From contig JAPOUL010000123.1 in the NCBI GenBank assembly GCA_026708685.1, forward strand, positions 1 through 64,000: a DNA stretch of 64,000 bases, given 5' to 3'. Below, piece by piece: positions 1-64,000 of the stretch. Below the pieces are notes generated by a model. The model was not told the origin of the DNA. It did not search any database and was given only the letters and a program-made list of their open reading frames with translations. How positions within the stretch are numbered: position 1 is the first letter of the stretch; each line of letters opens with the position of its first letter. Source of the DNA: Bacteroidota bacterium. GTDB lineage: Bacteria; Bacteroidota; Rhodothermia; Rhodothermales; Bin80. The position numbers and the translations under genes are program-made.

Positions 1-80
1 TCTTTGGATGACAGGTCCTCTTCGGTCTATGTTGGGCACTTTATGAGTGTCAAATGACATGAAGCGAGGTAAATCCAGAA

Positions 81-95
81 GGTAGACATTCTACC
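81..95. repeat. small inverted repeat GGTAG-N5-CTACC
   Basis: A perfect 5-bp dyad with a 5-nt loop lies 75-90 nt upstream of the HEPN-like ORF. It could be a small operator or chance. The remaining bases of 1-168 show no gene. Confidence 0.2.
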
Positions 96-168
96 GCTTT
101 AATAGAAGAAATCGCTTGAGTTTATCATAATTGCAGAGACGTTAGCCAGAGGAAAAGGAGCCAAGCCA

Positions 169-513
169 ATGCAGGCAGACCTGCGTAGAAGTATGAGCGC
201 AGCATATTACGCAATGTTCCACTATTTGGCTAATGAATTTGCATGTGCACTGATTGGAACCAATTATCAGGATCGAGATAGCTTAGCATACAGACGAGCG
301 TACCGATCGTTAACTCATGGTAAAATCAGAAGTTGCTGTAATACTTCACAGATTATGAAGAATTTTTCTCCCGAAATTCAATATTTTGCTGACGTATTGA
401 CACACATGCAGTCTAGGTGTCAATTGGCTGACTATGATCCAGATTCGTTCTTTTTCCGTTCAAATGTCCTTGAGGATATAGAGAGGACTCGAAAGGCGTT
501 AAAGGGTTCCTGA
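169..513 (+). CDS. HEPN-like domain protein, probably 5'-truncated
   Basis: A 114-residue product with the pattern QADLRRSMSAAYYAMFHYL followed by a basic stretch (YRSLTHGKIRS), which resembles small stand-alone HEPN-domain proteins, some of which act in toxin-antitoxin or RNA-binding roles. The reading frame continues upstream of the ATG: codons 121-168 read ..AETLARGKGAKP, which looks like the usual start of this family, but no ATG/GTG/TTG precedes it before the in-frame TAG at 103-105. The 5' end may therefore be lost. No nucleotidyltransferase partner is visible. Family assignment is by pattern only. Confidence 0.5.
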   Translation: MQADLRRSMSAAYYAMFHYLANEFACALIGTNYQDRDSLAYRRAYRSLTHGKIRSCCNTSQIMKNFSPEIQYFADVLTHMQSRCQLADYDPDSFFFRSNVLEDIERTRKALKGS

Positions 514-775
514 GTAGGCCCGTAAAGGAACGCAGAACTTTTGTCACGTATGCGAAGACGAATGCCATCAGGTCATAACTTGAGGCATCGGAATTCAATC
601 GAAACCCTCCATTCCACTTTCCACAAGTCATTTCATCGTACATTGTTGCAATGAGACATGCACATATGATAGACTTGATATCTCACTCCCCAAGCAACCC
701 GATCAAGGGCATGAGATCAAGATCACAAAAGGTGCACCCAGCCTAATAGCATACAGTGGTTGTTGTCTGTGAATA

Positions 776-1855
776 CTATGCAATAGTCACAGATGAATCA
801 AGATAGACGTTTTGGATCGCATTGAGGATCTCTACGCCGTCTTTCATGGGGCGCTGAAATGCCTTCCGCCCAGAAATCAGCCCCATTCCACCAGCTCTCT
901 TGTTGATCACAGCCGTCTGAACGGCTTGCTGTAAATCGTTGGAGCCTGAGGCACCACCAGAGTTGATCAGCCCACACCGCCCCATATAGCAATTGGCCAC
1001 TTGGTATCGGGTGAGATCAATCGGATGATCACTGGCTAGTTCCGTATAAATTCGATCATCAAATTTACCGTAGCTGGATCCTCCGTAATTCAACGCTGCA
1101 TAGCCACCATTGGATGTGGGTTGCTTTTGCTTGATGATATCTGCTTCAATCGTAACACCAAGATGGTTGGCCTGTCCTGTGAGGTCAGCAGATGCTTCGT
1201 GATTGACTCCGTCAATTTTGAATGCACCATTACGAACATAGCACCAGAGAATGGTCAGCATTCCAAGCTCATGAGCAAAGGAAAAGGCCTCAGTCACTTC
1301 CTGAAGTTGACGATTGGAATTCTCAGACCCAAAATAGATAGTGGCTCCAACACCAATACAACCCATGTCCCAGGCGTTTTGAATACTTGCAAATGGAACT
1401 TGATCATGGGTATTTGGATAGCTCAGCAGTTCGTTATGGTTGAATTTGAGAATGAAGGGAATCTTATGAGCGAATTTGCGTGCAACTGCTCCCAGAACAC
1501 CATAGGTGGAAGCAACTCCATTGCAACCACCTTCAATCGCCAGACGAACAATATTTTCTGGATCAAAATAGAGTGGATTCTTTGCAAAAGAGGCTCCAGC
1601 CGAATGCTCAATTCCCTGATCCACTGGAAGGATAGACACATAGCCAGTTCCCGATAATCGACCAGAGTTGAAGAGAGACTGCAATGAGCGGAGTACGCGG
1701 GGATTACGATCGGATCCAGCCCATACCTGATCCACGAAGTGTGGGCCTGGTAGATGTAGACTCTCTTGTGGAATCGTCTGGCACGTATGAGTCAGCAGAT
1801 TCTCAGCTGAATCTTCAAGGATCTCCGCTGTATTGATAGAATGGCCTGATGGCAT
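776..1855 (-). CDS. fbaB: class I fructose-bisphosphate aldolase (FbaB/DhnA type)
   Basis: A 359-residue protein of the archaeal/DhnA-type class I aldolase family, close to the usual ~350 residues of bacterial FbaB. These cytoplasmic enzymes cleave fructose 1,6-bisphosphate to DHAP and glyceraldehyde 3-phosphate through a Schiff base. The stretch EADIIKQK (about residues 238-244) carries the expected Schiff-base lysine, and [21 protein letters not shown] and [15 protein letters not shown] match conserved phosphate-binding parts. The start is the first ATG; no rival is evident. It is monocistronic, with 73 nt to the next minus-strand gene upstream. With KDG kinase and xylulokinase nearby it fits sugar catabolism feeding lower glycolysis. 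Confidence 0.93.
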
Positions 1856-1928
1856 GATGAGAAATAAATTAAAGTGAAAGGAATGTGCTCATGCACATGG
1901 AATCTCCCCTTTTAACGCATGAGTCCGA

Positions 1929-2975
1929 TTATTTATTCGTTACCCTGAAATTTTCTGGAATACAGGATGGATCTGTCATCCACTGTCGGATATTTCGTCC
2001 AATATGAGAGGCAAAAAGGAGACCCTTGGATCCAAGACCAGTAAGGATCCACACACTGTCGGAGATAGGACCAACCATTGGCAATCGCAGACCAGGAACG
2101 CCCACCCGGACTCCTGCTGATGCTCCCGTAATAGCGCACGATTCTATTTGGGGGATCATCTTACTGGTTAGCGTTAGAATTTTGTTCATTCCTTCGTAGG
2201 TTGGTTGAGAAGGAAGCTGTGAATGTTCATAGGTTGTTCCCAGAATCAAATGATCATTTCGTGGTACCACATAACCGGATCCACTGACGGCCATAGATAG
2301 AGACATCCCATCTGGGGGTTGAATGTATACAAGTTCTCCATTGATACAATGCAAATTGAGATGGATTAATTCACGGAATGACCTATATCCAGCTCCAAGT
2401 GCAAGAATAAGTTTTTGTGTTTTTAGAGTTGTGCCCGAATCCAGCGTCACGTTCACATAGGTGCCCCCGTCCTGCCATCCTACGATATTTTGTTGAATCA
2501 CTTCGCTACAGTCAGAGAGTTGATGGGTGATAGAGTTCAGCAATGTTGGAGTATCAAGAATTCCACCAGCGGTAAGTGTTGCCCCGTAGGGTGCCATTAT
2601 ATGCGGATGCTCCACTTTTACCTGACAAGGTGAAAGCCATTGAATGCCTGAATGATCTCTGGAGGCATGAGATCGAAAATCAGCCGCTTGATCTTTATCA
2701 AGAGCTGGTCGAAGAATTCCTGATGGATCATATGTATCCAATGCATCCGCATTCTGGAGCGTCTCCTTGAGATCCGTCAAAAGACGATCTGGGTCCTTTA
2801 CTCCATTCAACCTCCTCCCAGCAAATGGATTGACCAATCCAGCCGCAATGGTTGAAGCAACCGGGGCTGTGCCTGTCACCAAAGTGACATGACATGTCTC
2901 AGAAAGCCACAGGGCTGCACATGCTCCGCCTAATCCAGCACCAGCAATGAGAACATCCGAAGGAAAGTTGCTCAC
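1929..2975 (-). CDS. FAD-dependent oxidoreductase of DAO family, MnmC2-like
   Basis: A 348-residue protein opening with a Rossmann motif (VLIAGAGLGGACAAL, GxGxxG at about 12-17) and AAGLVNPFAGRR. The C-terminal part (GVRVGVPGLRLPMVGP, then TGLGSKGLLFASHIG) parallels the FAD domain of bifunctional MnmC (MnmC2), which oxidatively removes the carboxymethyl group of cmnm5(s2)U34 in tRNA. The methyltransferase half is not fused here; a stand-alone MnmD lies at 33332-34036. It could instead be another amino-acid or sarcosine-oxidase-like enzyme. The tRNA gene starts about 48 nt beyond its 5' end on the other strand. Confidence 0.7.
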   Translation of the reverse strand: MSNFPSDVLIAGAGLGGACAALWLSETCHVTLVTGTAPVASTIAAGLVNPFAGRRLNGVKDPDRLLTDLKETLQNADALDTYDPSGILRPALDKDQAADFRSHASRDHSGIQWLSPCQVKVEHPHIMAPYGATLTAGGILDTPTLLNSITHQLSDCSEVIQQNIVGWQDGGTYVNVTLDSGTTLKTQKLILALGAGYRSFRELIHLNLHCINGELVYIQPPDGMSLSMAVSGSGYVVPRNDHLILGTTYEHSQLPSQPTYEGMNKILTLTSKMIPQIESCAITGASAGVRVGVPGLRLPMVGPISDSVWILTGLGSKGLLFASHIGRNIRQWMTDPSCIPENFRVTNK

Positions 2976-3021
2976 AGTATTTGAAACATTTTGAGATTAA
3001 TTCGAGTAATACATGCTGTTT

Positions 3022-3096
<75 letters not shown>

Positions 3097-3134
3097 CGAC
3101 ATGGTTCATGGACATTCCAGTCATGGAATACGCC

Positions 3135-4169
3135 CTATCGGCTTACCCTTCCAGATTGATCACCAGAGAGGAGCTTCGTCACTTCCTCTACCGTTACCAG
3201 ATTAAAATCACCAGAGATCGTGTGCTTTAGACAGGATGCGGCCACACCAAAGTCGAGTGCTTTCTGTTCATCTCCATTATAAGTCAATAGTCCATAGATC
3301 AATCCCCCTACAAAGGAATCTCCCCCACCAACCCGATCGATAATTGGAGTGATCTGGTAGGTTGGACCATGAAGCAGGGTTGTTCCGTTCCATAAAACGG
3401 CAGACCAAGAATTATGGGATGCACTGATGGATCCTCGTAGAGTACTGACCACCCGTTTGCATCGCGGAAATCGCTCCATCATTTGAATTCCCACGGATTC
3501 ATAAGCAGACGCATCCAAATGGCCGCTGTGAACATCAACTCCCTTGGGATGAATTCCAAACACCTGCAAGGCATCTTCTTCATTACCGATGATGATGTCA
3601 CAGTGAGAAACTAGATCCTGCATGACCTCCTCTGGGGGTTTCCCCCATTTCCATAACTTGTTTCGATAGTTGAGATCAACAGATATGGTCAGTTGGTGGC
3701 GGGTGGCCGCTTCAAGTGCAATCTTCATGGTCAACATCGCAGATTCAGAAAGTGCAGGAGTGATGCCAGTCCAGTGAAACCAACTTGCCCCCGTAAAAAT
3801 ACGGTCCCAGTCCACCGTTTCAGGTGTGATGGTTGCCATTCCAGAGTGAGCACGATCATAGAGGACTTTACTTGAACGGGCAGATGCTCCCGTCTCTAGA
3901 AAGTAGATGCCCAAACGTTCTCCCCCTCGTTGGATGAATTGAGTATCAACTCCATGTGCTCGCAACGTCTTGATTGCTACTTCCCCCAGATCATTTTGAG
4001 GCACTCGGGATACGAACGATACCGGGAGCCCATACCCCGAAAGAGAAACGGCAACATTTGCCTCTGCGCCGCCATAGCACGCATGGAAACTTGAAGCCTG
4101 TGTGAATCGATCAAACCCAGGAGTGGAAAGTCTGAGCATAATTTCACCAAATGTGACACAATGATTCAT
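3135..4169 (-). CDS. kdgK: 2-keto-3-deoxygluconate kinase (PfkB family)
   Basis: A 344-residue ribokinase-type sugar kinase. The start VTFGEIMLRLSTPG and the YGGAEANVAVSLSGYG stretch are typical of KDG kinases, and the PfkB signature DRVGGGDSFVGGL (about 278-290) carries the catalytic Asp. These enzymes phosphorylate 2-keto-3-deoxygluconate to KDPG in uronate/pectin or Entner-Doudoroff breakdown. The gene lies 31 nt downstream of the DASS transporter on the same strand, so the two probably form an operon for uptake and use of an acidic sugar or organic acid. I see no KDPG aldolase in the window. Confidence 0.88.
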   Translation of the reverse strand: MNHCVTFGEIMLRLSTPGFDRFTQASSFHACYGGAEANVAVSLSGYGLPVSFVSRVPQNDLGEVAIKTLRAHGVDTQFIQRGGERLGIYFLETGASARSSKVLYDRAHSGMATITPETVDWDRIFTGASWFHWTGITPALSESAMLTMKIALEAATRHQLTISVDLNYRNKLWKWGKPPEEVMQDLVSHCDIIIGNEEDALQVFGIHPKGVDVHSGHLDASAYESVGIQMMERFPRCKRVVSTLRGSISASHNSWSAVLWNGTTLLHGPTYQITPIIDRVGGGDSFVGGLIYGLLTYNGDEQKALDFGVAASCLKHTISGDFNLVTVEEVTKLLSGDQSGRVSR

Positions 4170-4200
4170 TGCAAAAGAGATAGATTATGATTGAAATAAA

Positions 4201-5682
4201 TTACAGCGTCCATGTAGGGATTTGACCGATCTCAATACCAAAAACCCATAACACGAGAGAGTACGCACACACAGTGATCAGAATCAGAAATGCAAAATTG
4301 AGGGAGAGCCCAGCACGGGCCATCTCAAAGACAGTCACGCGTTCACTTCCATAGATGATGGCATTGGGTGGTGTAGCCACTGGGAGCATGAATGCACAAC
4401 TTGCACCCAAGGCAGCAGGTACGGCCATCAGCAGTGGACTTTCACCAACAGCAAGTGCAAGGGCAGCTAAAACGGGTAAAAATGTCGCAGTTGTGGCTGT
4501 ATTGCTCGTGATTTCGGTAAGGAAAATAATGATCCCCGTAGTGACCAATATAATCAGGAGCGTAGGGAACTGTTGCAGTGGCTGGAGAGATTCTCCCAGC
4601 CAGTCCGCAAGCCCACTCCCAGAGACAGCACCCGCAAGGCTCAGTCCTCCTCCAATCAAAATCAAGGCCCCCCAGGGAAGCTGTTTCGCAGTTTTCCAGT
4701 CCTGCACGAAGATTCCACGCTTAAAGTCAACGGGAAGCAGGAACAGTGACAAACCACCGATCATGGCAATTCCAGCATCGGTCAGGCCTGGGATCCAGGG
4801 GGTCAGTAGCGGTCGGGTGATCCAAAGAAGTGCCGTTGAGAGAAATACGATCGCAATTATTTTTTCTCCCCGATTCATCAAACCAAGTTGATCCCGTTGC
4901 TCTTTGATCAACGATTGGCTACCAATAACATCACTGGACTGAAAGGAGTACAGCACGCGAGTCAGGAGAAAGAAAACCAGAGGGATGCCAGCCAGAACAA
5001 TCGGAACCCCAACCGAAAGCCATCGGGTAAACGTAATGGTGTAGCCATATTCACTTTCAAAAAAGGCACTGATAAATGCATTGGGGATCGTTCCAATCAG
5101 AGTGCCCATTCCTCCAATATTGGCCGCATATGCAATGCCTAATAGGAGAGCGACCGAGAAGTGATGCTTAAACTGATCGGTACTTTTTTGTGAATCAGCA
5201 AGTGCAATCACCGAAAGAGCGACGGGGAGCATCATCAGAGTGGTCGCCGTGTTACTGACCCACATACTCAAGCCCGCGGTGGCAATCATGAATCCAGCAA
5301 TCAAGGCCCGAGGTCCAGTACCAGCATGCGAGATGATCCAAATGGCAACCCGACGATGCAACCCCCATTTCATCATTCCAAGTGCGATGATAAATCCGCC
5401 CATAAACAAAAAGATGATTGGATGGGCATATGGGGCCGCGGACTCCTGCATCGTATTGACTCCTAACACCGGAAATAACACTAGCGGCAGAAGTGATGTA
5501 GCGGGGATTGGAATTGATTCAGCGATCCACCATGTGGCCATCAGTAGCGCAATTCCCATCGTGTACCATGCAGATTCCTCCAATCCATCTGGGTGTGGTA
5601 CCAGAAGGACAACCAATAACCAAAGTGGGCCAAGAAATAGCCCCACATATTGTCTTAAACCATAAGAATTTGTTATCTTCAT
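4201..5682 (-). CDS. DASS/SLC13-family sodium-coupled anion symporter
   Basis: A 493-residue inner-membrane transporter with many hydrophobic segments. Both Ser-Asn-Thr motifs that line the sodium and substrate sites in VcINDY-type carriers are present (WVSNTATT at about 142-149, TSNTATT at about 392-398), as is the C-terminal signature PVATPPNAIIYGS. The family takes up di-/tricarboxylates or sulfate with Na+; the substrate cannot be read from sequence. It is transcribed with the downstream KDG kinase and away from xylulokinase, with only 46 nt between the two divergent starts. Confidence 0.88.
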   Translation of the reverse strand: MKITNSYGLRQYVGLFLGPLWLLVVLLVPHPDGLEESAWYTMGIALLMATWWIAESIPIPATSLLPLVLFPVLGVNTMQESAAPYAHPIIFLFMGGFIIALGMMKWGLHRRVAIWIISHAGTGPRALIAGFMIATAGLSMWVSNTATTLMMLPVALSVIALADSQKSTDQFKHHFSVALLLGIAYAANIGGMGTLIGTIPNAFISAFFESEYGYTITFTRWLSVGVPIVLAGIPLVFFLLTRVLYSFQSSDVIGSQSLIKEQRDQLGLMNRGEKIIAIVFLSTALLWITRPLLTPWIPGLTDAGIAMIGGLSLFLLPVDFKRGIFVQDWKTAKQLPWGALILIGGGLSLAGAVSGSGLADWLGESLQPLQQFPTLLIILVTTGIIIFLTEITSNTATTATFLPVLAALALAVGESPLLMAVPAALGASCAFMLPVATPPNAIIYGSERVTVFEMARAGLSLNFAFLILITVCAYSLVLWVFGIEIGQIPTWTL

Positions 5683-5728
5683 GATTTCACAAAGTTAACG
5701 TTTTCTCAAGCAAATATGGTAAAGAGCC
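5683..5728. promoter_or_regulatory. 46-bp divergent intergenic region, transporter / xylulokinase
   Basis: The whole space between the divergent start codons of the DASS transporter and xylB is 46 bp, AT-rich at its left part. Two independent promoters can hardly fit, so at least one promoter must lie inside a coding region or the two overlap. I cannot identify -33/-7 boxes with confidence. Confidence 0.35.
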
Positions 5729-7219
5729 ATGACGACTACTCCTTGTATCCTTGGTCTTGACGTTTCGACCACTGCCTCCAAAGCTCTCTGTATCGATTCT
5801 GAAGGAACGATTTTGGGGATCGCATCCAATGAGCATCCACTTTCAAGCCCACATCCAATGTGGAGCGAACAGAATCCAGAGACATGGTGGGACACGATGG
5901 TACAGAGCATACGTTCGCTCGTAGAAATGCCATCCATTGATCCCGAAGCCATTGAGGCCATCGGACTCACCGGGCAGATGCACGGGTTGGTTCTCCTTGA
6001 TTCTCATGGGAATGTTATTCGACCCGCCATGCTTTGGAATGATGGTCGCTCTGGCGATCAGTGTGATAGAATTCGTACGCAGATTGGACATCAGGCTCTT
6101 GTAAGCATTACAGGTAATGATGCATTTACTGGATTTACTGCACCCAAGTTATTATGGGTTCAAGATCACGAACCAAGTTGTTATGCTAAAATCTCACAGA
6201 TTCTACTGCCGAAAGATTATATCCGATGGCAACTCAGTGATGTTTATGCAACTGACCGTGCGGGAGCAGGGGGGACGCTTTTGTTAGATATTTCTACCCG
6301 TAACTGGGCAGCCCATCTATTAAGTACCCTCGACATTTCCCAAGAATGGCTACCTCCTACTTATGAGGGGACGGAATGTACTGGGCAAGTGAGCCATGCT
6401 TGTGCCTCCATGACAGGGTTAATGGAGGGAACTCCCATTTTTGCGGGAGGTGGAGATCAGGCAGCTCAGGCGATTGGGGTTGGTGCAATGGATCCTGATA
6501 CATGGGCCGTTACACTGGGGACATCTGGTGTCGTTTTTGCCCCATGTAATCATCCCAGTATAGAACCTATGGGGCGGGCTCACGCTTTTCCGCATGCAAT
6601 CCCAAATACATGGCATATGATGGGGGTGATGCTCAGTGCAGCCGGTAGTTTGCAGTGGTATAAAGATACGTTCGCTGGCAATATACCCATGGATCAGCTC
6701 TTACAGGAAACCAGTGATATTCAACCCGGTTCAGACGGACTTTTCTTTTCGCCCTATCTCACTGGAGAGCGTACTCCCCATGCAGATCCCATGGTAAGAG
6801 GAAGTTTTACTGGACTTACGTCCCGCCATACTCGGGGTCACATCACGCGAGCAGTTTTGGAGGGAGTTGGCTATGGATTGAAGGACAATCTTCAATTGCT
6901 TTATCAAGTAGGGCTACCAGCTCCCAAGCGGATTAGGATTTCTGGTGGGGGTGCACAAAGCAGCTTGTGGGTACAGATGCTGGCGGATATTATGGGAACC
7001 CCACTAGAGATCGTTAAAGCAACCGAGGGGGCAGCAGTGGGGGCTGCATTACTTGCGGGGACGGGAGCAGGAATCTGGGGATCTATGGATGATGCATGTG
7101 GTCAGGTGATTTCTGTTGAGGGACAATGTGATCCATCAGAATCATCCGTCCTGTATGAGGGATTTCATTCAAAATTTGGAGAACTCTATTCATGTCTGAA
7201 AGGATTTTACCACTCATGA
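5729..7219 (+). CDS. xylB: xylulokinase (FGGY family)
   Basis: A 496-residue FGGY carbohydrate kinase, the usual size for XylB (~485-500), converting D-xylulose to xylulose 5-phosphate for the pentose phosphate pathway. N-terminal ILGLDVSTTASKAL binds ATP phosphate, GLTGQMHGLVLLD matches xylulokinases, FAGGGDQAAQAIGVG holds the catalytic Asp, and ISGGGAQSSLWVQMLADIMGTP is the FGGY C-terminal signature. No xylose isomerase adjoins it. Its 3' end overlaps the convergent tsaD by 6 nt. Confidence 0.93.
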   Translation: MTTTPCILGLDVSTTASKALCIDSEGTILGIASNEHPLSSPHPMWSEQNPETWWDTMVQSIRSLVEMPSIDPEAIEAIGLTGQMHGLVLLDSHGNVIRPAMLWNDGRSGDQCDRIRTQIGHQALVSITGNDAFTGFTAPKLLWVQDHEPSCYAKISQILLPKDYIRWQLSDVYATDRAGAGGTLLLDISTRNWAAHLLSTLDISQEWLPPTYEGTECTGQVSHACASMTGLMEGTPIFAGGGDQAAQAIGVGAMDPDTWAVTLGTSGVVFAPCNHPSIEPMGRAHAFPHAIPNTWHMMGVMLSAAGSLQWYKDTFAGNIPMDQLLQETSDIQPGSDGLFFSPYLTGERTPHADPMVRGSFTGLTSRHTRGHITRAVLEGVGYGLKDNLQLLYQVGLPAPKRIRISGGGAQSSLWVQMLADIMGTPLEIVKATEGAAVGAALLAGTGAGIWGSMDDACGQVISVEGQCDPSESSVLYEGFHSKFGELYSCLKGFYHS

Positions 7220-8257
7220 TCCCTTTCCATATTTACTTCCCGGCCGATATCGAATGCCAGTCGTTCCTAAGGGGGCGTTCGCCAGCGTTTCAATACTGAG
7301 CGGGTCTGCCCCTCGCGTTTGATATAAATAAAAGGCAGCCCCTGCGATCATGGCTCCATTATCCATACAAAGATCCGTTTGGGGGGTAAATAGTTGATAG
7401 CCACGCTGTTGAACCTCTTGCTGTAATGCTTTTCTCAGTGGTTGATTCAAGGCAACTCCCCCAGCCAGTGTGATCTGTTTCAAGTCGTGTGTTTCAGCAA
7501 TAAGCATGGTCTTGGATACCAGTAGATCAATAATGGCCTGCTGTAAACTTGCACATAAATCAGCTACATTCAAGTTGGGGTCTCGGTCAATAGCAGAAAT
7601 CACAGCCGTCTTCAGGCCACTGAAACTGAATTCTCCATCACGGCGGTTGATGAGTGGCCGGGGAAAATGATAGGCTGTTGGATTACCCTTTTCAGCCAAT
7701 TTTTGAATGGCGGCTCCTCCAGGAAATCCAAGATGTAAATGTCGAGCGACTTTATCAAGAACTTCACCAGCAGCATCATCACGGGTATGGCCAAGTAATT
7801 CGTATGTACCATGTGAAACCACCTTCAGCAAGAGCGTATGGCCTCCAGCAACAGTGAGACACAGAAATGGAAAGTGGATTTCATCTGTACGTCCCATCAG
7901 ATTTGAATAAATATGCCCCTCCAAGTGGTGAATTCCAATTAGGGGAATCTGACATGCTAAGGCAATCGATTTTGCAGCTGAAACCCCCACAACAAGAGAG
8001 AGCATCAAACCTTGGTGATGAGAGACGGCTACGGCATCAAGATCTGAAAAGGATACTTCGGCCTTTTCAAGGGCAGAATCAAGGATATAATTGATTTTTG
8101 CAGTATGCTCTCGTGCGGCAATTACGGGGACAACGCCTCCAAAACGTTCATGCGCCGAAAATTGGGAGGCAATGATGTTAGAGATGATGATATCGCCCTG
8201 TTTCACCACGGCAACCCCCGTATCATCGCATGATGTGTCAATACCTAAAATGAGCAT
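7214..8257 (-). CDS. tsaD: tRNA N6-adenosine threonylcarbamoyltransferase TsaD
   Basis: A 347-residue Kae1/Qri7-family protein of normal length. It starts ILGIDTSCDDTGVAVV, has the metal-binding motif IHHLEGH (H111 and H115) and the DNGAMIAGA stretch near the C-terminus. TsaD transfers the threonylcarbamoyl group to A37 of ANN-decoding tRNAs in a complex with TsaB and TsaE. It is the last gene of the minus-strand tsaE-tsaB-tsaD cluster, only 3 nt after tsaB. Confidence 0.97.
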   Translation of the reverse strand: MLILGIDTSCDDTGVAVVKQGDIIISNIIASQFSAHERFGGVVPVIAAREHTAKINYILDSALEKAEVSFSDLDAVAVSHHQGLMLSLVVGVSAAKSIALACQIPLIGIHHLEGHIYSNLMGRTDEIHFPFLCLTVAGGHTLLLKVVSHGTYELLGHTRDDAAGEVLDKVARHLHLGFPGGAAIQKLAEKGNPTAYHFPRPLINRRDGEFSFSGLKTAVISAIDRDPNLNVADLCASLQQAIIDLLVSKTMLIAETHDLKQITLAGGVALNQPLRKALQQEVQQRGYQLFTPQTDLCMDNGAMIAGAAFYLYQTRGADPLSIETLANAPLGTTGIRYRPGSKYGKGS

Positions 8258-8260
8258 GAT

Positions 8261-8899
8261 TCATCGAGATGCATCCCGTTCCACATAGGATGGTTGCAGA
8301 TATGCTGGGACAAGTGAATGAATGGAATTACCTTTCAAGATAGCACCATTCTTAGAAGCAAGGATGAGAGATTCTGGTAGAAGACGATCCGTCGTGTGGT
8401 AGTGAGGGTGGTCGCAAAATCGCTCACTGAAGGTATCGCCATATTCGTAGATGCAATGCGTTTCTGGGTCCGCCTCCATGAGTTGGAGGATATCATCAAT
8501 TGAGGCAACATCCATTTCTGGGGTTTTAGAGTGGGTGTGGCGTGCGTAGTAGCATCGATCTCTGCCAGCACTCATGATTCCCCAAGCGGGCAATCTGGAA
8601 CTCTCCGTAAGTGCATCTAACGTTCGAATAGGACACACGGGTATTTGAAGTACCTGAGCTAGGGTTTTTGCAGTTGTCACGCCTATGTTCAGCCCTGTCC
8701 AAGAACCCGGTCCAATGACCACGGCAATTTGATGCAAATGTGAGGGTAGGAGTCCGGCACGGTCAAGGGAGGTCTGAATTTGTTCATGCAAGTGTTCAGC
8801 CGGGCGGTCCTCAACGACGGAGGATGTCACCAATTGTAGATTTTGAACAAGAAGAACTGTGGTATACGGGCCTGAAGTATCAAGTAACAGAGTGTACAT
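8261..8899 (-). CDS. tsaB: t6A synthesis scaffold protein TsaB
   Basis: A 212-residue TsaB/YeaZ protein (MYTLLLDTSGPYTTVLLV; VVIGPGSWTGLNIGVTTAKTLAQ), a catalytically inactive TsaD paralogue that dimerises with TsaD in the threonylcarbamoyl-transfer complex. It overlaps tsaE by 20 nt upstream and sits 3 nt before tsaD, so translational coupling is likely. The family's GPGSFTGLR motif appears as GPGSWTGLN. Confidence 0.93.
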   Translation of the reverse strand: MYTLLLDTSGPYTTVLLVQNLQLVTSSVVEDRPAEHLHEQIQTSLDRAGLLPSHLHQIAVVIGPGSWTGLNIGVTTAKTLAQVLQIPVCPIRTLDALTESSRLPAWGIMSAGRDRCYYARHTHSKTPEMDVASIDDILQLMEADPETHCIYEYGDTFSERFCDHPHYHTTDRLLPESLILASKNGAILKGNSIHSLVPAYLQPSYVERDASR

Positions 8900-9404
8900 G
8901 ACCAGCCAATTGATGGAGTAGGGGGGAATATTTGGAAGAGTTGGAAAAAAAACTCAAGGATCTGTGATCCTCATCTAAGCAATGCTCTATCGAAATGAGC
9001 AGAGATTCCGATGTGAACTCATCCATGAATTTTGAAGCCCATTCCACAAGGATGATCTGATTAGGCTTGGCAAAGAGCTCTTCAAAAAGCACATAATCCC
9101 CAAGCGATAGTGTATCAAGTCGATAAAAATCAATATGTACGAAGGTCATCTGATCCAGAGGATATTCCTGAACAAGGGTATAGGCAGGGCTAGTCACATG
9201 AACTGAAGGGGGAACGCCAAGTCCCATAGCAACTCCTTGAGCAAAGCAGGTTTTCCCAACTCCGAGAGGACCATCTAGTCCAATAATAGAAGATGGAGGT
9301 AGGAGCGATCCAACTTGGTGGCCGATGGAGTGGGTTTCAGTGGGGGAGGATGTATGTAGATGAACCAATGTGCCGACAATCCAAGGTTTGATCATAGAAC
9401 GCAT
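8880..9404 (-). CDS. tsaE: t6A synthesis ATPase TsaE
   Basis: A 174-residue P-loop protein with Walker A GPLGVGKT (45-52), SPAYTLVQEY, the HIDFYRL motif and ILVEWASKF. TsaE hydrolyses ATP to reset the TsaD-TsaB complex during t6A formation. It is the first recognisable gene of the tsa cluster and overlaps tsaB by 20 nt. A later start is possible, since family members usually have about 25-30 residues before Walker A. Confidence 0.93.
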   Translation of the reverse strand: MRSMIKPWIVGTLVHLHTSSPTETHSIGHQVGSLLPPSSIIGLDGPLGVGKTCFAQGVAMGLGVPPSVHVTSPAYTLVQEYPLDQMTFVHIDFYRLDTLSLGDYVLFEELFAKPNQIILVEWASKFMDEFTSESLLISIEHCLDEDHRSLSFFSNSSKYSPLLHQLAGHVHSVT

Positions 9405-9428
9405 AACGATGTACTCGGTTGCGATTTT

Positions 9429-9779
9429 TCAAGCATGGATGGGGAACAAAAGATGTGATTTATGGGGTTTCTTGGCCTTGTCACGTATGAGACTACACCG
9501 GGGTGACCCAAAATCAATCATACCACTCAAATCTAATGTTTGACTACATCTCAAGCGTTCCACATTCAGCATCTTTTTTGTCAGCATGTATAGTCTTGAT
9601 CGTTGAGACATCAACGGATTTATAAATTTCTTCCTATGGCTGTCTGCAAGAATAATGATTTCCTGAGCCCCACGGGCGATCTTAGTCAAACGCAGTATTT
9701 TCAGGGACAATCTGCCATCGTAGAGAGGTTTGATTTTATTATATCTGCTATGGTGATGGCGTGTGAGGCTACGATTCAC
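9429..9779 (-). CDS. uncertain basic ORF upstream of tsaE
   Basis: A 116-codon open frame ends 25 nt before tsaE and could be the first gene of that cluster. The product is rich in Lys, Arg and Leu, with no motif, signal or membrane segment that I recognise. An opposing 61-codon frame overlaps it. It may be noncoding or a decayed gene. Confidence 0.2.
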   Translation of the reverse strand: MNRSLTRHHHSRYNKIKPLYDGRLSLKILRLTKIARGAQEIIILADSHRKKFINPLMSQRSRLYMLTKKMLNVERLRCSQTLDLSGMIDFGSPRCSLIRDKAKKPHKSHLLFPIHA

Positions 9780-10028
9780 CTAATCTAGGGTATTCCTTAT
9801 GTGGGAAAGATGCCCCCGACAGATCAGTTGGGAGGAATTGCCATAAGCCGAGTCAGGAAATCCGTAGAAATTGCTACTCATACATTTTAGTGGGTTGATG
9901 CTCTGCGAGAATTCTTCCCTAGAAAAAATATTGTATCCAAACGAAAACCCCATAACAACAGTGTCTCATTAAGAAAAAACGAGATGCTGTATATATAGTT
10001 GTAGATGTCTTGAAAATTTCTGCAGAAT
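9780..10028. other. intergenic, no recognised feature
   Basis: An AT-rich stretch between the uncertain ORF above and the membrane-anchored protein gene. With 9405-9779 it forms a gap of about 620 bp without a confidently called gene. No RNA gene or clear repeat is seen. It probably contains the promoter of the 10029 gene. Confidence 0.4.
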
Positions 10029-10649
10029 TTGCGGTTTTTGAACACATTTAGCAACGGGTTCGTATATTCACCGATGACGACTCAGTCAACCATATTCAAA
10101 CTCGCCATTATGTTAACTTTGGAATTATTACTTTTTATTGTAGCATGGGTCACTGCAATTGGTGCCCTCATTACCGCATTGGTTGCTGTTTTATCATTGC
10201 GCTCTGAAAAGAGAAAGCAAGAGGCGAATATGTCTAAATGGATGGGCTCTGTTGATGCGGATATGAGTACATTCAAAGAATTTATGAAAGAAATCCAACA
10301 GAAAATTGACCAGATTTTCTTGAGATTGCCTCCGCTGGTAGCTACAAAACAAAGTCCTCTTCAACTTACTGATTTGGGCAAAGAAATTTCCGACAAGTTG
10401 AACGCACTTGGTTTGGTGAGTAAGTTTGTTGATGCCGTAAAAGATGAAGTTAAAGGTAAGGAGCCCTATGACATTCAGGAATTTAGCCTTACCTATGTCC
10501 AAGATGACACACACTACTTGGATAAAGAGCGCAAGCTTATACGCAGAGTTGCCTATGAGAAAGGTGTCACCGAGGAAGAATTTCGAAGTGTTATTGGACT
10601 TGAACTTCGGGATAAACTATTGGAGATAGAAGGCTTAGTAATTGTCTAA
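10029..10649 (+). CDS. membrane-anchored protein of unknown function
   Basis: A 206-residue product with one N-terminal hydrophobic span (about residues 25-58, LTLELLLFIVAWVTAIGALI then VAVLSL), a charged coiled-coil-like segment (SEKRKQEANMSKWMGSVDAD..FKEFMKEIQQKI) and a soluble C-terminal domain containing SPLQLTDLGKEISDKL and PYDIQEFSLTYV. I have seen this layout in uncharacterised proteins from diverse bacteria; no enzymatic motif is visible. Downstream ATGs at 10074 and 10110 are alternative starts. It stands alone between larger gaps. Confidence 0.6.
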   Translation: MRFLNTFSNGFVYSPMTTQSTIFKLAIMLTLELLLFIVAWVTAIGALITALVAVLSLRSEKRKQEANMSKWMGSVDADMSTFKEFMKEIQQKIDQIFLRLPPLVATKQSPLQLTDLGKEISDKLNALGLVSKFVDAVKDEVKGKEPYDIQEFSLTYVQDDTHYLDKERKLIRRVAYEKGVTEEEFRSVIGLELRDKLLEIEGLVIV

Positions 10650-10818
10650 CTCTTGGGCAAGAAAAGCAAACAAACAGAACCCGATGGAATCAGTCAAAAT
10701 CAATAGGAACAGAGACTGAAACTGGCATGAAAAACATCTACCAAAACCATCTATTTTGGGGCCATTTCTCAAGTTAAGGTCAATTTAATTACCTATATTT
10801 GCTAAACTAATCAAGGTA

Positions 10819-11292
10819 ATGATGAAATTTATTTGGATTGTCCCACTTATTGTGATAGGTGCATGCCGCCCAGCATCTGAAGTTTCAACGACTTCAGATG
10901 ATACGGCCACAGGTATGGAGAATGTATATACTCCGTCTGAATCGCCTGAGAACGCAAAGGTGTACATCATTGAGCCAGAAGACGGTGCAATCGTTCCAAG
11001 TGGAACGGTGACGGTAAGGTTCGGTCTTTCCAAGATGGGAGTTGCTCCGGCTGGAATTGACTTTCCTCATGCTGGCCACCATCATCTCTTGGTCAATGCA
11101 GCTGAATTACCGCCGATGGATCAGCCGATCCCTGCAGACTCTGCTCATCTTCATTTTGGAACGGGGCAGACGGAAACGGACCTTGACCTCGCGCCTGGGA
11201 TCTATACACTACAACTGCTTCTTGGAGATTTCGCTCATATCCCGCATGAACCACCTGTACTATCTGAACCCGTCACAATTACGGTTCAATAG
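10819..11292 (+). CDS. DUF4399 domain lipoprotein
   Basis: A 157-residue secreted protein. It has a lipoprotein signal (MMKFIWIVPLIVIGAC, lipobox Cys16), a short Ser/Thr/Glu-rich linker and one DUF4399 domain (VYIIEPEDGAIVPSG, GIDFPHAGHHHLLVN, AHLHFGTGQTETDLDLAPG). The conserved His cluster suggests metal or ligand binding, but the function of DUF4399 is unknown. The ATG at 10819 or the one 3 nt later is the start. Confidence 0.85.
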   Translation: MMKFIWIVPLIVIGACRPASEVSTTSDDTATGMENVYTPSESPENAKVYIIEPEDGAIVPSGTVTVRFGLSKMGVAPAGIDFPHAGHHHLLVNAAELPPMDQPIPADSAHLHFGTGQTETDLDLAPGIYTLQLLLGDFAHIPHEPPVLSEPVTITVQ

Positions 11293-11392
11293 GGTTGCTG
11301 TTGTCTAAGGCGATATTGGAGGCGTGGGTTATGGATTTGCAATCATCAGAGAGATCTACGAATTATTGATCTCATACCACGTATGACATTGC

Positions 11393-12853
11393 ATGAAGAT
11401 TGATGGAGAAATTCAGAAAGGCGGAACCATTCTATGGTTGCGAAGAGATTTAAGGGTGAGGGATCATCCTGCATGGCATATTGCATTGAATCATCAGGAG
11501 CCAGTATACCCAGTCTTCATCTATGATTCATTAATTGAAACGACGTATGGTGCTGCTCCCAAATGGCGATTGGAACAGAGCCTTCATTCACTGGACATCG
11601 CATTAAGGCAGAACGGTAGTCGCTTGATTCTTAGGCGAGGACATCCGCTAGATGTTCTTCAGACATTGATCAACGAAACGGGATCAGTACGTGTCATTTG
11701 GTCAAGGCTCTATGATCCAGAATCAAGGATACGAGATGATAAAGTACATGCTGCTCTCTATCATCAGGGGGTTGAGGTATCCAATGTGAATGCAAGTTTG
11801 CTCTTTGAACCATGGACGGTGGCAACGCAATCGGACAGTTTCTATCGTGTCTATACTCCGTTTTGGAAAGCAGTTTCTGGTCGTGATGTGACCTCCCCTT
11901 TGGATGCTCCTTCGGATTTATTTCCGCCAAACGTGTGGCCGAAAAGTGACCTACTATCCGATTGGAAGCTAGGTTTGCCTATGAATCGTGGAGCAGCTAT
12001 TGTTTCGCGTTTTGCGAAGGTTGGAGAGCATGCTGCCAGTCAACGACTGGATCAATTCATTGAAACATCCATCTATCGCTACAAATCAGAACGAGACTTT
12101 CCATCCAAGTTTGCTACATCTGGTTTATCGGAAAACTTGGCTTACGGAGAAATTTCCCCCCATGTGATTTGGCATGCGGGTTTTCAGGCAACGCTTAAAG
12201 ATGGTAAAAAAAATAGGGAGGCATTGCATTTTCTGAAGGAATTGGTTTGGCGAGAATTTGCCTATCATCTCATCTATCATACCCCTCATATTGTGGATCA
12301 GAACTGGCGACCTTCATGGGACAATTTTCCATGGAGGGAAGACAATGAAGATGCTGAAGCTTGGCGAAGAGGACTTACAGGAGTTGAAATGGTGGATGCA
12401 GCCATGCGAGAAATGTATGTTACAGGTACTATGCACAATCGTACTCGAATGCTTGTTGCCAGTTATTTAACGAAGCATTTGATGACTGGATGGAGGGTAG
12501 GGGAGGCGTGGTTTCGAGACTGTTTAATTGATTGGGATATTGCTGCCAATGCCATGGGATGGCAATGGACTGCTGGATCTGGCCCTGATGCTGCACCTTA
12601 TTTCAGAATTTATAATCCAGAGATTCAGGCGAAAAAGTTTGATCCAGATCACAGCTACAGAGACAGGTTTATAGCCGAAGGGCGTTTAATCCCTCATCAG
12701 GATGCATTAATCTATTTTGAAGCGATTCCCCAATCATGGAATCTTTCTCCAGACCAACCTTATCCATCACCGATTGTTGATTTGAGAGTTGGGCGGCAAC
12801 AGGCATTGGAGGCTTATCAGGAATTTAACAAGCGAGTTATAATTGATCATTGA
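11393..12853 (+). CDS. phr: deoxyribodipyrimidine photolyase
   Basis: A 486-residue DNA photolyase/cryptochrome-family protein. The N-terminal alpha/beta photolyase domain begins ILWLRRDLRVRDHPAW, and the FAD-binding domain has HNRTRMLVASYLTKHL, DWDIAANAMGWQWTAGSGPD and PYFRIYNPEIQAKKFDP. These enzymes use blue light and FADH- to split UV-induced pyrimidine dimers. About 15 residues precede the usual family start. It is a single-gene unit. A photolyase fits exposure to light in surface waters or in a shallow host. Confidence 0.93.
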   Translation: MKIDGEIQKGGTILWLRRDLRVRDHPAWHIALNHQEPVYPVFIYDSLIETTYGAAPKWRLEQSLHSLDIALRQNGSRLILRRGHPLDVLQTLINETGSVRVIWSRLYDPESRIRDDKVHAALYHQGVEVSNVNASLLFEPWTVATQSDSFYRVYTPFWKAVSGRDVTSPLDAPSDLFPPNVWPKSDLLSDWKLGLPMNRGAAIVSRFAKVGEHAASQRLDQFIETSIYRYKSERDFPSKFATSGLSENLAYGEISPHVIWHAGFQATLKDGKKNREALHFLKELVWREFAYHLIYHTPHIVDQNWRPSWDNFPWREDNEDAEAWRRGLTGVEMVDAAMREMYVTGTMHNRTRMLVASYLTKHLMTGWRVGEAWFRDCLIDWDIAANAMGWQWTAGSGPDAAPYFRIYNPEIQAKKFDPDHSYRDRFIAEGRLIPHQDALIYFEAIPQSWNLSPDQPYPSPIVDLRVGRQQALEAYQEFNKRVIIDH

Positions 12854-12956
12854 ATAGATTACGGTTCATGCCGCATATTGAGAGAAGAGTCTGGGAATTA
12901 ATTTATGAGTAAATCACAATGAGTTTTTTACAGAAAATTATATATGTGGGAAGCTG

Positions 12957-13040
12957 TTGCAAAGCCTCCGCGTTTTAGTAGAAATACTACCATGGAGTAC
13001 CTATGACGCATTGTTTAGAGTTAACACTGAGGTTTTGCAA
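12957..13040. repeat. 84-bp MITE-like unit with inverted ends TTGCAAA.CCTC
   Basis: TTGCAAAGCCTC (12957-12968) and GAGGTTTTGCAA (13029-13040) are near-perfect inverted repeats enclosing about 60 bp without coding potential. The end sequence resembles terminal repeats of IS5-group elements (GAGnCCTTTGCAAA) and recurs singly at 33203 and 45141. It could be a minimal non-autonomous element. The rest of the 12854-13246 gap shows only the in-frame tail described for the neighbouring ATPase. Confidence 0.45.
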
Positions 13041-13246
13041 ATGACTCTGGATATCCCAATACACGACTCCAGTGAATCAATCACAACACTCGGGGTACAA
13101 ACGTTTAGGCAGGCAGGATCGCGTACAGGGCTCTAGTGCCCCATAGCTCACATTTCTTGTTTTTTGAGGGGCTTCTTAGAATCAGGCGGTGGGGGACTCA
13201 CCTTGATCGGATGGAGGCGGTTTTTGCTCCCCACTTTGAGAAATGT

Positions 13247-14364
13247 CTACGGAATATCCTGTTCGCGTCCATACGTATCAATCAGAAAGGAGCGTAGAGA
13301 GGGTATGGGAATTCTGCAGTACCCATCTCCCTGTATATCAATGATCCCTCGGTCAAGAGCACGCGTGAACAGTGCGGTCGCCTTTTCCTCGGAGTAAGAC
13401 TCCGTGAGTCCATCAATGATCCATTCTGGGTCCATGTCCGTGCCTATTGGCTTCTTAGCGAAAAGCTTCGCCATCGCATGGCGCTCACCAAGAAAAATAC
13501 CTCTGAACCTCTCTTGGTAATAGGCAATCTGTTCTTCGCGGACTGCTCGGAGCACGCTGTCAAGTCCAGTATCTGACATGTCTGGGTTGATGCTAGATAA
13601 ATGGTTGGCGAGCAAGGATGCATAGGCGATAATGTGCTGTGGCCAGCCATGTGTTTGTTTGGCTACTGCATCAATCCATTTGGGCAAGGGTGGCACTACC
13701 TTCTCGTGGCTCAGGAATTTTCTGATGACAGATTTGGTCTCATGTGGGTGCAAGCCCCCTAGCGAAGGTTTGCATTGACGGGTGAAGCGGGTGATTCCAA
13801 AAGACGCGAACGCATCCAGAGTTGTGCTTAACCCACCCGCCAACAGCATGACGGGCATCTCTAAATGCCCGTTGTGGATCATGCTCAGGGTATCTCCGAC
13901 TCGGACATGCTCCTGTGATCCTACCTCCAGGGAAGATAACCGTTGGGCTTCGTCCAGCACTAAGATGAGTCCATGCTTGGTGGCTATGCACTTGAGAATT
14001 TCGGTGGGTGTCGCATGCCCCGCGATCGTCTCAACTATGCCGCCCTTAACGTATATGATTCCAGCCTCCAAGGAAGCCTTTTGGTCTACCGCGTATGCCT
14101 GCCCAAGTGCCTGTGCAATCGCGAAGGGTCGTGCAGGGCGGTCAGTGAGATGCGAGCGTGTTTCCATCGATTTGCCACCTTACAGAGTTCGGCGAGGAGG
14201 GCCGTTTTCCCCGCCCCAGGTGCCCCGTGAACCAGAAATGTGGTGCCCGTCTTTGAAGGCTTATTTGCATGGAGTACGGCTTTGAACACGTCAATGATCT
14301 CGTTACGCCCATGGAAATAGGGCTTAGGGCCGCGGTCTCCGTGGTGCTTTTCAGTGGGTGGCAT
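13247..14364 (-). pseudogene. solo AAA+ ATPase, copy 1 (frameshifted)
   Basis: Two overlapping frames rebuild a protein of about 372 residues. The first (from ATG at 14364) gives PYFHGRNEIIDVFKAVL, Walker A HGAPGAGKTALL and ..LTALHDP. The second, entered through a 1-nt deletion in a short run near 14126, gives AIAQALGQAYAVD, Walker B LILVLDEAQRL, GLSTTLDAFASFGITRF, THGWPQHIIAYA and the C-terminal IPIPSLRSFLIDTYG. Organisation suggests an ORC/Cdc6- or TnsC-like AAA+ module plus a winged-helix end; role unknown. It is paralogous to the genes at 43248 and 52895. After the TAG at 13247 the frame continues into a Pro/Lys-rich tail. Confidence 0.75.
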
Positions 14365-14510
14365 GGGACAGAATTCTTAGGGTAGAGTAAAAAAAAAAAC
14401 GGTTTAAGACATTGCCTGGTTCCATTATATAGGGAAACAGAGAGCCAAGAGATTGCCCTTTGGTGGAGTGCAAATCTCAGTTCGTGTTCCCTTCTGTTTT
14501 TATGACTGGT

Positions 14511-14533
14511 GGGCACTCACGTATATAATCCCC
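14511..14533 (-). repeat. dispersed 22-bp element, copy C
   Basis: On the minus strand this reads GGGGATTATATACGTGAGTG followed by CCC. It matches copies at 52646 and 60166 at about 19-20 of 22 positions. It lies about 150 nt upstream of AAA+ copy 1. It may be a solo transposon end or a conserved promoter/operator-like element. Confidence 0.55.
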
Positions 14534-14540
14534 GTAGCAA

Positions 14541-14563
14541 AAGGGTAGATTCGGTAGTCTATC
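14541..14563. promoter_or_regulatory. GGTAGATT motif upstream of AAA+ copy 1
   Basis: GGGTAGATTCGGTAG then TCTATCC contains the 8-mer GGTAGATT found in the phased repeats upstream of AAA+ copy 2, and forms a partial dyad (GGTAGA...TCTATCC). It lies about 180 nt before the start codon of copy 1. Proposed as a shared regulatory or binding site by comparison only. Confidence 0.3.
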
Positions 14564-14824
14564 CTATTATTTCTGTCATATTCCTGCGAAATAGAATGGC
14601 TCAATATCAGGGTACACACGCAGATAATTCTGGTGATATATATGAGATCAGAATTACAATAGTTGATTCAATGAAATCTCATTAGCGTGATTTGAAAATC
14701 CAAGTTTTTAGATTCAAATCAATCCATTCACAAAAGTTAGGCATTCACCCGAACACCTAAATGGTAACGCAGATGGGAAACCCGAATAGGGTAAACGTTT
14801 GACGAACGGAAGGTGCAATCAAAA

Positions 14825-15845
14825 TTACGGAGTACCTTCTTCAGGCTTACGGCCAAGAAGAAAAACATAGGAGTAAAGATATTTTGATCTCCACCTGCAA
14901 CGAGTGCGTCTGCTCCAGAGTTCAGAAATGAACTTACATCTCGTATGCCTTTTGGAATTAGTCGCAGTGATTCTGCTATTTGAAGTGATGAATTTGTCAG
15001 GATTCGCCCAATTGGGGTACATGGAATACTCTTCCAAGTGAGATCTCTACCTTGAAGTGCACGATGCCATGGGTAACCTGGGTCAGCGGTTGGAGCAAGA
15101 TCAGAAGAATCTATCATCTCAAACCCAGACTCTTTTAATGATTGACATACGGCATGTGTTGTTGCAATGTCAGGAAGCGCGTTTCCTAACATGATTCTCT
15201 TCTTGATTTGCATATGATCTTCACGGGAAGGATCAAAATCGTCAGTAATACATCAGTCGTACCCAGCAAATAGACTTCCAGGCCGTAGGATTTGGTAAAC
15301 ATCAGAAAATGCACGCGTCTTATTTGGAGCATGGCACATCGCTTCAATTAAAAAGGCAGCATCATAGGAATTCGCTTCCTCAGAAATGTCCATGAAGTCT
15401 CCCTAGATAAACTGTACATTTTTATCTATGGGTTCCTGACTTAATTCTTTCGCTCGTTCCACCTGTGATAAGCTGAGATTCAAACCGACAAAGTCTGCAT
15501 AATACCATTGGGAAATATTTCGTACAGGACATCCCATACCGCATCCTAAATCAATGACTCTCTGTCCAGACTTTATCGACAGGGAATCCCCAATAAATCG
15601 CTGATGCCTTACAATAGAATCCTTAAATGATTCGCCGCGTTTGCGGGGAGCAAAGTGAAAACTGTCCCCCAACCGTACTCATAGAATCTGGTCACTAAGT
15701 TGTAGAAATGAGTGATCATCGTTTGATATCGGCCCCTTCGCTGATCAAGGTTTTTGGCAAAGATATCTGTATATTCGTCTACAGCATTTTTCGTTTCATT
15801 GCCTAATGAAAACGTGTCATTTTGGGGAGGGAGTTGAGAGGACAT
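14825..15845 (-). pseudogene. sterol C-24 methyltransferase (ERG6/SMT family), decayed
   Basis: Minus-strand reading rebuilds a full-length SMT of about 340 residues. In order: HFYNLVTRFYEYGWG, [1-nt loss in a G run near 15667-15671], SFHFAPRKRGESFKDSIVRH, the SAM site VIDLGCGMGCPVRNI, FI-[TAG, 15400-15402]-GDFMDI, LIEAMCHAPNKTRAFSDVY, RPGSLFAGYD-[TGA near 15253, where relatives have Trp]-CITDDFDP, then the SMT C-terminal domain (PWHRALQGRDLTWKSIP, SSFLNSGADALVAGGD, IFTPMFFFL), [frameshift near 14853] GRKPEEGTP-stop. SMTs alkylate the sterol side chain at C-24. Four independent lesions and a Cys in the GxGxGGP loop show a dead gene. No other sterol genes are in the window. Confidence 0.9.
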
Positions 15846-16211
15846 AAAAGAGGATCAAGCTAAGTGTTAAACTGCACCCATACGGATGCCAATGCACAAA
15901 CATAGGAATATTTTCCGAGTTGAGCACATTATGTAATCAAACCTCCATTCAGGGATGTATTGTTTCATGAATCAGGGAAGAACGGATGATGACTCATCTG
16001 GATAACGCTATCAACCAAAGATGATACCATGAACGCTACCCTACATCTTGATCAAAGCAATGGGATCTTTGGAAAGCACCTAAGAAGATTCTCCGAGACG
16101 TTTCATCTCAAAGCACTACAGAATACGAAAGAAGATCATATGAAATTCATTCACGATGAATGGTTCATGGGAGGTTATGATCGGAAATGGAGCCATGGAT
16201 CACCTGTGACA
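15846..16211. other. intergenic, no recognised feature
   Basis: About 365 bp between the methyltransferase pseudogene and the oxidoreductase. A 108-codon plus-strand frame starting at 16029 runs into the antisense of the oxidoreductase and has no recognisable content, so I do not call it. Confidence 0.4.
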
Positions 16212-17210
16212 TTACGAAATAGAGACCCATGCGTTGATTTCTGCACTATGAAAACACGCGTCAATCACACGCATATTCTTCACAGCATCGGAAATAGAAT
16301 TCAATGGATTAGTCCCTTTTTGCACAACTTGCGAAAAGGCATCACACTGGGATGAAAATTGATTAACGGCAGGCATTTTCAATCGGTTCGTTTCAAGATC
16401 ATGCTGTATTTCTAATGTGGGCTCAGCATCTGGTGGGATATTAAATGGAGATGGAATGGAAATTCGTCCATGTATGCCCACCAAAGAAACATGTTGAAAT
16501 CGTTGCATCTGCGTCCCGCAGACGATCGTTGCACTTCCCTGAGCAAAATCTAAGAGGATAGTTGACAATACATCAGTCTTAAAGCGAGGATCTCGCTTCA
16601 TGCGTGCACTTACCCGCAAGGGCTCATCTCGGTAGAACCAACGAGCAACGGAGACACCATAACAACCAATGTCCATCAGTGCTCCACCACCGTACTCCAA
16701 GTTGTTTCGAATATTATTTGGGTCTTTGTTATCATAAGAAAAGTGAACATGGACATGTCGTAGCTCACCAATCTCACCTCCTATTACCATCTCATTAGCT
16801 GATCTCCATTGAGAATGGTACTTGTACATGAACGCTTCAGCGACAGTGAGATTAGGGTACTGTTTTGAAACCCCATCAAGAAGGAGTACATCCTGCTCAT
16901 TGAGTCCTAATGGTTTCTCGCACAAGACATGTTTGCCAGCCTCCAGTGCCAGAGATGCCCATTGGACGTGTAAGTGGTTCGGCAAAGGGATATAAACTGC
17001 ATCAACACTGTCGAGACGGATGAGATCTTCATAACTGGAACTCACCATTGGAATTTGGTGTGTCTCTGCAACCGTATGAGCAAGTTCTTGATTGCGAGAT
17101 GCAATAGCAACAACTGCACCCGTTTGACTGGACTGTATGGCAGGAATGACCTCTTTCTGAGCGATTCGTGCACATGACAGGACTCCCCAACGAAGTTGAG
17201 GCTTCTTCAT
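16212..17210 (-). CDS. Gfo/Idh/MocA-family NAD(P)-dependent oxidoreductase
   Basis: A 332-residue protein with an N-terminal Rossmann fold (LRWGVLSCARIAQKEVIPAI), the family motif VLCEKPLGL and the C-terminal segment YGGGALMDIGCYGVSVARWFY. Family members oxidise or reduce sugars and cyclitols such as glucose, inositol or 1,5-anhydrofructose, or act as dimeric dihydrodiol dehydrogenases, which this one resembles in length. Its start lies 45 nt beyond the stop of the DUF1080 gene on the same strand, so the two probably share a transcript; 3-keto sugars made by such oxidoreductases are plausible DUF1080 substrates. Confidence 0.87.
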   Translation of the reverse strand: MKKPQLRWGVLSCARIAQKEVIPAIQSSQTGAVVAIASRNQELAHTVAETHQIPMVSSSYEDLIRLDSVDAVYIPLPNHLHVQWASLALEAGKHVLCEKPLGLNEQDVLLLDGVSKQYPNLTVAEAFMYKYHSQWRSANEMVIGGEIGELRHVHVHFSYDNKDPNNIRNNLEYGGGALMDIGCYGVSVARWFYRDEPLRVSARMKRDPRFKTDVLSTILLDFAQGSATIVCGTQMQRFQHVSLVGIHGRISIPSPFNIPPDAEPTLEIQHDLETNRLKMPAVNQFSSQCDAFSQVVQKGTNPLNSISDAVKNMRVIDACFHSAEINAWVSIS

Positions 17211-17255
17211 AGATTCAAGGTGTCAATGGGCAGGAGTACAAAGATGTTGCCCTAT

Positions 17256-18656
17256 TCAATTAAGCGTACGGACCTTGATACTTCGAAAATGAACCTCATC
17301 ACCATGATCTTGCAACAGGAGATGACCTTGTGGCCAGTGACCAAATCCTTCCCACACAACATACTTACTGCGTGCGACCAGAGCATCAAAAACTGGAGTT
17401 CCGCGTTCATATTCCACGACCTTTCGGTCATTGAGCCAATGTTCCACATGGGCACCCACGAATTCGGATTGCTCCATCCTGCTACCGCTTATGGCATCAT
17501 CCATGCGGGTTCCGCTGACAATAATTCTCGCACGATTCCATTGTCCAGGCTTACGAACGGTTTTGCCTTCGTAGGCTGGAATCAGATCATAGAGTGATCC
17601 GATGGTTCGATTCCCAGCTGCACCCTGAGTGGCATCTGGGTGATTTTCATCGTCAAGAAGCTGAAACTCAAGGCCAATGGCAGATGCATCACTGCCATAC
17701 GATTCAGTAATAAAGTATTTGATTCCGCTATTGGCACCTTCCGTCAGTTTAAAGTCAAGGCTCAATTCAAAGGTGGAGTACTCATCCATGGTTACGATAT
17801 CTCCACCATAGGCAGATTCTGCCCCTCCAGAAGCTTCCACCATCAAGATACCGTCTTCGACTTTCCAGCCTTTTTCGGGGAAGGATTCTTTTCCAGCACC
17901 GCGCCAGCCGTTCGTGGACTCCCCATCAAACAGGAGCGAAAACCCTTGATCTACTTCTTGCTCACTCAGCGTGTTGGGGACTAAATTGATGACATAATTA
18001 TCAGTCCATGGTCGTGGTGATACATTTTCATCCGTGATTTTGATGTTGCGCCAACGAACATGACGGCCAGCTAATTCAGAATCGGGAACGCTATGGACTT
18101 GAAGTGCAATAAAGCCTTCGGATGTCATGTCATCATAAAGAGCTGCACATGGGACATCATTGACCCAAGTTCGAATGAAATGACCAATGGCTTCTACGTA
18201 ATAATGGTTCCATTCTTCCAATTGAAATGCCTCGCGGCAGTGTTGATTCACCGACAGAGGATACAGCCACCCTCTACGGGCCTCATCATAGATGCCTCCA
18301 CTCCACGCACGGGGGCTTGGATCAATCTCAACCTGATAACCATGAACGCGGCCATCAAGGTAATCATCGCGGGACTCACTTCGAATTTGAATACCAGAAT
18401 TAATATCCGGGTCAACCCATAATTCAACACTCAAAGCGAAGTCACTGTACGTTTTGGCCGTTGCAAGAAATGTATTTGGAGTGTCGGCAGATGTCGTCCC
18501 TGTGACTACACCATCAGATGCTTCGTAAGAGGCATCTCCGCCGAGTTTGGTCCATCCAGAGAGGTCGCTGTCTTCAACGAGGGACATCCATTCTTGAGCA
18601 TGTGCAGCCGAAAGAATGACAAAGGTAAAAAGAGCAGAAAAAATGAATCGTAACAT
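17256..18656 (-). CDS. secreted protein with two DUF1080 (3-keto-disaccharide hydrolase) domains
   Basis: A 466-residue exported protein with a signal peptide (MLRFIFSALFTFVILSAAHA). Two tandem DUF1080 beta-sandwich domains follow, at about 20-230 and 235-466 (first WMSLVEDSDLSGWTKLGG..., second GFSLLFDGESTNGWRGAG...). DUF1080 proteins have been shown in Bacteroidetes to hydrolyse 3-keto-glycosides; other members look like carbohydrate-binding lectin-type folds. The duplication may give one catalytic and one binding domain. It is transcribed with the downstream Gfo/Idh/MocA oxidoreductase. Confidence 0.85.
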   Translation of the reverse strand: MLRFIFSALFTFVILSAAHAQEWMSLVEDSDLSGWTKLGGDASYEASDGVVTGTTSADTPNTFLATAKTYSDFALSVELWVDPDINSGIQIRSESRDDYLDGRVHGYQVEIDPSPRAWSGGIYDEARRGWLYPLSVNQHCREAFQLEEWNHYYVEAIGHFIRTWVNDVPCAALYDDMTSEGFIALQVHSVPDSELAGRHVRWRNIKITDENVSPRPWTDNYVINLVPNTLSEQEVDQGFSLLFDGESTNGWRGAGKESFPEKGWKVEDGILMVEASGGAESAYGGDIVTMDEYSTFELSLDFKLTEGANSGIKYFITESYGSDASAIGLEFQLLDDENHPDATQGAAGNRTIGSLYDLIPAYEGKTVRKPGQWNRARIIVSGTRMDDAISGSRMEQSEFVGAHVEHWLNDRKVVEYERGTPVFDALVARSKYVVWEGFGHWPQGHLLLQDHGDEVHFRSIKVRTLN

Positions 18657-18750
18657 TGAAAAAATCAGTAAGTTTGCGGTAAAGATACTAAAATCGGCAT
18701 AAAAGTATCAGGATTCATTTTATCTTTAGTCTCATCAAATTTCTACATTC

Positions 18751-19605
18751 ATGTATACCCGAAGAGAATTTTTGGTTCAGTCTGGCGGCGGAGTACTTCT
18801 TGCTGGTCTTCCCCAAAGGCAACTCACCATTCAAGATGTGATCAATCTGATCATGCAAGAAATGCCATATGCTCCGTTAGACACAACGGTAGATTCCATC
18901 AAGTCTGGCGATCCTCAGCAGCCCGTTCGTGCGATAATCACCACATTTACTGCCACTCATCAACTGATTGAGTTTGCAGCAAGGCAGGCAGTCAATATGA
19001 TTATCACCCATGAATCCATCTATTACAATCATGAAGACGATACGCAATGGCTGGACAACAATGATATCTTTCAAAAAAAGCGTCAGATGTTGGAAGACAG
19101 CGGGATTGTAGTCTGGAGGCTCCATGATGCTTGGCACAACTTTCAGCCAGATGGGATTCTTACAGGTGTACTCAACACGCTTGGATGGCAAGGATATGCA
19201 GATGCCGACCGTCCACATGTGTGTACGATTCCATCAACTTCTTTAGCACAGTTATCGCAGTTTATGAAAACACGCTTTAAAGCAAAGCGGATACGTGTGA
19301 TTGGTGATGCGGAAATGTCATGTCAGAAGATAGGATTATTAGCGGGATCGTCCAGTGGGCAACGGCAAATCGAAATGCTTTCGGAGGTGGATGTTCTGGT
19401 GGTTGGCGAGGTTAGAGAATGGGAAACCACCGAATTTGTTAGAGATGCGAATTGGCAGGGCGATCAGCCCAAGGGATTGATTGTATTGGGCCACGCCTTG
19501 AGTGAAGAGCCAGGAATGAAGTGGTTAGCAGACTGGTTGACTCCAAGGTTGCCAAGTGTCATCATTGCACATCAGGCCAGTGGAGATCCATTTTATTTTG
19601 TTTGA
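18751..19605 (+). CDS. NIF3-like metal-binding protein with TAT-like leader
   Basis: A 284-residue protein. It opens with YTRREFLVQSGGGVLLAGL, which looks like a twin-arginine export signal, then shows NIF3/YbgI-type features: QLTIQDVINLIMQEM, NMIITHESIYY, VWRLHDAWHN, a C-terminal GHALSEEPGMKW and IIAHQASGDP. NIF3 proteins bind two metals and have unclear substrates. Export of a NIF3 protein is unusual but occurs in Planctomycetes/Bacteroidota genomes. It is divergent from the DUF1080 gene (94 nt apart). Confidence 0.75.
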   Translation: MYTRREFLVQSGGGVLLAGLPQRQLTIQDVINLIMQEMPYAPLDTTVDSIKSGDPQQPVRAIITTFTATHQLIEFAARQAVNMIITHESIYYNHEDDTQWLDNNDIFQKKRQMLEDSGIVVWRLHDAWHNFQPDGILTGVLNTLGWQGYADADRPHVCTIPSTSLAQLSQFMKTRFKAKRIRVIGDAEMSCQKIGLLAGSSSGQRQIEMLSEVDVLVVGEVREWETTEFVRDANWQGDQPKGLIVLGHALSEEPGMKWLADWLTPRLPSVIIAHQASGDPFYFV

Positions 19606-20472
19606 TCCTCTGGATCAGATGTGGCTTGGAGAGGATCATTACGGAGTGCATTCATTGGTGAATTCAGACATCAAGGAAAAGCTGTAAGGTAGGTGAACTT
19701 CATAGAATTCTGAGCAAGAATTAAGGAAGAGATACGGTTATTGGTTCTTCATAGTAGAGGATTATTTCAGTATCGCATCCACTGTTACATTCCCACGACG
19801 GGGTACTCAGATATTCAGGTCGTTCTTGCATGGAACATGCAAATCTGTATCGTGGTCTTCTTTGCATAGAATTGGGACGGTAAAATGTCAAAAATCGCTT
19901 GTAGAATAAGGCATAGAAGGAGTATTGAAAGAATGATGAGTGCTATGATATGATGATGTGCAATTTTTGTATCTGATGCCATCACTAAATGGTGTGAACC
20001 AATAACTGCTTTGGTGGTCAACACATTCTTAACCACCTCTTCGTTTGATGATCACTTTCACTGAGTACCCTAAACCTTCAGAGTATTGCTTATCGCACAT
20101 TCATGCACCCAAATATACCAAGCAAGAAAGTGGGGAATTAGGAGTTGCCTTCTGTTCAACATTGAGATTGCTGATTTTCATTTCATCAGATTCGTAACTG
20201 GACTGTTCCTTGACTTCATCTGACAATAAGCGCGTTCTGGCGGTGGAGAGCCGTGAGATAGAACTACAATCAAAGATATTCGTATATTTTGGATCTTGAG
20301 TAATTTCCGAAACAACAGGAGTTGATTGGCGGCATTTGCTTCAAAATCGGATTAAACGTCTCACGCTGTGGGAGATTATTGAAGGCTGATGGATTTGAAT
20401 GCGAAATCCCTTTCAGCTACTTCACAGTTCCCAAAGCCGCTCTAACTATGTTTCTTAGAAAACCGGATCATC
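19606..20472. other. 867-bp intergenic region before the type I RM genes
   Basis: No convincing gene. A 73-codon minus-strand frame at 19815-20036 has one hydrophobic span (IIALIILSILLLCLILQAIF) and might encode a small membrane peptide, but nothing supports it. This gap marks the left border of the restriction-modification island. Confidence 0.4.
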
Positions 20473-22029
20473 ATGAGTAAGAATAATGGCACTACTGCCA
20501 ATCACCAACGTGCCCTTGTGCAACGGCAAATTTGGGAAATTGCCAACGATGTGCGTGGTGCAGTGGATGGCTGGGATTTCAAACAGTATGTATTCGGAAC
20601 ACTGTTTTATCGCTTTATCAGTGAAAACTTTGCAAACTATATGGAAGCTGATAAGGATATCGCCTATTCAAAATTATCCAATGACGTTATTACCCCTGAG
20701 ATTAAAGATGATGCCATCAAGACAAAGGGTTATTTTATCTATCCCTGCCAATTGTTTGCTAACATTACCGCTACCGCTCATACCAATGACAATTTAAATA
20801 CTGATCTAGCCCGAATATTTTCCAGTATTGAAAGCTCTGCCACCGGTTACCCCTCTGAAGGTGAGATCAAGGGGCTTTTTGCCGACTTTGACACCACCAG
20901 TAATCGTCTGGGCTATACCGTTCAAGATAAAAATGCTCGCCTTGCCGCGGTGCTCAAGGGAGTGGAAAAGATAGAGTTTGGCAATGTCTATGAGAGAGAA
21001 ATTGACCTGTTTGGTGATGCCTACGAATCCCTGATTTCTAGTTATGCTGCCAATGCAGGTATATCTGGGGGTGCAATGTTTACTCCTCAACACGTATCAA
21101 GACTTATTGCCGGGATTGCCTTGCATGGGCAGACAAGTGTGAACAAAATCTATGATCCAGCCGTTGGCTCAGGTTCTTTACTGCTACAGGCACAAAAGCA
21201 CTTAAATGGTCATATCACTGAAGGGGGGTTATATGGTCAGGAGATTAATCCCACCACATACAATATGGCGAGGATGAATATGTTCTTGCATAACGTCAAC
21301 TACGATAAGTTCAATATACAGTTGGGCAATACCCTCATTGATCCATATTTTAGCGACGAGAAACCATTTGATGTCATCGTTTCCAATCCACCTTACTCAA
21401 TGAAATGGATAGGCTCTGATGATCCGAATCTGATGAACGATGATCGTTTTGCACCAGCGGGTGTATTGGCACCAAAACACAAGGCTGATTTTGCCTTTGT
21501 ATTGCATGCACTGAGTTATCTCTCCAGTAAAGGTCGTGCGGCTATTGTTTGCTTTCCAGGTATTTTCTGTAGTAGGGGTATACAGCAGAAAATCCGTAAG
21601 TATCTGGTAGATAATAACTATGTGGAAACGGTAATTTCACTGGCAGCTAACCTGTTTTATGGCACTTCTTATGCCCTGAATGTCCTGGTCCTTTCCAAAC
21701 ATAAAACCAATACCACGATACAGTTTATTGATGCCAGCAGTCTGTATAAAAAAGAAACGAACAAAAAAGTACTGGCCGATGAACATTTCAAAAAGATCAT
21801 GGATGTGTTTGACAGAAAAGACGATGTTGATTATTTTGCTAAATCCGTAGGCCTTGAAGAGATAGCCAAAAACGACTACATTCTTTCGGTCAATAGTTAT
21901 GTTGAACGCAAGGATACTCGTGAGTTGATTGATATTACCAAGCTCAATGCCCAGATAAAATTTAGAAGCGGTAAAATAAATCAACTATGTAGGGACATTG
22001 ATTCCATTGTTGCGGAGATTGTCACTTGA
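20473..22029 (+). CDS. hsdM: type I restriction-modification methyltransferase subunit HsdM
   Basis: A 518-residue N6-adenine methyltransferase subunit, normal for HsdM. N-terminal [33 protein letters not shown] is the HsdM N domain, [13 protein letters not shown] (about 227-239) the SAM-binding motif I and VSNPPYS (about 303-309) the catalytic NPPY motif. With HsdS it methylates a bipartite target; with HsdR it restricts unmodified DNA. hsdS follows after 83 nt. No hsdR is present nearby, so only modification may remain. The start has no Shine-Dalgarno sequence. Confidence 0.95.
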
Positions 22030-22112
22030 ACGAAATAAGTTAATGGAGAGAAGATTCCCCATTATGAGTGTCCAACGAGATATCTTGTAAAAAAACATCA
22101 AGCGTCAATTTA

Positions 22113-23314
22113 ATGAGCAGTGTTGAAGCTCTTGTATCAGAGTTGTGTCCAGGTGGAGTGCAGTTTGTTGAACTTCAAGAAGTCTTTGATATCAACAATG
22201 GTTATTCTCCATCAAAGTACAATCAAGATTTTTGGACGGACGGGATCATCCCGTGGTTTCGATTGGAAGATATCCGTAAAAACGGAAGAGTACTGAGTGA
22301 TTCAATTCAGCATGTCACACCGCAGGCAGTAAAGAAAGGCACCCTTTTCCCAGCGAACTCAATCATCATTGCCACAAATGCAACGATTGGGGAGCATGCT
22401 TTGATCACTGTTGATTCGCTAGCGAATCAACGATTCACCGTTCTATCAAAAAAAGCGAACCGTTCTGCTGAACTTGACATGAAATTCATGTTTCATTATG
22501 GATTTATTCTTGGACAATGGTGCAAAAAAATACGAACCCTGAAAGTTTTCCATCAGTGAACATGAAAAAATTCAAGAAACTCCGCATTCCTATACCGCCT
22601 CTGAAAGTTCAGAATGCGATTGTTGAGATTCTGGATACGTATACAGCGTTGCAAAAAGAGTTACAGATTCTACTCATAGCGGAGCTGGAAGCCAGAAAAA
22701 AACAGTATGAGTATTGTAGAGAGGAAATGCTGAGACTTGATGAAGAGGAAGTAGAAAGGAAAACGCTGGGGGAGATACTTCAGTACGAACTACCAACAAA
22801 ATATTTGATTGAGCACGCTGGTTATGATGAAAGCAATAAAACCCCTGTGCTCACTGCTGGAAAAAATTTTATATTGGGATACACGAATGAAAAGACTGGA
22901 GTCTATCCTGCATCCTCCGAAAATCCAGTCATTATTTTTGATGATTTCACAACATCATTCAAATGGGTTAACTTTCCCTTTAAGGCAAAATCAAGTACTA
23001 TGAAAATGATCACTCCCCAAATACCAGACTCTGTAAATTTCAGATACATCTATTATGCAATGAGCGTCATCAATTATACACCTGATAGTCATACACGACA
23101 ATGGACTAAGAATTATTCTCAACTCCTCATTCCCATACCATCACTTGAAAAACAAAATGAAATCGTTACAACTTTGGACCAATTGGATACCTTGGTGAAT
23201 GATCTGTCAACCAGAATTCCCGCCGAAATCATCGCACGCCGTAAACAGTATGAGTACTGCCGTAGCTTGCTATTGAGCTTTCCCAGATCTAAAGAGAACG
23301 GAGTCATTAGATGA
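22113..23314 (+). CDS. hsdS: type I specificity subunit HsdS, frameshifted at a poly-A run
   Basis: Two frames make one HsdS of about 400 residues. The first, from ATG 22113 ([20 protein letters not shown]; an earlier ATG at 22068 is less likely), carries target-recognition domain 1 and ends at 22559. The second carries the central helix ([29 protein letters not shown]), TRD2 ([13 protein letters not shown]) and the terminal helix ([16 protein letters not shown]). They join at A7 (22524-22530); eight A would restore WCKKNTNPES. This suits slipped-strand phase variation or a recent loss. A homopolymer assembly error is possible. Confidence 0.85.
22524..22530 (+). repeat. A7 homopolymer at the hsdS frameshift
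   Basis: Seven A within hsdS; the two recognition halves are out of frame by exactly one base here. It is a candidate slippage site. Confidence 0.6.
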
Positions 23315-23500
23315 GCAAAAGACTGTCGGAAATAGCTCAGCAGTTGAAAGAGAAAGATAAAAAAGTGCAGTTGATCTATGCCTTTAATGGTACAGGCAAA
23401 ACACGGTTGTCGCTTGAATTTACTCAACTCATTGCTCGTGCAGGTTCTGTCGACGAGAACCCTCGCCATGATTTTATATTTTACAAAAATCCATATTTTG
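23311..23500 (+). pseudogene. 5' remnant of a PrrC/RloC-like ATPase (anticodon nuclease type)
   Basis: The ATG overlaps the hsdS stop (ATGA). The first ~60 codons read [33 protein letters not shown], the N-terminus with Walker A (FNGTGKT) typical of ABC-type ATPases next to type I RM genes, including anticodon nucleases. The homology ends near codon 62 and the frame runs by chance into the lipoprotein gene that follows. The rest of the gene, and hsdR, have been deleted or replaced. The exact junction cannot be fixed by eye. Confidence 0.7.
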
Positions 23501-23541
23501 TATCTAATGCAATTTTCATCATTAAAATGGTATACATGAAC

Positions 23542-25038
23542 ATGAAATGGTTTTTTGCCCCAATCCTATTGGTGACGATTATGTCATGTGCATCTCCAGA
23601 TTCAACTGGGCTATTTGAAGGCTCTGCGAATATTGGGAATCCTTCATCTGAAACAGAAGTCGTGTATGACTCAAATCTTGATATCTACACAGTGGCACAT
23701 GAAGGAGCAGGTAAGTCCAATACCGGGGATGAATTCTCCTTCGTGTGGAAAAAGATGGAAGGTGATCTTGTTCTGAAAACCGATGTTGAGTTCAGTGAAC
23801 CCTCTGGGCATCCTCAGCAAAAAGCAGGCTGGATGATCCGAGAAAGTCTGGATTCAGATGCTGCATATGTGGATGCACTCATGGATACCGATGGACTCGT
23901 AACCATACAATGGCGATCAGAGATGGCAGGAATTCTCCGAGAAGTGACAACTTCTATCTCCGATCCAGTCACGCTACGACTGGAACGCACGGCAGACTTG
24001 TATACGTTCTATCTTGAGAGAGATGGCCAGCGAACCGTAACGGTAGCCAACATCACTGTACAACTGCCTCAAATGGTCTATGTCGGACTTGCCGTTTCTG
24101 CACAAGATGCTGAGGCAAAGGCTACGGCCCAGTTCATGAATGTTGACATGCAACAGCATTCCGTTGTTGGTGAGCGGATAGTAGAAAGTACTCTGGAAAC
24201 CATTGACAGCCAAACAGGGAAGCGGCAGATCCTTCATCAATCAATAGAGCATTTTGAAGCACCTAACTGGTCCCCTGATTCACTCACGATTTTGTACAAT
24301 AGTGGAGGGCGACTCTTTCATATGCCTTCAGTTGGAGGTCCACCTCAGATGCTAGATACCCAGTTTGCAGATCGTTGCAACAATGATCATGGGTACTCCC
24401 CAGATGGATCGGAAATTGCTCTCAGTCACAATACGGAGGATCATGGATCCCTCATTTACATCGTTCCATCTTCCGGTGGACGGCCACGGCTGGTCACAGA
24501 GTTTGGTCCTTCCTACTGGCATGGCTGGTCTCCCGATGGGCAAAAACTTGTGTACTGTGCACGAAGGAACGATAATTTTGATGTGTATGTCATAGGAAGG
24601 GATGGGAGTGCGGAAGTTCGTCTCACCGATGCACCGGGATTGGATGATGGGCCAGAATATGCTCCAGATGGGTTGAGCATCTACTTTAATTCTGAACGGA
24701 CGGGGCAGATGAATATTTGGCAGATGGATCCAGATGGACGCAATCAGAGACCTGTGACACTCGATGATGAGTTTGGAGACTGGTTTCCGCATCCATCTCC
24801 AGACGGAAAGTGGATAGCGTTTTTATCCTATGATCAATCGGTTGATGGGCATCCTCCCAATAAGGATGTCAAGCTTCGGATCATGCCTGCAGATCAATCA
24901 TCTCCACCCAGAATCATTGCACACTTATTTGGTGGGCAAGGAACCCTGAATGTTCCTTCATGGAGTCCAGATAGCCGCCATTTTGCGTTTGTCAGTTATC
25001 GGCTGGTTGGGGGGGATCGTAATCAGGGTTCGGAGTAG
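23542..25038 (+). CDS. TolB-like beta-propeller lipoprotein
   Basis: Preferred start ATG 23542, which gives a lipoprotein signal ([16 protein letters not shown]) and about 498 residues. An N-terminal concanavalin/DUF1349-like domain (KTDVEFSEP..., [40 protein letters not shown]) precedes a PD40/WD40-like propeller with repeats such as [42 protein letters not shown] and [14 protein letters not shown]. It is probably a periplasmic or surface carbohydrate-related protein. The longer open frame from 23311 is an artefact of fusion to the ATPase remnant. Its 3' end overlaps the convergent sulfatase by 47 nt. Confidence 0.85.
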
Positions 25039-26398
25039 GCATTTGTGCATTCACCGTTTCTCTCCACTTGTGGAGTCGCTGCAAAAGATCCTGCGTGACG
25101 CTTGGCTCAAATAAATGAATATCTGTTGTTTCCCCTAGATCGGATTCCAGATCATAGAGCTCAACAGAATTGGTCTCAAACCACTCAATCAGTTTGTATC
25201 GACCCGATCGTATGGCTCCTGAGGGGCGGTTGGCAGATCCATGATAATGTGGAAAATGCCAATAGAGGTCCCGATCATTCATGGAATCAGTAAACAGACC
25301 AATCCCATCAATGGGTACGGGTGGAGTGATTCCAGCGAGTTGTGCAATGGTTGGTAGCAAGTCATCGGTGGTTCCAGGGGCATTACGGGTTTGGGGTAAA
25401 ACTCCAGCACCTTTTACGATCAGAGGGATCCGGATGCCTCCCTCATAGAGCCAACCTTTGCCCGCACGCAGGGGTAGGTTTGCAGTTGGAGCCCACTCGC
25501 GGGCTTCACTCAGAGTTGATAATCCTCCATTGTCGGAGGTGAAGACAACAATGGTATTGTTGTCAAGTCCGGCATCCGTCAACGTACGCAGGATCCGCCC
25601 CACGCTTTCATCTATGGATGTAACCATCGCTGCATAGATTGCGTGATTCTGAGTAGCACGAGTCAGCCCGTCATACGCTTCTTCAATATATTCGGTGGGG
25701 ATGTCAGTCGTTGTAAAACGTTCAACATCCTCAGGCTTGGCTTGCAATGGCGTGTGAACTCCATAGTGAGAGAGCAAGAGCAGGAAGGGAGAATCATGGT
25801 CTGACTCAATATAGTCTACGGCGAGATCGGTGAGACGATCGGTCAAGTAGGTACTATCGGGATCAGCAGAGAGGTCAGGTACATTGGAGGCCGGAAACGA
25901 TTCGCTGGAATAGGGGGCAAAGAATGATCCAGGCTGTCCAGCGTCATTGGTCGCTATGACCGTTTGAAATCCCTGCTGATGAGGGAGATATTCACCAACC
26001 CCTAAATGCCATTTACCAATGTAGGCTGTACGATAACCCGCCTCTTGGAAGACATCTCCAATGGTGACCTCTTCAATCGGGAGGGCATGCTGATACTCAG
26101 CTTGAAGAAGCTGGCCATTGGCCTGTCCCCCAATCCAGTTGGTTATGTGCAGCCGTGCTGGATGTGTCCCCGTCATGATACTGGCACGGGTGGGCGAGCA
26201 GACCGAACTTGAAGCATAAAACTGAGTAAATCGCGCCCCTTGAGATGCGAGTTCATCAATGTGAGGAGTTTGGTAAAACGTACTCCCATAAACTCCGGTA
26301 TCTATCCACCCCAAGTCGTCTACCAAGATGAAGACTACATTGGGCGGTTTGGAACTACAGGCACATACAAAAAGCAGAATCAAGGAAAAATATTTCAA
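24992..26398 (-). CDS. sulfatase lipoprotein (arylsulfatase family)
   Basis: A 468-residue type I sulfatase with a lipoprotein signal (lipobox Cys14). [11 protein letters not shown] gives the metal-binding Asp pair, and [11 protein letters not shown] (Cys67) is the C-x-P-x-R signature whose Cys becomes formylglycine. IGKWHLG and TSDNGG are further active-site blocks. It removes sulfate esters from glycans or other substrates outside the cytoplasm. It overlaps the PhoD-like gene upstream by 4 nt, so the two are coupled. The sulfatase-maturing enzyme is not in the window. Confidence 0.94.
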
Positions 26399-29073
26399 AA
26401 CGTTACAAGATGGGTTTGTGGGTTCATAAGTGTGTCTATCTGGAGTCCCTGAAGAACCGTCCGGTGTGTAGATTGATCTCCAAGAATTACCGTGTAGGAA
26501 CTGGTTGCATCAAAAACTTTAGTCCTGTACGGCAAGGATGATAATCGTAGTGTGTACACCGTATCCATGTGGGTTTCATCCACAAGGGTCAATACGGGTT
26601 CATCAAGTCCTTGCACATCGATCGGAGGCAACCAACCAGCTGCCTCTCGGCCGTAGTTGCTCTCTTGCGTGACAGTGACCGGCCATCCAGTATATTGATG
26701 GGCATCTTTGTCATCGGGATGGATCCATCGGGGCCATGCCTCAGCTGTGATGGTTCGTGCACTGCGGTCAAAGCGAACGATTCCATAACCGGGAACACGG
26801 TCATAGAGTTCTTCAGGGGTTTGCCCACTTCTCACTGGATTGGCAACCGCTTGAACGGTCATATGATTGCCAAATCCGTCAAGATGATCACCTGTGTACA
26901 TGGGAGAGCCTGATGTGCGGTTGCCTCCCGGCTCAGGTGGAAACCATCGGCGGGGCCATATATTGGCAATCGCCGGGGCGATAAACGCGTTGGGGCCATC
27001 TCCAAATGCATCAATGCCATACTGCACAAAACTCCCGAGATGCTGATCTCCAGCAACATGAAAAGCAAATCCCTTGCGAATGGCTCTCAAGGCACGGTTA
27101 CGCCCGCTTTGGGGCCATCCGTTTGAATCCATATCCGTTCCCAGATGATCATCAGCAATATACTCGTCAGGTTCTGCATATCTCATTTGGGGAACCACAC
27201 GATCATCAAAATATCCAGCGGGAAGGGTTGCCAGATTACTGAACAAGGTTTGAGAAAGCATCACTTTCATCCAGACGCGATCTGGAAATTCATGAGACCA
27301 TTGACGCAGAAATTTCAATTGCCTTGGACCCAATAAGGTGGCCTCGGTGATTTGGGTAGCATCATAGGCACGATTTTCAGGCCAACCATTGCGTACCTGT
27401 GCCTGGGGAACCGTCAGACGGGGTGGAGATTTCCACATACGATCTGCAATGATGGCAAAGCTGATATCTCCGTAGGTCAGGTCCGTATAATAGACACTGA
27501 TATCCTGTTTAATAGGTGCTGGATCATAGGGATCGGGAAGATGAGAGACCTGTGTTTGATGAACAGTATTGACAAAATGCGGATCCATTATGTAGCCTCC
27601 ATGATCGGATAAAGGGATCCATGGACCTTCGGCCTTTGTGCCCCCATTGCCCCATATATTTCCATGATAGACATCATGGTCATCTGGAATCACCACCGTT
27701 GGGCGATCTCGCATCAAATCCCTGAATGCCCACAGGAACCGATACCAGTGGTAGTGATAATCAAGGATTGCCCGATCAAGGGGGCTGCGAACGATTCCTG
27801 CAAGTCCACCTTCATAAATCTGATCCCCGGCAAAAAACAGTAGATCAGGATCATGGGCAACAACCGAAGCGGTGAGCTCATGATGAGGATACCAGATGGT
27901 GCTATGATTCCAGACTAAGTTGTGCCCTCTAGAGATATTCTGGCAGTTCAACGATGCTAGAACAAACTCGTCATCCTCAATGTCTGGATGACGGATCACT
28001 CCTGAATAGAAGAATCGATCTGGTCCGTCGCTGGTTTGAAGGTCATAGGTCAAGCGATAGGGAATATCTGCATCAAAATGAAATTCATCCACACGAAGTG
28101 GTGCGATATAGCTGTCGGGAAGGATCTTGGCAGATGCTGACTTGATCCAAGATCCATTGCGCATCAATTCCAGACTCACCATTTGCGAATCATCCTCTCC
28201 AAGCGGTGGCATCTGGGCAGTCATCTTCAGGGTATGTTTGCTGACGGTGTACTGGGCCGAAAGAATCGGACCAAATCCTCGATCGGGCTGATACACAAAT
28301 TTTGGGCCTCCAATATGCCATTGATCAAACCAATATCCGCGTCCATTCATGGTCGGACTATGATGACTCACCAAAGCAACATTACCCACAAAATAATGAG
28401 TAGGCAAACCAGAATATTTAGATTGTGAGATCTGTTGTCCCGTATCAGGATCGGACGAAACAACCACTAAGTCATATCCACTTTTACCAGAAGTTGCATT
28501 AATACTGAGTTGGATGGAAGCATGATCTTGCATGCTTCCATCCATGGAAAGAGTCGGCTCTATCAGAGGCCACGCATCAACGGGGATATCGGATTGCGGG
28601 CCTTTAGGAGCATCTGCACTGGTATTGCTACGAACAATGATATCACCATGGCCGTCAACTCCAACAATCAATCCTCCGTCTTCACCAGGCCAGTGGTGTA
28701 CCAAGCTGGAAATTCGCCAGTCCACATCGGGGCCACCAGCACCAAGAAGGAACCCCGACCAGGTATTGGCATGAACACTATCCGCGGTGTCTATCGCACC
28801 CATGATGACCGACATGGTAAAGTCTGAGGAATGTTCATCAAGAATGTGTGTGAGCAAATGGAGGGTTCGCATCGGCTTGGAGCTGCCCCCTTCCAGACAT
28901 TCTATGCGTCCATTAGCATACCGCCAATCCATGAGACGGTTGGCATAAAAGTCGTGTCCAATCCAAGGTCGGTCAATCGTTGATGGCAACGATTCAGTGA
29001 CATGGACCTGTGGTGTTGTACATCCCAACAGCAAAAGTCCAGTAGCAATGATGAAAAAAGGAAAAGGAATCAT
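26395..29073 (-). CDS. PhoD-like metallophosphatase lipoprotein
   Basis: An 892-residue secreted protein (lipobox Cys18 in MIPFPFFIIATGLLLLGC). The N-terminal half looks like a lectin-type sandwich plus an Ig-like PhoD N-domain (FVLASLNCQNISRGHN), and the PhoD catalytic core has FAGDQIYEGG (about 414), IPDDHDVYHGNIWG (about 461) and HVAGDQHLGSFVQYG. PhoD enzymes are Ca/Fe-dependent phosphodi-/monoesterases; this long form is common in Planctomycetes and Rhodothermia and its substrate is unknown. It is the first gene of a pair with the sulfatase. Confidence 0.88.
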   Translation of the reverse strand: MIPFPFFIIATGLLLLGCTTPQVHVTESLPSTIDRPWIGHDFYANRLMDWRYANGRIECLEGGSSKPMRTLHLLTHILDEHSSDFTMSVIMGAIDTADSVHANTWSGFLLGAGGPDVDWRISSLVHHWPGEDGGLIVGVDGHGDIIVRSNTSADAPKGPQSDIPVDAWPLIEPTLSMDGSMQDHASIQLSINATSGKSGYDLVVVSSDPDTGQQISQSKYSGLPTHYFVGNVALVSHHSPTMNGRGYWFDQWHIGGPKFVYQPDRGFGPILSAQYTVSKHTLKMTAQMPPLGEDDSQMVSLELMRNGSWIKSASAKILPDSYIAPLRVDEFHFDADIPYRLTYDLQTSDGPDRFFYSGVIRHPDIEDDEFVLASLNCQNISRGHNLVWNHSTIWYPHHELTASVVAHDPDLLFFAGDQIYEGGLAGIVRSPLDRAILDYHYHWYRFLWAFRDLMRDRPTVVIPDDHDVYHGNIWGNGGTKAEGPWIPLSDHGGYIMDPHFVNTVHQTQVSHLPDPYDPAPIKQDISVYYTDLTYGDISFAIIADRMWKSPPRLTVPQAQVRNGWPENRAYDATQITEATLLGPRQLKFLRQWSHEFPDRVWMKVMLSQTLFSNLATLPAGYFDDRVVPQMRYAEPDEYIADDHLGTDMDSNGWPQSGRNRALRAIRKGFAFHVAGDQHLGSFVQYGIDAFGDGPNAFIAPAIANIWPRRWFPPEPGGNRTSGSPMYTGDHLDGFGNHMTVQAVANPVRSGQTPEELYDRVPGYGIVRFDRSARTITAEAWPRWIHPDDKDAHQYTGWPVTVTQESNYGREAAGWLPPIDVQGLDEPVLTLVDETHMDTVYTLRLSSLPYRTKVFDATSSYTVILGDQSTHRTVLQGLQIDTLMNPQTHLVTF

Positions 29074-29094
29074 CCATCAAACAAGTCAGACATC

Positions 29095-31857
29095 CTATCG
29101 GATGGAGTGGACTTTCAGCTGGTGTTCAGGAACAAAATCCATCCATTTATCGACTTCATCCTGCTGGGCCGTAAAATAAAACACCTGACGATCCGCCGCT
29201 AGGGTTGAGACCGTTTTGATGATGGCCTGTGCACGTTTGTCATCGCTGTTGGCCAATGTCTCATCCAAGGTGAGGGGCAAGCGGTAGTTGGTCTCATGGG
29301 TCTCAACAAAGGCCAGCCGCACCGAGAGCAGGAGCTGGACCCTCGTCGCACTAGATAGTTCAGTCAAATCAAAGTCACGGTTACGATGATGATCCTTGGC
29401 ACGAAAACTGTCATTTTGGGGGATAATGAGAGAGTAACGCCCATCGGTGACTCTGTAAAAATTCTGGCGTGCACGCTCAAATACCGGAGGAGCATTTTTG
29501 ATCGCATCCTCACGGAGCTGCTCAAGTATGACTTGACCGACCGCCTTGGCTGTTTTTTCTTCTCTCACTTGGATCAGAGCTGCTCGTCTGGTTTCCAAAT
29601 CCGCAAGCGCATTTTCGAGTGAACTTCCCTTTTCAGCACGTTCAATATCAGCATCCAGTCGGGTTAACTGCTCCTGAAGTCTCTGTGCATGGACGGATTG
29701 TTGTTGAGCGGATGAAAGTTCTTCGGCTAAATTCTCAATTTCAAGGAGCCATTGATGTTCAGGTGCAATCTCCTGATCGGGGCGTAAACTTTCGGATCGG
29801 ATTCGTAATTCATTCGCTTTTTTATGTGCAACGGTCCAATCTGCATACTGTCTAGCATAACTTGCCAACTCTGTTAGATCTCCTACTGTCAGGTTTAGAT
29901 CGGTGAAGATTTTATCGTATTGGAGTTGGTGATCCTGAAGTTGGCCCTCAGTCGTCTTTAAGTGCACATTCTCTTGCTCTAGGCGATCATGATCACGCTT
30001 GATGGCATCATCATCCTGTCGCAGCTGGTCCAGTAATTTTTCAGCATCTCGTGGCCCCGAAGGCTCTTGGTATCCAAGTTCAGAAAATGATGTCTGCACG
30101 GAGGCGAAGAGAGTCTGATAATTGTTCAGAGTAATGGCATATCTGCTTTCAAGTTCCTTCGCCTTCTGATCCATCTCTTTCCAGTCAAGGATGCGTCCAA
30201 CAAGTTCAATGAGAGAAGTAAGATGATCCGGTGGAGAAAGATTGAGATTGTCTGTGATCTTCTTTTCCCGGCTTTCAAATTCGGATTGCCTTGACTGTAA
30301 CCTTTGCAAAGAACGTTCAATGCGAACAAGCTCGCTGGATTTCAAATCCTCTAAGTGCACCTTTGCACGTTTTTCGACCAACTGGGTAAGGCATGACTGT
30401 AATGAATCCTTATCTGGATCACGAGGCAAATCTGGTATCAGGCGGAAGAGTTGATTTTTTTGTTGCTCGGTCAGTTTTGGACGCACATTGGAGCGTAAAA
30501 GTTGTGATGTCCAGAACATCAGAATACTAACTAGTAGCCCAGAAAATCCTAATGGATGGAGAAAGAATCCAGCTGCCAACGATAGAACTGCCGATAGGGC
30601 AATGGAAGTCCAAAGTGCGGGTTGAACCATGCGTAACTCTGGAGCATGGCTCTCCATATTCAGGATCCATTGTTGAAGCAACTGTTGAGCCTCCCTAAGA
30701 TCATTGCTGTCTGCAGTGGGATCTTCGCCCTCCAACACTTCAAAAACACGTTTTAATTCCATCAATGCCAGCTTCTCCTGACAGTAAGCACCGTAGTCTT
30801 TCGCATAGATCTGCAACTGTGTTAGATCGTCACTGGTAAACGAAGGTTCCCACTCTGGTTGCAGGATTCCACCAAGTTTTTTCCATCCATTCTGTGCCTG
30901 TTGTTGGGCAGACTCCTGCGTTTCCTTGAGCTGTTCAAGTTGACGATATTTTTCGGTGGTATCGCGTACTTGAGAACTGAGTCCCTGAAGTTCACCAGAT
31001 TCCAGTCCATTAGCGGTGAGGCGATTTTTCTGAAGATTTTCTTGGATCCCATCAATCATGGTACGCCGCTCTTCAATGACGCGGCCCAATTGATGGATCG
31101 CTGTTGCCAGCTGTTGTGCTTTTTCAACAGAATTCGCGAGGTCGTAACTTGAACGAATCTCTTCGGGATACGAATCAGCAATGGAAGCGGCATTGCGATA
31201 TTCAGAGGTTGCATCACGCCATTTTTGGATCTTTTCAATGATCACGAATCGTTCAGCTGCCTGTTGTGCAGTTGTGAGCTCTTCAAGAATCGTGTCGCGT
31301 TGATTTTTTTGATCCTGTAGTGCTCTCTGATCGCTGTTGATTTCTCCGAGTTTCTGCTTCGCATTTTCAAAATTTTTCGCTTCACTGGTTTTGTTGTAGC
31401 GCAGCTTACGTTCAAAGCCTAACGTTTTGCCAGCAGCTGTAATATCAAACCCTCCATTGGCCTGTCGGATGATATCCTGTGCCAAGTCACTGTCCCCTGT
31501 GATTTCTGGCAGGAGTTCCTGAAGCGACAGGTGGTAACTTTTGGGTCGGATAAATGGGGAGAGTTGTTGACGGTCAACCTTTTCGCCGTTGATCCTGCAT
31601 TCTATACGGTCTGATTTGATCTCAACATGGAGGGTTTTAGTTCCGTAGCTGAGGTCGGACTCTGCATACAGGTTGAACTTGCGAACAGACTTGGGCAGGA
31701 GCAATCCGTTGAGTGCGTTCGCAATGGTTGTTTTACCAGCACCATTGGGCCCAAACACAATATTGAGATGCGATGAAAGGTCATGAAGTTGAAGATCAAA
31801 ATCCGCTCCATACATCCGAATGATTCGGAGCTGATTAAAAAGTAAAGGTTTAGCCAT
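29095..31857 (-). CDS. yhaN: YhaN/SbcC-like SMC-type ATPase
   Basis: A 920-residue ABC/SMC-type protein. Walker A VFGPNGAGKTT (about 35-44), long heptad-rich coiled coils, and a hydrophobic segment near residues 415-455 (LWTSIALSAVLSLAAGFFLH) that YhaN proteins place at the coiled-coil apex. The C-terminal lobe has ELSSATRVQLLLSVRLA (signature) and LPLTLDETLANSDDKR (Walker B/D loop). It acts with the MPE-family nuclease encoded just upstream (8-nt overlap) in DNA-end processing, like SbcCD/Mre11-Rad50. Confidence 0.9.
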   Translation of the reverse strand: MAKPLLFNQLRIIRMYGADFDLQLHDLSSHLNIVFGPNGAGKTTIANALNGLLLPKSVRKFNLYAESDLSYGTKTLHVEIKSDRIECRINGEKVDRQQLSPFIRPKSYHLSLQELLPEITGDSDLAQDIIRQANGGFDITAAGKTLGFERKLRYNKTSEAKNFENAKQKLGEINSDQRALQDQKNQRDTILEELTTAQQAAERFVIIEKIQKWRDATSEYRNAASIADSYPEEIRSSYDLANSVEKAQQLATAIHQLGRVIEERRTMIDGIQENLQKNRLTANGLESGELQGLSSQVRDTTEKYRQLEQLKETQESAQQQAQNGWKKLGGILQPEWEPSFTSDDLTQLQIYAKDYGAYCQEKLALMELKRVFEVLEGEDPTADSNDLREAQQLLQQWILNMESHAPELRMVQPALWTSIALSAVLSLAAGFFLHPLGFSGLLVSILMFWTSQLLRSNVRPKLTEQQKNQLFRLIPDLPRDPDKDSLQSCLTQLVEKRAKVHLEDLKSSELVRIERSLQRLQSRQSEFESREKKITDNLNLSPPDHLTSLIELVGRILDWKEMDQKAKELESRYAITLNNYQTLFASVQTSFSELGYQEPSGPRDAEKLLDQLRQDDDAIKRDHDRLEQENVHLKTTEGQLQDHQLQYDKIFTDLNLTVGDLTELASYARQYADWTVAHKKANELRIRSESLRPDQEIAPEHQWLLEIENLAEELSSAQQQSVHAQRLQEQLTRLDADIERAEKGSSLENALADLETRRAALIQVREEKTAKAVGQVILEQLREDAIKNAPPVFERARQNFYRVTDGRYSLIIPQNDSFRAKDHHRNRDFDLTELSSATRVQLLLSVRLAFVETHETNYRLPLTLDETLANSDDKRAQAIIKTVSTLAADRQVFYFTAQQDEVDKWMDFVPEHQLKVHSIR

Positions 31858-33112
31858 TAGTTTCTTTTTGAGCTAGGAGTTCATCAAGGAGAAGCAGGGC
31901 TTGCTCACGCACGAGTCTGGAAAGTGTATCAGGATCGGGGGCTTTTTCCCCCAAGCTTTTGAATCCAGCACTTTTATAGATTGAGGACGTAACGTCATCT
32001 GCGGAAGAGTACAACTTGTGCTGATCTCGATGTTCCAACTCCAGCAGCCAGCGTGCGAGCATACCGGGCGGGTCATTGTTGAGTTGTGCAATCTCTTCAA
32101 GGTTACGCTTAGGGGAAGTACGGATGAAGACCCGATCAATGGTCACTCTACACTGACGTACATCGGTGTCAAACATCTCGGTATTGGTTAATCCCTCGGT
32201 AGAAAGTTGACGGTGTAATTCGGTTTGCCCAGAAAGGAGCAAACGGCAGGAAAGGTGTTTCAGGTCAGGCTGCTGACCAATGATCTCCAGAGCAAATTGT
32301 TCAATCTGATCCGTCACGGCTATATTGACATCCTCAATATGTGCACAACGGGTAACATCAATAGGAATCTCTTCATAGCGGACAGATGCAAGAGATACCT
32401 GCATGAGCTCAATATGATTTTGATCATCAATCGTGATGAGCCAAGGTCCATGAACCCCAGGTTCGCCGGGATCCAGGGGTTGAAGCGATCCAGGGTAGAG
32501 CACAGGTGCTCTGGCAGTATCGTATAGTTGAGGGGCATGTACATGGCCAAGCAACCACAGATCAATGAGTTGTGCTGCCAAGTCCCCTTGTGTAAATGGG
32601 GCGTACTTGCTTTGATTATCTAAGTCCCCGTGAAGGATGCCAATGGTAAAGTCATCACTATGGGACAGGTGGAGGGAATCAAGTGGTGGTCGGTCATAAT
32701 GGGAACTGGGGAAGGACCAGCCTACACATCGAAGAGCTCGGCCTGACCTAGTCTGAAGCCTTGTCTCGCTCCACTTGCCATCCTGTCCTAAGAATCGTAC
32801 ATTCTCGTCGGACATGGATTCCACCAATTGAGGAAAGACGGCAAAGTCGTGATTGCCTGCAATGGCCACCACTGCAATGGATGCATCGCTTAATTGCCTA
32901 AGTCCAATACGCAAGGCCCCATAGGCTTCAAAATAGGAGTTGCTACTGTCGGCCATGTCTCCTGTGAGAATCACGGCATCCAGTTCCTCCGAAATGGCGT
33001 ATTCAACGGCACGATTCCAGACGGCTCGGACCGATAGCATAGATTGATCATGGGGGATTCGGGTAGGATACCTTCCCAGATGTGCATCCCCTAAGCAGAG
33101 TAATCGGATCAT
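31850..33112 (-). CDS. yhaO: YhaO/SbcD-like DNA repair exonuclease
   Basis: A 420-residue calcineurin-like metallophosphoesterase. Metal-binding blocks occur in order: LGDAHLGRYP (about 7-16), LTGDMAD, AIAGNHDF, ILHGDLD and LLGHVHAPQ, with a C-terminal capping region. It is the nuclease partner of the YhaN ATPase, whose start overlaps its stop by 8 nt. Mre11-like nucleases trim DNA ends and hairpins. The pair forms a two-gene operon. Confidence 0.9.
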   Translation of the reverse strand: MIRLLCLGDAHLGRYPTRIPHDQSMLSVRAVWNRAVEYAISEELDAVILTGDMADSSNSYFEAYGALRIGLRQLSDASIAVVAIAGNHDFAVFPQLVESMSDENVRFLGQDGKWSETRLQTRSGRALRCVGWSFPSSHYDRPPLDSLHLSHSDDFTIGILHGDLDNQSKYAPFTQGDLAAQLIDLWLLGHVHAPQLYDTARAPVLYPGSLQPLDPGEPGVHGPWLITIDDQNHIELMQVSLASVRYEEIPIDVTRCAHIEDVNIAVTDQIEQFALEIIGQQPDLKHLSCRLLLSGQTELHRQLSTEGLTNTEMFDTDVRQCRVTIDRVFIRTSPKRNLEEIAQLNNDPPGMLARWLLELEHRDQHKLYSSADDVTSSIYKSAGFKSLGEKAPDPDTLSRLVREQALLLLDELLAQKETNG

Positions 33113-33202
33113 TCAGTACTGTGATGTGTGAACCCAAAATATAGCAATAGAATCATTAAATGCCAAGAAAAGGACCGTCACTCAAAGTTTCTTCATTCAA
33201 AT

Positions 33203-33217
33203 GAGGCCTTTGCAAAA
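33203..33217 (+). repeat. solo IS end-like sequence GAGGCCTTTGCAAAA
   Basis: It resembles terminal inverted repeats of IS5-group elements and shares flanking TTCAAAT with the copy at 45141. No transposase adjoins it. It sits in the 219-bp gap between yhaO and mnmD. Confidence 0.4.
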
Positions 33218-33331
33218 CATCCAATTAAAGCACACCATAATGATTTAATGCTAACAATATCATTAGGTGGATTGCGATGAACAGTATTTTTATGTGAAAC
33301 TGTAGATCTATCATCGTTCATTTTTTGATAT

Positions 33332-34036
33332 TCATTGAACGTCTTTTTGGGCTGATAATACTGCTCGCTTGCCGGGTGGCCCTGGCCGACGCGTCACCAT
33401 AAACCCACTCGCAGTAAGAGATCGTTGCACATGTCCGGCACAACTGTATGTTGCAAGGATTCCCCCTGATTGCAGAGAATCATAGAGTGTCTGAATGAAG
33501 ATGGGTTCCCACAAATGTGGATTGACCGTTGGGGCAAATGCATCTAAATAGATGCGGTCATAATGGTGAGAAGGTAAATCTATCTGTACTATATCATCAA
33601 TCCTTAATTCAAGAATGCTCTTGGGATGAAAGGGAAGCTTGTAGGAACCGCATGGAACCGAAACAGGAAATTTTTTCCGCCAGTCCAGAAGTGATTCGGC
33701 AAGGTGAGGAGTGTCAATATGTTTTTGGTACGATAGTTCAGAAAGGTAATGGGATGGAGGGATTTCCCGGTCCAGTCCAGTGTAGACGAGGTTGGTGGGG
33801 TACCGAAGGGCAAGTGATGCAGTCAGGAGCCAGTTGAGCCCAGTACCAAATCCGATCTCAAGGATAGATACCGCAGGCTGTACTTGAAAAAGGTGTTCAA
33901 GTTGACATCCATCAAGAAATACATGTCTGGATTCGGTATATGCACCATGAATCGAATGGAATGACTGTTGGGACCGGTTACAGAATAGGGTCCGACTCCC
34001 ATCGGATGTCTCAATGACTTGGTGTGTCTGATTCAT
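33332..34036 (-). CDS. mnmD: tRNA U34 methyltransferase MnmD
   Basis: A 234-residue SAM-dependent methyltransferase. SILEIGFGTGLNWLLT is motif I, DDIVQIDLPSHHYDRIYLDAFAPTVNP holds the MnmD/MnmC1 DAFAPxxNP active-site motif, and ATYSCAGHVQRSLTASGF with GPPGKRAVL is the family C-terminus. MnmD methylates nm5(s2)U34 to mnm5(s2)U34. In E. coli this domain is fused to an FAD oxidase as MnmC; here it is separate, and an MnmC2-like gene lies at 1929-2975. Confidence 0.92.
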   Translation of the reverse strand: MNQTHQVIETSDGSRTLFCNRSQQSFHSIHGAYTESRHVFLDGCQLEHLFQVQPAVSILEIGFGTGLNWLLTASLALRYPTNLVYTGLDREIPPSHYLSELSYQKHIDTPHLAESLLDWRKKFPVSVPCGSYKLPFHPKSILELRIDDIVQIDLPSHHYDRIYLDAFAPTVNPHLWEPIFIQTLYDSLQSGGILATYSCAGHVQRSLTASGFMVTRRPGPPGKRAVLSAQKDVQ

Positions 34037-34295
34037 GACTGTAATTGTGAGATGGCGGTGTGTGTAGAATTAGATGGATGGTAACGATAGAGTCTCCTTA
34101 GAATAATCTTGCCAAGTTACATCATGCTCCAACGAAATGCTTGCTGAGGTAAGGTAAAGAATGGCTTGGGCATCAGCCAATCGTCGTGATGGTGCCAGAT
34201 GCACGGGGAAGGGATTTCTACCTGATGATTGACAAGGGACACTATAATTGGATTGAATTTCGTAGTTTGAATGTTGAGATGATGAACGGAAAATA

Positions 34296-36929
34296 ATGAA
34301 ACTTAAGCACTCTGGACTCCTGTATGGAGTCATCGTTTTGGCCGTCATTGGGTTGTTGGGAAATATTCAGCTACATAGGACGCTGGATGAGGATGAGCCA
34401 GAATTGGTTCTGCCCGATGGGTTCCATTCGGAAATACTCTTTCATCCAACAAAGGAAGACTCCAGTTCTTGGGTATCACTAGCACTGGATGGAAAGGATG
34501 GTCTTTTTGCTGCCGATCAGAATGGAGCAATCTATCATATTCAACCCCCTCCAATTGGCGGAGATCCTCAAGATACACGAGTCAATGTTCTTGATGTGGA
34601 GATCGGTCATGCCCAAGGACTTCTGTGGGCATTTAATAGCCTCTATGTGGTTGTCAATCGCGAAGAGGGTATGGATACCACGTATAGTGGGCTATATCGA
34701 ATTACGGATTCCAATCACGATTCCGAGCTTGATTCGGTCAAGCAACTCATGAAATTTGAGGGTTGGGGAGAGCATGGCCCCCATGGAGTGATTCTTGGCC
34801 CTGATAGCGTGTCGTTGTATCTGGTTGCTGGGAATCATACAGAATTGCCAGAGATAGATCATTACGTTGTTCCACCAGTTTGGGAAACAGATCAATTACT
34901 TCCAACATTGCTGGATCCCCGTGGGCATGCCGCAGATCGGCAACCACCGGGAGGATGGGTTATCCGAACGGATTCATTAGCAGGTCAAGTGGAACTGATC
35001 AGCGTGGGATTTCGGAATGCTTATGACCTGGCATTCAACAGAGATGGGGAATTATTTACATTTGACTCTGATATGGAGTGGGACTTGGGTACCCCCTGGT
35101 ATCGTCCCATTCGGATCCTTCATGTCACTCAGGGAAGCGAATTTGGGTGGAGGACTGGATCGGGAAAGTGGTCTGTTGATTACCCGGATAACCTGCCAGC
35201 GGTTGTAGACATTGGTCAAGGAAGTCCTACGGGGATTCTCTCCACTGAGCATGCTAACTTTCCTTTCAAATATCGACAGGGACTTTTGGCTTTTGACTGG
35301 AGTTTTGGCACGATGTACCATATTGCTCTCAAGGCACGGGGCAGTACCTATATTGGAGAAGTGGAAGAATTCCTGAGTGGAGTTCCCTTGCCGTTGACCG
35401 ATGGAATCATTGGGCATGATGGAGCGCTCTATTTTGTAACGGGTGGGCGAAAATTGAATTCCTATCTGTTCAGGGTGTTTTACAAGGATCCTGTTGATCT
35501 GGCAGACAATGTTGATACGAAGCCTTCTCCCCAGCGTCAGCTTCGTCATTCTTTAGAGGCACTTCAACGGCCACATTCAAGGATCACCGATGTAGAGTTG
35601 GCATGGGAGAATTTGGATCATCCAGACCGATTCATTCGCTATGCGGCAAGAGTTGCGATTGAACATCAACCCGTTCAATTATGGCAATCCAAAGCACTTG
35701 AAGAGTCAAACCCCGTGCGTAGAATTCATGCAATTGTGGCACTGGCCCGCCATGCTGATTCCAAAGTCAAAGACGAGGCTCTGGAATCATTGCTGTCCAT
35801 TGAACCTGCTGACCTGTCATCTGATCAAGAGGTCGATTTTCTCAGAGTCGTTGGGCTTGTATGCATCCGATTGGGGCTTCCTCAGGGAGATCTGCGTCTC
35901 CAATTGATTCAGAGGTTACAACGATTTTATCCGACAACAGATGAGCGATTAAATCGTGAATATGGTCGATTGCTTGCAACCCTGCAGGCTCCACATCTGG
36001 TAGAGCAAATGATGAATCAACTTGCTGCGGTGAGTGGGCAACCTTCTCTGGAGACCTATTTGATTGCAGAAGATGTTTCCTTGCGTAGTGAGCAGTACAG
36101 TGAAGCGATCAATCAAATGAGAGAGAATCCTCCCAGTCTCGAGGAGATGGAACTGGTCATGAATCTTCGGATCATGGAGGATGGATGGACCCCAGAATTG
36201 AGAGAACGTTATTTTGTTTGGTTTCATGAAGCGATGAGGCGTAGTGGGGGCGAGAGTTATGTTGGATTTTTAGAGGATATTCGATCCGATGCCGCAGAGC
36301 ATTTGACCGATCGCGATCGAGATGCTTTAACTGGCTTGATTGACTCTTCTCCACAGACTCTACTGAAGGATCTTCCACAGCCGCAGGGGCCACCAAGGGC
36401 CTGGAATCTACAGCAGCTCCAAGAAGTGCTTGATGAGCAGCTTTCAAGGCCCCGAGATTTTGAGCAGGGGCAGATGATGTACTCTGCTGTTTTATGTAAT
36501 GCATGTCACAGGATGGCATCGGAAGGAGGAAATATTGGACCAGATCTGACGGCCATTGCAACGCGGTTTTCGAAGAATGAAATCTTATCTGCAATTGATT
36601 CGCCAAGTGCTGAAATCAGTGATCAGTACGAAGCAACGGTCCTCACACTGGTTGACGGCCAGAAGGTCATAGGTAGAATCTTAGGGCAAGAGAATGGACA
36701 GATCTTGATCAATCAGAATCCGTATGATCCATCTCAGGAAATCAAGATAGACACCTCACGTGTCCAGTACAGAGAGGCTTCCCCAGTATCAACGATGCCT
36801 TCCCGATTGTTTGATCGGTTGAATGAGCAGGAGGTTGCTGACTTGATGGCTTATTTGCTCAGCAGTGCGGACCCAAAACATGATTGTTATACTGGTAGAG
36901 ATGGCTGTCAAACCGAAAATAATCCATGA
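34296..36929 (+). CDS. membrane-anchored dehydrogenase-like protein with PVC-type heme domain
   Basis: An 877-residue exported protein with an N-terminal signal/anchor (LLYGVIVLAVIGLLGNI). A beta-propeller sugar-dehydrogenase-like domain follows (LPDGFHSEILF..., GEHGPHGVILGPD, NAYDLAFNRDGELFTFDSDME), then a HEAT-like helical region (about 430-640) and a C-terminal cytochrome-c domain with CNACH (about 734-738) and GPDLTAIATRFSKNEILSAI. The layout matches the putative membrane-bound dehydrogenase and heme-binding families of Planctomycetes and relatives. It presumably oxidises a sugar or alcohol outside the cytoplasm and passes electrons to the heme. It is a monocistronic unit. Confidence 0.87.
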   Translation: MKLKHSGLLYGVIVLAVIGLLGNIQLHRTLDEDEPELVLPDGFHSEILFHPTKEDSSSWVSLALDGKDGLFAADQNGAIYHIQPPPIGGDPQDTRVNVLDVEIGHAQGLLWAFNSLYVVVNREEGMDTTYSGLYRITDSNHDSELDSVKQLMKFEGWGEHGPHGVILGPDSVSLYLVAGNHTELPEIDHYVVPPVWETDQLLPTLLDPRGHAADRQPPGGWVIRTDSLAGQVELISVGFRNAYDLAFNRDGELFTFDSDMEWDLGTPWYRPIRILHVTQGSEFGWRTGSGKWSVDYPDNLPAVVDIGQGSPTGILSTEHANFPFKYRQGLLAFDWSFGTMYHIALKARGSTYIGEVEEFLSGVPLPLTDGIIGHDGALYFVTGGRKLNSYLFRVFYKDPVDLADNVDTKPSPQRQLRHSLEALQRPHSRITDVELAWENLDHPDRFIRYAARVAIEHQPVQLWQSKALEESNPVRRIHAIVALARHADSKVKDEALESLLSIEPADLSSDQEVDFLRVVGLVCIRLGLPQGDLRLQLIQRLQRFYPTTDERLNREYGRLLATLQAPHLVEQMMNQLAAVSGQPSLETYLIAEDVSLRSEQYSEAINQMRENPPSLEEMELVMNLRIMEDGWTPELRERYFVWFHEAMRRSGGESYVGFLEDIRSDAAEHLTDRDRDALTGLIDSSPQTLLKDLPQPQGPPRAWNLQQLQEVLDEQLSRPRDFEQGQMMYSAVLCNACHRMASEGGNIGPDLTAIATRFSKNEILSAIDSPSAEISDQYEATVLTLVDGQKVIGRILGQENGQILINQNPYDPSQEIKIDTSRVQYREASPVSTMPSRLFDRLNEQEVADLMAYLLSSADPKHDCYTGRDGCQTENNP

Positions 36930-37339
36930 TGGCTATACTCCATCAAACAAGTGTTCTTGTATGGATCATGGAAGAAAGCCTGTCCATTGTGGAGATTGCA
37001 TCTGGAAACAGATGCGAAAATCATCCATGCCGGGATTGGTTCAAACGTAGTTGAAACAGCCCCATCCATCAGTAAAGTTCAATCGATATCATGATTTTCT
37101 GTAGTGTATCCAATAGATCAATGGCATGGGAGCAGAGAGACGGACAGGTTTTGGAGCATGGTTGATTAACCATCAAATGTCTATGAGTTGATAATCACAA
37201 TAGAAGTGAATGAGCAAAAATCAATACCAAGAACCGCAGGGCATCCTGTAGCAAGTTGACTTGCTACAGATCCTTTGTGTCCAATTCATTGAATGACGAA
37301 TCCAGACACAATGCTTACCCTAATGATGTAGAATTGAAC
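36930..37339. other. intergenic between convergent genes
   Basis: About 410 bp between the dehydrogenase and DUF1501 stops. The only structure I see is the stem-loop at 37246-37269. Confidence 0.4.
37246..37269. terminator. perfect 10-bp stem-loop, possible bidirectional terminator
   Basis: CTGTAGCAAG-TTGA-CTTGCTACAG is a perfect inverted repeat with a 4-nt loop, placed between two convergent genes. No strong T run follows on either side, so intrinsic termination is plausible but not proven. Confidence 0.45.
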
Positions 37340-38794
37340 CTATGTTAATAGATCATGGACGACATGACCAAATACATCCGTCAGGCGATATCGACGGCCT
37401 TGGTGGCGGAAGGTCAATCGCTCGTGATCAATCCCAAGAAGGTGCAGGACGGTAGCCTGAAAATCATGGACATGTACGGGGTTTTGAGCAATATTGTATC
37501 CAAGCTCATCGGTTTGACCATATGAAATTCCCTTCTTGATTCCTCCTCCCGTCATCCATAACGTAAAGCAACGAGGATGATGGTCTCGCCCAAATCCTTC
37601 CTTGGTTAGCCGCCCCTGTGAATAGGTGGTTCTACCAAATTCTCCGCCCCAGATCACAAGCGTATCATCAAGCAATCCTCGCTGTTTGAGATCCAGAACC
37701 AGTGCGGCCGAAGCCTGATCGGTTTCCCGTGCCTGTGTCTGGATGCCACCATAGAGTTCGCTATGATGATCCCAGCCCTGATGGTATAGCTGAATAAAGC
37801 GAACACCACGCTCGGCCATTCGGCGGGCTAGAAGGCAATTGGCTGCAAAGGTTCCTGCTTCTCTGGCATCTTCTCCATACAGGGTAAATGTGGATTCTGG
37901 TTCATCATCTATCGCAGTCACCTCAGGTACGGAGGTTTGCATCCGAAAAGCCATTTCGTACTGGGCAATCTTGGTTTCAATTTCTGGATCTTGCAGAGAT
38001 TCAAGTTGGATCTGCTGAAGTTCACGTAAAGTACTCATATGCCTTTGACGATCAGCATGCGTGATGCCCGATGGATTACTCAAGTAAAGGACTGGATCAA
38101 CACCTGCACGAAACTGAACCCCCTGATGGCGTGATGGAAGAAAGCCATTTCCCCACAACCGAGAGTACAGGGGTTGACCAAACTTGTCTTTCGTCACCAA
38201 AACGACGAACGAGGGCAGGTTTGCATTCTCACTTCCAAGTCCGTAACTGAGCCATGACCCCATAGAAGGGCGGCCAGGTTGCTGAGAACCACTTTGAAGG
38301 AAGGTGATGGCGGGATCATGATTGATGGCCTCGGTATGCATAGAGTGGATGAAGCACAGTTCATCTACAACCTGAGCGGTATATGGCATCAACTCGCTTA
38401 CCCAAGCTCCACTGTCTCCATACTGAGCGAAAGAAAAGGGTGAGCTGACCATGGGGAAGCTTTTCTGTCCAGCAGTCATACCCGTTAAGCGTTGCATTCC
38501 ACGAACTGAAGGAGGCAGTTCCTCACCATGGTAGGCATCCAAAGCTGGCTTATAGTCAAAAAGATCCAAATGAGATGGAGCACCACTTTGGAGCAAATAG
38601 ATGACGCGCTTGATCCGAGCTGGAAAATGCGTTGTCCCCAAGATCCCCGGTACTGGATCTCCACTCATCTGGCGACCAGTGGCTGAGACGGGGTTCAAGA
38701 GAGAAGCAAGCGTTACTGCTCCCATTCCAAGAGTAGTACGCGAAAGAAAGTCGCGACGGGAATATAGTTGATCGTAATTATGACATTCGTGCAT
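37340..38794 (-). CDS. DUF1501 domain secreted protein
   Basis: A 484-residue protein with a twin-arginine-like leader ([22 protein letters not shown]) and the alkaline-phosphatase/sulfatase-like DUF1501 fold ([83 protein letters not shown]). The biochemical role is unestablished; genomes of Planctomycetes and relatives pair it with DUF1549/DUF1553 cytochromes. Here it follows that gene by 6 nt on the same strand, clearly an operon. Confidence 0.92.
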
Positions 38795-38800
38795 GATGAG

Positions 38801-41800
38801 TCACCGTTTTGTGTACGCTTCGTCGTGATTCAGGATGATCTGGGCAACAATGGTCAGTGCGGCAGTGTTCGCTGGATCAAGTGATCCATCAGCAATCAAA
38901 TCTCCGACAGAAAACAGCGAATCAATGTCAGCAGGTTTCGTAGCAAAGCGTTCCTGTTCGGCTGTGAACAATTCTTTCAGGAGATGGACTTCTTGATCGC
39001 TGGGGTGGCGGCCTGTTGCAAGGCGAAAGCTTTGTTGAATCTGCTGAGTAACATCTTCTGGCACCTCTCTTTGTACACGCTCGGCAAGTGCCCGTGACGC
39101 TTCCACAAATTGGGGGTCATTCATCAGTACAAGAGCCTGTAAAGGGGTATTGGTGTTCTGCCTTCGTACAAAGCATGTAGAACGGTCTGGAGAATCAAAG
39201 ACCTGCATCGTTGGAGGAGGGGAGGTCCGACGGATGAACGTATACAAACTACGACGATAGAGTGCATCCCCTTCATCCTGCTGATATCTCAACAGAAAGT
39301 GAGAAAAATTCCCTTTTTCAATCCATAAACCGGGAGGCTGGTAAGGTTTGACGCTGGGGCCACCAATCTTCTGGACTAACAGCCCACTGGCCGAGAGTGC
39401 GTTATCTCGAATCATTTCGGCAGTCATCCGATGACTTGGACCACGAGACAGAAGTGAATTGGAAGGATCAATCTCCATGAGATGTGGAGATGCTTTACTG
39501 GATTGACGATAGGCAGCACTCATGACCATGGACTTGATCAAAGCCTTGAGGTCATAACCTGATTCCATAAAGGAAACTGCCAGATAATCTAACAGTACTG
39601 GATGAGAGGGGAGTGCACCCTGATAACCAAAGTCCTCAGGCGTGGAAACGAATCCCTGTCCAAAGAGCATCATCCAGTAACGGTTCACAGTCACGCGGGC
39701 AGTGAGGGGCTGTTCAGGGCTGAAGAGCCATTGTGCTAATCCAAGACGGTTGGGCGTTGCACCCTCCATTGAGTTGCCAAGAATGGCAGGCGTTCCAGGA
39801 GCAACCTCTTCTCTGGGTTGGTCATATTCGCCACGCTCAAGAAGATGAGTGGATCGGGGTTCTTCCATTTCTTCCATGACCATGACTTCCATCACTTCTT
39901 CATTGGCTTTGAGTTGTTCAGCTCGAGACTCTCTTAGTTCACCTAACAGTCTTCTGTAAAGAGTGTCATAGTAGTTCAGATAAACGGCTAAGTGATCATC
40001 GTCAGTGGAAGAACCAGCTAGGGCTGCAATATCGGAAGCAGTGACTTGGCGGTCATAAATTCTGAGTTCATCCATATCTCCAATGAACACCCCATCACTT
40101 CCTCCAAAAGATCTGTATCTACGCCCTATACGTAATGGGCGGTTTGATATCTGATAATCTGCCCCTACCTGATGAATACTCTTATAGAGATTGTCATAGA
40201 GAACCCTTGACTGGATTCGCTGACCCTGTAGGTACAGATGGATTCCATCAGCACGACTTGAACCGTCATAGGTGAAGGCGATATGGGTCCACTGCTGAGG
40301 TTGGACTGGGCTTGTTGATTGGAGATGAATGTAATTGTGAGGGAGTGCATGTATGAGCCGAACTGATAAATGGTTCAGACTATCCAGAAATACTTCCCAT
40401 CCACGCCAATAGGTATTTTTTGTCCAGGCATTACCAACAATTCGGGCGTATTCCCCCGATGAATCTGGTCTGATCCATGCAGAAACGGAAAACGGATCCA
40501 TCCGCTCAAAATTTCCGGCATCGTCAACTTGCAGAAAGTCGTGATCACTGTCCAATCGAATGGCCTGCCCAGATCGCCCATTGACTTGGGTTAGTGTTCC
40601 ACCACCGCTAACGGCATCTTTTCCATTGGGTGCCTGATTGACCGTGGTGGTTTCCTCAACATCTTCAAATGGGAAATAACTCATCAACCCCAATGAAAGT
40701 GAATGAGCGGGTGGTTCTGCATTGAGATCCAATTGAAGATCCTTGACTTCCTGTTCACGTTGGCTGAGTGCCATCTCAAGAGTTTCAATGCGACGATTGA
40801 TCTGACCCAATAGAGAATCTTGCTCGGATGTGGGAAGCATCAGCAATGGCCCAGCATTGCCATCATCTCCGGTCAGCCCCAGTTCATTGACGTTGTTGAA
40901 AAATGCAAAGAGTTGGAAGTATTCCGCCTGTGTAATTGGATCAAATTTATGGTCGTGGCATTTTGCACACTCCATGGTAAGGCCTAAAAATGCTTGGGAT
41001 GTCGTATTGGTACGGTCTGCGACATATTCAAGGCGATATTCTTCATCAATGACACCACCCTCGGCGGTCATAGGATGATTGCGATGAAACCCCGTAGCCA
41101 GAATCTGCTCGCGAGTTGCATTGGGGAGTAAGTCACCAGCTAATTGCCATGTGACAAACTCATCATAGGGCATATTTTCATTGAATGCTCCAATCACCCA
41201 GTCACGCCATGGCCACATCGTACGAAGTCCATCAGCATGAAAACCATGGCTATCAGCGTATCGTGAAAGGTCCATCCACTCGATCGCCATGCGTTCACCA
41301 TATGCATCTGAATCAAGGAGGCGATCAACGACAGTCTCATATGCAGAGGGTGATGGATCTTCCAGAAAATCGTCAATCTCACCAAGAGTTGGAGGTAATC
41401 CAGTTAAATCAAACGTAACCCTCCGGATTAAACGCTCAGGGTCAGATGGATCGGAAGCCCCTAGACCCTCATATTCCAGTCGTGCTAGAATGAAGTGATC
41501 AATCTCATTTTGTGCCCATAACTCATCATTGACGGACGGGATCAGAGGCATTGAGGGTGGGGTAAATGCCCAGTGAGGTTTCCACTCTGCACCCTGCTGA
41601 ATCCAACGCTCAATGAGAGTAATCTCATAATCGGAGAGCGTTAAATTGGATTCAGGGGGAGGCATAATCTTGTTGGGATCATCCGAAGTAATGCGGCGAA
41701 TGATTTCACTTCGTCCCAAACGTTTGGGGACAATTGCATATCCACCAGATTCCAATTCTGCATGAAGTGCTCCTTCTTCAGTGTGAAGACTCAGGTTTGC

Positions 41801-42004
41801 TTGACGGGCATTCGCGTCGGGTCCATGACAGGCATAACATCGATCCGACAGTAGAGGCTGGACATGAAAATTGTAGTCAACAACATCTGGTAAACGAGAT
41901 CGATTCTCGGAATTTGAACTGACACTGGAGGAACATCCACCAAAAACCAGAATGATGAGCACAGAAAGGCTTATCGCGAGATGAGTGAAAGAGACTTGAT
42001 GCAT
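38801..42004 (-). CDS. PSCyt1-DUF1549-LamG-DUF1553 cytochrome-like lipoprotein
   Basis: Preferred start ATG 42004, which yields a lipoprotein signal (lipobox Cys24, LVFGGC) and about 1067 residues; the open frame extends to 42175 but that part lacks protein character. Planctomycete-type cytochrome domain with RCYACHGPDANARQANL (CxxCH at 56-60), DUF1549 (LTGLPPTLGEIDDFL, GMDLSRYADSHGF-like block, MECAKCHDHKFDPI), an inserted LamG/concanavalin domain (about 460-640 of the mature protein; SVSAWIRPDSSGEYARIVG), and DUF1553 (NRYWMMLFGQGFVSTPEDFG, TRRQNTNTPLQALVLMNDPQF-like). It works with DUF1501, probably in extracellular glycan oxidation. Confidence 0.9.
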   Translation of the reverse strand: MHQVSFTHLAISLSVLIILVFGGCSSSVSSNSENRSRLPDVVDYNFHVQPLLSDRCYACHGPDANARQANLSLHTEEGALHAELESGGYAIVPKRLGRSEIIRRITSDDPNKIMPPPESNLTLSDYEITLIERWIQQGAEWKPHWAFTPPSMPLIPSVNDELWAQNEIDHFILARLEYEGLGASDPSDPERLIRRVTFDLTGLPPTLGEIDDFLEDPSPSAYETVVDRLLDSDAYGERMAIEWMDLSRYADSHGFHADGLRTMWPWRDWVIGAFNENMPYDEFVTWQLAGDLLPNATREQILATGFHRNHPMTAEGGVIDEEYRLEYVADRTNTTSQAFLGLTMECAKCHDHKFDPITQAEYFQLFAFFNNVNELGLTGDDGNAGPLLMLPTSEQDSLLGQINRRIETLEMALSQREQEVKDLQLDLNAEPPAHSLSLGLMSYFPFEDVEETTTVNQAPNGKDAVSGGGTLTQVNGRSGQAIRLDSDHDFLQVDDAGNFERMDPFSVSAWIRPDSSGEYARIVGNAWTKNTYWRGWEVFLDSLNHLSVRLIHALPHNYIHLQSTSPVQPQQWTHIAFTYDGSSRADGIHLYLQGQRIQSRVLYDNLYKSIHQVGADYQISNRPLRIGRRYRSFGGSDGVFIGDMDELRIYDRQVTASDIAALAGSSTDDDHLAVYLNYYDTLYRRLLGELRESRAEQLKANEEVMEVMVMEEMEEPRSTHLLERGEYDQPREEVAPGTPAILGNSMEGATPNRLGLAQWLFSPEQPLTARVTVNRYWMMLFGQGFVSTPEDFGYQGALPSHPVLLDYLAVSFMESGYDLKALIKSMVMSAAYRQSSKASPHLMEIDPSNSLLSRGPSHRMTAEMIRDNALSASGLLVQKIGGPSVKPYQPPGLWIEKGNFSHFLLRYQQDEGDALYRRSLYTFIRRTSPPPTMQVFDSPDRSTCFVRRQNTNTPLQALVLMNDPQFVEASRALAERVQREVPEDVTQQIQQSFRLATGRHPSDQEVHLLKELFTAEQERFATKPADIDSLFSVGDLIADGSLDPANTAALTIVAQIILNHDEAYTKR

Positions 42005-42048
42005 CCTGTACTTGGAAAATAAGAGTACTGTTTTTTTTTCTCGGGGGA

Positions 42049-42330
42049 TTATACTCGCAAATCGGATGCCTGCAATGGTGAGTACGATCGGCGATTTGGA
42101 CAGATTTTCAACTTCATGGTGGTGGGCAGTGAACCTTGCAAGACTCTGATTGATCCGCTTTCTCTCTGTACCCATTCCAACGTTACCATACGTTTCTGTA
42201 GGCTGATTCTGGCATTCTGGCTAAATCTGGTGGATTGAATTAGATTACCTTTTCCCTCAGAATGAGCCTTGACATTACTGTGATTGCCCACTCCACCTAA
42301 GTGAATAATAGTATCTTCAAGACGATTCAT
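42049..42330 (-). CDS. small ORF coupled to the 213-residue gene
   Basis: A 93-codon frame whose ATG overlaps the preceding stop as ATGA, an arrangement typical of translational coupling. The product is basic with no recognised motif. It fills most of the space before the cytochrome gene and could equally be noncoding leader sequence. Confidence 0.25.
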   Translation of the reverse strand: MNRLEDTIIHLGGVGNHSNVKAHSEGKGNLIQSTRFSQNARISLQKRMVTLEWVQRESGSIRVLQGSLPTTMKLKICPNRRSYSPLQASDLRV

Positions 42331-42968
42331 TTGGCTGTCTCTTGATGGTTGAGATCGCAGAGCCTCTCTTCAAGGGCATGTATAAAATCATATAGTCCCG
42401 ATTCTATCGATTCAATGCATTCTGCATCAATATTCTTCTCAGTCCGACTCATATTGTAGAACCCAGATGCAATCCAGTCGGCATCCCGCTCTTTTTTCTC
42501 AAGGTGTCTGGTATAGATTTCCAGTCCGGCATCAAGATACACATCTGTGCGCAGGGCTGATGGAAGATCTTTGAGCCGATCCACTGGTTTCCCGCTTGCG
42601 AGGAATTCAAATGCTTCCTGACATTCCTGTGTGGATCGTTTTCTGCTTCGCCAATGAGTGACCCCCGTATCTTTGTGTCGTTCATAATAGTCCTTGAGTG
42701 GATGGATCACCTCGTGGATCCACCTCGTGAATATTTCACGAAAAGGTTGATCAATGTCGCTCAATCCGATCTCTTCACATTGCCACTGATGAGTGGCATT
42801 ATCCTGAGCCGCAAACATATCTCGCACAAGTTCAATCCGCTCGCACACCCACGCCTGAGCCGCTTTGGGAACATCATCTATAGCGTTATCAAACTTTGCC
42901 CCATCTTTCGCCCATTGCAAGGCCTGTTCCAAATCCTCCGCGGAGAAATCTGTAAGTGGTTTCACCAT
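42327..42968 (-). CDS. acidic helical protein of unknown function
   Basis: A 213-residue, charged, mostly helical cytoplasmic product (FSAEDLEQALQWAKDGAKF, FTRWIHEVIHPLKDYYERH, DVYLDAGLEIYTRHLEKK). I do not recognise the family. It lies downstream of AAA+ copy 2 on the same strand; the gap is 279 nt from that gene's stop, or about 145 nt from the end of its in-frame tail. It could be a functional partner of the ATPase or an independent gene. Confidence 0.5.
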   Translation of the reverse strand: MVKPLTDFSAEDLEQALQWAKDGAKFDNAIDDVPKAAQAWVCERIELVRDMFAAQDNATHQWQCEEIGLSDIDQPFREIFTRWIHEVIHPLKDYYERHKDTGVTHWRSRKRSTQECQEAFEFLASGKPVDRLKDLPSALRTDVYLDAGLEIYTRHLEKKERDADWIASGFYNMSRTEKNIDAECIESIESGLYDFIHALEERLCDLNHQETAK

Positions 42969-43247
42969 GATGCCGTTGGTTGGCGAATATTGAAGGTTAC
43001 GAATAATTCATATACAATGACCCACTTTCTAAGTTTCAATAATTGGTCTTATGGGAATTTAGAAAACCATAGGGCATGGTACAGTTTTCAGGTGCCATTT
43101 TCCTGTAATTGGTTAGCATTCGACTGAGAGCCCACATCTATCTTTATGCTTGTCCTCGCCTTTGTCTTTCTTCACACTGGGTTGATCATCCTTTTTAGGA
43201 GGAGGTAGCAATGACTGCTTTGGTTTGGGAGGCAATTCTTTGGGCTT

Positions 43248-44372
43248 TTAGTCACGCCCTTTATCTTTGCCTTTCGCATATTCATCCACCAGCCACGAGT
43301 GGAAGGAGGGAATGGGAATACCGTAGTCCCCGTCTTCTCGCTCATCAATAATTCCTCGCTCTAGTGCTTTATTGAAGAGAGCTTCGGCCACTTCTGGGGG
43401 GTACTCACTCTCAAGTACCGACATGATGTCCTCAAACTCTATGGTTTCCCCTAATGGAACATTAGCGAAAAATTTTGCCAGTATCTGCCGTTTCTTTTTA
43501 TCAATGCCCTTCACACGTATTTTGTAATACTCTATCTGCTCAGCACGACCTTGTTGAAGTACCATATGGAGTCCTTCATCATTCGGTGTCTGGTGTGATG
43601 CAAGATACTTCGCCGCGGGGTCTGCATAGGATATGATGTGTTGAGGCCAACCATGCGTGCGTTCCGCGATGGTTTCAATCCATTGAAGTGGGGGGTTACT
43701 GACACCCCCCTTATGAAAGAGAAAGTCTCGGATGACAGCACAGGTAGATTCATGGCTCAAACATCCAAGGTGCACCCTACACTTACGCATAAACCGGGAA
43801 ATTCCCAGCGAGCCATAAGCGGCCTCAGTCGTGCCCAAACCTGCCGTAAGTAGCAAGACAGGCCTTTTCAATTTTCCATTGTGAATCACATCTAAGGTGT
43901 CCGATGCCGCGATATGGCTCTCTGAGCCATCCGAGATATTATTCAATCTTTGTGCTTCGTCAAGCACTAAAATCAGCCCATACTCAGGTGCCACACGCTT
44001 GAGTATTCTTTTGGGAGTCGCATGTCCTGCTACATGTCCAACCACCTGACCCTCAATAAACGTAATCCCGGCCTTTAATGCAATCTCACTATTGATCAAG
44101 TAAGCCTCCCCTAATGACTGTGCCATTGAGGCGGGATTGTATAAATCTTCTATTGCGATATCCGCAACCTCCCAACCGTTTGACTTTGCCTGAGTAGATA
44201 GCACATCAAGCAACGCCGTCTTTCCAGCACCAGGAGCTCCTTGGATCATAAAGGTGGTACCATCCTTGTCATCCCGAAAGAGTTCAAGTGCACCGTTGAA
44301 GGTATCAATGATCTCTTTCCGCCCATGAAAATATTCGGCGGGTCCACGATCTTTAAGAAAAACTGAGCTCAT
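43248..44372 (-). CDS. solo AAA+ ATPase, copy 2
   Basis: A 374-residue protein. Opening DRGPAEYFHGRKEIIDTFNGALE, Walker A QGAPGAGKTALL (about 44-55), DLYNPASMAQSLGEAYLI, Walker B YGLILVLDEAQRL (131-143), a sensor-1-like region LLLTAGLGTTEAAYGSLGISRF, sensor-2-like THGWPQHIISYA and a C-terminal winged-helix-like end with YGIPIPSFHSWLVDEYA. It resembles ORC1/Cdc6 or TnsC/TniB-type ATPases; no partner is certain. Paralogues sit at 13247 and 52895. Past its TAA stop the frame stays open for 44 Lys/Pro-rich codons. Three 23-bp repeats lie upstream. Confidence 0.8.
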   Translation of the reverse strand: MSSVFLKDRGPAEYFHGRKEIIDTFNGALELFRDDKDGTTFMIQGAPGAGKTALLDVLSTQAKSNGWEVADIAIEDLYNPASMAQSLGEAYLINSEIALKAGITFIEGQVVGHVAGHATPKRILKRVAPEYGLILVLDEAQRLNNISDGSESHIAASDTLDVIHNGKLKRPVLLLTAGLGTTEAAYGSLGISRFMRKCRVHLGCLSHESTCAVIRDFLFHKGGVSNPPLQWIETIAERTHGWPQHIISYADPAAKYLASHQTPNDEGLHMVLQQGRAEQIEYYKIRVKGIDKKKRQILAKFFANVPLGETIEFEDIMSVLESEYPPEVAEALFNKALERGIIDEREDGDYGIPIPSFHSWLVDEYAKGKDKGRD

Positions 44373-44465
44373 GAAACTGTAAGTTGGATGGTCAGAGATG
44401 ACCTAATCAACTCTGTGATGCCACATTGGTTCACAATCAAGGTGTCCAATGTTTCGTATCTCATA

Positions 44466-44529
44466 TGGTAGATTTGCAATTCTTGTAGTGGTAGATTGGC
44501 AGAATAGAATCTGGTAGATTGGCAATTCT
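44466..44529 (+). repeat. three phased 23-bp direct repeats (iteron-like)
   Basis: TGGTAGATTTGCAATTCT (44466), TGGTAGATTGGCAGAAT (44489) and TGGTAGATTGGCAATTCT (44512) start exactly 23 bp apart, about two helical turns. They lie 94-157 nt upstream of AAA+ copy 2. Such phasing is expected of a multi-site operator or an iteron bound by a cooperative protein. There are no unique spacers, so it is not CRISPR. Confidence 0.7.
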
Positions 44530-45185
44530 CATATCATTCATGATTCCGTAGGGTTTGTTGATGAGTCATACATGGATATTTCTGAACATACGACCGTGCT
44601 CCCCAAACCCTGATGCTACGCATGCACGCAGAGAGCCAAAAGATGATAAAACCGTATCCATAATCCATGAACGCTAAAGTCGCTGAGAACGCCACCTATG
44701 AACGGTTATTTCGAGGTGAATTGATCATTTTGCACCCAATACTCCAAGTATCTTCATCTTACGCACTAGAACGAATAGGTCCCTGAGCAACCGAATAAAG
44801 TTCTTTACATGATCCTTTTCTGACGAATCTGGCGTTCATTTTTACCACCGTGATCCATACCTACACTTCCTCACGATATCGGAGTGGATTCTAGGACCGT
44901 TCGTTCAGACTCATTGAGAATTGTTTTGAGTTTCTCTCGCTCCGACCATCAAAAACTTCCATGTCGGTTCATGGCTCTGTCCTACCGAATCTAATTATCT
45001 ATGATACCTATCAACATAGTTTTTTAGCGATGACTCCCTGTCTGGGAGTCAAACTGGACTGTCTCGCAAGGCTCGCACCGATAGGGCATCCGTACGATTG
45101 AATCCAACAAAACTCTCGTTTGAAACTTTTCTTTTCAAATGAGGGTTTGCAAACGCCTCTTAATTGAGAGATTTCATTCGGTAGA
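44530..45185. other. intergenic with mobile-element debris
   Basis: No intact gene in about 650 bp. It contains a perfect 7-bp stem-loop (GACTCCC-TGTCT-GGGAGTC, 45032-45050) and a solo IS-like end at 45141. A 100-codon minus frame (45011-45313) overlaps the end of the sialidase gene and has no recognised content. Confidence 0.4.
45141..45153 (+). repeat. solo IS end-like sequence GAGGGTTTGCAAA
   Basis: It matches the 33203 copy (GAGGCCTTTGCAAAA) including the preceding TTCAAAT. Probably a relic terminal repeat. Confidence 0.35.
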
Positions 45186-46280
45186 CTACTCAAGTTCTTC
45201 CAAAGAAATTCGTTTGAATGCAATCCCATAATAACTATGCTGATGATCTGGTCCTGCCTCGTATAAGAGTCCAATCCTATCGTCTGGCAGTCGGACGATA
45301 TCAGAATAGGCACTCATCCCTTCGTAGATGACAATGGATGCCGGCCAACTGATGCCATCATCATAACTCGCACGGAGCGTCATGCGTTCGCGCCTTTCTT
45401 GACTGGCAGGGTTTGAGAAGAGTAAAATATTCTGCCCTTCCTCTGGAAACGAATAGCGCTGAAGGCTGGCCTGGCATATCGGCTCAATCAGTGTGGAATC
45501 GGCCCTTAAATCACCCCAGGTAAGTCCACCATCTTCACTATGAGAAATTTTCCTGTATCGTTGATCGGGGGTGTAGTTGCGCATGTTCAGCAAGAGCCGA
45601 CCATCGGTTAACTCAGCGACTTCGGATTCATTCACCTGATGCTGGGGAGTTCGTCCTCCGAGGTTCCAAGTTTCGCCATGATCATCAGAATAGATCACAT
45701 GAGAGTAGTAATGCTTCGTACTGGACTCAATATGATCGCATGCGACCATTAATCGTCCAGCATGGATGCCTCGAGTGAGCTGCGTTCCCGATCCTGGCCC
45801 AGTTGCATACCAAGTCCAATTCTCTTTCTTAACGCTGGATGTAATTTCTTTGGGTTGACTCCATGAGTGTCCATGATCCATAGATGAGAGTACAAAAACT
45901 CGGCGGGTATCCATGGAGGTCTGATCAATGATATCCTGCTCACGGTCAGTAGCAAGATTATGAGTTGCCAGTAGGAAAATTGCCCCCGTTTCACGATCGA
46001 CGACTGGAGCAGGATTACCAACGGTATGCCCTTCTTTGTGCCAAAGAACTTGTAGGGGGCTCCATGTCCGTCCATGATCAGTAGAGCGCTTGAAGACAAG
46101 ATCAATCTCGCCAGCATCTGAACAACTGTTGGTACGACCCTCTGCAAATGCCAGTACATCACCGTTTGGAGCTACAATAGTGGCAGGGATTCGAAAGCAC
46201 TGATAGCCTTCATCTCCACTAACGAAGATATAGTCGGGAGAAGTCAAAATCAGTGCAACGAGAAAAATATGAAGCATCAT
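45186..46280 (-). CDS. exo-alpha-sialidase / BNR-repeat hydrolase
   Basis: Preferred start ATG 46280 (or 46277), giving an export signal MMLHIFLVALILTS and about 364 residues; the frame extends to 46427 without protein character. YQCFRIPATIVAPNG is the sialidase FRIP motif, and Asp-boxes recur: STDHGRTWSP, SMDHGHSWSQ, SDDHGETWNL, SEDGGLTWGD and SYDDGISWPA. RTNSCSDAGEIDLVFKRS matches the active-site region. It would release sialic acids or related sugars from host glycans. It stands alone. Confidence 0.88.
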   Translation of the reverse strand: MMLHIFLVALILTSPDYIFVSGDEGYQCFRIPATIVAPNGDVLAFAEGRTNSCSDAGEIDLVFKRSTDHGRTWSPLQVLWHKEGHTVGNPAPVVDRETGAIFLLATHNLATDREQDIIDQTSMDTRRVFVLSSMDHGHSWSQPKEITSSVKKENWTWYATGPGSGTQLTRGIHAGRLMVACDHIESSTKHYYSHVIYSDDHGETWNLGGRTPQHQVNESEVAELTDGRLLLNMRNYTPDQRYRKISHSEDGGLTWGDLRADSTLIEPICQASLQRYSFPEEGQNILLFSNPASQERRERMTLRASYDDGISWPASIVIYEGMSAYSDIVRLPDDRIGLLYEAGPDHQHSYYGIAFKRISLEELE

Positions 46281-46534
46281 GATGAAGAACCACCAAAGAA
46301 TTGAATCCAATGAACAACGGTAAAGATAGGCATTTTGGACAAGAACTCTGGACAAACATTCAATAAAGTGTAGACGGATATCATATTTTTGGGAGTAAGG
46401 CTTGATCTTACAAGGAAAACAGATCAAATGTCGTAGATTTATACTACAATCGCAAAGTTCAATCTTAGTGTTGTGATTGACCCATTTTCGACGGTAATCA
46501 TCGGCTGTACTTTTTCAGTTATCATCCTTGACCT

Positions 46535-47209
46535 ATGCGTAGAATTTTATTGATCCTGTGTGGCTCACTGTTGTCCATTCATTTCGTTTACGGACAGACC
46601 CGTATCATTTTTCTTGGTGATTCCATCACGGAATCGGGTGTACATCCAGACGGATATGTGAATTTAGTTGCAGATTCGCTGATGATTCTTGATGACAGTC
46701 TCACTGTCATGGGAGCGGGCATCAGTGGCAATAAGGTGCCAGATTTGTTAGCTCGTTTGGACGAAGATGTGTTGGCATATCAGCCTACCCATGTAGTCAT
46801 TTATATTGGAATTAACGATGTATGGCATCATTACGAATTTGATCATGTGACTGGAACGGATCCAGGTACGTTTGAAGAAGGACTGATTGAATTAATTGAT
46901 CACATTGAAGAAAGTAGTGCCACTGTACTGTTATGCACACCAAGCGTAATTGGTGAGGATGTTGACAGCAAGGAAGATGTGAATGTACGTCTACAGGAAT
47001 ATGCCCAAATCACTCGTAAGGTTGCAGACAACAAGAACGTTCATCTGTGTGATCTCAGGGAGTCACTTGAAGCATATCTCCTGAAACACAATACCAACCG
47101 TGACGCAGAAGGGATTTTAACCACTGATGGCGTTCATCTCAATGAGGAGGGAAATCGTTTTGTTGCCCATTTCATGATTCAGCAATTAAGATTCGTATTG
47201 GGACTTTAG
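46535..47209 (+). CDS. secreted SGNH/GDSL hydrolase
   Basis: A 224-residue exported esterase-type protein with a signal peptide ending VYG-Q. Block I IIFLGDSITESG (nucleophile Ser30), block II Gly in GAGISGNKV, block III YIGINDVWH, and block V TDGVHLNEEGNRF (Asp-His). Such enzymes deacetylate sugars or cleave other esters. It is convergent with the LarA-like gene, overlapping by 4 nt. It may help strip substituents from glycans alongside the nearby sialidase. Confidence 0.9.
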   Translation: MRRILLILCGSLLSIHFVYGQTRIIFLGDSITESGVHPDGYVNLVADSLMILDDSLTVMGAGISGNKVPDLLARLDEDVLAYQPTHVVIYIGINDVWHHYEFDHVTGTDPGTFEEGLIELIDHIEESSATVLLCTPSVIGEDVDSKEDVNVRLQEYAQITRKVADNKNVHLCDLRESLEAYLLKHNTNRDAEGILTTDGVHLNEEGNRFVAHFMIQQLRFVLGL

Positions 47210-48492
47210 TGGACATATGGAATTGTGAGAGGTCCCTCTGGTACGACGGCAACGGGCGTATCTGTGCGGCCAAGTTGATCCAGTTCCTGATTGATTGCCT
47301 CTCGAAGATCTTCTACGGGGGTTAAATGACTTTTTCTGACCAAGGCAGGATCAAGCTCACTCAGTAGGCTGACACGACATGTTTGAAGGATCTGTAACAG
47401 TTTTTGTGTTTGCCATTGATCAGGTTCTCGAAAATGTGGATCTCGGATTGCTTCCCAGGCTTTCTGTGGGCTTGGCCATCTCAGAAGTTGATCCTTGAAT
47501 GCTCCATGCTCTGGAAATCCATCGTTGCACCGTGATGCCGTGAGGATCAACCCGCCCGGTGCAGTGATTGAATAGGCAGCGGACATCCCCTTCACGGTCT
47601 GGTACAGGTTCAAGTCCAATGGATATCCGCTATTGGTGGTGACAACAATTGGAAATGGCTCGTCCACCTGAACCATTGCTGTTTCTTTGGAAAACATACA
47701 GCCAGCTTCATGGGCCGACTCAACTTCTCCACAGAAATATCCAGTAATTTGCCGATCTGTATTGAGGGTTACATTGATGAGAAAGTCAATAGGTACCAAT
47801 GTTGCGGCAGACCGAATGTGATTCTGTGTGGGATTATCTTTGAGTACTCCCCAGGTACTTTTAGGGTGAGCAATATTTGTAAATCCATGATACGTTTGGA
47901 TGGCATTCAGGTCAGCGATACCAGGAAAGACTGCTTTATATCCTCCACTAAATCCAGCCATAAAATGCGGTTCAATGAATCCCAACAGGATTCGACGATC
48001 GGCTGACATGTATTGAGAAGTATACCATACATCATATCCATAAGAGCTTACTCCTGCTTTCATCATGGTCTTCATATCACGCGAATCATGATTCACGATA
48101 TGATAGCGGTCAGCAATGTCACGTCCAACCATCTGACAGAGTTCATCATAGGTATTGCCTCTGTGTGTTCCAGTTCCGACAATGATGGTGATATTGTCAG
48201 GATTCAGATCGGGCAATTCTTCAAAGAGCCATGTGAGGAGGCGATCGCTCGGCAGTGCCCGCGTGATATCGGGAATCACAATGGCGAGTGTTTCATGATC
48301 CGCAATCAGTTCACGCAGTGGTGGGCGGTGATATGGAGATCTGACGGATTCAATGAATGATCCATGCTCATCAGGTATCCCAGGCACGTAACGCGGGCGT
48401 AGGACCGTCGCATTGAGGCCTTCCAAATCAAGAGAGATCCCTGACGTGCCGTAATCTAAGCGCACGATGGATGACTGTTCACCATTCATCAA
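47206..48492 (-). CDS. LarA-family nickel-dependent racemase/epimerase
   Basis: A 428-residue LarA/DUF2088 protein, matching the family's ~420-430. VIPDITRALPSDRLL, IIVGTGTHRGNTYDEL, EPHFMAGFSGGYKAVFPGIAD and HGFTNIAHPKSTWG hold the conserved His and Lys residues that bind the nickel-pincer (NPN) cofactor. LarA homologues racemise lactate or other 2-hydroxyacids. LarB/C/E cofactor-synthesis genes are not in the window. Substrate unknown. Confidence 0.88.
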   Translation of the reverse strand: MMNGEQSSIVRLDYGTSGISLDLEGLNATVLRPRYVPGIPDEHGSFIESVRSPYHRPPLRELIADHETLAIVIPDITRALPSDRLLTWLFEELPDLNPDNITIIVGTGTHRGNTYDELCQMVGRDIADRYHIVNHDSRDMKTMMKAGVSSYGYDVWYTSQYMSADRRILLGFIEPHFMAGFSGGYKAVFPGIADLNAIQTYHGFTNIAHPKSTWGVLKDNPTQNHIRSAATLVPIDFLINVTLNTDRQITGYFCGEVESAHEAGCMFSKETAMVQVDEPFPIVVTTNSGYPLDLNLYQTVKGMSAAYSITAPGGLILTASRCNDGFPEHGAFKDQLLRWPSPQKAWEAIRDPHFREPDQWQTQKLLQILQTCRVSLLSELDPALVRKSHLTPVEDLREAINQELDQLGRTDTPVAVVPEGPLTIPYVH

Positions 48493-48923
48493 ACAGATGA
48501 GTTGCTTTACCTATGGATGAACGTTAAACACAGCATGTTGATCCATTGAAAACCAGAACTAATGAAACACGGATCCACAAATTTCTACAATCTTAATGGT
48601 GGAATCATTTCTGGTTTGAAACGTAGTATGTCCATAGATGATGATACGAATTTGAGAAGATTTTAGTCAATGGGGATCATTAAACCTAAAACGTAAACAA
48701 CCGCTTCATTCAGCGAGTTTCAGAGCGTTTGCAAGGTTTGTTTGAATTCGTTGCCTTGTGTGGGGTGGCGTTCAAAAGTAGGGTTTCATCATTGATTTTC
48801 ATCTGATATTGGTCAGTACGAGTTACTCATTCCATTTCACATCAACTCTTACAGAACGTTTAGATCTTGTCAGATTCGGTTTGATTCATTCAATATGAGA
48901 TCTTGATAGCATCACTGCAATTC
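48493..48923. other. intergenic, no clear feature
   Basis: About 430 bp. Only a weak TTTGCAAG-containing sequence near 48723 resembles the IS-like ends seen elsewhere. It probably holds the divergent promoters of the LarA-like and radical SAM genes. Confidence 0.35.
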
Positions 48924-50015
48924 ATGACACAGAATACGCATCCTTTACCGGCTCCCAAAGGTCGTGCAACAGCAACGAACCCTCCGACGAGATTTGATCC
49001 CGTGAGTATTGAGCTTGATCTAGATGCCATGGATCCACATGAATTGCGACAGACTCAAACCCAATTTTTTGAAGACACCTCAAAATCGATCCTTGTCAGT
49101 AATGATTCACCGGATATTGGATATACATGGGGAATCAATCCTTATCGAGGCTGTGAACATGGATGTATTTACTGTTATGCACGTCCTAGTCACGAGTATT
49201 TAGGATGGAGTGCAGGACTTGATTTTGAAACAAAGATTTTGATTAAGAGCAATGCTTCAGAGCTTTTGAGCCGGGAATTGAAAAAGAAATCTTGGAAGCC
49301 CTCCGTTGTGTCACTTTCTGGTAATACGGATCCGTATCAACCTGCCGAACGGCATCTAAAACTCACCCGTGGATGTCTGCAGGTTTTATCCGATCATCGC
49401 AATCCAGTAGGAATCATCACCAAAAACCATCTTGTGACGCGAGATATAGATATTCTGGCCCCAATGGCACGGTTTGACTTGGTCCATGTAATGATCTCTG
49501 TAACCACCTTGCATAGTGAAATTGCAAGTGTGATGGAACCGCGGACCAGTACGCCATCCCGTCGACTGGATGCCATTGAAAAACTCTCTGAGGCAGGTAT
49601 ACCAACGGGTGTTATGGTTGCTCCAGTCGTTCCCGGATTGACCGATGAGGAAGTTCCAGCCATCATTGAGGCGGCAGCCCAACGAGGTGCTCTACGTGCT
49701 GGATATATCTTGCTTCGGTTGCCAGGTCCTGTTGCTCCATTGTTTGAAGATTGGCTGGATCGTACAATGCCTGATCGAAAGGAGAAAATCATCAACCGTA
49801 TCAAGGATGTGCGATCGGGAAGACTCAACGATCCCCGTTTTGGTCATCGAATGCGGGGGGAGGGTGTCTGGGCGGAAACGTTATCGCAACTCTTCCAAGT
49901 AGCATGCAAACGCCATCAAATGAACCAGATGAGGCATCCTTTCCGAACCGATTTATTCATCCGAAATCCAAGTCATCAACTCAGTCTTTTTGAGCAGGAT
50001 GAGATGACCTTCTAA
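48924..50015 (+). CDS. PA0069/Rv2578c-family radical SAM protein
   Basis: Preferred start ATG 48924 (the frame reaches an upstream TTG at 48903), giving 363 residues. INPYRGCEHGCIYCYARP carries the Cx3Cx2C [4Fe-4S] motif (C77, C81, C84). The rest (KSWKPSVVSLSGNTDPYQPAE, LTRGCLQVL, ITKNHLVTRDIDIL) matches the SplB-like PA0069 family, a relative of spore photoproduct lyase with unproven substrate. lexA begins about 190 nt downstream on the same strand, so a DNA-repair link is plausible. Confidence 0.88.
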   Translation: MTQNTHPLPAPKGRATATNPPTRFDPVSIELDLDAMDPHELRQTQTQFFEDTSKSILVSNDSPDIGYTWGINPYRGCEHGCIYCYARPSHEYLGWSAGLDFETKILIKSNASELLSRELKKKSWKPSVVSLSGNTDPYQPAERHLKLTRGCLQVLSDHRNPVGIITKNHLVTRDIDILAPMARFDLVHVMISVTTLHSEIASVMEPRTSTPSRRLDAIEKLSEAGIPTGVMVAPVVPGLTDEEVPAIIEAAAQRGALRAGYILLRLPGPVAPLFEDWLDRTMPDRKEKIINRIKDVRSGRLNDPRFGHRMRGEGVWAETLSQLFQVACKRHQMNQMRHPFRTDLFIRNPSHQLSLFEQDEMTF

Positions 50016-50175
50016 GCTGCTGGTAGCAATGATTGTTGAAGAGGAATCCGACGAGCGTCAATCTGTTTGGTGATGATCCAAATTTCGATCCGATCCGATC
50101 TTCGGTGGAGATGAGTCCATTCTCTACGATTATGACAAGTTTTCAGATGAATGAGAACCTTTACCAGAGATCTGA

Positions 50176-50192
50176 GTTATATAGGTTATATA
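50176..50192 (+). promoter_or_regulatory. direct repeat GTTATATA-G-GTTATATA upstream of lexA
   Basis: Two identical 8-mers separated by one base end 15 nt before the preferred lexA start. The position suits an autoregulatory LexA operator or a promoter element, but the LexA box of this lineage is not known to me. Confidence 0.35.
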
Positions 50193-50207
50193 CAAACATT
50201 TATTCTT

Positions 50208-50873
50208 ATGCCAAGAACATTAACTGCGAAGCAACAAGCAGTTTTCGACTTCATCGTTAAAATCGATCGAGAATCATCGCGGTGGCCTACTTATCAGGAG
50301 TTCCGTGATGAATTTGACTTCAAGTCAACCAATAGTGTTACTCAAAATCTGAAGGCACTTCTCAAGAAGGGCTATTTGATTCATGAGGATGGAGGGTATC
50401 AGCTAAAGCCCAAGGAGCCCCTTCCATTTAGGGGTATTCCTGTTCGTGGTGAAATTTCTGCGGGTACACTGCAGGAAGCGGTAGAATCAAATCTTGGAGA
50501 GATTACACTGGAAACCGTCTTTCCGAATATAGATCGCATTTTTGCCGTCCGCGTTCGCGGCGAATCCATGATTGGAGTGGAAATTCATGATGGAGATTAT
50601 GTTCTCCTCGTTGATGATGACATCCCTGATGGTGGCATCGGGGCGATTCTCTATAACGGAGAAACATCCCTCAAGAGAGTTTTCATGGATGAGGGTGGAC
50701 TTCGCTTAGAACCAACCAATCCAGAGTTCAATGAAATTCGTATTTCGCCTGATATTTTTGAGGAGGTCGTTATCCTGGGACGATACATTGGCCATGTCAA
50801 TAAACATGGAATTGCGAAGTCACCAGGAATTTATTACGATTACTCAACCCGTTCTTATTCTCCATTTTCATAG
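50208..50873 (+). CDS. lexA: LexA SOS repressor
   Basis: Start ATG 50208 (MPRTLTAKQQAVFDFI); the frame extends to 50151 without family similarity. The product has 221 residues. An N-terminal winged helix (residues 1-65) precedes the S24 peptidase domain with cleavage site EISAG (Ala85-Gly86), catalytic Ser120 in VRGESMIG and Lys156 in GETSLKRVF. On RecA activation it self-cleaves and derepresses DNA-repair genes. The recognition helix region (TYQEFRDEFDFKSTNSVTQNL) differs from E. coli, as expected for another operator. Confidence 0.92.
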   Translation: MPRTLTAKQQAVFDFIVKIDRESSRWPTYQEFRDEFDFKSTNSVTQNLKALLKKGYLIHEDGGYQLKPKEPLPFRGIPVRGEISAGTLQEAVESNLGEITLETVFPNIDRIFAVRVRGESMIGVEIHDGDYVLLVDDDIPDGGIGAILYNGETSLKRVFMDEGGLRLEPTNPEFNEIRISPDIFEEVVILGRYIGHVNKHGIAKSPGIYYDYSTRSYSPFS

Positions 50874-51279
50874 TCATTGATCTGCAATGATGGATGCGAT
50901 TACATGGTGGTGAAGGGGCCAGTTTCAATCGGATTGGATGGTTACCATTGAGTAATGTTGACCGTAGATAGAAATCGCTCAAGGTTGTTCTGTGGTCTGC
51001 AGTTTTTTAAGTAGTCAAGTGTTTATCTGAGGTTTTCTTGAACCTGAGTACCACATTCATAAAGATGTGGTCATTTTGCACTCGCGAGTAAGAGTTCGTA
51101 CTTGTCAGCATTTGGAGTATAGTGTAGAAACGCACTATGGATTCGCCATCAACGTATCAATAAGTTCCAGTACGGAACTTACATCAATTCTTCGTGCTTG
51201 AAGAATTGATTGATCAGATTAATTGCTATAGAAATTGGGCTGAGATACCACCGTTCTGGAATGGGATATTCATTCTAGG
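50874..51279. other. intergenic downstream of lexA
   Basis: No gene or RNA seen. It leads into IS remnants. Confidence 0.35.
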
Positions 51280-52200
51280 TGAACGAAATTTTCGATTTGA
51301 GTTCAAATCTAATCAGTAAAGTAGCGCCTGTTCAATTACTCCCAGAATTCAATCAAAACTGTCTTAACCCGACTTCGCCTACGGATCATATAGCCTCCAC
51401 TAGCCTGAATCTGATCCTCGTGCGATCCATCCTTCACGACACGGAGTGCCTGTGCGTTCTTGGATCGTTGGGTTGGACGAACTCAGGAGTTGAAGCCCTG
51501 TCGTTGCTCTGTGTGCACTCCTTACCATTTCTGGAGGCATTTTCGCCCCCTTCAAGGGCTTGATCTGCAAATCTCCATGTCCTGATCTATACGTTATTTT
51601 CGGTTTCAAACATAGTCTCGGGTGTTCAATGTAGAACCGCTGGGGTCTTTCTGAGGTCAATGACAATTTGGTGAAACCCTTCTTTGTGTAAATACGCATT
51701 TTTTGGTAGCAATTCCCGCATCCATGATCACCGTAGGATGCTCTCCCTGCAACTGGTCAAGTCCATCTTTCGGGTAGATGGTTCACTGATGTTTCCATGT
51801 AAAATTTGCACAAAACGGGGGAATCCTGATGCACTCAGTGTTAATGACAGCGTCACCAATGGAAAGTCATTGCACTTCTGTTTGCTACGCCCATGGTGTA
51901 AAAATTCACCTTTTTCACAGCCATGAAAGTGGATGTTGGTTGGGCCAGAATGTGCGGAAGGCATCAGAGTGCGTTATGCCTTGAACGTTATGCACTTAAA
52001 GAATGACCCTTCTTTTTTGGGTTTGTCGCTACAGTGAAACAATTGATGTGCAATCGCTATGGAAATGGCAGAATATATCGCGAAATTGCCCCATGCTCTA
52101 AAAGGGAGATGTAAGCCAGACAATAGGAATCCAATTACCAAAATGAACAAGATTTGAATAACATGAAGAACCATGCCGGACTAAAGAGTTCAGTCTTTTT
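51280..52200 (-). pseudogene. decayed IS1634-family transposase
   Basis: Fragments in shifting minus-strand frames match an IS1634-type DDE transposase: TNIHFHGCEKGEFLHHGRSK, NDFPLVTLSLTLSASGFPRF, ILHGNISEPST, then LDQLQGEHPTVIMDAGIAT (near 51718-51775) and KGFTKLSLTSERPQRF. Multiple frameshifts and stops interrupt it. The outer limits are uncertain; the copy of the dispersed 22-bp element at 52646 may be its outer end. Confidence 0.75.
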
Positions 52201-52894
52201 GGCTAACGGTTCATATAGGAAAATGCCACACCCAAAGCAACTGTAATCAGTACGCCCCATAGCAAGTCCATCTCGTTGTGAGCCCCATCAAATTCCCTCC
52301 AATAAGAATAAAGAGCAGTTAGAGGAAATATTATTGGAAGAATAAGTCTCCCGACAATTTATTCTTTTTCATCGTCTGGTTCTTGTTGAATTTAGGAAAA
52401 TATTACCAAGTGTGTGCGGTCAAGCAACTGGTGCCTGCACTGTACTCGGTGTATCCTGCTGGACACATTCGGCAGTCGTCCAGATTCTTGCATTAACTTA
52501 GACAAATGACCGCATTATATATCGCACCCAATGGGCTCAGCTCAACTGTTACAAATGAGCCAAAACCACATGCCCCCATGATATGTGGCCAAGCCATCAT
52601 CTAGTTGCAATGCAGCCACCGGCAAAAAGTATGCCATTAAAGAAAGGGGCTTATATACGTAAGTGCCGGAGTAGCCGCTGATTAACCCAAAAAAAAACGC
52701 ACGATCCTAACAGATTTGAGGGCAGAGGTAACCGCCGCACTCAGGATTGGATATGACTTGCCCTTAACATGGGGAGCTCTTGGATGAGGAACATGAGAAA
52801 ATGCTCAATCTAAGATTAGCCTATGGATAGATAATCATCTGGTGTGGAACCCAATATACTCTGAAATCAGCCTTGCACTCCAAGTGCATTGCTG
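52201..52894. other. intergenic, relic region
   Basis: About 690 bp with many stops in all frames. It may include the eroded N-terminal part of the IS1634-type transposase. It contains the 22-bp element at 52646. Confidence 0.35.
52646..52669 (+). repeat. dispersed 22-bp element, copy A
   Basis: GGGGCTTATATACGTAAGTG followed by CCGG. Near-identical to copies at 14511 (minus) and 60166 (plus). Confidence 0.55.
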
Positions 52895-54088
52895 TTACCG
52901 CCCAAGATCTTGACGGGCACGCAGTTCTTTCTTATAGGAGTGGAGGATCGGGCTATCCTGTTTCTCCGCCTCTATGGATCTGTCGGGACCGTATTCGGAC
53001 ACCAGCCATGTATGCATGGAGGGGATGGGGATGGCATAGTCTCCGTCCGTGCGCTCATCCAGTATGCCCTGCCGGAGCGCACGGCGAAACACCTCTACGG
53101 CATCCTCGCGGGGGTACTGCTCCGCAAGTGCATCCATGACAGCCTTTCCTGCAATAGTACCTCCAATAGGTTGATCTGCGAATAGCTGCGCGATGATCGC
53201 ACGCTGATTCCGTGCGATCCCGTGTGCACGGGTCTGGTAATAGGCAAGTTGGTATTCCAGTCCCGTCGCGAGAACCCGTCCCAGTGCGGCTTGAGTGGGC
53301 TTCTCGCCACCCTCTGAAATGACTTGTCGCACCGCTTCTACGTAGCACATAATGTGGTGGGGCCATCCATGCGTCTGCTCGGCTATGGTTGGTATCCAGC
53401 CAGCCGGTGGTGATTCCATGCCAAATTGATGACGTAGATTGTCTTCAATCACTGCACGCGTGGAGGTGGTGTCCAGAGGACCCAGCCGCACCCTGAGGTC
53501 GTCCTCTATGCGGGACACGCCTAAGGACTCAAATGCCATCTCAGTGGTTCCCAGTCCACCTGCAAGTAGGATGACAGGACGGCCGACCTGACCGTTATGA
53601 ATCATGTTTAGCGTGGATGTGGCCTCAACCTTGACGGAAGAGGGGGATGCAAGGTCAGCAATGTGCTGGGCCTCGTCCAGCAGTAGCAACAGCCCATTGC
53701 TGCTGGCGGCCTCGCGGATGATATCTACGACGGATGACTGCTCCACCGTTTCCTTTTTTCGGAAAAGCCTTACGATTTTTGCGTTGACCTCTCCACCTCT
53801 CTCCCTTCGTGGCGTATAGGGTACGCCTAGTTTTTTCGCCATGGCCGCGGGGTCGTACAAGGCGGAGGGGGTGATATTGCCTGCTATCGTATAGCCGATA
53901 GCCTCCGCATGCCTGGACAGCTCGCTCATCAGTGCCGTTTTGCCAGCACCAGGAGGGCCTTTGATGAGAAAGACGCTCCCTGCTGCACAACTTTGATAGT
54001 GATCAAGTGCACGCAGGAATGGGTGAATGATTTCGTCCCTTCCATGGAAGTAGTCTGCAGGACCTCTGAATTCAATGAATTTGCGCAT
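52895..54088 (-). CDS. solo AAA+ ATPase, copy 3
   Basis: Preferred start ATG 54088 (MRKFIEFRGPADYFHGRDEI), aligned with the other copies; the frame extends to 54139. The product is about 397 residues. Walker A IKGPPGAGKTALM (about 42-54), SALYDPAAMAKKLG, an insertion of about 20 charged residues, Walker B LLLLLDEAQHIAD, LAGGLGTTEMAFESLGVSRI, THGWPHHIMCYV and YAIPIPSMHTWLVSEYG. It is visibly richer in GC than its neighbours, suggesting separate acquisition, and sits between two IS remnants. No Pro/Lys tail follows its stop. Function unknown; ORC/TnsC-like. Confidence 0.8.
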   Translation of the reverse strand: MRKFIEFRGPADYFHGRDEIIHPFLRALDHYQSCAAGSVFLIKGPPGAGKTALMSELSRHAEAIGYTIAGNITPSALYDPAAMAKKLGVPYTPRRERGGEVNAKIVRLFRKKETVEQSSVVDIIREAASSNGLLLLLDEAQHIADLASPSSVKVEATSTLNMIHNGQVGRPVILLAGGLGTTEMAFESLGVSRIEDDLRVRLGPLDTTSTRAVIEDNLRHQFGMESPPAGWIPTIAEQTHGWPHHIMCYVEAVRQVISEGGEKPTQAALGRVLATGLEYQLAYYQTRAHGIARNQRAIIAQLFADQPIGGTIAGKAVMDALAEQYPREDAVEVFRRALRQGILDERTDGDYAIPIPSMHTWLVSEYGPDRSIEAEKQDSPILHSYKKELRARQDLGR

Positions 54089-54205
54089 TACTGCGGGGCA
54101 AGACTGATCGTATAACTCCCAGTTACAGTTGATGTTCAATTCACCGAGGTGTAATTCCTGATTACATACGGGGATATGTAATTAACCGCCTGACGGAGTG
54201 TGATG

Positions 54206-54217
54206 TTGCCAATCTAC
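54206..54217 (-). promoter_or_regulatory. GTAGATTGGCAA motif upstream of AAA+ copy 3
   Basis: The 12-mer, read on the minus strand, equals the core of the third phased repeat upstream of AAA+ copy 2. A degenerate second copy (GAAGATTGGCGA, minus strand) is at 54283-54294. It lies about 120 nt before the gene start, within the 360-bp gap to the IS1595 remnant. Confidence 0.4.
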
Positions 54218-54448
54218 GTACGTATACTCAAGGATTAAGTATTCAGATACCAAACGGCATACTCAAGCGGCACTGGCGAAAATCGCCAATCTTCGGAGCG
54301 AGAAGATATTGGACACTCCGCATAGTAAAGTGAAGAAGTGCTGATCCAGCCCTGAAAAACCCACGATCTTCCCGGATTATAGGGCAGAAGGGTTTGGTTT
54401 TTCAGTATGTTTGGGTATATTTATTGTAATACACAAACAGGCAAAAAT

Positions 54449-55404
54449 ATGGCACAGAAAGGACCAGACAAAGCCTTCCGCATCGGCATGTCCATAGTGG
54501 ACATCATCCGTATGTTTCCAGACAATGAGACCGCAGAGAGGTGGTTCGCACATTTACGCTGGGGCGGGAATATCACATGCCCGCAGTGTGGCTGTGGAAA
54601 CATCTAGGTGAGTGCTGCTCACCCATCCATGCCGAATCGTTGCAGATCATGTATCAAGCGGTTCAGCGTACGCGTTGCTACCGTCATGCAGTCCGCGAAA
54701 CTCAGTTACCAGCAGTGGGCGAGAGCGATCTACCTCGTCACCACCAACCTCAAGGGCATATCCAGCATGAAATTGCACAGGGAGGATATTGGCATTACGC
54801 AGAAGACCGCGTGGTTTCTGACGATGCGGATCCGTGAGGCATGGAACAATGGGCATCTCATTCTCTTTGACGGACCCACTGAGGTGGATGAAACGTATAT
54901 CGGAGGGAAAGAAAAGAACAAGCACGAGTATAAGAAACTTAAGGCGGGGAGAGGTACCGTTGGCAAGACTGCCGTTGTAGGTGCTAAAGACCGCTCCAGC
55001 AATGCCGCTCGTGCATGGTGGTGAATAGCACCAACACACAGACACTGACACACTTTGTGTACAGTTCTTCCAAGAAAGGCTCAATGGTCTTCACGGATGA
55101 AGCCTCCGCCTACGATGCACTCAAAGGCTACAAGCATAAAGCCGTCAAGCACTCTGCGAAACAGTATGTGGATGGCATGACACACACGAATGGCATTGAG
55201 TCGTTCTGGTCGCTCTTGAAGCGAGGCTTCTATGGCACCTACCGTCACTTGTCTTCGTGGCAGTTGCAACGCTACATCAACGAGTTTGCTGGCAGGCATC
55301 ATGCACGGTGCATGGACACCGAAAGGCAGATGGAGAAGGTCGGGCAGGGCATGATTACGCATGGAAGTACGTTGGATCAGAAAATCAAAATCATGGTAAA
55401 TTGA
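54449..55404 (+). mobile_element. IS1595-family transposase, broken
   Basis: From ATG 54449 the frame gives MSIVDIIRMFPDNETAERWF and zinc-ribbon CPQCGCGNI, then an in-frame TAG (54605-54607). The same frame resumes PNRCRSCIKRFSVRVATVMQ, the DDE-type ISXO2-like domain with TEVDETYIGGKEKNK and KTAVVGAKDR, and stops at 55024. A one-base shift near 55013 brings in VVNSTNTQTL, VFTDEASAYDALKG, GMTHTNGIESFWSLLKRGF and EFAGRHH. All catalytic parts are recognisable but the protein cannot be made. Terminal repeats were not identified with certainty. Confidence 0.88.
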
Positions 55405-55593
55405 TACGGCATTAGGTTAAGTGATGCCTAATCGTTTTGTATTTGGACTTCCGTGATCAGTATAGTTTTGATGCGATTATTGATAGTGACGATCTGATTT
55501 TGATCAAATAGAGGAGTTTATTGCATTAATTGACCCATTCATTAAACGGAAGAACTCTACATGGAGGTAATTGTATGTTTCACTAAATGTTGA

Positions 55594-56280
55594 TTACCAA
55601 GATAACCCCAGAGCTCGGGTGAGAAATTTCATGAACTCTGAGCTGTTACGATAGATGTCCGCAAGCTTATTTGGGAAATCATCACTGCACACAAACTCTT
55701 CTGAAAGGGGACATGATGCTACAAAATGCTTACTCTTCAGATCTTCAATTAAGGGGTGATTCGGATCAAATCCTTTGGGTGCACGCTTTAATTTTTGATG
55801 CTCATAGCCCTGAATGAACACCTTCAAAAATTTTGGATCCTGAGAAACTCTAACCCACTCTTTGGACGCATCTGCGATGCTTTGACGGATCATCAATAAT
55901 TCTTTGCCTCCAGGGGCCCAAATTCCAACTGACGCAAAAACTTGATCGGGTTCTAGGTGCAGATAAAAACCTGGTGCGTGAACATCTTTGCCAATTTTAT
56001 GCCGAAAATACACCCCAGCTGCCTCTTTATAGGGCTTTTTGTTCTTGGAAAAACGTACATCTCGATGAATCCGAAACAAAGATCCTCCCACTTTTGGCAG
56101 GGCCAAGAAATGGGGGCTGATAGTGTGAAGTGGCTGAGCAAATTCTCTGATGAACTGTAACAGAGGAAGTTTGACGTGTTCTTCATAAAGCGATCGGTTG
56201 CTATTGAACCAATCACGATCATTGTTCACAGAAAGTTGACGGAAAAAATCAAAAAGTGCTGGAGAAATCATGCAATTCAC
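55594..56280 (-). CDS. DUF2461 / TIGR02453 family protein
   Basis: A 228-residue cytoplasmic protein with the family pattern LFDFFRQLSVNNDRDWFNSNR, SLFRIHRDVRFSKNKKPYKEAAGVYF, GFYLHLEPDQVFASVGIWAPG and FDPNHPLIEDLKSKHFVA. Length and motifs are typical. The function of DUF2461 is unknown. It stands alone. Confidence 0.9.
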   Translation of the reverse strand: MNCMISPALFDFFRQLSVNNDRDWFNSNRSLYEEHVKLPLLQFIREFAQPLHTISPHFLALPKVGGSLFRIHRDVRFSKNKKPYKEAAGVYFRHKIGKDVHAPGFYLHLEPDQVFASVGIWAPGGKELLMIRQSIADASKEWVRVSQDPKFLKVFIQGYEHQKLKRAPKGFDPNHPLIEDLKSKHFVASCPLSEEFVCSDDFPNKLADIYRNSSEFMKFLTRALGLSW

Positions 56281-56751
56281 TGGTGAAGATGAAACGTATT
56301 GTCAAGGGAGTTGAGTTACTTCAAATATCAAGGCTTTTGGGGTCGCAAAGCAGCGGTTAACAAACGAAAACAACATGAGGATCAGTTTTCAGAAACGTTA
56401 CTGTAGATGTTATTTTCTGATGTCATTCACCCGCGGAATAAAACGCGAATTGATATGGATTTGTTCATTCATGACAGGTGGATCTTCTTCAAAGGGGATG
56501 TAGTGATGATGTAGTATAAGCCTCAACCTATACAAAACGTTTGATTGAAAGAAATCCATGCTTGGGTTACTTCAATGAGGTGTACATCCAAATGAATCAA
56601 GCTACATCTATATGATGACTGCATACTCCATTACATTGCAAAGTAGTAAATTAGGGAAAATCATATCCATTAGAAAAGTTGTTTCTGTCCCTAATGGATA
56701 CAGCGGATACCACCTCCATACAGATATTCATAGTTGTGATCTGTTAAATCC
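56281..56751. other. intergenic between DUF2461 and copA
   Basis: About 470 bp without a gene. The part nearest copA contains the overlapping dyads described separately; the rest shows nothing recognisable. Confidence 0.4.
56651..56700. promoter_or_regulatory. overlapping dyads upstream of copA
   Basis: TATCCATTAG (56664-56673) and CTAATGGATA (56691-56700) form a perfect 10-bp inverted repeat with a 17-nt centre. TTAGGGA (56651-56657) and TCCCTAA (56688-56694) form a second, overlapping pair. They end 51 nt before the copA ATG, which suits a repressor or activator site for a metal-responsive regulator. No regulator gene is adjacent. Confidence 0.5.
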
Positions 56752-59079
56752 ATGAGTTCAAGTACTTCAACGTTGACACTGCCCATTGTAGGAATGCATT
56801 GTGCGTCCTGTGCAGCTGGGCTTGAGCGTCAGCTGGATCAACTTTCTGATACCAGTGAAGTCCAAGTCAATATAGCTACGCATCAAGCTCATATTAAGGG
56901 GTTATCCGCCCAAGCTGCATTGTCAGCCATCCAAAATGCAGGATATGATGTTCCCCGATCAACGATCATTCTCTATCTGAAAGATCAGAATGAAGCGTTA
57001 GCAACAGAAACCATTGAGACCCGATGCCGTCAAGTGGGGCCGTTGATTGAGTATCAGGTCTCTGGTCAAACATTGAAACTATCATGGATTCCTGAATTCA
57101 ATCATGCTGAACAATTCATATCGGCATTTCCAGAATACACTGGAACACCCATCAAGGAGTCCAGCAATTCGTTAGGGAAACATCTTCGTTTAGTGCTTTC
57201 CATCGTTGGAGCAGTTGTCGTTATGGTGTTCTCAATGTTTGATCTAGTCAGTCATACGTTATTGTTGGTGATTTCAACTCCTATTGTATTCTATGGTGGG
57301 GGAGAGTTCTTCAAAAGGGCACGGAGTGCACTCATTCGGGGGACAACAAATATGTATACGTTGATTTCGATTGGTGTTGGATCCGCATGGATCTACAGCA
57401 CCATCGTTACGCTCTTGCCCAATGTCTTCAATTCAAATATGGCAGTCTATTTTGAAGCGGCCGTTGTCATTGTTGCATTAGTGCTTTTGGGCCAATTCCT
57501 TGAATCTCATGCACTGCATAAAACTGGATCAGCAATTGAGTCCCTTCTTCGGTTACAAGTTCCAACAGCCCGCGTGAAGAGGGGAACGCATCTGGTAGAT
57601 ATTCCAGTGGAGAATGTTACATCTCAAGATTTAGTTGTGATTCGTCCCGGTGATCAAGTGCCCATAGATGGGCAAGTGATGGAAGGAATGAGTTCGGTAG
57701 ATGAGAGTATGCTGACAGGAGAACCCTTACCCGTCGCAAAATCCATTGGCGATACCGTTGTGGCTGGAACTTTAAACATAGATGGATCCCTTACGGCATC
57801 TGTAACGCACACAGGAAGGGATACGATCCTGCAACACATCGTGCGTCTTACCAGAGAGGCACAGGGGAGAAAAGCTCCCATACAGAGGCTATCTGATCAA
57901 GTCTCAGGTTTTTTTGTTCCTATTGTTGTGATGATTGCCATTCTTACGTTTACGATATGGATGTTCACTGGACTTGGCATGGAGCTTGCGATCATTACAT
58001 TTGTTTCCGTCTTGATCATTGCATGCCCCTGTGCATTGGGACTTGCGACTCCGACCGCTATTGTTGTTGCTACGGGTGCGGCCGCACGAAGGGGTATTCT
58101 ATTCAAGGGCGGGGATGCTCTTGAAAGGATCAGTAAGGTGACTCATGTAGTGCTTGACAAGACAGGAACACTAACAGTAGGGACTCCCACGATTGAATCT
58201 ATGGATGTGTCCCCAGAGGTGTCTCGCACGATGGTTCTGACCATGGCCGCATCGTTGGAAGTTCATTCCTCGCATCCACTAGCCGAAGCGATTGTGGCAA
58301 AGGCCAAATCAGAGGGGATTCAATTTGAACATGCAGAGTCCATAGAATTGACTCCTGGGTTAGGGATCACTGGTACTATTGACCATCAACTCGTTTCTGT
58401 TGGAAGTGCAGGTTTTCTGGCCCAGCAAGATGTTGACTTTCCTCCCTATGCTGACATTGAAAAGAGAATTCACATAGCCATTGACCGACAGTGGGTCGGT
58501 CAGTTTACCGTCAATGATACATTGAGAGCTACCTCTAAAGATGCCGTTGCACATTTGCGTAGTCAAGGTTTGGGAGTCATCATGCTCACTGGCGATACAG
58601 AAACGAATGCAAGTGGCGTTGCTGACCAGTTAGGGATCAGGGAAGTGCACTCAGGCATGACACCAGCAGAGAAGATGGACTTCATCTCCACACTTCGAGA
58701 CATGGGTTTTGTGGTTGCTATGGTCGGCGATGGAATTAATGATGCACCTGCCCTTGCTCATGCAGATATTGGTATAGCGATTGGGTCAGGAACTCAAGTT
58801 GCCATTGAATCTTCCGATGTCACACTGATGCGTGAAGATCTAACATCCGTTGCAGAGACCATTAGTCTTGGACGACATGCTTTACGAACCATTCGTCAAA
58901 ACTTATTTTTTGCTTTCATTTATAATTCAATGAGTATTCCAGTGGCGGCTGGTGCTTTCTATTGGATTTTTGGTATCTTAATGAATCCTATGCTCGCTTC
59001 CTTTGCCATGATGCTTTCGAGTCTTTCCGTTGTATGGAATAGTCTTCGTCTAAGCAGAACTCTCAAAACAAAATCTTGA
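56752..59079 (+). CDS. copA: copper-translocating P1B-type ATPase
   Basis: A 775-residue copper efflux pump. One N-terminal HMA domain (GMHCASC, C17 and C20), a second metal-binding-like segment lacking the Cys pair (about 75-130), then membrane spans, TGEPLPV in the actuator domain, the intramembrane [12 protein letters not shown] (CPC at 425-427), DKTGTLTVG (Asp469), SSHPLAEAI (HP motif) and [17 protein letters not shown] plus GxxCxxC indicates Cu(I) export. The next gene follows after 3 nt, so they form an operon. Confidence 0.95.
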
Positions 59080-59082
59080 ATC

Positions 59083-60150
59083 ATGCTTCCCGAATGGATG
59101 CCTAATGTGCACCCCATGATCGTGCACTTTCCCATCGCTCTGTTGATCACCGCTTTTGTGGTGGATGTCATTGCTCTGTTTTTTCGACGAGCTACCTTTC
59201 TTGTGAAAACATCAACCATCCTATATGTACTCGGTGCACTGGGGACGCTCGCCAGTGTGATCTCAGGAGAATTCGCGATCGAAACCGTAGAGGTCACCGG
59301 ACAGGCAAATACGATCCTTCATGACCATGAAGAAACAGGTGAATTCGCCATGAAATTCTTTTTGGTCTATGCAGCCCTGAGAGTGGTGTTATGGTGGTGG
59401 TTGAAATTTCGCATGATCGTTTGGATCCCACTTGCAGTCATCGGTGGGATTGGACTTTTTCCGTTGTTTCAAGCATCCACCCTCGGTGGTCAGTTGGTCT
59501 ATCAGCAGGGAGTGGGGATTGCGATGGTGGACTCCATGTCCGCAAGACTCAAAGAAATGGAAAGCGAGTTTGTGAGAATGGGTGGAAGTCCAGAGTTTTC
59601 TGGGATTGATGAAGATGGAGGATGGCAGTGGTGGGCTGGAGAAAATGCGGTTTCTGCGTTCAATGCTGCGTTTCAAACGGTGAAGGGAAATGTTTCCCCT
59701 GACACGGTCCGTGATTCTGATGGCAATGTGCATTTGGCCTTAACGGTTCAGGACTCACCAGCGTTGATCACATCTGGGATTCCCGTCTCCGATGTGGAAT
59801 TCCTGATGGAAGTAGATGTATCAGAGTTTAATGGTTCAGTTCGCTTGATCCATCACATGCAGGATAGCCTGAACTATCATTACATGGAAATCTCAGATGA
59901 AACTCTGCGTATTGGTGCTCTTTCCAGTGGAGAGGAAGAGATTTACGATGAAGGGTTGTTTCAGCCGTTGGATGGGGCGAATGAGTTCAAAATTGTTAGT
60001 AGCACGACGCATTTTCAGGGATACATGAACGGGGAGATGCTCGTTCATGGACATGGGGCAGTTCCGCAGGCTGGGATCACTGGATTTGAGTTCACAGGGT
60101 CCGGTATGGTATCGGTTCAACAGATAAATCTATCCGTCTTGGCAGAGTGA
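59083..60150 (+). CDS. DUF2231 membrane domain fused to a lectin-like domain
   Basis: A 355-residue protein. Residues 1-150 are four hydrophobic spans of the DUF2231 type (NVHPMIVHFPIALLITAFVV, LGALGTLASVISGEFAIETV, HDHEETGEFAMKFFLVYAAL), with conserved His residues that could bind heme or metal. Residues ~200-355 look like a concanavalin-type beta-sandwich (VSDVEFLMEVDVSEFNGSVR, NEFKIVSSTTHFQGYMNGEM). Three nt separate it from copA, suggesting a role in copper or redox handling at the membrane. The fusion is unusual to me. Confidence 0.8.
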   Translation: MLPEWMPNVHPMIVHFPIALLITAFVVDVIALFFRRATFLVKTSTILYVLGALGTLASVISGEFAIETVEVTGQANTILHDHEETGEFAMKFFLVYAALRVVLWWWLKFRMIVWIPLAVIGGIGLFPLFQASTLGGQLVYQQGVGIAMVDSMSARLKEMESEFVRMGGSPEFSGIDEDGGWQWWAGENAVSAFNAAFQTVKGNVSPDTVRDSDGNVHLALTVQDSPALITSGIPVSDVEFLMEVDVSEFNGSVRLIHHMQDSLNYHYMEISDETLRIGALSSGEEEIYDEGLFQPLDGANEFKIVSSTTHFQGYMNGEMLVHGHGAVPQAGITGFEFTGSGMVSVQQINLSVLAE

Positions 60151-60165
60151 AATTACTCTTCAAAA

Positions 60166-60189
60166 GAGGCTTATATGCGTGAGTGGCCG
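60166..60189 (+). repeat. dispersed 22-bp element, copy B
   Basis: GAGGCTTATATGCGTGAGTG followed by GCCG, about 120 nt upstream of the mod start. Matches the copies at 14511 and 52646 with 2-3 differences. Confidence 0.5.
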
Positions 60190-60308
60190 AAATTGTAGGG
60201 GGCGAGAACAAAAAGGTGAGTTTTTCTAATGTACCTCAGAAAAGCCATGCTTTTCGCATCTTTGTTGTATATTGTGATTCATTTTTTCATGATTTCGTAA
60301 ATAGTATT

Positions 60309-63300
60309 ATGGGGGCAAATACTGAACATCTCCAGAAATTTCAAAGTCTACTACGTGAGATCTTCCAGTTTGACTGTGCAGATCTTGATTTCGGCATTTA
60401 CCGAATTATGAATTACAAGCGTGATATTGTAGAAAAATTCATCTCCAGTACGCTCCCAGGCACGATTGAGAAAAAAATGGGGGGGGGTAGACCTCAATCA
60501 TGCACTTGAAAAAGCTCAAAGACAGGTAGTCAAAGTACTCGGATCTGATTCCTTTGAAAATGGCGAGATTGCCGAAGCATATGCTGATACACCAATCTCC
60601 AGAGAATACCTTGACCTAAAGAATCGTGCTGAGTCTGACCAACATAGAAAGGCATTAGAGACTGATGTATACAATCACCTCTATGCTTTTTTCAGTCGCT
60701 ATTATGAAGATGGCGATTTAATTTGCAAGCGGCGATACTCACAAAATCATCGTTATACAATCCCCTACAATGGGGAAGAGGTTTTTTTTCACTGGGTAAA
60801 TAAAGATCAGTATTATATCAAGACCGACGAGACTCTCCGTAATTATCAATGGAAATCATTAACAGGAGTAGTCGTTCGTTTTACCGCGGATGAAGTTTGT
60901 GCTGAGAAAGATAATGTGCAAGGAGCACAACGCTTTTTCATTCCCAAATGGTCAAATACGAACTGGGATTCTATAAGAGGCTCTCTTACCATTCCATTTG
61001 ATTATCGTCACCTCACTAGTGAGGAAAAGAAAAAATATAAGGGAAGCAATAAGCAGAAAAAAATTATCAATGCATCACTGAACGAAATCAATGAGCATAT
61101 CACCGATGAGGATGTGATTTCTGCTCTCTCCAGCCTCCGTAACCCGAATGCGACAGGAGAATCGGAAACCCATCTTGAATATCATTTACGCCAATATACC
61201 CGCCGCAATACTTCAGACTTTTTCATTCATAAAAATCTTGAATCATTCCTGTCTTATGAATTAGATTTCTACTTGAAGAACGAAGTTCTAAACATTGACA
61301 TCATAGAGCGTGCAGGCGAGTCATCTATGGAGCGATGGCTTCAACTTCTCAACCTTATCAAGAGTATCGGTGCTCAAATCATACAATTTCTTGCCCAGAT
61401 TGAAGAATTCCAAAAAATGCTCTGGGAAAAGAAGAAATTCGTGATGGAAACCAATTACTGTATCGCGATCCATCGCATACCACTGGAATTTCATGAGGAA
61501 ATTGTAAATAATGAAGAACAATGGAAGGAATGGGCTTCACTTTCACTTTTGGGTGATGCTTTTGATGGTTTGACTCAATCAGGATCATATGATGACAGGT
61601 CCAATTTCATAAAGCAAAATGACTCTCTCATGTTGGATACCATTCATTTTAATGAGAATTTTGTAGATCGCTTATTGGCTTCCTTTGATGACATTGATGT
61701 AGAGATTGACGGATTATTAGTTCATGGAGACAACTGGCAAGCTCCCCGCTTACTACAAACACGATATCATAATGCATTGCGATGTGTCCATATTGATCCG
61801 CCATATAATACCGCTACAGGTGGCTTTTTGTACAAAAATAACTATCAGCACTCAAGCTGGTTATCAATGATGCACGACCGGATTGATGTAGCTATTCCAA
61901 TGATAAATTCAGAAGGTGCTTTTCTTTGTCATATAGATGAACATGAGCAAGAAAGGTTGCATGCTTTGTTTTCGAAAATGAGGATCCCCGATGGCGGTAC
62001 CATCATATGGGATAAGAAAAATCCAATATTACGTGGAAAAATTACAGCTAGGCATGAGTATATACTGTGGCGAACTTGGGATGCCTCAGAAATAAGGATG
62101 CCTTCGCCCAACCGTATGGAAATTATGAAGACAGCTACTTATTTATTAAACAAGCATGGGGAGAACAATGATGAATGCAGAAAAGATTTCCATAACTGGG
62201 TAAAAGCGCAAAATCATTTTAGCGGAGGTGAAAAGGCATATTCATACATTGATGATGACGGAAGAGTTTATCAATCTGTGTACATGGGAGCTCCTGTTCC
62301 TATGAATGATAGAAAGTTTCATATTCCATTAATTCATCCCATCACAAACAAACCGTGTCCTGTGCCTCCTAATGGCTGGTCAAGATCCCCAGAGACGATT
62401 AATAATCTGCTAGATGAGAATCGTATCATCTTCGGGGCGGATGAAAAAGTGCAACCACGAAAAAAGGAGTTTATAGATCCTAAGCAACCGATGCAATCGG
62501 TAATACAGGACGGCAAGCGTGGTCTGAATGATTTAAGGAGTCTCGGAGGTTTAGACTTCCCCTATTGCCACCCGGTTTCATTGTACGAAACACTTCTTGA
62601 TGGTGCAACATCTCAGTCTGAATCATTAGTGATGGACCACTTCGCAGGGTCTGGTACAACCGCACATGCGGTGATCAATCTGAATCGTAGGGATCAAGTC
62701 AAACGTAAGTTTATTTTGGTGGAAGTTGGTGAACAGTTTGATACAGTATTGCTTCCACGTATCAAGAAAGTCGCATTCTCCTCCGAATGGAAGAAGGGAA
62801 TACCCTACGGACATACTGAAAAAGATAGATCTTTAAGAATCGTTAAGTATATGCGGTTGGAATCCTATGAGGATGCGTTAGACAGTATAGAATTTGATTC
62901 ACAGGACACCTCAAAACTTGAAAATACCATTGAAGACTATACCCTCAAGTATATGCTCAAATGGGAAACAAAAGATTGTGAAACCTTCCTGAATCCAGTT
63001 AAATTGATGACCCCATTTGATTATCAACTTAACCTTTACGTGAATGGAGAAAACTTAAATTGGAAGGTAGATATGGCCGAAACCTTTAATTACTTACTTG
63101 GGATGAAGGTGCGAACTCGTCAAGTACATATGGACGAAAATAGGCGTTATCTGATTTTCCAAGGCGAAACCCGCGAGCATCCAAATCGAATTACTGTGAT
63201 CATCTGGCGTAATACCGTAGATTGGAAGGAAATCGATCTCGAAAGGGACAAAAAGTTTGTTAGCGAGAAAAAAATTATCGAAGAGGCAGATGTAATTTAT

Positions 63301-63393
63301 GTCAACGGTATGTCCAGTATTGTTGGGGCGAAGCCCATTGAACCAATCTTCAAGGACAAGATGTTTGCAAATGTCTCAAAATCTCCTCAATAA
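60309..63393 (+). CDS. mod: type III-like adenine methyltransferase Mod, split at a G9 tract
   Basis: The N-terminus from ATG 60309 (FQSLLREIFQFDCADLDFGI, YRIMNYKRDIVEKFI, PGTIEKKM) runs into nine G (60479-60487) and then a stop at 60507-60509. In the frame shifted by one, translation reads GGVDLNHALEKAQRQVVKV and continues to 63393; eight G would join them into about 1028 residues. The catalytic motif is HIDPPYNTATGG (about 440-450 of the second frame), and the SAM site is DHFAGSGTTAHAVINLNRR (about 725). It is longer than classical Mod (~650). It precedes a helicase-type restriction gene. It is apparently phase-off as sequenced. Confidence 0.87.
60479..60487 (+). repeat. G9 homopolymer tract inside mod
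   Basis: AAAAAAATGGGGGGGGGTAGAC-type context (A7-T-G9). The tract lies at codon ~57 of mod, precisely where the two halves go out of frame. It is an obvious slipped-strand site. Confidence 0.75.
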
Positions 63394-64000
63394 TGCCAAC
63401 TCATTCTTCCATCATGGCAATCAGACTGGAGCAGAACTTAACGCTGCTGACATGGCTACATCAATGGCTTGGTTATCAGAATACAAAAGAAATTCTTACA
63501 GATCTTTGTAAAACTGAGGAAGGCTTTGACAGCAATGGGAATAGTTACATATTGAAGAGACTGACTGCCAGATCAAAATTTGATCAGAATAAGTACTCTA
63601 TGCTGGAAAAATACGATGGGCACATTCGAGATGTACTTCAAGAAATGAACAGGGGTAGGGGGGAGCCCATCACACTGCGTTATTTCCAATATCTTGCAGC
63701 ACTTTATACAGAGATATATCTCGATTTCCGATGGAATCACACCGATATTTTTGTCAGCCAACTAAATGAATCTATAAGAAAACGAAAACCAAATTCATTC
63801 TATGAGTTCGCTCTTTCCGACCTTGACAAAATCGCGTTCTGGATGGCTACTGGTAGTGGTAAAACTCTGCTACTTCACCTAAATTTTCACCAGTTTCTGC
63901 ATTATAACCGTGATACTTTGGACAACATCATCTTGATTACTCCAAACGAAAGATTGAGTGAACAGCACTTGTCTGATATGGAGCAGTCCAACATTCCATG
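63393..64000 (+). CDS. type III-like restriction subunit Res (DEAD/DEAH helicase), partial
   Basis: The ATG overlaps the mod stop (TAATG) and the frame stays open to the window edge, about 202 codons. It reads QNLTLLTWLHQWLGYQ, EMNRGRGEPITLRYFQYLAA and FALSDLDKIAFWMATGSGKT (Walker A GSGKT near residues 157-161). It then shows the helicase motif Ia-like IILITPNERLSEQH. Res subunits provide ATP-driven DNA translocation and cleavage with Mod. Tight overlap shows co-transcription and coupling. The C-terminal nuclease domain lies outside the window. Confidence 0.85.
   Translation, partial: MPTHSSIMAIRLEQNLTLLTWLHQWLGYQNTKEILTDLCKTEEGFDSNGNSYILKRLTARSKFDQNKYSMLEKYDGHIRDVLQEMNRGRGEPITLRYFQYLAALYTEIYLDFRWNHTDIFVSQLNESIRKRKPNSFYEFALSDLDKIAFWMATGSGKTLLLHLNFHQFLHYNRDTLDNIILITPNERLSEQHLSDMEQSNIP

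Follow-up and report, generated by a model that had tools for sequence, protein, structure and literature searches.

Functional bacterial sterol 24-C-methyltransferases (SMTs) of sponge symbionts and environmental bacteria have been published, and SMT homologues were encountered in bacterial clusters with other sterol genes, with fused SMO/OSC homologues also being mentioned (Brown et al., 2023; PMC10070321). Symbionts of Ircinia sponges were also shown to carry clusters of steroid genes (CSGs), which occur across ten phyla, Rhodothermia among them (Kelly et al., 2022; PMC9531527). In these CSGs, a reductase and a further gene come before an ERG24 - CYP51 - LSS core, and an SMT follows at the 3' end on the other strand; the clusters are maintained, move horizontally and are under purifying selection (PMC9531527). 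Neither bacterial SMTs nor the sterol clusters of sponge symbionts, including those of Rhodothermia, are new. An earlier note on the DNA analysed here was thus right that bacterial SMTs are known from recent metagenomic work (PMC10070321; PMC9531527), but the SMT reported below is less surprising than it held, because such genes had already been published. The genes tested by Brown et al. are intact and most of them functional (PMC10070321), and no pseudogenes are mentioned for the CSGs (PMC9531527), whereas the gene described here and the second SMT copy of the same genome are both dead. Neither SMT pseudogenes in these bacteria nor the decay of an SMT beside a maintained sterol pathway was found in these two papers or in the literature searched, most subscription papers and all bioRxiv preprints lying outside that search.

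The window, i.e., the whole stretch of 64,000 nucleotides that was analysed, is part of contig C121 of a genome of 3.83 Mb (G000; 99.6% complete, 170 contigs). It harbors the remains of an SMT with the following features:

14825..15845, minus strand: full-length SMT pseudogene divided over three frame segments, with the start ATG at 15843-15845 and the final stop at 14825-14827
15666..15670, minus strand: first 1-nt shift, within a run of G residues in region I (YEYGWG / DSFHFAP)
15403..15405, minus strand: in-frame TAG stop after VQFI
15253..15255, minus strand: in-frame stop TGA replacing the Trp conserved in the Y-[DE]-W-C motif
14850..14857, minus strand: second 1-nt shift, between FFFLA and RKPEEGTP, position approximate
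14851..15024, minus strand: Sterol_MT_C domain (PF08498)

Read from 15845 to 14825 on the minus strand, the segments give MSSQLPP...FYEYGWG, then DSFHFAPRKRGES...IFTPMFFFLA, then RKPEEGTP and a stop, which together represent a whole SMT. No continuous open reading frame joins them, and all four lesions, two in-frame stops and two 1-nt shifts in a full-length gene, were found as the earlier note had claimed. When the intact protein of the related genome G001 was used as a tblastn query, about 271 aa of the window SMT aligned in a single frame at 61% identity with two internal stops, and the N-terminus aligned in another frame. These comparisons of sequence confirm an inactivated SMT in a bacterial chromosome, which is an ordinary pseudogene and yet part of an informative pattern.

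The family assignment proposed in the earlier note held when the translated pieces were checked against profiles, the C-terminal piece matching Sterol_MT_C with 70.8 bits (E 1e-19; cut-off 21.7) and methyltransferase models matching the middle one. A profile built from intact relatives scored the window SMT at 409.7 bits (E 1e-122). The region I signature Y-E-[YFW]-G-W-G...SFHF is recognizable as YEYGWG and SFHFAPR, split over two frames, and the SAM-binding motif D-x-G-C-G-x-G-G-P appears as DLGCGMGCP, with one conserved Gly changed to Cys. An NCBIfam identity was also sought and dismissed, the only matches being to generic methyltransferases and far under the cut-offs. Among solved structures, a weak match to the 24-sterol C-methyltransferase 6f5z (E 1.3e-4) ranked behind other methyltransferases. 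The Sterol_MT_C domain is shared with the eukaryotic SMTs (ERG6, plant SMT1/SMT2), none of which is among the near relatives found, all bacterial. A scan recovered cluster-type SMTs and neighbouring cluster genes in metagenome-assembled genomes of many phyla, mostly about 57-82% identical.

The family might instead comprise SAM methyltransferases acting on a non-sterol substrate, in which case the relic would be uninformative about sterols. Generic methyltransferase models do match the gene, the best solved-structure matches are non-SMTs and a distant Sterol_MT_C type of the same genus lies apart from sterol genes, but the Sterol_MT_C score is well above its cut-off, in many phyla the relatives of this type have ERG24, P450 and cyclase genes as neighbours, and in vitro methylation of desmosterol has been shown for bacterial SMTs of sponge symbionts (PMC10070321), so that a non-sterol substrate is very improbable.

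One further SMT is present in G000 (C89:20263-21260), scattered over several frames with stops and with the Trp-Gly of region I altered. A squalene-epoxidase/oxidosqualene-cyclase fusion, encoded in a 1179-aa frame, faces it tail to tail, and upstream of this fusion are found a P450, an ERG4/ERG24 reductase, a Rieske oxygenase and a 3-beta-HSD-like SDR. Each of these five cluster genes is spanned nearly whole by one unbroken tblastn match, with 62-75% identity to G004 proteins, and the ERG24, P450 and cyclase genes stand in order and intact as in a bacterial steroid gene cluster, the P450 being assigned from Pfam and its CYP51 position only. The C89 cluster has the layout of the CSGs (PMC9531527), and squalene-synthase-family genes are also present in the genome. 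The window SMT, unlike the SMT of the CSGs (PMC9531527), sits outside the cluster, and the other cluster proteins gave no tblastn match in the 64-kb window. Neither a domain search nor a profile search of the 170 contigs recovered an intact SMT in G000, although with an assembly in so many pieces a third, unassembled SMT is conceivable. Since the one other SMT detected in G000 is likewise dead, the claim that this lineage has lost the alkylation step is supported.

A tree was built from 84 SMTs, none of them eukaryotic. In it, the window copy is placed among bacterial SMTs and is sister to the intact SMT of G001 (100/99), so that both the bacterial affiliation and the intact copy in a related genome raised in the earlier note were recovered. 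This pair lies within the sponge-symbiont clade (99/94) and forms a branch apart from all the other sponge-type SMTs, and the C89 copy and that of a further relative, G005, fall in the other SMT lineage; the bootstrap is not fully settled and the dead copies stand on long branches. By this placement, G000 formerly carried two distinct SMT lineages. Two SMT lineages in one genome recall SMT1 and SMT2 of plants. A single-gene tree unites G000 and G005 (87/86), with G001 joining the two next (67/66). Since the dead copies differ in genomic place and in tree position, the SMT losses of G000 and G005 look independent.

To gauge the state of decay, 66 columns were scored at which 97% or more of 78 intact SMTs agree. 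The window copy differs from them at 10 columns, the G005 copy at 9 and the C89 copy at 7, as compared to a mean of 0.96 and a maximum of 6 in the intact SMTs. The intact G001 gene is among those at this maximum and may therefore be drifting or specialised. In region I, both the window copy and the G005 copy have a disturbed G run, each in its own way. Relaxed selection on the window copy was sought by pairwise pN/pS, but the ratio was not raised: with synonymous sites saturated, pN and pS were 0.244 and 0.801 between the window copy and G001, and 0.277 and 0.782 for the intact pair G001-G004. Because of this saturation, the comparison only weakly hints that the death of the window SMT may be recent.

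Errors of assembly or sequencing could in principle have produced the lesions of a gene that is whole in the living cell, and one shift does occur in a G run, a usual site of length errors. However, two lesions are substitutions to stops, all four fall within 1 kb whereas about 8.3 kb of cluster coding sequence in the same genome is free of lesions, ten conserved columns are altered as well, and the second SMT copy is broken independently, making an artefact very improbable. Expression by recoding, with TGA read as Trp plus read-through and frameshifting elsewhere, can practically be dismissed in spite of a TGA exactly at the conserved Trp position, since a TAG stop and two frameshifts would also have to be overcome and sister genomes have copies that are intact under table 11. 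The gene is best regarded as an inactivated SMT.

The immediate neighbours of this inactivated SMT are the following:

13247..14364, minus strand: gene for an AAA ATPase with a frame shift near 14098-14128; the homologue of G005 (L184:501-1604) is intact
16212..17210, minus strand: Gfo/Idh/MocA oxidoreductase, an intact flank common to sister genomes

The window, of which 86% is covered by non-overlapping frames of at least 100 aa, shares with G002, in order, a photolyase, an ATPase-like match, the Gfo/Idh gene, a 3-keto-disaccharide hydrolase-like gene and NIF3. The match to the AAA ATPase at the syntenic place of G002 is also in two pieces, and an aminotransferase gene is found in G002 where the window has the SMT. 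The segment around the SMT is variable, and an arrival of the SMT by transfer at this G002-syntenic site was considered. A repeat about 70 bp long occupies 14536-14605 and has counterparts of 77-84% identity in six other parts of the genome, C89 among them. As a sign of insertion it was rejected, given that it folds no better than shuffled sequences and that no paired repeat bounds the SMT.

Ten genomes of the genus, G000 included, were compared. The cyclase fusion, the cluster ERG24, the P450 and the Rieske gene co-occur in the same five (G000, G001, G002, G004 and G005), the fusion of G001 being split across two contig ends. Intact cluster-type SMTs occur in G001, G002, G004 and G007; G000 has two dead copies and G005 a single dead one (on C63), i.e., every SMT found is dead in two of the five cluster-bearing genomes. 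G007 presents the reverse of the window genome, with an intact SMT adjoining degenerate scraps of the cyclase fusion (G007:C19; L019:8992-10274) and no sign elsewhere in the genome of the further cluster genes that were searched for. In the remaining four species only a distant Sterol_MT_C protein was found. The neighbours of this distant type B (L020, L021, L023, L024, L025) include RND pump genes, a GPP34-P450 protein lies near the type B gene in four genomes, and no cyclase fusion was found in the genomes of these five loci.

Other sterol-related genes were noticed along the way. A distant second ERG4/ERG24-family gene of G000, G001 and G005 (L178:9978-11111, L179:3033-4184 and L180:10083-11240) adjoins an oxidoreductase-like gene and other conserved genes. 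In another family of the order, G048:C1 (L058) and G054:C25 (L056) carry ERG4/ERG24 genes with no cyclase fusion found, and a use of sterols from outside is possible in these two. In an alphaproteobacterium, an SMT (L171:10001-10857) has a frame shift and lies next to a short match to the cyclase C-terminus, possibly a similar loss in another phylum.

A working SMT would transfer a methyl group from SAM to C-24 of a sterol bearing a C-24 double bond. The window gene is a dead bacterial SMT of the sponge-symbiont type, one of two SMT lineages in this Rhodothermales genus. The sterol nucleus would still be built by the squalene epoxidase-cyclase fusion, the P450 in CYP51 position and ERG24, with the Rieske and SDR enzymes presumably standing in place of C-4 demethylases. 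As both SMTs found in G000 are dead, the species has probably lost side-chain alkylation while building its own sterol nucleus. Taken as a whole, an inactivated SMT in a species that keeps the nucleus-building cluster, has both of its detected SMTs dead and is predicted to make non-alkylated sterols is an account in which we have high confidence.

The earlier suggestion that the sterols once alkylated were perhaps host-derived is not favoured in G000: the intact de novo cluster on C89 and the squalene-synthase-family genes make the bacterium's own sterol a likelier SMT substrate than that of a host. A host-derived sterol may apply elsewhere in the genus, as suggested by G007 with its SMT and no cluster. 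The window genome apparently comes from a sponge symbiont, an origin that finds support in the CSGs described from Rhodothermia living in Ircinia (PMC9531527). It is tempting, though doubtful, to propose that the pathway is splitting in complementary ways within the genus, every SMT being lost in some species that keep the cluster and the cluster being lost in another that keeps an SMT, with alkylation cross-fed across the sponge community; if true, sterol alkylation would be a shared trait of that community.

Bacterial SMTs bear on whether 24-alkylated steranes must be eukaryotic, including 24-isopropylcholestane, which serves as evidence of early sponges. The finding of only dead SMTs in two of five cluster-bearing species suggests that a bacterial sterol cluster need not imply alkylated sterols. 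With an intact SMT present in some species and absent from others, the genus offers a natural comparison for matching sterol profiles to symbiont genotypes.
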